33,258 nt of DNA from contig CAIOJR010000185.1 in NCBI GenBank assembly GCA_903858685.1, forward strand, positions 1 through 33,258. Direction: 5' to 3'. The translations under genes were made by a program, and so were the position numbers. Source of the DNA: an uncultured Caulobacterales bacterium. Its GTDB lineage: Bacteria > Pseudomonadota > Alphaproteobacteria > Caulobacterales > Caulobacteraceae. The notes beneath the pieces were generated by a model, which was given only the letters and a program-made list of their open reading frames with translations, was not told the origin of the DNA and did not search any database. Positions 1 through 33,258 of this stretch are shown piece after piece. Numbering within the stretch: position 1 is the stretch's first letter; every line of letters starts with the position of its first letter.

Positions 1-1
1 A

Positions 2-103
2 CCGGAGGTGCTGCTGGTTGACCCCACGGATCCGATGGACATGGCGCACAGGCTCCCCAAGCCGTTGAACGCGCCCGGGTCGGTGCGAAGGCTTCAGGTC
101 TGA
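2..103 (+). CDS. 3' end of an unidentified protein (partial)
   Basis: An open frame enters from the left edge and ends at TGA 101-103. It encodes about 33 residues, beginning PEVLLVDPTDPMDM and ending SVRRLQV. The codon choice looks coding-like and the other two plus-strand frames look less convincing. Too little is visible to name a family. It converges on the kinase gene that ends at 288. Confidence 0.35.
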   Translation, partial: PEVLLVDPTDPMDMAHRLPKPLNAPGSVRRLQV

Positions 104-163
104 CAGGACGCTCATGAGGTTAAAAATCGATCGATGAACTTAGTTAATGCCATCTGAAGCCGT

Positions 164-199
164 ATTGGCCGGGCGCCGCCTCGTCTGTCGCCGGCCAAT
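164..199. repeat. Inverted repeat between convergent genes
   Basis: Perfect 9-bp arms ATTGGCCGG (164-172) and CCGGCCAAT (191-199) enclose an 18-nt G+C-rich loop. It lies in the 184-bp gap between the gene ending at 103 and the minus-strand kinase ending at 288, so it could act as a bidirectional terminator. No T-tract follows on either strand, so this is tentative. Confidence 0.3.
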
Positions 200-287
200 G
201 ATCCGGCCCTGTCGAGACTCTGGACAGGAAGAGTTTTCCGGGAGGGGGCAGGGGGGGTGTCCTGCGGGCTGGCTGCATGGCGCAGGC

Positions 288-1025
288 TTATCGCGCGACA
301 CCGGCGCCGCGAACCACCTCAAGTCTGTGGCCCCGGGTTTTGCGGACCAGGATCTGCGCCCGGTCGCGGGCTTCGATGATGTGGTCGCGCAGGTTGGGCA
401 GGTTGATCTGCGTCCAGACGCTGCGGCCAAAGACTTCCGCCTGGGCTTCGCTCATATGCCGGAACCGGGCGTAGAAGGACGAGGCGTCATGCTCGGCGGA
501 TCGCCAATAGGTCATGAAGCGCTGGGCGAACCAATCTTCGAGATCGGCCTCCGAAGCGTCCAGATAGATCAGAAGATCGACCTGATCGGCAATGGTGCGA
601 CCGTCGGCGAACGGGGAGAAGGCGAGTCCCTCGAGGATGACAATGTCCGGCGACTGCACAATGCGCGTCAGGGCTGGATCAATGTCATAGGTGATGTGGG
701 AATAGCCGGGAATGGCGGTCGGGCCGGTCCGCAGGCTGGCCAGCGCGGCAAAAAGCCCTGCAGCATCATAGGTTTCCGGGAAGCCCTTTCTCATGCCCAG
801 GCCGAGCCGGTTCAACTGATCATTGGGCAGGAGGAAGCCGTCCGTGGGCAGGGTCTCTACGCTCAGCGACCCGGAAAGGCGGGCGCTGAGTTGTTGGCAA
901 AGCGTGCTTTTTCCGGCGGCGACCGACCCTGTCAGTCCGATCAGCAACGGCCTTGTCTGCGCAGCGCGCGACAGGATCGCGGCGGTGAGGGCGTCGAGCG
1001 CGGCGGCGTTGTCAGTCTGGCTCAT
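288..1025 (-). CDS. coaA: Type I pantothenate kinase-like protein (compact CoaA)
   Basis: Predicted cytoplasmic P-loop kinase that phosphorylates pantothenate, the first step of coenzyme A synthesis. Visible signs are a Walker A motif GSVAAGKST (about residues 33-41), a DGFLLPN segment followed by KGFPETYD, a YSHITYDI segment, ILEGL and a C-terminal WTQINLPNLRDHI, all in the order seen in CoaA. ATG at 1025 is chosen because CoaA similarity begins just after it; the frame stays open upstream to 1304 but that part looks like noise. At 245 aa it is clearly shorter than the usual roughly 310-320 aa, with the N-terminus and a segment after ILEGL reduced. A related P-loop kinase with another small-molecule substrate is possible. 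It is divergent from the operon beginning at 1170. Confidence 0.75.
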   Translation of the reverse strand: MSQTDNAAALDALTAAILSRAAQTRPLLIGLTGSVAAGKSTLCQQLSARLSGSLSVETLPTDGFLLPNDQLNRLGLGMRKGFPETYDAAGLFAALASLRTGPTAIPGYSHITYDIDPALTRIVQSPDIVILEGLAFSPFADGRTIADQVDLLIYLDASEADLEDWFAQRFMTYWRSAEHDASSFYARFRHMSEAQAEVFGRSVWTQINLPNLRDHIIEARDRAQILVRKTRGHRLEVVRGAGVAR

Positions 1026-1108
1026 CAGGGCGATCCGTAGCGACGCTTTGGCCACACTGCCCTGATGACCCTGCGGCTGGCAAGCCGTCGTCCTGCGCGG
1101 ACTTGCCG

Positions 1109-1140
1109 TTGACAGGAAAAATGGAACATGTTCCAAATGT
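1109..1140 (+). promoter_or_regulatory. Predicted promoter region of the 1170-6513 operon
   Basis: A consensus -35 hexamer TTGACA lies at 1109-1114. A -10 is not well defined (the 17-nt spacing would put it around 1132-1137, where the match is poor). The region lies in the 144-bp gap between the divergent kinase start (1025) and the GTG at 1170, which is the only sizeable gap before the coupled operon. Confidence 0.4.
1122..1135. promoter_or_regulatory. Perfect 14-bp palindrome, candidate repressor operator
   Basis: TGGAACATGTTCCA is a perfect palindrome immediately downstream of the TTGACA box, where a repressor would block RNA polymerase. The operon's last gene encodes a TetR-family protein, the natural candidate to bind here. 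The size and symmetry fit a TetR operator; that this TetR binds it is inference. Confidence 0.5.
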
Positions 1141-1159
1141 TTCCAACAAGAGTTTGGAA
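1141..1159. repeat. Second inverted repeat running into the ribosome binding site
   Basis: TTCCAA (1141-1146) and TTGGAA (1154-1159) form 6-bp arms around a 7-nt spacer. The right arm overlaps the GGAAGGAA ribosome binding site (1156-1163) of the gene starting at 1170. It repeats the TTCCA half of the upstream palindrome, so it may be a secondary operator or a weak RNA hairpin. Confidence 0.25.
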
Positions 1160-1169
1160 GGAACCGGAT

Positions 1170-1400
1170 GTGAGCCAGCTTTCCCGTGTGCGCCGATCTG
1201 TGCTGCCGCAAAAAGACGACACCTGGGCCGATATTGCCCGGCGTGAACTGGCTGATCTGGCTGAAGCTGACGCCGTGTCCGCGCTGCAAAGCTGGAACCT
1301 GCATGTGTTCATGCGCGCCACCATCACCACCGGAAGGCCGGGCAATCCGATCCTGCCCAGCGATGTGATCTTTGTCGAACCGCCGCTCGCGGCGGCATGA
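1170..1400 (+). CDS. Small protein with LysM-like features, first gene of operon
   Basis: A 76-aa protein with no signal peptide. From about residue 17 it reads DDTWADIARREL, then AVSALQSWNLHVFMR, then NPILPSDVIFVEPP. This is the layout of a LysM or tail-protein-X-like module: a 'DTW..IA' start, an 'N.H.F' centre and an 'ILP.D.I..' end. GTG at 1170 is preferred because GGAAGGAA lies 6-7 nt upstream. An ATG at 1128 in the same frame falls inside the promoter palindrome. Its stop overlaps the next start in ATGA (1397-1400), indicating translational coupling. The LysM resemblance is by eye and weak, and the function is unknown. Confidence 0.6.
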   Translation: MSQLSRVRRSVLPQKDDTWADIARRELADLAEADAVSALQSWNLHVFMRATITTGRPGNPILPSDVIFVEPPLAAA

Positions 1401-1648
1401 GCGGGGCCGTGATCAGCCGGGTCCAGCTCGGCGCCGCTCATGATGGCGATGCAGAGATGGTGCTCACCCTGCGCTTCGGGAATGGCGGCGAAACCCATGT
1501 CGCGCTCGATGGCTATGCTGTGGACCACCTGATGGCGGCCTGTGGTGCAACCGACGCGGACCGGCTGGTGGGCTTGGGATGGGAGCCGGTGCGCGATGCG
1601 CTGCAGGCTTCCTCCAATCGATACGCCGACACGGCGCCAAACCTATAA
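1397..1648 (+). CDS. Small conserved-looking protein, second gene of operon
   Basis: An 83-aa soluble protein without signal peptide or membrane segment. The middle reads VLTLRFGNGGETHVALDGYAVDHLM, suggesting alternating beta strands and then a helix; the tail GLGWEPVRDAL is probably helical. I do not recognise the family. The start overlaps the preceding stop (ATGA), and the stop is 17 nt before the amidohydrolase start. Its place between the LysM-like protein and three enzymes suggests an accessory or assembly role rather than catalysis. Confidence 0.55.
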   Translation: MSGAVISRVQLGAAHDGDAEMVLTLRFGNGGETHVALDGYAVDHLMAACGATDADRLVGLGWEPVRDALQASSNRYADTAPNL

Positions 1649-1665
1649 GAACAGGGAAAACGAAG

Positions 1666-3351
1666 ATGTATGATCTCGTCATCAGGAACGGCAATGTCGT
1701 CGACGGTTCAGGGCTTCCGGCCTATCGCGCCGATGTGGCGGTGAAGGATGGTCGCATCGTCAAGATCGGCCGGGTGAGCGAAGGGGCGCGTCGCGTGGTG
1801 GACGCCGCGGGCAAGGTCGTGGCCCCGGGCTTTATCGATCCGCACACCCATTTCGACGCCCAGCTTCTGTGGGACGGCTGCGCAAAGCCCGCCCTGTCGC
1901 ATGGCGTAACCACCATTGTGCCCGGCAATTGCTCCCTGTCCCTGGCGCCCTTGCGTGCAGAGCACCGGATGAAGCTGGTCGGCATGTTCAATCAGATCGA
2001 GGAAATGCCGCTCAAGGCGTTCCGCGACGGCGTGGTCTGGGACTGGGAGACCTTCGCCGAATATATTGCCCGCATCCGGAAGGGGCTGGCGATCAATGTC
2101 GCGCCTTTGGTCGGCCATTCGGTCCTGCGCCTTTGGGTCATGCGCGACGCCGCCATGGAGCGCACGGCCACGGACGCCGAGGTGGCGCAGATGCAGGCCG
2201 TTCTGCGTGAGTGTCTGGATGCGGGCGCGGCTGGCCTGTCGACCAGCTATGTTGACATGGACGAGCGGCTGCAACCCGTGCCCAGCCGCTATGCCGACGC
2301 CTCCGAGGTGGACGCACTCGCTAGTGTCCTGGGCGAATATGGCCGCATGTTACAGATCGTGCCGGAATTCTATGATGCGGACCTGACCATTGCGCGGCTG
2401 GATCAACTGGCCGAGCTGTCGCTGAAGCACAACATCCCGACCACCTTCTCCCCCCTGTTTGTCAATGCGGACAATATCGAGGCGGTCAATCGCGTCATGC
2501 GCCGGGTAGACGAGCAGTTTGATCGCGGCGCGCGCGTCTGGCCGCAGGTCCAGACGCGGCCTATCGACATCAGCTTCTGCTTCGCCGTGCCCAGCCTGCT
2601 CTTCATCCGCTTCCGCAGCTGGTACCGGATCATGCGGTTCGGCGCGCATGAGGAAATTCTGGCCGCCTTCCGCGATCCGCAAAACCGCCAGAAGCTGATC
2701 GCAGAAGCTGCGCCTCTGGCCGGCCTGTGGCCGCGTCTGGTGCTGCGTCATGTGAACACTGACGCCAACCGCCAATATGTGGGCAAGACCCTGGGCGAGA
2801 TCGGCGAGCTTCGCGGGGTCAGCCCGGTGGACGCCATGATCGACCTGTCGCTGGAAGAAGACCTGGACGCGCATTTTCTGGCTGCCGGAATGGGCCACAA
2901 TAATGATGCAGAGGTCGGGCGCCTGCTGAGCCATCCCCGCGTCCATGTCGGCGCCAGCGATGGCGGGGCCCACATCCTGTCCTTCTCCACCTATGGCGAT
3001 ACGGGCTATCTGCTCGGCCACTTCGTGCGGGACGTGAAGGCCATGAGCCTTGAAGCGGCGGTCAAGAAGGTCACCTCCGACACGGCCGCGATCTGGGGCA
3101 TTCCCGAGCGGGGCCTTTTGCAGACCGGCTATGTCGCCGACATGGTCGTTTTCGATCCCAAAACCATTGATCGGTGTGCGGAGGACTACGTTGGCGACGT
3201 GCCGGGCGACGGGTACCGCTATGTGCGCGACTCTTCCGGCGTCGAAGCGGTGTTTGTTGGCGGCGCTCTGGCCTGGTCGGCGGCGGAAGGCTATCAGCCC
3301 GCTCAGGGCCAGATCCTGCCGGGCGTGATTTCGGCGGGACTTGCGGCATGA
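1666..3351 (+). CDS. N-acyl-D-amino-acid deacylase-like amidohydrolase
   Basis: A 561-aa cytoplasmic protein of the amidohydrolase superfamily (Amidohydro_3 / D-aminoacylase branch). It shows MYDLVIRNGNVVDGSG at the N-terminus, the metal motif HTH (H60, H62), a GNC motif with C89 matching the metal-bridging cysteine of D-aminoacylases, and SDGGAH with D432. The usual SHxR and second-His segments are replaced: the matching stretches read QIVPEFYD and IPTTFSPLF. Substrate is therefore uncertain; an amide or cyclic amide is likely. ATG 1666 is chosen for the family's N-terminus and an AGGGAAA site upstream. Its stop overlaps the next start (ATGA, 3348-3351). Confidence 0.8.
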   Translation: MYDLVIRNGNVVDGSGLPAYRADVAVKDGRIVKIGRVSEGARRVVDAAGKVVAPGFIDPHTHFDAQLLWDGCAKPALSHGVTTIVPGNCSLSLAPLRAEHRMKLVGMFNQIEEMPLKAFRDGVVWDWETFAEYIARIRKGLAINVAPLVGHSVLRLWVMRDAAMERTATDAEVAQMQAVLRECLDAGAAGLSTSYVDMDERLQPVPSRYADASEVDALASVLGEYGRMLQIVPEFYDADLTIARLDQLAELSLKHNIPTTFSPLFVNADNIEAVNRVMRRVDEQFDRGARVWPQVQTRPIDISFCFAVPSLLFIRFRSWYRIMRFGAHEEILAAFRDPQNRQKLIAEAAPLAGLWPRLVLRHVNTDANRQYVGKTLGEIGELRGVSPVDAMIDLSLEEDLDAHFLAAGMGHNNDAEVGRLLSHPRVHVGASDGGAHILSFSTYGDTGYLLGHFVRDVKAMSLEAAVKKVTSDTAAIWGIPERGLLQTGYVADMVVFDPKTIDRCAEDYVGDVPGDGYRYVRDSSGVEAVFVGGALAWSAAEGYQPAQGQILPGVISAGLAA

Positions 3352-4310
3352 GCCTTCCCGCCGTCACCCAGCGCCGTATTCGCACCAACGGGATCGAACT
3401 GAACATCGCCGAGGCGGGCGAGGGGCCGCTGGTGCTGTTGCTGCACGGCTTTCCGGAAAGCTGGTATTCCTGGCGTCACCAGTTCGCCCCCCTGGCAGCG
3501 GCGGGTTATCATGTCGTGGCGCCGGACATGCGCGGCTATGGCAAGAGCGACCGGCCACACCAGATCGAGGCCTATAATCAGGTTGAGGTGGTCAATGACG
3601 TGCTCGGACTGGTCTCGGCCCTGGGCTATGAGCAGGCGGTGGTGATCGGCCACGACTGGGGCGCGCCCACCGCCTGGGCCGCCGCATTGCACCATCCGCA
3701 GGTCTTCCGTGCCGTGGGCGCGCTGTCTGTGCCGTTCATGCCGCGCCTACCCGTCGCGCCCATGGCCATGATGCGGGCCGTCTTTGCGGGACAGTTCTTC
3801 TACCAGCTCTATTTCTTTGAACCGGGCGTGGCCGAAGCCGAGTTCGAGGCCGATATCCGCACGTCCCTGAAGAAATTTCTGGTCATGGCGGGCGGTGAGA
3901 CCGACCTGTCCAAGCTCGCGCCCAAGGCGGAGGGCGATGACATGCTCTCCAGCCTGCCCGATCCTGAGACCCTGCCCGGATGGCTGAGCGAGGTGGATCT
4001 GGACTTTTATGCGGCGGAGTTTGCGCGTTCGGGCATGCGTGGTCCTCTGAACTATTACCGCAATCACGACCTGACCTGGGAACTGACCGAGGGTGCGCCG
4101 CAACAGATCGCCCAGCCGGCCTTTTTCATCGCCGGGTCCAATGACGGGGTGGTCATGATGGCGGCGGCGGCGATCGAGGCGATGCCGCACTTCGTCACCG
4201 ACCTGCGCATCAATAAGATGATCCCGAACATCGGCCACTGGACGCAGCAGGAAGCGCCCGAAGCCGTCAATGGCGCCATCCTTGAGTTCCTGAAGGCCCT
4301 GGACGCATGA
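3348..4310 (+). CDS. Epoxide hydrolase-like alpha/beta hydrolase
   Basis: A 320-aa alpha/beta hydrolase fitting the soluble epoxide hydrolase family, which opens epoxides to vicinal diols through an aspartate nucleophile. Visible are the oxyanion motif HGFPES (from H33), the nucleophile elbow GHDWGA with D103, lid tyrosines around LNYYRNHDL, a GSNDG acid segment and the catalytic histidine H297 in NIGHW. No signal peptide, so cytoplasmic. Both ends overlap the neighbours in ATGA. The adjacent FAD oxygenase-like gene makes an epoxidation-then-hydrolysis pair plausible. Haloalkane dehalogenase is a related alternative, but the HGFPES/GHDWGA combination favours epoxide hydrolase. Confidence 0.82.
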   Translation: MSLPAVTQRRIRTNGIELNIAEAGEGPLVLLLHGFPESWYSWRHQFAPLAAAGYHVVAPDMRGYGKSDRPHQIEAYNQVEVVNDVLGLVSALGYEQAVVIGHDWGAPTAWAAALHHPQVFRAVGALSVPFMPRLPVAPMAMMRAVFAGQFFYQLYFFEPGVAEAEFEADIRTSLKKFLVMAGGETDLSKLAPKAEGDDMLSSLPDPETLPGWLSEVDLDFYAAEFARSGMRGPLNYYRNHDLTWELTEGAPQQIAQPAFFIAGSNDGVVMMAAAAIEAMPHFVTDLRINKMIPNIGHWTQQEAPEAVNGAILEFLKALDA

Positions 4311-5815
4311 GTGAAACCGTCGCCGTGGTGGGCGCCGGGATCGGCGGCCTGTGCACCGCCCTGTCGCTCGCGCCGACGGGACGCCACATCATCCTGCTCG
4401 ACCGCGACGGCCCGCCGCCGGGCGAGGACCCCGATGAGGTGTTTCACAACTGGAAGCATAATGGGGTGGGTCATCTGCGCCAGAGTCACGCCTTTCTGGC
4501 GCGGTTGCGCTCCATCATCAAGACAGAGCATCCGCGCCTGTTGCAGCAGCTTCTGGACACAGGCGTGCGCGAGCTGCCCTTCGAAGCCTTTCTGACCGAT
4601 GACCAGCGCAAGTCCTATCAGCCCGAGCCTGAAGACGCCGAGCTGACCATCATCACCAGCCGTCGCACGACGCTGGAACTGGTCATGCGCCGCTATGTCG
4701 AGACGCTGGAGAATGTCTCCATCCGGTCCAGTTTCCATGCGCGGTCCCTGTTGACCCGCAAGGGCGACGACGGGGTGATCGAGGTGCTGGGCGTGGCCGG
4801 CGAAGAGGACGGCGCCGCTACTGATCTGTATACTGATGTTGTGGTTGATTCATCGGGCAAGAATGGTTTCCTGATCGACCAACTGATCGAGGAGGGCGCA
4901 CCGATCCGCGAGGAAGGCGAGTCCGCCGGCATCCTCTATTTCACCCGTCACTACCGGCTTCGGCCCGGTCAGTCGGAACCGCCGCGCGAGGGCAGTCCGC
5001 CCGCCAGCGGAGATCTGGGCTTTTTGAAATTCGGCGTCTTTCCCGGCGACAATGGCTGTTTCTCCATCACCATCGCCATTCCCGAGGTGGAGATGGAGCT
5101 GCGCAAGGCGGTGCTGGACCCCGACATGTTCCACAACATCACCCTGCAGCTGCCTGGACTGGCGCTCTGGACCAGTGAAACGCGCTCAGAGCCTGTGGGG
5201 CGCGTGCATGGCATGGGCGACCTGATCAGCCGCTGGCGTGATCTGGTGGTGGAGGACAAGCCCGCAGTGCACGGCTACTTCGCCCTCGGCGACCTGTTGG
5301 TGCGGGCCAATCCCCTCTATGGCCGGGGATGCAGTTTTGCCGCGGTCGCAGCTCAGGCGCTGCGCGGCGCGCTCGACCATTCGACCGATCCGTCGGCGCG
5401 GCTGGTGGCGTTCCACAAGCGGGTCTGGGAGGAGCTTCGCCCCTATTATATCAACCAGCGCACCCAGGACCGGGCCGCCGTCAAGCGCGCGCGTGAGGCG
5501 CTGACCCCCGGCTTCCGCAAGACCTTCAGGCGCAGACTGATTGAGGGCTTTTTTGATCATGGCGTGCGGATCGCCATTCGCAGCGATGTACGCCTGTTGC
5601 GCAAGGCCCTGCGGGGCTTTCACATGCTGGAGCATCCTGACCGCTGGCTCGGCCGTCCGCAGACCCTGGCCAGGATCCTCGGCTACTGGTTCAGGGGACG
5701 CAAGAAGAACGCCGCCGCCTATCCGCCCAAACTGGGTCCCGGTCGTGCGGAGATGCTCAGCGCCTTGTCGATTGATGTCGAGGCCGATATTGCCCGCATC
5801 GCCCAGACGGCGTGA
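4307..5815 (+). CDS. FAD-dependent monooxygenase/epoxidase-like oxidoreductase
   Basis: A 502-aa flavoprotein. The N-terminus carries the dinucleotide-binding motif GAGIGG (residues 9-14), followed by ILLDRDG at the end of the second strand. A second FAD motif, ALGDLLVRANPLYGRGC, has D329 contacting the flavin. This fold is shared by flavin monooxygenases, epoxidases, flavin halogenases and geranylgeranyl-reductase-like enzymes. No transmembrane segment is evident, although the C-terminal 120 residues are basic and could associate with membrane. Start and stop are coupled to the neighbours. Paired with the epoxide hydrolase, an epoxidase role is attractive but not shown. Confidence 0.72.
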   Translation: MSETVAVVGAGIGGLCTALSLAPTGRHIILLDRDGPPPGEDPDEVFHNWKHNGVGHLRQSHAFLARLRSIIKTEHPRLLQQLLDTGVRELPFEAFLTDDQRKSYQPEPEDAELTIITSRRTTLELVMRRYVETLENVSIRSSFHARSLLTRKGDDGVIEVLGVAGEEDGAATDLYTDVVVDSSGKNGFLIDQLIEEGAPIREEGESAGILYFTRHYRLRPGQSEPPREGSPPASGDLGFLKFGVFPGDNGCFSITIAIPEVEMELRKAVLDPDMFHNITLQLPGLALWTSETRSEPVGRVHGMGDLISRWRDLVVEDKPAVHGYFALGDLLVRANPLYGRGCSFAAVAAQALRGALDHSTDPSARLVAFHKRVWEELRPYYINQRTQDRAAVKRAREALTPGFRKTFRRRLIEGFFDHGVRIAIRSDVRLLRKALRGFHMLEHPDRWLGRPQTLARILGYWFRGRKKNAAAYPPKLGPGRAEMLSALSIDVEADIARIAQTA

Positions 5816-6513
5816 TTGTGATGGATGACGGCGCGATCAGTGTCGGCGCGCTGGATGTCCGGCGTCGTGAACAGGCCAAGGCGGAGCGGCGCTCGCGCAT
5901 TGTGCGCGCCGCGCGCGACCTGATCCGCGAGACCGGCGACACCGATCTGTCCATGCGCATGATCGCCAAACGCGCCGATGTCAGCCTGACGACGCCCTAT
6001 AATCTGTTCGGATCGAAGCGCGCCGTGGTTCTGGCGGTGTTCGAGGATGAGCGCGACTTCGTGGTGCGCTTCAGTCGGTTGCAGGCGCAAAACGCTCTGG
6101 ACCGCATCTTTGACGCCCATGATCTGGGGATGCGGTATTTCATCGACGATCCGGACTTCTACAAGACCCTGTGGAAGGCGCTTCTGAACACCCAGGGCGC
6201 TGACTCTACGGGTCTGGCGACGCCGGAGCGACTGGAACGAAACCGGGCGGCCTGGCGTTCTCTGCTTGAGGCTGCGCAGGAGGAGGGCCTGTTGGCGGAC
6301 TCCGTTTCGTCCGACCTTCTGGAGCGGACCCTGTCCGCCTTTTCAAACGGATGCATGCTTGCCTGGGCCATGGACGCCATGCCGACCGAGGCTCTGGCGG
6401 CGAACACGGCTCTGGGATATGCGCTTGCCTTGAAGGGCGCGGCCACGCCCGCCGGGGCGGCTATCTTGCAGACCCGCATTCTTCGGTGTCAGGACGCGCT
6501 GGCCCGCCTCTGA
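5812..6513 (+). CDS. TetR-family transcriptional regulator
   Basis: About 233 aa. The N-terminal TetR DNA-binding domain includes RIVRAARDLIRETG, SMRMIAKRADVSLTTPYNLFG and SKRAVVLAVFE (residues about 25-75). The C-terminal helical ligand-binding domain is divergent. Possible starts are GTG 5812 (overlaps the previous stop as GTGA), GTG 5818 or ATG 5821; I list the overlapping one because the rest of the operon is coupled the same way. As the last regulatory gene of the operon it probably controls it, and the palindrome at 1122-1135 is the candidate operator. The ligand is presumably a substrate or product of the three enzymes. Confidence 0.85.
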   Translation: MIVMDDGAISVGALDVRRREQAKAERRSRIVRAARDLIRETGDTDLSMRMIAKRADVSLTTPYNLFGSKRAVVLAVFEDERDFVVRFSRLQAQNALDRIFDAHDLGMRYFIDDPDFYKTLWKALLNTQGADSTGLATPERLERNRAAWRSLLEAAQEEGLLADSVSSDLLERTLSAFSNGCMLAWAMDAMPTEALAANTALGYALALKGAATPAGAAILQTRILRCQDALARL

Positions 6514-6554
6514 TCCTCAGCTTCGATGCGCCGCAACAGAGTGGAGACACAGAC

Positions 6555-7439
6555 ATGCCGCCCGGGCTTTTCCGATTCAAGGCGGCCTTCCTCGCCGCCT
6601 TGTCCCTGACGCTTTGCATCTGGGGAACCGCTCAGGCGCAGTCCATCCTGTTTGTCGGCAACAGTTTCACCTTCGCGGCCTATTCCCCGGTCTGGAAGTA
6701 TCGGGCCGCCAGCGTGACTGATCTGAACGGCGAGGGCGTCGGCGGGGTCCCGGCCCTGTTCAAGCTCTTCACCGACGAAGCGGGCCTTCACTTCGAGGTC
6801 AGTCTGGAGACCTCGCCGGGCAAGGATCTGCAGTGGCATATCGACAACAAGACCCCTTTGCTTGACCGGGCCTGGGATCATGTGATCCTGCAAAGCTACA
6901 GCACGCTGGACGCCCGGTCGCCGGGCGATCCGGCCAGTCTGGTTCGAACGACAGTGGTGCTGGCCAAACTGTTTCATGATCGCAATCCGGCGGTGGATGT
7001 CCGGCTCGATTCAACCTGGTCGCGGGCGGATCTGACCTATCTCCCCGCCGGTCACTGGTATGGGCGCCCCATATCGGCCATGGAGACCGAGCTGCGGGCG
7101 GGTTATGACAAGGCTGCGGCGGCGTCGCCCTATGTCCAGGCTGTCATTCCGGTCGGGGGCGCCTGGAACCGGGCGATCGAGACCGGATTCGCCGCCCCCA
7201 ATCCCTATGAGGGCATTGCGCCCGGCAAGGTCGATCTATGGGCGTTCGACCATTATCACGGCAGCACCTTTGGCTATTATATAGAGGCGCTGACCATATT
7301 TGGCAGCGTGACAGGCCTTGATCCAAGGTCGCTCGGTCCGAACGAGACGGCGGCAAAGGAACTTGGCCTGTCGCCCGCCCAGACCAGCGCCATGCAACAG
7401 ATCGCCTTTGATGAACTGGCGGCCCAGTCGAAGCGCTAG
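6555..7439 (+). CDS. Exported SGNH hydrolase-like protein
   Basis: A 294-aa protein with a signal peptide (about residues 1-28, ending TAQA) followed directly by SILFVGNSFTF, a block-I-like motif in which S37 would be the nucleophile. Near the C-terminus FDHYHGSTFGYY supplies a DxxH pair (D232, H235), matching block V of SGNH hydrolases. HVILQSYSTL resembles the central block. The substrate is unknown; acyl or acetyl ester cleavage is the family norm. ATG 6555 is preferred for its GGAG site and signal peptide. It lies 41 nt after the TetR gene, so read-through is possible. Its stop is only 3 nt from the stop of the convergent mannonate dehydratase gene. Confidence 0.65.
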   Translation: MPPGLFRFKAAFLAALSLTLCIWGTAQAQSILFVGNSFTFAAYSPVWKYRAASVTDLNGEGVGGVPALFKLFTDEAGLHFEVSLETSPGKDLQWHIDNKTPLLDRAWDHVILQSYSTLDARSPGDPASLVRTTVVLAKLFHDRNPAVDVRLDSTWSRADLTYLPAGHWYGRPISAMETELRAGYDKAAAASPYVQAVIPVGGAWNRAIETGFAAPNPYEGIAPGKVDLWAFDHYHGSTFGYYIEALTIFGSVTGLDPRSLGPNETAAKELGLSPAQTSAMQQIAFDELAAQSKR

Positions 7440-7442
7440 ACC

Positions 7443-8654
7443 TCACCAGTTAAACATGGAGCCGTCCTCCAGCCGGTTCACCGGCAGGCTGGCGGGGCTG
7501 TAGGGATATTTGGCGGCCAGCGCCTCGTCGATGTCCACGCCATGGCCCGGCGCCTCTCCGGGGTGGAGATAGCCGTCGCAGAAGCTGTAGGCGTGGGGGA
7601 ATACCTCGTCGGTCAGTTCGGTGTGGCGCATATATTCCTGAATGCCGAAGTTCGGCACCCACAGGTCGAAATGAAGGGCTGCGCCCATACAGGCGGGCGA
7701 TAGGTCTGTCGCCCCGTGGAAACCGGTGCGGACATTGTTCAATTCGGCCAGATGGGCGATGCGGCGCACATGGCTGATCCCGCCCGCATGGACGATGGTG
7801 GTGCGGATATAATCGATCAGTTGCTCGTCGATCAGTTGCTTGGCGTCCCACACGCTGGAGAAGACCTCGCCCAGAGCCAGAGGCGTGGTGGTGTGCTGAC
7901 GGATCAGCCGGAAAGAGGCCTGATTTTCAGCCGGTGTCACATCCTCCAGCCAGAAGGGGCGGAAAGGCTCCAGATCCTTGCCCAGCCGACCGGCCTCGAT
8001 CGGGGTCAGGCGGTGGTGGCTGTCGTGCAGCAGATGCACGTCCCAGCCCAGCGCGTCGCGCGCGGCGGCGAACAGCTTGGGCACTGTTGGCAGGTACTTG
8101 CTGGTCGACCAGACGTTTTCGGTGGGCAGGGCGGCGTCGGCGGGCTCGTAGAACAGCTTGTCCTTGGAGACGCCATAGGTGCTCTTCAGTCCGGGCACGC
8201 CGGTTTGCAGACGGATGGCCTTGTAGCCCATCTCCTGATAGCGCAGCGCTTCCTCGACGGTGTCCTCGATATTGGCGCCATTGGCGTGGCCATAGACCAT
8301 CACGCCCTTGCGGCTGGCCCCGCCCAGAAGCTGGTAGAGCGGCATATTGGCCGCCTTGGCCTTGATGTCCCAAAGGGCGGTGTCGACCGCGGCGATGGCC
8401 GACATGGTCACGGGACCGCGCCGCCAATAGGCGCCCCGATAGAAGAACTGCCAGATGTCCTCGATCTGGTGGGCGTCGCGGCCGATCAGGCTGGGGATGA
8501 TGTGATCCTGCAGGTAGGACACGACGGACAGTTCGCGTCCGTTCAGGGTGGCGTCGCCAATGCCGGTGATCCCCTGATCGGTCTCGATCTTCAGGGTGAC
8601 GAAGTTGCGGCCGGGGCAGGTGACGATGACCTTGGCGTTGGTGATCTTGAGCAT
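7443..8654 (-). CDS. manD: D-mannonate dehydratase (ManD, enolase superfamily)
   Basis: Dehydrates D-mannonate to 2-keto-3-deoxy-D-gluconate, the last step of the glucuronate branch encoded here. The 403-aa protein matches the ManD size, and its residues line up one position off the ManD active site known from Novosphingobium: R148, Y160, D211, H213, E237 and E263 (in IRLQTG, KSTYG, LLHDSHH, WLEDV and LGEVF). It is non-homologous to the Fe/Mn-dependent UxuA usually used for this step. ATG 8654 follows the uxuB stop by 5 nt with AGGA upstream; a TTG at 8663 is an alternative. Cytoplasmic, Mg2+-dependent by family. Confidence 0.93.
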
Positions 8655-8659
8655 CGAAG

Positions 8660-9949
8660 TCAATCCTGAGGAAGAAGCGCTGAGCGGTTTGGCATGGTGT
8701 TGAGAAGGGCGGCAATATCGGACGGCGTCGACTGGCCGCTATAGCGGCTCCAGGCCTGCGCTACCTGGGCCAGATGGTGAAAATCGCGGCCGTGCGCCTC
8801 ATTGGCGCGCAGCAGCGGATAGATGCGTTGATCGAGCTTTTCCGCGCCGTCCATGGCGATCTGGTCGAGCCGGTGGTCGATCATGGGGTTGCCAAAGCGG
8901 GCCAGAGTCCGGGTCCAGTATTCGCGCACCGGCAGTTCCGGCAGGGCGCTGGCGACCTCTTGTCGGATCATGGCGTCCAGAAACCGGGCGATCTGGGGAT
9001 CGGCCACAGCCTGACGCACAAGGACATGGCCGCGCGCCAGGCCCAGATAGGCCAGCGCCGAGTGGGCCGCGTTTAGCACATGCAGCTTCAACCTGCGCGC
9101 ATGGGCGACCGAAGCGGTCAGCTGGACCCCGACCGCACCCCAGTCGGGCCTGGGGGCGACGAAATGGTCCTCGATCACCCATTGCGCGAAAGGTTCACGC
9201 TGCACGCTGGCTTCGTCCTCCAGCCCGATGGCGGCGTCGACGCGCGCACGGCTTTCGGCCGTCGGGGCGGGCACGATGCAGTCCACCATGGAGTCTGGAA
9301 AGCTCGCTTCCCGCTCGATCCATGAGCTCAGGGCCGGGTCGATCCGCTCTGACAGCGCCAGGACGGCGGCGCGCAGGCGCTGGCCATTATCCATGACATT
9401 GTCGCAGCTGACGATGGTGAGCGGGCCGCCATGGCTGCGCCGACGCTGCGCCAGTCCGGCGCTCAGGGCCCCGATGGCCGAGAGCGGCGTCTCGGGGTGC
9501 GCCAGATCATGCGCGATCTGCGGATGGCTGAAATCCAGCGCCTCCCCCGCAAGGCAATAGCCCTTTTCGGTGACGGTCAGGGTGACGACCGTCGTGGTCG
9601 GCGCGGCGAGCGCGTCGAGCACGGCGCCGGTCTGCAGGGGCAGTGTCAACTGACGTCGAATCGCGCCGCAGACCCGGTATTGCGGCTCAGCGTCCAGTGT
9701 CTCGACCGTATAGAGGCCGTCCTGTTGCGCCATTGAGGCGGCAATATCGGGCTTTCGCATACTGACGCCGATAATGCCCCAGTCGCCGCCGCTGGCCTCT
9801 ATCGCATCCTCTGTGAAGAGGGCCTGATGGGCGCGGTGAAAGGCGCCAAGGCCCAGATGGACGACGCCGCAGCCCAGAGCGGCCAGATCATAGTCCGGTC
9901 GGCGCAGGCCGGGGCGCAGCTGGTCAAGGGTGGCGCACGACAGTCTCAC
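8660..9949 (-). CDS. uxuB: D-fructuronate reductase (mannitol dehydrogenase family)
   Basis: An NAD(P)-dependent long-chain dehydrogenase expected to reduce D-fructuronate to D-mannonate. The 429-aa protein has the N-terminal nucleotide-binding segment [15 protein letters not shown] (about residues 28-42), TVTEKGY, the SCDN motif and the family's catalytic K-x4-N-x2-H arrangement with K288, N293 and H296 in KLHVLNAAH. Start is GTG 9949, overlapping the uxaC stop as GTGA. Mannitol dehydrogenase and tagaturonate reductase (UxaB) share the fold; UxuB is preferred because mannonate dehydratase follows directly. Confidence 0.9.
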
Positions 9950-11361
9950 AGCCGGTAGGCCGCTTTGGGCAATCGGTAGGTCAGGTCGATTGCGGTTTCC
10001 ATCGCCTCGGACGGGGACAGGCGGTGGCTGGCGACCAGTTCGGCCAGATAGGCGCAGTCCATCCGTCGCGCCAGATTGTGCCGGGCGGGAATGGACAGGA
10101 AGGCGCGGGTGTCGTCATTGAAGCCTGCCGTATTGTAGAAGCCCGCCGTCTCCGTCGTCTGGCGACGATAGCGCATCATGCCTTCGGCGCTGTCGTGAAA
10201 CCACCAGGCGGGGCCAAGCGTAAGGGCCGGATAGTGGCCCGCCAGTGGCGCCAGTTCGCGCGCATAGGCGCTCTCATCCAGCGTAAAGAGGATCAGCTTG
10301 AGAGCGCTGGAATTGCCGAACCGGTCGAGCAGGGGCTTCAGTTCCTCCACAAAGCCGACACGTCTTGGGATATCGGCCCCGCGGTCGCGGCCATAGTGTT
10401 TGAAAAGCCAGGGATTATGATTGCGGTAAGAGCCGGGATGAAGCTGCATCACCATGCCGTCCTCGACCGACATGGCGGCCATTTCGGTCAGCATCTGGGC
10501 GCGGAACAGCTCGGCGTCCTCCGCCTTGCCGCCGCCCTTGCGCACCCGGTCAAACAGGCGTCTCCGCTCGCCGGGGTCGAGATCGGCGGTTCTGGCGCTG
10601 GGATGGCCGTGATCGGTCGCTGTTGCGCCGCCCACCTCGCGGAAATAGAGGCGGCGCTGGGCTATGGCGGCCAGATAGCCTTCGAACGTATCCGTCTCTC
10701 CGCCGGTCAGGTCCGCCAAAAGATCCAGATTGCGCGCGAAGTCCTCCCGATCCGGGTCCACCACGTCGTCAGGTCGGAAGGTGGTGATCACCCGCCCCTT
10801 CCAGCCGGAGTCTCGGATCTGGCTGTGGTGGTCCAGCGGATCGAGCGCGCCTTCGGTCGTCGCCAGAGCGTCTATGTTGAAGGCCTCGAACAGGGCGCGG
10901 GGGCGAAACTGCGGCGTTGCGAGCCGGGCGTTGATCAGGTCGAAATAGTGGTCGGCGTTCTGTGCGTCCAGGCTGACCTCCAGTCCGAACACCGTGGCGA
11001 AGGCGTGGTCCAGCCAGATGCGCGAAGGCGTTCCCCGGAACAGGAAATAGTTGGCCGCGAACAGCCGCCAGATCTTGCGCCGGTCGGTCTCCACCGGTCC
11101 CGCATCTGCGGCTTTCAGGCCCAGTTCGCCCAGGCCTATTCCCCGGCTGTAGAGCATTCGCAGCACATAGTGGTCGGGCCAGAGCAGCAGGCTGACCGCG
11201 TCCTCGAAAGGCTCGTCCCTTGCGAACCACCTAGGATCGGTGTGGCCGTGCGGGCTGATGATCGGCGACGCCTCCACCGCGTCCAGCAACTGACGCGCAA
11301 TGGCGCGGGTTGCGGGATCGGTCGGCAGGAAGCGATCAGGATGCAGGTGAAGCTCGGCCAT
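9946..11361 (-). CDS. uxaC: Uronate isomerase
   Basis: Isomerises D-glucuronate to D-fructuronate (and galacturonate to tagaturonate); a cytoplasmic amidohydrolase-fold enzyme. The 471-aa length is normal for UxaC. It shows SPHGHTDPRWF with the metal-site H38 and H40, the family segment LLLWPDHYVLRML and FLSIPARHNLARRMDCAYLA near the C-terminus. ATG 11361 is chosen because UxaC similarity starts at ELHLHPDRF; the open frame extends upstream to 11412 into the GH2 gene. The gap to the GH2 stop is 34 nt and the uxuB start overlaps its stop, so one transcript is likely. Confidence 0.94.
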   Translation of the reverse strand: MAELHLHPDRFLPTDPATRAIARQLLDAVEASPIISPHGHTDPRWFARDEPFEDAVSLLLWPDHYVLRMLYSRGIGLGELGLKAADAGPVETDRRKIWRLFAANYFLFRGTPSRIWLDHAFATVFGLEVSLDAQNADHYFDLINARLATPQFRPRALFEAFNIDALATTEGALDPLDHHSQIRDSGWKGRVITTFRPDDVVDPDREDFARNLDLLADLTGGETDTFEGYLAAIAQRRLYFREVGGATATDHGHPSARTADLDPGERRRLFDRVRKGGGKAEDAELFRAQMLTEMAAMSVEDGMVMQLHPGSYRNHNPWLFKHYGRDRGADIPRRVGFVEELKPLLDRFGNSSALKLILFTLDESAYARELAPLAGHYPALTLGPAWWFHDSAEGMMRYRRQTTETAGFYNTAGFNDDTRAFLSIPARHNLARRMDCAYLAELVASHRLSPSEAMETAIDLTYRLPKAAYRL

Positions 11362-11395
11362 GGACTCAGACTGACAACAGGTTGAGGAAACAGGT

Positions 11396-14134
11396 TTAGC
11401 GGTTGATCTCAATCGCCGAAACCAGCGCCTTGCCTGCGCTGGGATGGAAGCCCAGCTTCAGACGCCCGTCACTGACCGTGACGCTGAACTGGCGCTCCAG
11501 GGGCTTCAGAGCGCCGCCCGCTGCGGCTGTAATGTCCAAGGCGGTCAAGGTGGGCGCGCCATTGGCGGTGACGTCGAAGATCCGGGCGCCGACCACGTCT
11601 TCAGCCGGCGCGACAAAGCTCAGTCGCACATTATAGACCCCGTTCTCGACCGGGATGTCATAGCTGAAATCGCCCTCCCGGAAGCTGGCCAGAAGCTCTG
11701 GATCCTCCACGCCTGGCAGCAGCTTGGCGGGGCCCTTGGGGTCGGCCGGGGTGAGGGAAAAGCCCTTGGGCTTGATCAGGCCGGAGGCTTCTCCGCCAAC
11801 AAAGAAGGCGTCGGAGCCGAAGCGGCCTTTTGAGCTCTGCAGGCCCATCATGGCGCCGGAATCGATGCGGATATGGCTCGCAGCGTCCGGAGACAGGCGC
11901 CACGAGATCGCGTCCTGGACGGTCTTGTCGCCGAACTGGCCGCTCGCCTGCAGCCTGTTGTCGCCTTCGCTCAGCTTGACGTCGCGCCAGACGCAGACAT
12001 GGTTGTCGCAATTGTCCCGCACGCCGAGCGCGTGGCCATTGAGGCTGAGGCTTGTGCTCGGGGCGTTGGAATAGACCGATACGTCCGTGACGGGATAGGC
12101 GCGATCCACATAGCGTCGTCCGGTCAGGTAGACGACAGGCTCCGCCGACCAGTTGGCCTTATAGAAGAAGAAGGCGTCCTTCTTGACCTTGCGATCATAG
12201 GTGACGAGGCCCTTGGTGTTGATGTCCATGGCGTCGCCTTCGCGACGGATGGTCGTGGCGAAGTCGAACATGTTCCAGACCCAGGTCGCCCAAAGGTAAG
12301 GACGCTTCGAGAAGTCGGACCAGATCTGCTCGTGGACATAGCTCTCATAGCCTTCCGGCTGGGTGCGTCCGCGGAAGTCGGCGTGTCCGCCGGCAGGATT
12401 GTCCGTCTGCTGAGAAATCGCGCCGCCCGCGCCATATTCGCTGACCGATATGGCGAAACCCGGATGCTGGGCGTGGTTCTTGTCCAGATAGGGCGCTTCG
12501 GCGGCGGCCGGTCCGTAATACCAGCCGTAATAGCGATTGGCGCCAAAGACGTCGGTTATGCCCGCCACCACCGGCGGCTTGGCGCCCGGCAGTTCGGAAC
12601 GGTCTTCGCAACAGGTGGCCAGAGTGGTCGGACGGCTGGGGTCGACAGACTTGGCCAGGCCGTTCAGCTCCCGCAGCAGGGGACGGGGATCTGGCGCCTC
12701 GCCATCGGCGCGGCTGAAATCAACGCCGACCGGAGAGCCGAAATCGACCTCGTTGGCGATGCTCCACACAGCGACCGAGGCGTGAGCCATGTTCTGCTTG
12801 ATCAGCTCCGTCAGTTGCTGGCGCGCATTCGCGGTCAGCCCGTCGGTGGCGGTCATGCGGCCTGCGCCAAGGGTCCATTTGGACACCAGGGGAATCTCGT
12901 CCCACAGGATGAGGCCATAGCGGTCCGCCAGCTCATTCATATGCTGGCTCTGCTGATAATGGGCCAGGCGGATCGTATTGGCGCCCATTTCGCGGATCAG
13001 TGCGTAATCTTCCTCCTCATCGGCCGCTGAAAGCGCCCAGCCCTTGCCCTCCTTGTCCTGGTGGCGCGACACGCCGTGCAGCGCCAGATGCTTTCCGTTC
13101 AGGAACAGGCCCTTGTCAGGATCGATGCGGATGGTGCGAAGCCCATAGGCCTGATCCACCTGGTCGAGCACGCGTCCAGAGCGGCTGCGCAGTTCGCTCA
13201 CAAGTCGGTAGAGATAGGGGTCTTCAACGCCCTGCCACAGGCGGGGCGCGGCGACGGTGAAGGCCTGATCTGCGCTTGCGCTCTCGCCGGGCTTCAGGCT
13301 GATGGGTGTGGAGGCGGCGGCCACCGTCGCGCCCTTGGCGTCGATCAGGCGCGTCACCACCGAGCCGGACAGGGGATGGCGTCCGTCATTGACCAGTCTG
13401 GCGGTCAGGCGCACATGGGCGCCCTTGTCGTCAATGGCCTCGGTGGTCGGATAGACGCCTGCGCCGCCGTGATCCATCATGTCGAAATGGGCGGCCTTGG
13501 TGGTGATCAGGCTGACCGGCCGATAGAGCCCGCCATGCACGAAGAAGTCTCCGGCCAGAGGCAGGGTGTCTGCCGTGGCGCCGCCCGGCGCCGGCACGGT
13601 GTTGTCCACCTTCACGACAAGCAGATTGTCCGCACCGGGACGAAGGGCTGCGGTGGCGTTCAGGCGGAAGCGTGAAAAGCCGCCCTTGTGCTCGCCCAGC
13701 AGGACGCCGTTCAGCCAGACCTGGGCTATGCGGCTGGCGGCGTCGAACTGCAGCCAGGCGTCGCGGTTCTTCAGGCCGGCGGCCGGGGTGAAGTGCAGCC
13801 GATACCAGCCCACGCCCTGGGTCGCATTGACATTGTCGGCCCGGTTGATGTGATCGGGTTGGGCGGTCATGTAATAGCCGACCCGGTTCCAGCTGTGGGG
13901 CACGCTGACGGTTGGCCAGTCGGCGTCAGAAAATCCAGGCTGTTCCACGCCCGTTGCGGCCTGATCCAGCTTGAACCGCCAGCCAGACGACAGGACGTCA
14001 ACCGTGCGAGCGCTTGGCTCCTGCACCGCGACGGCTGAGGACGAGCTTGTCGGCGCAGCGGGTGCGGCGAGGGCGGCAAGGGGAAGGGCTGTCGCGCAGA
14101 ACGCGCCTGCAAGCGCTCGTGTCGCCATTCTCAT
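11396..14134 (-). CDS. Exported GH2 beta-glycosidase, probably beta-glucuronidase, with C-terminal malectin-like domain
   Basis: A 912-aa glycosidase with a signal peptide (about residues 1-23). Order: sugar-binding GH2 domain (residues 45-215), immunoglobulin-like domain (220-330), TIM barrel (335-660) and a C-terminal malectin-like region (about 765-912). The acid/base is E462 in SIANEVDFG and the nucleophile is E566 in SVSEYGAG. N639 and K641 in INTKG fit the N-x-K motif that binds the glucuronate carboxylate in beta-glucuronidases, although related beta-galactosidases can carry a similar segment. Placement first in the uxaC-uxuB-manD operon favours glucuronidase. GGGAGA precedes ATG 14134. 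It probably acts in the periplasm on material brought in by the TonB receptor. Confidence 0.85.
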   Translation of the reverse strand: MRMATRALAGAFCATALPLAALAAPAAPTSSSSAVAVQEPSARTVDVLSSGWRFKLDQAATGVEQPGFSDADWPTVSVPHSWNRVGYYMTAQPDHINRADNVNATQGVGWYRLHFTPAAGLKNRDAWLQFDAASRIAQVWLNGVLLGEHKGGFSRFRLNATAALRPGADNLLVVKVDNTVPAPGGATADTLPLAGDFFVHGGLYRPVSLITTKAAHFDMMDHGGAGVYPTTEAIDDKGAHVRLTARLVNDGRHPLSGSVVTRLIDAKGATVAAASTPISLKPGESASADQAFTVAAPRLWQGVEDPYLYRLVSELRSRSGRVLDQVDQAYGLRTIRIDPDKGLFLNGKHLALHGVSRHQDKEGKGWALSAADEEEDYALIREMGANTIRLAHYQQSQHMNELADRYGLILWDEIPLVSKWTLGAGRMTATDGLTANARQQLTELIKQNMAHASVAVWSIANEVDFGSPVGVDFSRADGEAPDPRPLLRELNGLAKSVDPSRPTTLATCCEDRSELPGAKPPVVAGITDVFGANRYYGWYYGPAAAEAPYLDKNHAQHPGFAISVSEYGAGGAISQQTDNPAGGHADFRGRTQPEGYESYVHEQIWSDFSKRPYLWATWVWNMFDFATTIRREGDAMDINTKGLVTYDRKVKKDAFFFYKANWSAEPVVYLTGRRYVDRAYPVTDVSVYSNAPSTSLSLNGHALGVRDNCDNHVCVWRDVKLSEGDNRLQASGQFGDKTVQDAISWRLSPDAASHIRIDSGAMMGLQSSKGRFGSDAFFVGGEASGLIKPKGFSLTPADPKGPAKLLPGVEDPELLASFREGDFSYDIPVENGVYNVRLSFVAPAEDVVGARIFDVTANGAPTLTALDITAAAGGALKPLERQFSVTVSDGRLKLGFHPSAGKALVSAIEINR

Positions 14135-14189
14135 ACTGAGGTCTCCCGCCCGGTTGATCGGCAGTCAGCCTGTGCGCCGCCGTTTCGAT

Positions 14190-14218
14190 ATTGGTAAGGC
14201 CAATTCGCGAATTGTCAA
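14190..14218 (-). promoter_or_regulatory. Predicted promoter of GH2-uxaC-uxuB-manD operon with overlapping operator
   Basis: On the minus strand TTGACA (14218-14213) is followed after 17 nt by ACCAAT (14195-14190), a perfect -35 with a weak -10. The operator-like ATTGGTAAGGCCAATT (14190-14205) covers the -10 and part of the spacer, a repressing position. ATTGG and CCAAT form its symmetric arms. The GntR protein encoded at 16990 is the likely binder. Confidence 0.5.
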
Positions 14219-14383
14219 AGCGAAATGATCCATCTGACGGAATCGCCGCTCAGACGCCGTCGGCGCAAGCTCTTCAGGACAAACCCGCGCGACGCGATGT
14301 TCTGCAATCCTTTTCAGAGCCCGGGCGCTGAATGGATCCGTTATAAATCCGTTGTATTTTCAGCGGTCTCGCGGGGTTGGACA

Positions 14384-14399
14384 TGCGGTAAGATCAATT
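14384..14399 (+). promoter_or_regulatory. Operator-like sequence, middle copy
   Basis: TGCGGTAAGATCAATT matches ATTGGTAAGGCCAATT (14190-14205) at 11 of 16 positions, including the core GGTAAG and the end CAATT. It lies 4 nt upstream of the -35 of the TonB-receptor promoter, where a bound protein could cooperate with the next site. Confidence 0.35.
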
Positions 14400-14402
14400 G
14401 GC

Positions 14403-14431
14403 TTGAAAGTGGCATTACCAATTGATATGAA
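14403..14431 (+). promoter_or_regulatory. Predicted promoter of TonB receptor gene with overlapping operator
   Basis: TTGAAA (14403-14408) and TATGAA (14426-14431) are 17 nt apart. The spacer holds AAGTGGCATTACCAAT (14407-14422), whose reverse complement matches the operator-like sequence in the GH2 promoter at 14 of 16 positions. A GntR-type repressor bound there would block the promoter. Confidence 0.5.
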
Positions 14432-14495
14432 GGGGGCAAGCATAATCAGGGTCGCCTCACATCAGGTGGGTTAGACCCGAATGGGGGAAGACACC

Positions 14496-16769
14496 ATGAA
14501 GTCCAGATTTGGCGTGGCCTTGCTGGCCACTACGGCGCTCAGCGGCGCTCTGCTTGTTCCCGGATCGGCGGCCTTGGCGGCTGCGGCTGGCGCTGCGGCG
14601 ACCGCGCCTGACGTCATGGAGACCGTCGTGGTGACGGCTCAGAAGCGCGAGCAGAACGTTCAGGACGTGCCTCTGGCCGTCGAGGTGATCGGCGGGACTC
14701 AGCTTGCCGCCGCCGGCGTGCAGGACTTCGCCGATCTGGGCCGGGTCTCGCCCAATCTGGTCATTCGCTCCGACGTGCAGCCGGTCAATGCGACCGTGTC
14801 CATTCGCGGCGTCGGCACCAATGCGTTCGGCATCGGCGTGGAGCCGAGCGTGGCCGTGCAGGTCGATGACGTGCCGGTCGCCTTCCAGGCGCGCGCCTTC
14901 GCTGACCTGGCCGATATCGAACGTATCGAAGTGCTGAGCGGCCCGCAAAGCACGCTTTACGGCAAGTCGGCGTCGGCGGGACTGATCAATATCGTCACCG
15001 GCGCGCCCAGCCGGACCACTTCGGTCAATGTCGGCGCCCTCGTCACCAATGACCGGGAGCATGGCTTCAACGCCATCGTGTCCGGCCCCCTGGCGGACAA
15101 TCTGGGTTTCCGCGTCTCGACCAATTACGACAATTTCGACGGCAATGTGCACAACCTGTACAATGGGTCGATGGTGAACGGTTCGGAGACCTTCTCCACC
15201 CGCGCCAAGCTGGCCTGGGACCCCACGACCCATCTGAACGTCGTGCTCGCCGCCGACTATATTGACGGCAACACGTCGGTGGGGCGGCCTTTCATCGCTG
15301 TGTCGCCCAACGCCAATCTGCGCGGGAACACGGCTTACACGCCATCTGTTTGGGGTGCAGGCGTCAGTTTCGGGCCTGATAATCTCAACGTCATCAACAA
15401 CTACCCGACCACGACGACCTTCCTTGGCTCTGGCCAGTCGCTGAAAGTGTCGTGGGACCTCGGTGCGGCGACCCTGATGTCGATCACCTCCCACGCCCAT
15501 TATGTGATGGACGACCACCAGGATTCCGACGAGTCCGGCATCGCCGCCATCGACAACCGCCAGACCGGCGATTTCATCAATAATCAGACGACGGAGGAAC
15601 TGCGCCTTGTCTCGGCGGCGCATCAGCCGATCCGCTATACGCTTGGCCTGTTCTACGCAGATGTGGACTATGTGCGTCATTTCATCCGCGGTCCGTACTT
15701 CTCGGTCGCCCACTGGGATGCGACGGAAGGCTCAAAGCAGGATTCAGCCTTCGGTCAGGTGGAATGGGACATCGTGCCCAAGCTGACCCTGATCGGCGGC
15801 CTGCGCGTGGGTCAGGAAAAGATCAACTACACCTTCCTCGACTATACGGTCGCGGCGGGACTGGTGAATAACTGGGCTGGCAGCAACACCGACAATTACA
15901 ACACCTACAAGGCTGGCCTTCAGTACCACCTGACCGATGACGCCATGCTGTTTGTCACGACCTCCACCGGCCACAAGGGTCCGACCTACGACCTGACGAC
16001 CGGGTTCAACGCGGTGCGCTCCGCTGGCGGTCCTGTGAAGCCCGAGGAATCGACGGATTATGAAGCGGGTGCGCGTCTGCAATTCATGGATCATCGACTG
16101 ACGATCAATCCGACGATCTTTGACACCCAGTATCGCAACTTCCAGGCTCAGGGCATTCAGGTCCTGGCGGACGGAACGACCAATTTCCGTCTGTCGAATG
16201 TGGGTTCCCTGCGCTCGCGCGGGGTCGAGGTGGATGGACGGTATCGCGCCTCCAAGGATCTGTCGCTGGGGCTGTCGGTCGCCTATCTGGACGCGATCAT
16301 CACCACCTTCCCCGACGCCCAGTGCTATCCTGGCCAAACGCCTGCGACAGGTTGCGTCGCCGCGGTCGGCGTGGTTCCGAGCCACCAGAATCTGGCGGGC
16401 GCGCACGCGCCTCAGGCGCCGGAATGGAAGGTCAATGCCGACCTGTCCTATACGCGTCCGATCGGGTCCGGCCCGCTGGTGCTCCTCTTCAAGGCGGCCT
16501 ACACCTATCAGAGCGAGGTGAACTACACCCTGACCCAGGACCCGCAGGCCCATCAGCCCGCCTATGGCATTCTGAACCTGTCCGCAGGCTATCGCGACAC
16601 GGCCAAGAATTACGAGGTCACGCTGTTCGCCAACAATGCGCTGGACCAGCGGTACTATGCCTCGCTCGCCAACTCCCAGTCGACCTATGGGAACAACCAG
16701 GCCCTGCAGGCGATCATACCGCGCGATTTCAAGGCCTATGCCGGTATTCGTCTGACCGCTCACTACTGA
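14496..16769 (+). CDS. TonB-dependent outer-membrane receptor for a glycoside
   Basis: A 757-aa outer-membrane transporter. The signal peptide (about residues 1-30) ends in an alanine-rich stretch, then METVVVTAQKRE resembles the N-terminal TonB-box region of alphaproteobacterial receptors. The plug domain spans about residues 45-165 (VPLAVEVI, SIRGVGTN, IERIEVLSGPQSTLYGKSASAGLINIVT). The rest is a 22-strand-type barrel ending in an aromatic residue (RLTAHY). ATG 14496 is preferred over 14481 because GGGGGAAG sits 6 nt upstream. Divergent to the GH2-uronate operon and sharing operator-like sites with it, it probably imports a glucuronic-acid-containing glycoside; the ligand is inferred only from context. 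Confidence 0.92.
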   Translation: MKSRFGVALLATTALSGALLVPGSAALAAAAGAAATAPDVMETVVVTAQKREQNVQDVPLAVEVIGGTQLAAAGVQDFADLGRVSPNLVIRSDVQPVNATVSIRGVGTNAFGIGVEPSVAVQVDDVPVAFQARAFADLADIERIEVLSGPQSTLYGKSASAGLINIVTGAPSRTTSVNVGALVTNDREHGFNAIVSGPLADNLGFRVSTNYDNFDGNVHNLYNGSMVNGSETFSTRAKLAWDPTTHLNVVLAADYIDGNTSVGRPFIAVSPNANLRGNTAYTPSVWGAGVSFGPDNLNVINNYPTTTTFLGSGQSLKVSWDLGAATLMSITSHAHYVMDDHQDSDESGIAAIDNRQTGDFINNQTTEELRLVSAAHQPIRYTLGLFYADVDYVRHFIRGPYFSVAHWDATEGSKQDSAFGQVEWDIVPKLTLIGGLRVGQEKINYTFLDYTVAAGLVNNWAGSNTDNYNTYKAGLQYHLTDDAMLFVTTSTGHKGPTYDLTTGFNAVRSAGGPVKPEESTDYEAGARLQFMDHRLTINPTIFDTQYRNFQAQGIQVLADGTTNFRLSNVGSLRSRGVEVDGRYRASKDLSLGLSVAYLDAIITTFPDAQCYPGQTPATGCVAAVGVVPSHQNLAGAHAPQAPEWKVNADLSYTRPIGSGPLVLLFKAAYTYQSEVNYTLTQDPQAHQPAYGILNLSAGYRDTAKNYEVTLFANNALDQRYYASLANSQSTYGNNQALQAIIPRDFKAYAGIRLTAHY

Positions 16770-16782
16770 TCGATCAGCGACC

Positions 16783-16824
16783 GAAGGCGCCGCCGCTTCC
16801 CCCCTTCCCGGCGGCGGCGCCTTC
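16783..16824 (+). terminator. Strong hairpin after the TonB receptor gene
   Basis: Perfect 14-bp arms, GAAGGCGCCGCCGC (16783-16796) and its complement (16811-16824), enclose a 14-nt loop. It starts 13 nt after the receptor stop and is followed by a pyrimidine-rich ACTCTTC. It should stop receptor transcription before gntR. Confidence 0.8.
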
Positions 16825-16873
16825 ACTCTTCAAGCCGGGGCGGGGCGATGGGCGCGGGGCCGAGGCGGCGCGG

Positions 16874-16943
16874 GCCAATTGTATGTTCAGGAGGGAGTCA
16901 GCTAGTCTCGACATCGTCAATCGGTTGGCTGAACACGGGTTCA
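16874..16943 (+). promoter_or_regulatory. Possible control elements upstream of gntR
   Basis: Between the terminator and the gntR start lie GCCAATTG (16874-16881), resembling a half of the operator-like sequences, and an inverted repeat TGAAC-ACGG-GTTCA (16930-16943). No convincing -35/-10 pair is visible. Autoregulation of gntR is possible but weakly supported. Confidence 0.2.
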
Positions 16944-16989
16944 ATCCGGAATGACACCCACATGACCTCCCGAGAGGCTAGGCCCCGTC

Positions 16990-17796
16990 ATGAGCGAAAC
17001 ATCCAAGCGTAGCGACGGCCGCAGGCTGTACGAACATATTGCGCAGGCTCTGTCGGAGCAGATCGTCTCCGGCCTGTTTCAGGTCGGCGCCCGGTTGCCG
17101 TCGGAACGCGATCTGGCCCAGACCTTCGCTGTGTCGCGCCCGACCATCCGTGAAGCGATCATCGCGCTGGAACTGGATGGGCTGGTGGAGGTGCGCCTGG
17201 GGTCGGGCGTCTATGTCAGGCACAACAAGCCGACCGTCCAGACCGGGGAGGCGGATGTCGGGCCGTTCGAGCTGCTGGAGGCGCGTCGCATGATCGAAAG
17301 CGAGGTCTGCGCCTTTGCTGCGACCCGGATCGACGCCGAACGCCTGGCCGAGCTTGAGGCGCTCGTAGACGAGATGGAGGTCGAGAACGATCATGACGTG
17401 GTGCTCAGCGAAGAGGCTGACCGGCGTTTCCACGAGTCCATTGCCGCAGCCACCGAAAACAGCTCGCTCGTCGCCGTGGTCAAGTCCCTGTGGGACGCCC
17501 GCGCGCGCTCGCCCCTGATCCAGCGGCTCAGCCTGAAAGCCCAGGCGGCGGGCGTGAAGCCCAAGATCAATGAGCATTATGATATCCTCCAGGCGCTGCG
17601 CGCTCGCGACCCGGTCGCTGCGCGCGCAGCCAAGCACGACCATCTGTCGCGCGTGATCGATTCGCTTTTGCTGGCGACCGAAGTCGAGGAAATCGAGCGC
17701 GCCAAGGCCCATGTGGCCGAACAACGGCGCCGCTATGGCCTCAAATCCTCGGCTCAGGGCGACAGGCCTGAGCGCACACTCGACACAGCGAAGTAA
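16990..17796 (+). CDS. GntR-family regulator (FadR subfamily, FCD domain)
   Basis: A 268-aa regulator. The N-terminal winged helix includes LPSERDLAQTFAVSRPTIREAI and ends GLVEVRLGSGVYV (residues about 35-77). The FCD effector domain (about 95-235) shows the metal/effector residues in EADRRFHESI, NEHYDIL and KHDHLSRV, as in UxuR/ExuR and FadR-type proteins. Upstream MFS and uronate genes suggest it senses a hexuronate or fructuronate/mannonate intermediate and represses the locus. ATTGG/CCAAT sites in 14190-14422 are the candidate operators; E. coli UxuR/ExuR sites share a TTGGT half. The next gene starts 3 nt after its stop. Confidence 0.88.
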   Translation: MSETSKRSDGRRLYEHIAQALSEQIVSGLFQVGARLPSERDLAQTFAVSRPTIREAIIALELDGLVEVRLGSGVYVRHNKPTVQTGEADVGPFELLEARRMIESEVCAFAATRIDAERLAELEALVDEMEVENDHDVVLSEEADRRFHESIAAATENSSLVAVVKSLWDARARSPLIQRLSLKAQAAGVKPKINEHYDILQALRARDPVAARAAKHDHLSRVIDSLLLATEVEEIERAKAHVAEQRRRYGLKSSAQGDRPERTLDTAK

Positions 17797-17799
17797 TTG

Positions 17800-19029
17800 A
17801 TGGCGATTTCCCACAAGACCAAAGCGTGGGGAGTCGTGGCCATGATCGCGGCCGGCACCACGATCAACTATCTGTCCCGAAACTGCCTGGCCGTGCTCTC
17901 GCCTCAACTGGAGGGGGTGATGCATTTCGGGGCCAAGGAATATTCCTACATCGTGGGCGCATTCCAGATCGCCTACACCATCATGCAGCCCGTTTGCGGA
18001 TGGGCGCTGGACAGGCTGGGCGCCCGCGCGGGCTTTGCCCTGTTCGCCGTCATCTGGTCCGTCGCGGGCATGGCTCACGCCCTGGTCGGCGGCTGGCGCG
18101 GACTGGCGGCGGCGCGCGGCGTTCTCGGCGCCAGCGAGGCGTCGGCCATACCTGGCGGCATGAAGGGCATTTCGGAGTGGTTTGCGCCGGAAGACCGCTC
18201 CCAGGCCGTGGGCTGGTTCAATGCCGGGACCTCTCTGGGCGCCATGCTGGCCCCGCCCATGACGGTGGCCCTGACGCTGGCCTATGGCTGGCGGTCCGCC
18301 TTTTTCGTGTCCGGGGCGCTCGGTCTGGTCTGGGCGCTCATGTGGTTCGCCCTCTATCGCACGCCCAGAAGCGTCAGCGCGCGCAAGACCGTCGTGGCCG
18401 GGCCGGGCGTCAGAATCCTGCTCACGCGGCGATATTGGGCCATCGCCATTCCCCGGTTCCTGGCGGAGCCCGCCTGGCAGACCTTCAACTTCTGGATTCC
18501 CCTCTATCTGGTGACCGAGCGGCATTGGGAACTGAAGCAGATCGCCCTGTTCGCCTGGCTGCCCTTTCTGGCGGCTGACCTGGGCGGGATTGTCGGCGGT
18601 TATCTGTCGCCCATCTTTATGAAGCGGTTGAAGCTGAACCTTCTGGCGGCGCGGCAGGTCGCCATGGTGATCGGCGCCGCAATGATGATCGCGCCGGGCT
18701 GCGTGGCTCTGGCGGGCGACGCCTATGGCGCGATTGCTCTGTTATGCGTCGGCGGGTTCGCGCACCAGGTGATTTCGATCACCATCAACACCCTCAGCGC
18801 GGATCTGTTCTCCTCGCAGGAACTGGCGACCGCCAATGGCTTTGTCGGCGCGGCGGGCTGGACAGGCGGGCTCCTGTTCTCCCTGTTGATCGGCCAGATC
18901 CAGCACCTGACCGGCTATGGCCCGCTGTTCGCCTGCCTGAGCGTGTTCGACCTGATTGGCGCTGTCGTGCTGCTGACCCTGTTGCGCGGCGTCACCCCCT
19001 ATGATCACGGCGCGGGAGAAACGCAATGA
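17800..19029 (+). CDS. MFS transporter, hexuronate (ExuT-like) type
   Basis: A 409-aa inner-membrane protein with about 12 hydrophobic segments, of the anion:cation symporter branch of the major facilitator superfamily. Family-like segments are TTINYLSRNCLAVLSPQL near the N-terminus, GASEASAIPGGMKGISEWF in the first half, and FNAGTSLGAMLAPPM. It probably imports glucuronate or galacturonate from the periplasm after cleavage by the GH2 enzyme. ATG 17800 follows the gntR stop directly; TTG 17797 is also possible. Its stop overlaps the GH31 start (ATGA, 19026-19029). Confidence 0.85.
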   Translation: MAISHKTKAWGVVAMIAAGTTINYLSRNCLAVLSPQLEGVMHFGAKEYSYIVGAFQIAYTIMQPVCGWALDRLGARAGFALFAVIWSVAGMAHALVGGWRGLAAARGVLGASEASAIPGGMKGISEWFAPEDRSQAVGWFNAGTSLGAMLAPPMTVALTLAYGWRSAFFVSGALGLVWALMWFALYRTPRSVSARKTVVAGPGVRILLTRRYWAIAIPRFLAEPAWQTFNFWIPLYLVTERHWELKQIALFAWLPFLAADLGGIVGGYLSPIFMKRLKLNLLAARQVAMVIGAAMMIAPGCVALAGDAYGAIALLCVGGFAHQVISITINTLSADLFSSQELATANGFVGAAGWTGGLLFSLLIGQIQHLTGYGPLFACLSVFDLIGAVVLLTLLRGVTPYDHGAGETQ

Positions 19030-21092
19030 GCCGCAGGGCCACTCTGGACCAGCCCCCTGTCTTCGCCCTGGTGGGACAGACCCGCGGCCGGATCACGCTG
19101 AAGAGCGACACGGGCGCGCTGGTCCATATCTTCGTGCTGGAGGCGGGCCTGATGCGGCTGATGGTTCTGCCGGATGCGAAGCTCAACCATCCCCGCAGCT
19201 GGACCATTGCTCCGGGTGCGGATGATGTGGCGGCCGAGGGGCGCGACCGGTTTGATCTGACCGGCTTTTCCTGTCCCGAGCCGCAACTCGATCTGAGCGT
19301 TCCCGGGCGACTGGTCATTTCCACCGGCCGGTTGCGGCTGAGCGTCAGTCTGACCCATCTGAACTGTCGCTGGTCGACGCTTGTGGACGGCCAGTGGCGG
19401 GAGCTGGCTCGCGATCGGCCGACCCAGTCCTATGATTTCGGCTGGTGGGACGGGCGGGTGCGGCACTATCTGGCCCGACGTCCGAACGAGCAATATTTCG
19501 GGCTGGGCGAGCGGTCGGGCGCGATGGACCGGGCCGGGCGACGCTTTCGGATGAACAATATCGACGCCATGGGCTATGACGCCCGCACGTCAGACCCGCT
19601 CTACAAGCACATTCCCTTCTATATTGCGCGCGACCCGGCGACGGGCGTCAGCGGCGGCTTCTTCTACGACACCCTGTCCGATTGCAGCTTCGATTTCGGC
19701 TGCGAGCATTCCAACTATCACGGTCCCTATCGCAGCTTCACCGCCGATCACGGCGATCTGGACCTCTATGTCATCGCCGGGCCGGATATTGCGCAGATCG
19801 TGCGCAGCTTCACCTGGCTGACCGGGCGGCCCGCTGCGACACCGGACTGGGCGCTCGACTATTCGGGTTCGACCATGAGCTATACCGATGCGCCGGACGC
19901 TCAGGCGCAGATGGGCCAGTTTCTGGCGCAGCTGAAGGCCCACGATCTGCCGTGCGGCTCCTTCCACCTGTCTTCGGGCTACACCTCCATTGGCGACAAG
20001 CGCTATGTCTTCCATTGGAACCGCGACAAATTCCCTGACCCGCGGGGCTTTGTCGACAGCTATGAACAGGCGGGCGTGAAGCTGATCGCCAATATCAAGC
20101 CGGCGCTGCTGCTCGACCACCCGCAATATGACGCCTGTGCGGACAAGGGTCTGTTCCTGTCCGACGTCACGGGCGAGCCGGTGTTTGAACAGTTCTGGGA
20201 CGCGCCGGGCGCCTATCTGGACTTCACCAATCCGGACACGGTGGCGTGGTGGAAGGCCAATGTGCGCACCCAGCTTCTGGAGCTTGGCGTCGCCGCCACC
20301 TGGAACGACAATAATGAGTTCGAAGTCACCAACCCCGCCGCTCGCGCCGCCGGGCATGGCGCGCCGTTTCGGGCGTTGGAGATGAAGCCGCTTCAGACCC
20401 TTTTGATGTTGAAGGCGTCGAAAGAGGCCCAGTTGGACCATGCGCCGGATCGCATCCCGTTCCTGATCTCGCGTGCGGGCGCGGCCGGCATGCAGCGCTA
20501 CGCCCAGACCTGGTCGGGCGACAACTACACCTCATGGGAGACCCTGCGCTGGAATATCCGGATGGGGCTGGGTCTGGCCCTGAGCGGCGTCTCCAACACC
20601 GGACATGACGTGGGCGGGTTTGCGGGACCGCGGCCGGAGGCGGAGCTGTTCCTCCGCTGGATCGGCTTTGGCGTCTTCATGCCGCGTTTTTCGATCCATT
20701 CGTGGAATGACGACGGATCGGTCAATGAGCCCTGGATGTTCCCCGACCATATTGATGATGTCCGCCGACTGATGGCGCTGCGAACCCGGCTCAATCCCGT
20801 CATCAAGTCCGCGCTGGCGCGGTATCGCGACGCCTATGAGCCGGTCATCCGTCCGATCTTTTTTGACTTCCCCGACGATCCCCATGCCTTTGACGATGGC
20901 GACGATTTCCTGCTCGGCGATACGGTTCTGGTTGCGCCGGTCGTGGATAAGGGCGCCACGACCCGAAAGGTGCGGCTCCCCGCCGGCGCTGTGTGGCGCA
21001 ATGGCTGGACGGGCGCGCGGGTCGAAGGCGGTCAGACGGTGATCGAACCGGCCCCGCTGGATCGTCCGCCCTATTTCCTGCGCCAGATCTGA
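19026..21092 (+). CDS. GH31 alpha-glycosidase, apparently cytoplasmic
   Basis: A 688-aa GH31 enzyme with an N-terminal beta-sandwich domain (to about 245), a TIM barrel (about 250-600) and C-terminal beta domains. The nucleophile is D428 in TWNDNNE (WNDMNE in most alpha-glucosidases) and the acid/base is D499 in TWSGDNYTSW. No signal peptide is visible, so it should work in the cytoplasm on a glycoside imported by the preceding MFS protein. GH31 covers alpha-glucosidase, alpha-xylosidase, sulfoquinovosidase and alpha-galactosidase activities; the sequence alone does not decide. Its start overlaps the MFS stop. Confidence 0.88.
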   Translation: MSRRATLDQPPVFALVGQTRGRITLKSDTGALVHIFVLEAGLMRLMVLPDAKLNHPRSWTIAPGADDVAAEGRDRFDLTGFSCPEPQLDLSVPGRLVISTGRLRLSVSLTHLNCRWSTLVDGQWRELARDRPTQSYDFGWWDGRVRHYLARRPNEQYFGLGERSGAMDRAGRRFRMNNIDAMGYDARTSDPLYKHIPFYIARDPATGVSGGFFYDTLSDCSFDFGCEHSNYHGPYRSFTADHGDLDLYVIAGPDIAQIVRSFTWLTGRPAATPDWALDYSGSTMSYTDAPDAQAQMGQFLAQLKAHDLPCGSFHLSSGYTSIGDKRYVFHWNRDKFPDPRGFVDSYEQAGVKLIANIKPALLLDHPQYDACADKGLFLSDVTGEPVFEQFWDAPGAYLDFTNPDTVAWWKANVRTQLLELGVAATWNDNNEFEVTNPAARAAGHGAPFRALEMKPLQTLLMLKASKEAQLDHAPDRIPFLISRAGAAGMQRYAQTWSGDNYTSWETLRWNIRMGLGLALSGVSNTGHDVGGFAGPRPEAELFLRWIGFGVFMPRFSIHSWNDDGSVNEPWMFPDHIDDVRRLMALRTRLNPVIKSALARYRDAYEPVIRPIFFDFPDDPHAFDDGDDFLLGDTVLVAPVVDKGATTRKVRLPAGAVWRNGWTGARVEGGQTVIEPAPLDRPPYFLRQI

Positions 21093-21132
21093 CGCGATCC
21101 GCGCCGCCCGATCGCGCCTGTGACGCACCTGG

Positions 21133-21170
21133 CGTAAAGTCGGCCGTCACCGCCGTTGTCGCCCTTTACG
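21133..21170. repeat. Inverted repeat upstream of amidohydrolase gene
   Basis: CGTAAAG (21133-21139) and CTTTACG (21164-21170) are perfect 7-bp arms with a 24-nt spacer in the 107-bp gap after the GH31 gene. It could be an operator for the peptidase pair or an imperfect terminator. Confidence 0.25.
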
Positions 21171-21199
21171 GAGCCGCGGCGCAGTGATCTAAATTGCAG

Positions 21200-23224
21200 A
21201 TGACCCGCACCCTGTCCCTGGCCGTCGCCCTGTTCCTGTCCGCCGCCAGCATCGCTGTCGCAGATCCGGCCAGCTATTCCGTCATATTCGGCGCCAAGAT
21301 CGTGGGTCATCTGGTCGCCACGCCCAATGGCGATGTCACGACCATCGATTTCGACATCAAGAACAATGGTCGCGGCCCGTCCAGCCTGGAAACCATTCGC
21401 ATGGGGCCCGACGGCCTGCCGACGGACTGGTCCATCAAAGGCGCCACCACCTTCGGCTCCAAGGTGGAGGAGCATTTCCATCAGTCTGGCGGCAAGGCTG
21501 AATGGCTCGATTCCACGGGCAAGGGCTCGGCGAAGCTGACAGCGCCCGGGCTCTATGTGACGCAGGCGGGCAGTCCGTGGGCGGAGGGTGTCTACGCCAG
21601 GGCGCTGCTGAAGGCGCCGGGCATGACCCTGCCGGTCCTGCCCGGCGGCGCGCTCACCCTGGTCAAGGGGGAGGCGATTGCGGTCACGGGCGAGGGCGGT
21701 CCGCTGACGGTGACGCGCTATACGCTCGGCGGCATCGACCTGACGCCGGAATCCCTGTTGCTGGACGACAAGGGAGAGCTGTTCGCCTCGGTCAGCGCCA
21801 GTTCGATTCTGGTCCGCAAGGGCTATGAGGGCGAGGAGACGCGCCTGCGCGGCATGGCGGCGGCCTGGTCGAAGCAGCGCTTCATCGACATTGAGAAGGA
21901 CGTCGCTCACCGCTATGGGGCGCCGGTGCGCATCCGGAACGTCCGCATTTTTGACCCCAAGACCTCGGCCCTGACCCAGCCGGTCAGCGTTCTGGTGAAC
22001 GGGCGCAGCATCGCCGCCATCGAGGCGGTGGACAGCCCCGCCACGCCCGGCGAGGTGACCATTGACGGCGCGGGCGGCGCGCTCGTCGCGGGCATGTATG
22101 AGATGCACGCCCATCTGCAGCAGTCCGGCGCGCTTTTGAACCTGATGGCGGGCACGACCACGGTGCGCGACATGGGCAATGACAACGCTGTGCTCGACAA
22201 TCTGGTCAACCAGATCGAGACCGGCGAGATCGGCGGGCCGCATGTGATCCGCTCGGGCTTCATCGAGGGGCGAAGCCCCTTCAGCGCCAATAACGGCTTC
22301 GTCGTCGACAGTCAGGACAAGGCGATTGACGCCGTGCGCTGGTATGGCGCGCGCGGCTACTGGCAGATCAAGATCTATAATTCGATGAACCCGGCCTGGG
22401 TTCCGGCCATTGTGGCCCAATCCCATGCTCTGGGCATGCGGGTGGCGGGTCACGTCCCGGCCTTCTCCAACGCCGACGCCATGATGACGGCGGGCTATGA
22501 CGAGATGACCCATATCAACCAGTTCATGCTGGGCTGGGTGATCAAGCCGGACGAGGACACGCGCACCCTGTTCCGCCTGACCGCGTTGAAGCGTCTGCCC
22601 GACCTCGACCTGAAGAGCGACCGGGTCCAGCACACGATCCAGCTGATGGTGGACGGTCACAAGGCGATTGACCCGACTCTGGGCATTCATGAGCAACTGA
22701 CCCAGAACCGGGACGGACAGGTTCCACCGGGCGCGGTCGACTATTTTGATCACATGCCGATCGGCTGGCGGCGTGAATCCATGAAGGCCTGGGTCGACAC
22801 CTCGGCGCCGGGGGACGACAAGGCCTATCGCGCCGCCTTCGACAAGATCATCGACACGGTGCGCATCCTGCATGACCGGGGCGTATTCATCCTGTTCGGC
22901 ACAGACACGGGCGGCTCCTTTACCTATCACCGCGAGCTGGAGCTCTATCAGCGGGCGGGCATGACGGCGCCGGAAATCCTGACCCGCGCCACCCTGGATT
23001 CTGCCCGGTATGCCGGTCAGGACCAGACCATGGGGTCGATCGAAAAGGGCAAGCTGGCCGACTTCTTCCTCGTGCCTGGCGATCCGACCAAGGACCTGAA
23101 GGCGATCAAGACGATTCGCATGGTGGTCAGGGACGGGGTCTTCTATTACCCGACCGAGGTCTATCCGCGGTTCGGCATCACCCCCTTCACCACCGCGCCG
23201 ACCGTGACCCTTCCCGTCAAATAG
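21200..23224 (+). CDS. Exported amidohydrolase (imidazolonepropionase/prolidase-like)
   Basis: A 674-aa protein with a signal peptide (about residues 1-23, ending AVA). An N-terminal beta-rich region of about 230 residues precedes the metal-dependent hydrolase domain. There HAH (H303, H305) follows ALVAGMYEM, then KIYNS, GHVPAF, THINQF and FGTDTGG with D569 complete the metal-ligand series. Relatives include Xaa-Pro and Xaa-Arg dipeptidases and imidazolonepropionase, so a periplasmic dipeptidase is likely. ATG 21200 is preferred over TTG 21194, but no strong ribosome binding site is visible for either. The DUF885 peptidase follows 44 nt downstream. Confidence 0.82.
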   Translation: MTRTLSLAVALFLSAASIAVADPASYSVIFGAKIVGHLVATPNGDVTTIDFDIKNNGRGPSSLETIRMGPDGLPTDWSIKGATTFGSKVEEHFHQSGGKAEWLDSTGKGSAKLTAPGLYVTQAGSPWAEGVYARALLKAPGMTLPVLPGGALTLVKGEAIAVTGEGGPLTVTRYTLGGIDLTPESLLLDDKGELFASVSASSILVRKGYEGEETRLRGMAAAWSKQRFIDIEKDVAHRYGAPVRIRNVRIFDPKTSALTQPVSVLVNGRSIAAIEAVDSPATPGEVTIDGAGGALVAGMYEMHAHLQQSGALLNLMAGTTTVRDMGNDNAVLDNLVNQIETGEIGGPHVIRSGFIEGRSPFSANNGFVVDSQDKAIDAVRWYGARGYWQIKIYNSMNPAWVPAIVAQSHALGMRVAGHVPAFSNADAMMTAGYDEMTHINQFMLGWVIKPDEDTRTLFRLTALKRLPDLDLKSDRVQHTIQLMVDGHKAIDPTLGIHEQLTQNRDGQVPPGAVDYFDHMPIGWRRESMKAWVDTSAPGDDKAYRAAFDKIIDTVRILHDRGVFILFGTDTGGSFTYHRELELYQRAGMTAPEILTRATLDSARYAGQDQTMGSIEKGKLADFFLVPGDPTKDLKAIKTIRMVVRDGVFYYPTEVYPRFGITPFTTAPTVTLPVK

Positions 23225-23268
23225 GCGGCGGGACCCGCGCCCCGCATTTACGCACAGGGAGCTTCAGC

Positions 23269-25089
23269 ATGCTCGACCGCCGGTCATTTCTGTTGTCCGC
23301 CGCTGCGGGGGCCGTCCTTGCCGGCGCGCCAGCCTCGCCGGTCTTCGCCGATGCGGTTGCGGGCGATGCGCGGCTCGGCGCGCTGTTTGACGCCTTCTTT
23401 CAGGAAAACCTCCAGCGCTCGCCGGAGGGCGCCACTCAGCTCGGCCTCGACAAGGGCGCCAATGCCGACCTCAGATCGAGGCTGACAGATCGCGGACCGG
23501 GTCAGCATCAGCGCGACCTGGCGGCCGTGGAGAGCCAGTTGCAGCGCCTGACCGCGCTGGACCGTTCCGCCCTGACTGGCGCGGATGCGGTCAATTATGA
23601 CACGGTGCTCTATGCGCTGAAGACGTCGAAACGTCTGGCGCAATTCGATTTCGGCGGGCGCTCCTACGGGCCGTCGCCCTATGTGATCAGCCAGTTGACG
23701 GGCGCCTATCAGTCCGTTCCCGACTTCCTCGACACAAAGCACCGGATCGACACCACAATCGACGCCGACGCCTATCTGTCCCGACTGGAACAATATGCGG
23801 CAGTGCTGGACCAGGAAACGGCGCGACTGGAGCGCGATGTGGCGGCGGGCGTGGCGCCTCCGGACTTTCTGCTGGACGAAACCCTGTCGCAGTTAGGGCA
23901 GGGGCGGACGGCAGGGGTGGATAACAAGCTCGTCCAGTCTCTGGCGCGGCGCGCGGCGGCCAGGGGACTGGGCGCGTCCTATGGCGCGGCGGCGGCCAGG
24001 CTCTATGACGACAAGGTGGCCCCGGCTCTGGATCGTCAGTTGGCGGCGTTGAAAAAGGTGCGCAGCGGCGCCCAGCATGATCCCGGCGTGTGGCGCTTCG
24101 ACAAGACGGGCGAGTTCTTCGCCGCTTGCCTGCAATCAGCGACCACGACGCAGAAATCACCGGAAGAGATTCACCAGATCGGTCTGGAGCAGGGGCGGAT
24201 GGTGTCGGCCCGAATTGACGGGCTTCTCAAGGCCCGCGGTCTGACGACGGGGACGGTGGCGGCGCGGATTCAGGGTCTCTACAAGGACCCAGGCCTCTAT
24301 TTTGGCCAGGATGAAGCTGGCAAGGCGCGACTGATCGCCTATTGCTATGAACGGCTGGATGCGGTTCGCACGCGCCTGCCCAAGGTGTTCAAGCGCATCC
24401 CGCCTTACCGTTTCGAAGTGCGCGCAGTGCCGTCCGACATTGATACGGGCGCGCCGCTCGCCTATTCGCAGGCGCCGTCGCTGGATGGCCGGCCGGGCAT
24501 TGTCTATTTCAATCTGCACGATACGGCGGAATGGCCGCGCTGGAACATCCCCACGACCGTCTATCACGAGGGCCTGCCGGGACATCAGATGGAGAGCGGG
24601 CTGGCGCTCGCCAATCCAGGCCTGCCCCTGATCCGCAAGTCGATGGGCTTTTCCGCCTATGCCGAGGGCTGGGCGCTCTATACCGAGCAACTGGCGGACG
24701 AGCTTGGCATGTATGAGGACGACCCTTTGGGCCAGATCGGCTATCTGAAGGGTCAGTTGTTCCGTTGTGGGCGGCTGGTGGTGGACACCGGCATTCACCA
24801 TTTCCGCTGGACACGCGAAAAGGCGGTCGCCTATCTGACCGGTCTGGATGGAGATGCTGTCGGCTCGACCACGCGTGAGATCGACCGCTACTGTTCTATT
24901 CCCGGTCAGGCCTGCAGTTACAAGGTGGGCCACAATACCTGGACCGCTGCAAGGGCGCGGGCGGAAAAGGCGCTGGGATCGCGCTATGACATCAAGGACT
25001 TTCACGAGGTCGGCCTCAATTGCGGGCGCGTGCCGCTTGAGGTGCTGGACGGGGTGATTGATCGCTGGATCGCCCAGAGCCGGACCTAG
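23269..25089 (+). CDS. DUF885-family zinc peptidase, exported
   Basis: A 606-aa protein beginning MLDRRSFLLSAAAG, a Tat-like signal (DRRSF plus hydrophobic stretch to about residue 28). The DUF885 zinc site is HEGLPGH (H433, E434, H439) with the downstream YAEGWALYTE supplying a third ligand, characteristic of this gluzincin-like family. C-terminal helical bundle ends VLDGVIDRWI. AGGGAG lies upstream of ATG 23269. With the preceding amidohydrolase it probably forms a two-gene unit for degrading short peptides in the periplasm; substrate specificity is unknown. Confidence 0.87.
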   Translation: MLDRRSFLLSAAAGAVLAGAPASPVFADAVAGDARLGALFDAFFQENLQRSPEGATQLGLDKGANADLRSRLTDRGPGQHQRDLAAVESQLQRLTALDRSALTGADAVNYDTVLYALKTSKRLAQFDFGGRSYGPSPYVISQLTGAYQSVPDFLDTKHRIDTTIDADAYLSRLEQYAAVLDQETARLERDVAAGVAPPDFLLDETLSQLGQGRTAGVDNKLVQSLARRAAARGLGASYGAAAARLYDDKVAPALDRQLAALKKVRSGAQHDPGVWRFDKTGEFFAACLQSATTTQKSPEEIHQIGLEQGRMVSARIDGLLKARGLTTGTVAARIQGLYKDPGLYFGQDEAGKARLIAYCYERLDAVRTRLPKVFKRIPPYRFEVRAVPSDIDTGAPLAYSQAPSLDGRPGIVYFNLHDTAEWPRWNIPTTVYHEGLPGHQMESGLALANPGLPLIRKSMGFSAYAEGWALYTEQLADELGMYEDDPLGQIGYLKGQLFRCGRLVVDTGIHHFRWTREKAVAYLTGLDGDAVGSTTREIDRYCSIPGQACSYKVGHNTWTAARARAEKALGSRYDIKDFHEVGLNCGRVPLEVLDGVIDRWIAQSRT

Positions 25090-25113
25090 GCATTTTGCGG
25101 GTGGTCCTGAGGC

Positions 25114-25130
25114 GGCGTCGATGTGACGCC
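25114..25130. terminator. Short hairpin after DUF885 gene
   Basis: GGCGTC (25114-25119) and GACGCC (25125-25130) form a 6-bp stem with a 5-nt loop, 25 nt after the stop. No T-tract follows, so this is only a candidate terminator. Confidence 0.3.
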
Positions 25131-25137
25131 TGAGCGA

Positions 25138-25165
25138 TTGACCCGGTCGAAAAACGCCGAATAAG
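25138..25165 (+). promoter_or_regulatory. Predicted promoter of the aspartyl-protease/TPR gene
   Basis: TTGACC (25138-25143) and AATAAG (25160-25165) are 16 nt apart, about 35 nt upstream of ATG 25201. The -35 is near consensus and the -10 matches 4 of 6 positions. This separates the gene from the upstream peptidase pair. Confidence 0.4.
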
Positions 25166-25200
25166 TCGAGACTCAGTTGAGCTTCAGGTTGAGGCGGACC

Positions 25201-26976
25201 ATGCGGGTTGTTGGATTCAAGATCGTGCTGGGCGCGCTGCTTGCCCTTGCGGCGTCCCCGTGCTGGGCGCAGGCCAATTGCCAGCTGAATGTGTTGGCGG
25301 AACTGCCCGTGACCATGTCCGGCCTTCGCCCGCTGGTGCCCGTCAAGATCAATGGTCACGATCTGATGCTGACCGCCGATTCCGGGGCGTTTTTCAGCAC
25401 CTTGTCCGTGTCCAAGGCCAATGAGCTGCAACTGCACAAGACCAGCACGCCGCCTAATTTCCAGCTGACCGGCGTTGCCGGCTTCGCCGATTCCTGGGTC
25501 ACGCGGGTCGACGAGTTTCAGCTGGCCAATATTCCGCTGAAGCGGGTGGAGTTTCTGGTGGCCGGCCTGTCCGGCGACATCGGCGCGGGCCTGTTGGGTC
25601 AAAATGTTCTGGGCCTGGGCGATGTGGAGTATGATCTGCCGCACGGCGCCATCCGGCTGTGGCGGCCAAAGGAATGCGCCAATGTCTCCCTGGCCTATTG
25701 GGCCAAGGACAAGCCCTACGCCATTCTTCGCACGGAGACGCCGAACGAGCGCAACCGGCACACAAGGGCGCAGGTGCAGGTCAATGGCCACACCCTGACG
25801 GCCACGTTTGACACGGGGGCCGGAACGACGGTGATCAGCCGCCGCGCCGCGGCCGCGGCTGGCGTCAATATTGACGATCCGGGCGTGACCTCGGCCGGCG
25901 TATCGGGCGGCGTGGGGGCGGCGACGACGAAGATATGGCGCGCCAGTTTCGCCAGTTTCAAGGTGGGTGACGAAGAGGTTCGGAACCTCAAGCTGTTCAT
26001 CACCGATCGCCTGATCGACAACGACATGCTGCTTGGCGCGGATTTCTTTATTTCCCACAGGGTCTTGGTCTCCAACAGCCAGCACAGGATCTATCTGACC
26101 TATGAGGGCGGGCCGGTCTTCAACTCCGCTGTGGAGGCGCATGAGCGCGACCGCGACGGCAAGGGCGAGCACAAGGTCGAGGCCAGTCTGAGCGCTGAGG
26201 CGGATCCCACCGACGCCGACGGATTTTCACGTCGCGGCATGGCGGCCTTTTCCCGCAACGAGATCGACAAGGCGCTGGCTGATCTCAACAAGGCCGTGGA
26301 CATGGCCCCGCAGGAGCCGCGCTATCTGTTGGAGCGCGCCCGGATTCAGGCGGGGGCCAAGAAGGTCTTCTTGGCCATGGCTGATCTGGACGCCGCGATC
26401 CGGCTGAAGCCCGACGAGGTCGACGCCCTGATCGCGCGCGCGCGCCTGAAGATCGGGGGCAATGATGCGGTCAGCGCCCTGACCGACCTCGACGCCGCAT
26501 CCCGCGTCCTGCCCAAACAGGCCGATGCGCGGCTGACCCTGGCGGACATGTATGACCGGGTCGACAAGCCGGATCTGGCCCTGATGCAGGCGGACCTGTG
26601 GGTGGAAAATCACCCCGACAATCCGATGCTCGGCCACGCCCTGAATACACGCTGCTGGGCGCGGGCCATACTGGGCGTGGAGCTGGACAAGGCCCTGCAT
26701 GACTGTGACCGCGCGGTCAATCTCCAGCCCAGGGTGGCTGCCCCGCTTGTCAATCGCGGTCTGGTCCATTTGAGACGGCAGGAATGGCAGGCGGCGCTGA
26801 AGGATGATGAGGCGGCCTTGGCGATCAATCCCAGGGCGGCCTGGGCGCTCTATGGTCGCGGCACAGCCCGCGCGCGACTCGGCGAGGCTGAGGCGGGAGA
26901 GGCCGATGTGAAGGCGGCGCACGCCCTGTGGTCCCGGCTCGACGAGCAGATCAAGCGCTATAATCTGGCGCCCTGA
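25201..26976 (+). CDS. Exported double retropepsin-like protein with TPR repeats
   Basis: A 591-aa protein with a signal peptide (about residues 1-24, ending CWA). It has two pepsin/retropepsin-like half-domains: one with the DSG motif (D60 in LTADSGAFFS) and one with DTG (D204 in ATFDTGAGTTVIS) followed by LLGADFFISHRV. A C-terminal tetratricopeptide region from about residue 345 to the end includes GMAAFSRNEIDKALADLNKAVDM and similar repeats. Retropepsins normally dimerise, so two catalytic-like lobes in one chain could form an intramolecular pair. ATG 25201 is preferred over TTG 25177 because GAGGCGG precedes it. It may process or chaperone periplasmic proteins; substrate unknown. Confidence 0.78.
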   Translation: MRVVGFKIVLGALLALAASPCWAQANCQLNVLAELPVTMSGLRPLVPVKINGHDLMLTADSGAFFSTLSVSKANELQLHKTSTPPNFQLTGVAGFADSWVTRVDEFQLANIPLKRVEFLVAGLSGDIGAGLLGQNVLGLGDVEYDLPHGAIRLWRPKECANVSLAYWAKDKPYAILRTETPNERNRHTRAQVQVNGHTLTATFDTGAGTTVISRRAAAAAGVNIDDPGVTSAGVSGGVGAATTKIWRASFASFKVGDEEVRNLKLFITDRLIDNDMLLGADFFISHRVLVSNSQHRIYLTYEGGPVFNSAVEAHERDRDGKGEHKVEASLSAEADPTDADGFSRRGMAAFSRNEIDKALADLNKAVDMAPQEPRYLLERARIQAGAKKVFLAMADLDAAIRLKPDEVDALIARARLKIGGNDAVSALTDLDAASRVLPKQADARLTLADMYDRVDKPDLALMQADLWVENHPDNPMLGHALNTRCWARAILGVELDKALHDCDRAVNLQPRVAAPLVNRGLVHLRRQEWQAALKDDEAALAINPRAAWALYGRGTARARLGEAEAGEADVKAAHALWSRLDEQIKRYNLAP

Positions 26977-27074
26977 GCCTTTCCGCGTCGGCTGGGCCAG
27001 AGACGATGGCAGCCTGCGCTTGCGTCTTTATCTGGCCAAGACGGGCCTTTTCCTTCTAACCTGGCGCTTGCGGA

Positions 27075-27096
27075 TCGAGGGGCTTTCGCCCCGCGA
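27075..27096 (+). terminator. Hairpin after the aspartyl-protease/TPR gene
   Basis: GGGGC (27079-27083), loop TTTC and GCCCC (27088-27092) form a stem, extended after one A-G mismatch by TCG/CGA (27075-27077, 27094-27096). There is no T-tract. It lies about 100 nt after the stop at 26976. Confidence 0.35.
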
Positions 27097-27111
27097 TGCG
27101 CAGACCACTGA

Positions 27112-27321
27112 CATCTGTTCCTGACCATTCCCGAAGACCCCGCCATCCGGGCGGCCATTCTGACGTCGGAGGCCTCCATCGAGGACCTGGCCAAGTTTCG
27201 CCTGCCGGTGCAGATCAGTCTCGCCGCCGGGGCCTTCAAGGTCCTGGACGTCATCGACGCGTTGAAGGCGGGCATGTCCTGGCTTCAGCGCATGGCCGCC
27301 ATCCCTTTGCATTGTGATCCC
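27112..27321 (+). pseudogene. Possible coding remnant fused in frame to the next gene
   Basis: After TGA 27109-27111 the frame of the following gene is open and reads like protein: TIPEDPAIRAAILTSEASIEDLAK, then LPVQISLAAGAFKVLDVIDALKAG. No ATG or ribosome binding site is seen at its head (a GTG lies at 27208). I cannot name a family. It may be a decayed 3' end of a lost gene, an N-terminal extension, or chance. The rest of the 345-bp gap (26977-27111) contains only the hairpin above. Confidence 0.25.
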
Positions 27322-28098
27322 GTGAAACTGTCCCCCCTTGTTGTTCAAACCGCGCTGGGTCTGATCCTGTCAATGACGCTGGTTCTGGCCGCTCGTGCGG
27401 CGCCGGAAGAGATTCAGGTCTATCAGGATGACCTGTCCAATCCCGGTCAGTTCGGCGTGGACGTGCACCAGAACTATGTTCTGTCGGGCAAGTCCGGGGG
27501 CGACTATGCCGGGGCGGAGCCCTCGCTGCACACCTACAGATTGACGCCGGAATTCTATCTCGGGATCACCAAAAATCTTGAGGCGGGGTTCTATATTCTG
27601 TCGTCTGTGACGCCGGACGGAACGGTGGCGATTGACGGGGAAAAGGCGCGGCTGAAGTTCATCGCGCCTCGACCGTCTGACCAGAAATGGTACTGGGGCG
27701 CCAATCTGGAGGTCGGCGAGGTGCGGCGTCGTTTTGATCAAAACCCCGGCCATGCGGAGATGAAGGGCATTTTCGGCGGCGAGGCCGGGCCGTTTGTCTA
27801 TGCGGTGAACGGCAATATTGACTGGACCCTGTCAGGTCCCAAACCCGTGCCTGTCTCTTTCGAGCTGGATACGAAGCTGAACTACAAGCTCTCCGAAAAA
27901 CTTCAGGCAGGGGTGGAGACCTATAATGGCGCCGGTCCCTTCAAGGCTCTTGGACCGCTCAAGAAAAACGATCAGTTCGTCTATGCCGTGGTGGATTTCA
28001 ACCTGGCCGGACATGACGTCAATCTTGGACTTGGCCGCAACCTGACAAATATCAGCGATGGTTGGGTGGCGAAGGTCATTATCGGCTCCCATTTCTAG
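27322..28098 (+). CDS. Exported protein, probable outer-membrane beta-barrel
   Basis: With GTG 27322 the protein is 258 aa and begins with a clear signal peptide (KLSPLVVQTALGLILSMTLVLAARAA, residues 2-27). The mature part alternates beta-strand-like segments: TYRLTPEFYLGITKNLEAGFYI, YWGANLEVGEV, FELDTKLNYKLSEKLQAGVETY, VYAVVDFNLAGHDVNLGLGRNL. This layout recalls MetA-pathway/phenol-degradation-type outer-membrane barrels. The longer start at GTG 27208 would bury the signal sequence, so 27322 is preferred, although no clear ribosome binding site precedes it. No function assigned. Confidence 0.6.
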   Translation: MKLSPLVVQTALGLILSMTLVLAARAAPEEIQVYQDDLSNPGQFGVDVHQNYVLSGKSGGDYAGAEPSLHTYRLTPEFYLGITKNLEAGFYILSSVTPDGTVAIDGEKARLKFIAPRPSDQKWYWGANLEVGEVRRRFDQNPGHAEMKGIFGGEAGPFVYAVNGNIDWTLSGPKPVPVSFELDTKLNYKLSEKLQAGVETYNGAGPFKALGPLKKNDQFVYAVVDFNLAGHDVNLGLGRNLTNISDGWVAKVIIGSHF

Positions 28099-28188
28099 CC
28101 CGGCCTGCGGCGCCATTGCCAGTCGATCGGATTTCGCCCTATCATCGGGTTCCGATCAGAACACATAATCAGAAGAGACCGTCGGATC

Positions 28189-29406
28189 ATGGACCTGAAT
28201 TTCTCCCCCGAAGACGAAGTGTTCCGCCAGGAGGTCCGAAGCTGGATCGCGGCGGAATTTGACGACGACCTGCGTCAGGCCATGTCCCAGACGAAGAACG
28301 GTTATCTCGACAAGGCGCGTCTGGCGCGCTGGCAGAAGAAGCTGGCCTCGAAGGGGTGGCTGGCGGTGGACTGGCCGGTCGAATATGGCGGCCCAGGCTT
28401 TACCGCGACCCAGCGCTACATCTGGGGGGTGGAGATGGCCGCCGCCAATGTTCCGCCGACGATCCCGTTTGGCGTGCGCATGTGCGCGCCTGTTTTGATG
28501 GCCTTCGGGTCGGAGGAACAGAAGGCCGAGCACCTTCCGGCCATGCGCAATTTTGATCGCTGGTGGTGCCAGGGCTATTCAGAGCCCGGCTCAGGCTCTG
28601 ATCTGGCTGCGCTGCAGATGCGCGCCGACCGGGATGGCGAGGACTATATCCTCAACGGCTCCAAGATCTGGACCACGCTGGCCCAGCACGCGGACTGGAT
28701 CTTCTGTCTGGTCCGCACCAGCCAGGAGGCCAAGCGTCAGGACGGCATTTCCTTTGTGCTGGTGGACATGACCACGCCAGGCATTTCGGTTCGTCCCCTG
28801 CCGACGCTGGACGGTCCGCTGGAGGGCCTGCAGGAGATCAATCAGGTCTTCTTCGACAATGTGCGCGTTCCTGTGAGGAACCGCATTGGCGAGGAGGGCA
28901 AGGGCTGGACCTACGCCAAGTATCTGCTGGAGTTCGAACGCGGCAACGCCTATGCGCCGGGCCTGAACGCCCAGTTGAAAAAGGTCCGCAAGATCGCCGC
29001 CAAGGCGCCCGCCGACGGCGGCGAGCCCATCCTCCAGGACCCCGATTTCCGCCGCAAGCTGGCGGAGATGGAGATCCGGATAGAGGCGTTGAACGCCACG
29101 GAGCTTCAGGCCTTTTCCGGCCGCGAATCCGGCGCGCGCATGGGGGCCATCTCCTCCATGCTGAAGTGTCAGGGCTCGGAGACCCAGCAAGCCATCACCG
29201 AACTGGCCCTGGAGGCGGTGGGTCTCTACGGGTCCCCCTATGTCGGGGACGGGCTTGTGGAGCTGTCGACCAACGAGATGAAGCCCGGGCCTGACTATGC
29301 CTGGCCGGCCGCCGGCGCCTATTTCAACTATCGCAAGACCTCGATCTATGCGGGTTCCAACGAGATCCAGCACAATATCATGGCCAAGGCCATTCTGGGC
29401 CTTTGA
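28189..29406 (+). CDS. Acyl-CoA dehydrogenase
   Basis: A 405-aa cytoplasmic FAD enzyme that introduces a double bond into an acyl-CoA. Visible are the N-terminal helical domain starting MDLNFSPEDEVFRQEVRSW, the central WCQGYSEPGSGSDLAALQ flavin/substrate motif, YILNGSKIWTT, and the C-terminal RKTSIYAGSNEIQHNIMAK. It resembles the large-subunit branch related to pimeloyl-CoA dehydrogenase PimC, but no small-subunit gene is adjacent. The exact acyl substrate is unknown. AGAAGAG lies upstream of ATG 28189, and the gene appears to be transcribed alone, ending at a hairpin. Confidence 0.9.
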   Translation: MDLNFSPEDEVFRQEVRSWIAAEFDDDLRQAMSQTKNGYLDKARLARWQKKLASKGWLAVDWPVEYGGPGFTATQRYIWGVEMAAANVPPTIPFGVRMCAPVLMAFGSEEQKAEHLPAMRNFDRWWCQGYSEPGSGSDLAALQMRADRDGEDYILNGSKIWTTLAQHADWIFCLVRTSQEAKRQDGISFVLVDMTTPGISVRPLPTLDGPLEGLQEINQVFFDNVRVPVRNRIGEEGKGWTYAKYLLEFERGNAYAPGLNAQLKKVRKIAAKAPADGGEPILQDPDFRRKLAEMEIRIEALNATELQAFSGRESGARMGAISSMLKCQGSETQQAITELALEAVGLYGSPYVGDGLVELSTNEMKPGPDYAWPAAGAYFNYRKTSIYAGSNEIQHNIMAKAILGL

Positions 29407-29425
29407 GCCGCAGGATCTGACGGCG

Positions 29426-29456
29426 GCGTCCCTTCGCCCGGAGGGGCAAGGGACGC
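29426..29456. terminator. Hairpin after acyl-CoA dehydrogenase gene
   Basis: GCGTCCCTT (29426-29434) pairs with AAGGGACGC (29448-29456); after a one-base bulge GCCC pairs with GGGC around loop GGAG. The stem begins 19 nt after the stop. No T-tract follows, but the stability suggests termination. Confidence 0.6.
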
Positions 29457-29556
29457 AATCGCCTTGTCACCGGACAGGCCAATGGTTAGCGTCTGGTCAG
29501 ATAGGCGGTTGTGATCGTGTGGAGCGTTCCGCGACCCACTAAGGGAGGAACGCGAC

Positions 29557-30861
29557 ATGTCCAGGTCATCCGGCGCCAGCCTTGTTATTCTGATCGTTTC
29601 CGCCCTGGCCCTGTGCGGGGCGGGGCGGGCGCAGACGCCGCCGGCCGTTCCGGGTGTGGATGCGCCGGAACTCGCCAAGCTGGGTCCCTCGCCGGTCGGC
29701 GTCGTATCCTACGAATTTGTCCAGCCCGCCCAGCTCGACCCCCTGCAGGGCAAGGATGCGCCCGCCGTGTCGGATCGACGGCTCAGGGCCCGCATCTGGT
29801 ATCCGGCGGCGACAGCCGGCGTCGGCGTCGTCTATCAGACGGCGCTGCCCGGCTCGGACGGCCGTGACGTGGCGTTCACGGTGCCGGGTCTGGCGGTAGA
29901 AGGCGCCAAGGCGGCCAGCGGGCGTTTTCCGCTGGTGATCCTGGCGCATGGATATAGCAACACCCCTGAGGTCCTGTCCTGGCTGGGCGAGAACCTGGCC
30001 AGTAAGGGCTATGTCGTTGTGGCGCCCGACTTTCGCGATCCGCCCATCATTGACCGTTCGAAGGTGGCGGGCCCCTTTACGCGGCGGCCATTGGATGTCG
30101 CCTTCATCGCGCGCAACGCCCAGCAACTCAGCCGGCAGGGCGTGGGCCCGTTCGCCGCCGCAGATGCTCAGCAGATGGCCTTGATCGGCTATTCCATGGG
30201 CGGATACGGCGTTTTGACGGCGGCTGGCGCGCCGCTCAATCCCGCCCTTGCGCCGATGTCGCGCGGCGCCTTGTCCCCCTATGTGTCCGGCGGCGGCAAG
30301 GCGTCTGATCTGCGGATCGAGCATGTGAAGGCCGTAGTCGCCATTTCTCCCGCCTCGCGACTTGGGGGCATGGGCCTTTGGGCGGGGGATGGCGTGGGCG
30401 CAATCACATCGCCGACGCTCTTCATCGTCGGAAGTCAGGATCACAGCGTCGGCTATGATCCTGGCGTGCGGACCCTGTTCAACGCCGAGACCCATGCGCC
30501 GCGGTATCTGCTCACCTTTCTGGAGGCGGGCCACAGCATCGCCCTGATCGGCGCCCCGCCGCAGATGCAGGGCTCCTATTACAACAAGGACTGGTTTGAA
30601 GACCCCGTCTGGCGCAAGGACCGGCTGATGGCGATCGAGGCGCATTTCATCACCGCCTTCCTCGACCGATACGTCAAGAACGACCTGGCCAAGGCCGCCT
30701 ATCTGGATGTGGCGGAGGAAAGATCGGACGACGGCGCCTGGCCTGACGCGCCAGCCGGGCGCTATGCGGGCTACAGTCCCGGCCTTCCCGTCACGCAATG
30801 GAAGGGCTTCCAACAGAACCATGCGTCCGGCATGCTGATGGAGTTCCGACCCGGTTCCTGA
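29557..30861 (+). CDS. Exported alpha/beta hydrolase (dienelactone hydrolase/PAF-acetylhydrolase-like)
   Basis: A 434-aa protein with a signal peptide (residues about 1-25, ending GRA). The alpha/beta-hydrolase core shows PLVILAHGYSNTPE (oxyanion region), the nucleophile elbow GYSMGG with S213, an acid candidate D295 in GSQDHS and the histidine H326 in AGHSIAL. Order and spacing fit dienelactone hydrolase or PAF-acetylhydrolase relatives; the natural ester is unknown. GGAGGAA precedes ATG 29557. It sits between terminator-like hairpins and seems monocistronic. Confidence 0.8.
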   Translation: MSRSSGASLVILIVSALALCGAGRAQTPPAVPGVDAPELAKLGPSPVGVVSYEFVQPAQLDPLQGKDAPAVSDRRLRARIWYPAATAGVGVVYQTALPGSDGRDVAFTVPGLAVEGAKAASGRFPLVILAHGYSNTPEVLSWLGENLASKGYVVVAPDFRDPPIIDRSKVAGPFTRRPLDVAFIARNAQQLSRQGVGPFAAADAQQMALIGYSMGGYGVLTAAGAPLNPALAPMSRGALSPYVSGGGKASDLRIEHVKAVVAISPASRLGGMGLWAGDGVGAITSPTLFIVGSQDHSVGYDPGVRTLFNAETHAPRYLLTFLEAGHSIALIGAPPQMQGSYYNKDWFEDPVWRKDRLMAIEAHFITAFLDRYVKNDLAKAAYLDVAEERSDDGAWPDAPAGRYAGYSPGLPVTQWKGFQQNHASGMLMEFRPGS

Positions 30862-30928
30862 TCCGGCGACCTGACCTGCCCGTTCGATTGTCATCGCTGT
30901 CTGCAGGAGATTCGACTTCCTATTGCTT

Positions 30929-30983
30929 CCCGAATGAAATATTGGCATCTGTGATCTCAAATTATTTCAGGTAACCATTCGGG
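30929..30983. repeat. 8-bp inverted repeat flanking an A+T-rich core before the orphan gene
   Basis: CCCGAATG (30929-30936) and CATTCGGG (30976-30983) are perfect arms around a 39-nt A+T-rich core. The repeat ends 16 nt before ATG 31000. It could be an operator or an RNA structure controlling that gene; the core probably contains its promoter, although I see no clear -35/-10 pair. Confidence 0.4.
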
Positions 30984-30999
30984 CGGGGGGCGCGGATCG

Positions 31000-32106
31000 A
31001 TGGCAATTCAGAAGTCCGGCGACGGGGTTCGAAGTCTGCGAAATTTGATGCGCGCGGGATCAACCTCGCGTTTGATTAATCTGATTAAACTCAATAGCGA
31101 CGCCTCGCCCCTCGAACACGCTCGGGCGCCTAAAATGTTTGTGAACCAACGTTTAGAGCGTTCATTCATTTTGAAGCATACGCTTCGCAGCGATGAAGCC
31201 GACAGTCTTGACCTGCCTTCCAGAAATATCACCAAGCTGATTATTCCGTTTGACGTTGAAAATCTCAGCGGCGGTGGGCGCTATGTTATTGTCGGCGCCC
31301 CGGGCTGGCAGTCAGAACTGACCCTGGCTTGCGGAACCAGCGGTCGGGATCAGGATGTCGCGACCCTGCGGCATCTCGATCGTCTGCCTTCGTTTGACCC
31401 TTTCCTGTTGCGCGGCTGGTTTGAAATCCTCAATCAGCATCCGTCCGATCACTATTTCCAGGTTCCGGCGAGCGACTGGAAAGATATCCATGCGATGTCG
31501 CTGCGCGAAATGTCGGAACTGGTCGCCCTGTCGCTCGGTTCAGTGGCGACAGACGGAGCGGTCGACATTCTTGTCCGGAAGATGATGAATGTGCGTTGCG
31601 GCGCAGAACTTGCCGGACTGAGAAACACGCTGCAGATCGAAGAGTCCAAGTTCGAAGAATGCATGTTCTGTTGGCGAGGATTTCTCTTTTACAAGTGGAT
31701 GCTGGCGCGGATGAAGTCGTCCCTGCCGACCTGTCTCACAGATATGAGCAAGCGAACCGCAAGCGCCGGCGCGGCTGCCAACAGGGATCGTCGCCTGGCG
31801 CTGGAAAAGATTCGTGTACTGATTACCCGCAAAATGATCTCGTCCTGCGATGAGGCGGCCCGGACGCTGAAAGAATATGACGAGGCCTACAAGCTCCTTG
31901 TCGCCGCGCGAAATCCTGGACTTTTTCGGGATTTTCTACTCGGCTCGCCGGCAAAATTCGTCGATATCGGCCAATGCCTCGGCAGTGTGATGCACATAAT
32001 CCAGTTCTGGGCCTTCAACACCTCAAACCAGGGGGCGCGCCGACAGGGCTATGAGGATCTGGAGCATCTGTTCAAGGATTTCGCAGATAGTCTGGGTTTG
32101 TTGTGA
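31000..32106 (+). CDS. Unrecognised 368-aa cytoplasmic protein
   Basis: No signal peptide or clear transmembrane helix. The first 100 residues are mixed and contain LIIPFDVENLSGGGRYVIVGAPGW; the second half is largely alpha-helical, with two cysteines in ECMFCWRGFLFYKWML and a basic region around SKRTASAGAAANRDRR. No catalytic or DNA-binding motif is recognised. Codon use is visibly less G+C-rich than in its neighbours (many AAA, AAT, TTT and ATT codons), hinting at horizontal origin. A G-rich stretch precedes ATG 31000. Flanked by unrelated single genes, context gives no role. Confidence 0.65.
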   Translation: MAIQKSGDGVRSLRNLMRAGSTSRLINLIKLNSDASPLEHARAPKMFVNQRLERSFILKHTLRSDEADSLDLPSRNITKLIIPFDVENLSGGGRYVIVGAPGWQSELTLACGTSGRDQDVATLRHLDRLPSFDPFLLRGWFEILNQHPSDHYFQVPASDWKDIHAMSLREMSELVALSLGSVATDGAVDILVRKMMNVRCGAELAGLRNTLQIEESKFEECMFCWRGFLFYKWMLARMKSSLPTCLTDMSKRTASAGAAANRDRRLALEKIRVLITRKMISSCDEAARTLKEYDEAYKLLVAARNPGLFRDFLLGSPAKFVDIGQCLGSVMHIIQFWAFNTSNQGARRQGYEDLEHLFKDFADSLGLL

Positions 32107-32112
32107 ACCACC

Positions 32113-32173
32113 CGGCCAAGGGCTGATCCGTCGTTTGCCGCCAAGCCAGCGCCCTTTGCGCCTCTTTTGGCCG
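32113..32173. repeat. Long-range inverted repeat downstream of the orphan gene
   Basis: CGGCCAA (32113-32119) and TTGGCCG (32167-32173) are perfect 7-bp arms separated by 47 nt that include a small GCGC-CCTTT-GCGC hairpin. This may be part of a terminator for the gene ending at 32106. Confidence 0.25.
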
Positions 32174-32222
32174 ATCTGGTGCGGGAAAAAAGGTCACACA
32201 AGCCCATTAGGCTGCGCTGGAG

Positions 32223-32267
32223 GCGGATGTGATTGCATCTGCCGATGATGTGGCCAGAAACATCGTC
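32223..32267 (+). promoter_or_regulatory. Two tandem stem-loops in the phosphatase leader
   Basis: GCGGATG (32223-32229) pairs with CATCTGC (32236-32242), and GATGATGT (32244-32251) pairs with ACATCGTC (32260-32267), each with one G-T wobble in RNA. They sit back to back, 20 nt before ATG 32288. They could control translation or be chance. Confidence 0.25.
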
Positions 32268-32287
32268 AGAGCGGTTGGGAAGACAAA

Positions 32288-33258
32288 ATGCGCTTAGGGT
32301 CTGTATTGAAATTGGCGGTCGGAATCTGGTGCGCCGCCAGTGCGGTTATTGCGGCCCCCCCGCCGACGGACCCCAGGCTTGTGGTCGTCATCTCTGTCGA
32401 TCAGTTCAGCCTGAACCTCTATCGCGCCTATAGCGCCAGCTTCACGGGCGGGCTGAAGCGGATGTCGAGCGGGCTGGTCTTCACCGGATATCAGAGCCAC
32501 GGCGCGACGGAGACCTGTCCTGGCCATTCCACCCTGATGACCGGCGACCATCCCAGCAAGACCGGTATTGTCGCCAACAACTGGTACGACCGCAAAACCG
32601 GCTCCAACCTCTATTGCGTCAGCCAGACGGGCACCGCCGATGCCGAGGCCAAGACCAGCGCGTTGCTGAAGGTGGATACGCTGGGCGACTGGCTCAGACG
32701 CGCCCAGCCCGATGCGCGGGTGTTTTCAGTGTCCGGCAAGGATCGCGCCGCCATCATGATGGCGGGCCACAACCCGACGGCTGTCTATTGGTGGGACGAC
32801 GGCATAGGTTTCAACACCTCGCCTTTTGCAGGTCCTGCCGATGCTGCGACCCGCGCGCCGGCCCAGCGATTTGACCGCGCGGTGCTGAGCGACTGGTCGC
32901 GCAAACCGCCGGTCCTGTGGTCAACGGATCTGGCCCAGGCGTGCAAGGGGCATGAGCATCCTTTCACCATCGGCCAGACCACCTGGTCGGACCATGTGCC
33001 GCCGGACACAAATGCGGAGTCTGAGACCGGCGAGGGCTGGATCGCATCATCCGCCTTTGCGGGCGAGCTGCGCGCTTCGCCCATGCTGGATCATCTGACG
33101 GTCCAGTTCGCGGGTGATCTGGTCGAGCGCCAAAAGCTGGGCCGCGGCGCCGGGCGTGATCTCTTGACGATCAGCCTGTCCGCCACGGACCATATCGGCC
33201 ATCGGTTCGGCCCTGGCGGCGCGCAGATGTGCGCCCAGATGGCCGCGCTCGACGCCTC
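32288..33258 (+). CDS. Alkaline phosphatase, PafA/SPAP type (5' part, truncated by window edge)
   Basis: At least 323 codons of an exported metal-dependent phosphatase. A signal peptide covers about residues 1-23. The alkaline phosphatase superfamily core follows: VVVISVDQF with metal ligand D38, the nucleophile segment ATETCPGHSTLMTG with T76 as the probable catalytic threonine, GIVANNWYDR, and SATDHIGHRFGP with ligands D301, H302 and H305. Use of Thr rather than Ser is typical of PafA/SPAP enzymes, which hydrolyse many phosphomonoesters and often diesters. ATG 32288 gives the signal peptide; the gene continues past the right edge. Confidence 0.85.
   Translation, partial: MRLGSVLKLAVGIWCAASAVIAAPPPTDPRLVVVISVDQFSLNLYRAYSASFTGGLKRMSSGLVFTGYQSHGATETCPGHSTLMTGDHPSKTGIVANNWYDRKTGSNLYCVSQTGTADAEAKTSALLKVDTLGDWLRRAQPDARVFSVSGKDRAAIMMAGHNPTAVYWWDDGIGFNTSPFAGPADAATRAPAQRFDRAVLSDWSRKPPVLWSTDLAQACKGHEHPFTIGQTTWSDHVPPDTNAESETGEGWIASSAFAGELRASPMLDHLTVQFAGDLVERQKLGRGAGRDLLTISLSATDHIGHRFGPGGAQMCAQMAALDA

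Follow-up and report, generated by a model that had tools for sequence, protein, structure and literature searches.

The D-aminoacylases hydrolyse N-acyl-D-amino acids; besides HxH, Cys and Asp, their barrel has two further histidines, those of the SHIR and SHHK motifs, which bind metal. In the alpha/beta epoxide hydrolases the functional residues are a nucleophilic aspartate, an HGFP motif, two lid tyrosines and an Asp-His pair. Class A flavin monooxygenases, to which the epoxidases MonCI and Lsd18/LasC belong, have one FAD Rossmann motif, lack a separate dinucleotide domain and use NAD(P)H. For the polyether epoxidases, the motifs RKGxPQxRHxHxLWSxGA and AFNPxxGHGMSxxA are given in PMC10560226. 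KstR is a TetR-type repressor of mycobacterial lipid and sterol genes, and the motif given for it in PMC1995591 is the palindrome TnnAACnnGTTnnA.

Here we consider a probable operon of six genes in a window of 33,258 nucleotides (the whole stretch of DNA analysed) from an uncultured Caulobacterales bacterium. Its amidohydrolase (AH) shares the Amidohydro_3 fold family with D-aminoacylase and N-acyl-D-glutamate deacylase (PDB 1m7j, 3gip), its FAD monooxygenase (FAD) appears to have the FAD-binding layout of the flavin epoxidases, and the KstR palindrome precedes the operon. We suggest, with a probability of roughly one half, that the six genes make up a single operon for catabolism or detoxification under the control of a repressor, in which FAD would epoxidise a lipid-like alkene, the epoxide hydrolase (EH) would hydrolyse the product, and AH together with two small proteins, S1 and S2, would form a three-part hydrolase.

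Gene layout and the predicted epoxide enzymes

Six open frames in the order S1-S2-AH-EH-FAD-TetR occupy positions 1170-6513 of the plus strand (Table 1). The arrangement reported in the initial annotation was confirmed on the sequence: four junctions overlap by 4 nt and one is a gap of 17 nt, the junctions in gene order being ATGA, the gap, ATGA, ATGA and GTGA (-4, +17, -4, -4 and -4 nt). The stoichiometric expression considered likely there from this arrangement is a different matter, as overlaps alone cannot show it. A GGAAGGA stretch lies shortly upstream of the GTG start of S1. Searches of Pfam, NCBIfam and the sequences in the PDB upheld the labels of AH, EH, FAD and TetR. S1 and S2 of the window matched no Pfam or NCBIfam family. 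In comparison with two close relatives (L031, L054), S1 and S2 have dN of 0.15-0.17 and dS of 0.76-1.33; since the dN/dS ratio is about 0.12-0.20 and the homologues keep their position, we consider both to be real genes.

Table 1. Coordinates of the operon, its promoter elements and the adjacent genes in the window
Feature	Position	Strand	Remarks
Pantothenate/uridine-type kinase	288-1022	-	divergent from the operon; panK_bact model 203 of 235 bits
Possible -35 element, TTGACA	1109-1114	+	sequence reading, consensus match only
Probable TetR operator (putative), perfect palindrome TGGAACATGTTCCA	1122-1135	none	box upstream of S1 in relatives
S1, 76 aa	1170-1400	+	GTG start; matches no Pfam family; modelled as weakly LysM-like
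S2, 83 aa	1397-1648	+	small-protein family
AH, 561 aa, Amidohydro_3 protein	1666-3351	+	related to D-aminoacylase
EH, 320 aa, alpha/beta epoxide hydrolase	3348-4310	+	EphA-like
FAD monooxygenase, 502 aa	4307-5815	+	MonCI/Lsd18-like
TetR-family regulator, 233 aa	5812-6513	+	GTG start; ATG at 5821
DUF4886-like protein	6555-7439		after TetR; below the Pfam cut-off
Protein resembling D-mannonate dehydratase by eye	7443-8663	-	

The flanks of the cassette vary from genus to genus. The DUF4886-like gene was not accepted as a seventh member, since TetR is followed by other genes in the relatives that were examined. The gene that follows it may be the start of a sugar-acid region, which seems to have no connection with the operon.

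The best match of EH is EphA (PDB 5cw2), over the full length (E 3.5e-79), and D103, H33-P36, Y155, Y237, D266 and H297 are kept in all 20 sequences compared; judged by these residues, EH is an epoxide hydrolase. The only strong matches of FAD among PDB sequences are MonCI (E 1.5e-13) and Lsd18/LasC (E 1e-9), the next one being at 0.15, and a GxGxxG-type start and a GD motif are present in FAD (31 sequences). Neither of the two polyether motifs given in PMC10560226 is matched by FAD, and the window carries HNGVGHLRQSHAFLARLR and RANPLYGRGCSFAA instead; on this ground we did not assign FAD to the polyether-type biosynthetic enzymes. EH-like genes of 42-44% identity adjoin FAD or lie near it in four loci (L018, L019, L051, L058), which fits an epoxidation followed by hydrolysis. 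Thus, the sequence of epoxide and diol formation proposed in the initial annotation seems reasonable, as the only strong solved relatives of FAD epoxidise alkenes and the residues of EH are those of an epoxide hydrolase.

The amidohydrolase and its likely small partners

AH contains an Amidohydro_3 domain (Pfam E 2.5e-30), and its best solved relatives are D-aminoacylases. It keeps the HxH pair, the GNC cysteine, the VGH histidine and the SDG aspartate of these enzymes; His60, His62, Cys89, His151, Asp432 and His436 are conserved both in the S1/S2-type AHs (14/14) and in distant paralogues (5/5). In a profile alignment with 3gip, the histidines of its SHIR and SHHK motifs fall on the AH segments LQxVPEF and FSPLF, where AH has no conserved histidine; its proposed role on an amide or lactam is therefore unproven. 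AH was not filed as a D-aminoacylase. Three other histidines are conserved in the S1/S2-type AHs, namely His79 and His411 (14/14 each) and His255 (13/14), and one of them might replace a lost ligand.

S1 (15 members) matched no Pfam family at E up to 10, LysM included. Its AlphaFold2 model is beta-alpha-alpha-beta (pLDDT 72), which would agree with a LysM fold. Many of the top Foldseek chains were LysM, at weak scores (E 0.67 and up), and VIA-align gave Z up to 4.6 at rmsd 2.2 over 47 aligned residues, with LysM in the title of 9 of 31 rows; other rows (CERK1, CEBiP, YkuD, SleL, Kbp) presumably contain LysM domains as well. These results suggest a LysM-like character of S1 and do not amount to proof. 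The S2 model (pLDDT 87.5) has three strands followed by helices, and neither Foldseek nor VIA-align gave a convincing fold match. Several enolase-superfamily chains stood high in Foldseek (E 0.04 and up), and an enolase-type capping domain was rejected, as in VIA-align these chains were not first, the leading ones being RuvB-like DII and OB/SSB chains (Z 5.2 at best). Pfam matches of S2 to BT_MCC_alpha (0.0054), Cyt-b5 (0.056), P_proprotein (0.14) and tify (0.17), each in one of 14 members, were taken as chance, as was the single match of each of the S1 and S2 profiles to PDB sequences (E 2.1 and 1). A comparison of S1 with S2 gave no support for a common origin.

Among 298 Sphingomonadaceae genomes, S1 was found in 21 and AH (E <= 1e-120) in the same 21; the chance of this overlap is about 1e-32, a figure that ignores relatedness. 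FAD (E <= 1e-60) was found in nine, eight of which are among these 21. In each of the three scans only a part of the first-look candidates was scored. The remaining 13 of the 21 genomes carry a more divergent S1, with no match to FAD or EH within 16 kb, and the gene order is AH-S1-S2 in 12 of them and S1-S2-AH in one. On the megaplasmid pTomTYG64a of Sphingobium sp. TomTYG64, AH and S1 form one protein of 637 aa, annotated as an amidohydrolase, with S2 next to it (L119:12001-13914; AP027328.1 508094-510007). AH-like proteins also occur with no S1 or S2 nearby: one of the 21 genomes has a further AH (42% identical), and the same holds for a relative from Embleya (36%) and two AHs on Sphingobium/Novosphingobium plasmids (34% and 31%).

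Based on co-occurrence, synteny and the natural fusion, S1 and S2 are likely to be steady, hitherto undescribed partners of AH. The two small proteins, which had been left with no role, thus have acquired a likely partner in AH, through the pairing in 21 genomes and the AH-S1 fusion. The AH-S1-S2 trio is more interesting than the six-gene set as a whole.

Several further observations concern the surroundings of these genes. A gene of cluster c8 lies near the trio in 9 of the 13 loci without FAD, and the one scanned member (L104) matches Coq4; Coq4-like proteins are encoded near sphingomonad AH genes at L104:8480-9313, L119:17503-18366 and L121:7769-8635, also near an AH without S1/S2. In L112, the gene calls place a thiolase gene overlapping S1 by 1 nt. 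Tandem AH paralogues occur just upstream of S1 at L045:215-4636 and L132:1610-5998, and in L045 the paralogues are separated by a beta-keto-acid cleavage enzyme. At L133:4593-8734, a distant AH paralogue stands directly 5' of a distant FAD homologue (32% identity) with no S1 or S2, accompanied by a double SnoaL-like protein and then acyl-CoA dehydrogenases.

Distribution of the cassette and the putative operator

The cassette occurs in the same order in Caulobacterales, Hyphomonadaceae and Sphingomonadales. We considered 28 FAD loci from a scan of named genomes, read by tblastn and gene calling; these are not independent cases, since several are closely related or nearly identical to one another. 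Among named genomes, the nearest relatives of FAD come from metagenome genomes labelled uncultured Caulobacterales. All six genes on one strand and in this order were observed in ten loci: two from Caulobacterales, five from Hyphomonas, Hyphomonadaceae or Henriciella, and three from metagenome bins labelled Acidobacteria or Sulfopaludibacter. Only TetR is absent in four (L038, L039, L043, L045; Sphingorhabdus, Novosphingobium, Polymorphobacter). EH is absent from the cassette strand in three, L032, L051, which has an EH of 44% identity on the opposite strand, and L053, where the contig also stops short of TetR. Contig ends cut four loci (L037, L046, L047, L058), and in L041 EH and FAD stand together, with S1-S2-AH at another place in the genome. 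The other six loci (L048, L049, L050, L052, L056, L057) have FAD without AH, S1 or S2 in the available sequence, which for L049 includes just 451 bases upstream; a whole-genome search of the L048, L050 and L052 genomes did not find S1. Beyond the 28, the sphingomonad locus L115 also contains all six genes.

Thus, the six-gene set is not indispensable, as L032 and L053 lack EH and four cassettes have no TetR. The cassette is modular, consisting of S1-S2-AH, of EH with FAD, and of TetR with a putative operator. Of the coupled module initially described, frequent co-location is borne out and a single fixed unit is not (3+2+1 being the better description).

In wider sampling, S2 was found in at least 3 of 385 genomes of the class and S1 in at least 6 of 398 genomes of the phylum, all of them members of the taxonomic order to which the window belongs; both are lower bounds, since Sphingomonadaceae later found to have S1 were missed, and here too only a part of the first-look candidates was scored. 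Among 72,556 plasmids, the sole match of S1 was in a Sphingobium, and nothing on the six-gene set was found in the open-licence PubMed Central literature. The pathway is spread patchily over the alphaproteobacteria.

The palindrome TGGAACATGTTCCA lies downstream of the TTGACA element. We tallied the box TnnAACnnGTTnnA in the 20 cassettes linked to FAD in which S1 could be seen, the window included. Within 130 nt upstream of S1, it is present in 14 of the 15 cassettes with TetR, and the one miss (L040) is one base off. Of the five cassettes with no TetR match, four lack the box; the fifth, L053, has it, and its contig ends before TetR. The box was found in none of 15 S1 loci without FAD, and mononucleotide shuffles contained it in at most 0.4% per locus. 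The exact 14-mer TGGAACATGTTCCA occurs once, at the operon promoter, in each of four of the six genomes of the window's genus, and is absent from the other two, where no close FAD was found. With one mismatch allowed, additional sites appear, at about the same frequency as with the reversed control; one such copy, TCGAACATGTTCCA, lies in the window at 12264-12277 inside a long reverse-strand reading frame and is probably due to chance. The presence of the box goes with the TetR gene, and TGGAACATGTTCCA is probably the operator of the cassette's TetR. The regulator itself scores 30.3 bits with the KstR model, below the cut-off of 280, and its best NCBIfam model is ScbR, also far below the cut-off (34.7 of 150 bits).

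Alternative explanations and comparison with known systems

If the operon is catabolic or detoxifying, TetR would bind TGGAACATGTTCCA just after the -35-like TTGACA and keep the operon off by autorepression, until released by an effector, probably a lipid-like one. FAD would then epoxidise a C=C bond in a hydrophobic compound and EH would open the epoxide to a diol, as their relatives and active-site residues suggest. AH, S1 and S2 would act as one hydrolase, in which AH would provide the barrel that houses the catalytic centre, and the LysM-like S1 and S2 would presumably complete or cap it. The products would probably enter CoA-dependent breakdown, in view of genes of CoA pathways that lie close to the trio or to FAD in L099, L112, L051, L048 and L133; in L048, an AMP-binding (acyl-CoA-ligase-like) gene follows FAD. 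The occurrence of FAD without AH, S1 and S2, in 6 of the 28 loci and in one of the nine FAD genomes of the 298, argues against this reading.

As to the trio itself, a tentative possibility is a three-part amidohydrolase of a new kind, a barrel minus two usual histidines, in which the LysM-like and the beta-beta-beta-alpha subunits would help to form or close the active centre, and which would catalyse something other than N-acyl-amino-acid hydrolysis, e.g. the cleavage of a lactone or a C-C bond in an oxidised lipid. Somewhat unlikely, in our estimate, is that S1 and S2 of the same operon are not subunits and rather serve as a chaperone, metal-delivery or stability pair, AH being catalytically complete alone. 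Such an AH would be consistent with HxH, Cys89 and Asp432 in 14/14 sequences, with the extra His255 (13/14) and His411 (14/14), which might substitute for the missing histidines without help from S1/S2, and with the AH paralogues of 29-36% identity that have no S1 or S2 nearby; the natural AH-S1 fusion and the fact that in the 21 genomes S1 never occurs apart from an S1/S2-type AH point to subunits.

The one-operon reading has also to be weighed against two independent pathways, AH-S1-S2 and FAD-EH, that share a promoter by chance or merely for the sake of regulation. This we consider improbable: 8 of the 9 genomes with FAD belong to the 21 with AH and S1, and L133 has a distant AH paralogue directly upstream of a distant FAD homologue, although EH-FAD is separate from S1-S2-AH in L041, 13 of the 21 genomes have AH-S1-S2 without FAD, and six loci have FAD only. 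About as improbable is a biosynthetic cassette whose product would be a lipid or signal carrying an epoxide or a diol, resembling the polyether epoxidases in their clusters. The best solved relatives of FAD are indeed biosynthetic epoxidases and ScbR is the best, if low-scoring, model for TetR, but the polyether motifs do not match FAD, there is no synthase among the six genes, and degradative CoA enzymes lie beside several relatives.

The analysis links two families of small proteins, neither of which has an entry in Pfam, to a specific partner and to a role that can be tested. It also marks a subgroup of amidohydrolases, near proteins named D-aminoacylase in databases, with a possibly different activity, and the probable operator offers a route to the inducer and hence to the substrate of the pathway.

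Compared with the described systems, AH, unlike D-aminoacylase (1m7j, 3gip), is accompanied by S1 and S2. EH keeps the catalytic residues of the EphA-type enzymes (5cw2) and sits in a probable operon with an FAD monooxygenase. FAD differs from MonCI and Lsd18/LasC by a signature of its own: GVGHxRQSHAF and NPLYGRGCSFA vary little among 31 sequences. S1, in contrast to LysM domains, has no Pfam match, being a small stand-alone protein or one fused to AH. Finally, the exact operator-like site is present once per genome here, while KstR serves dozens of promoters.
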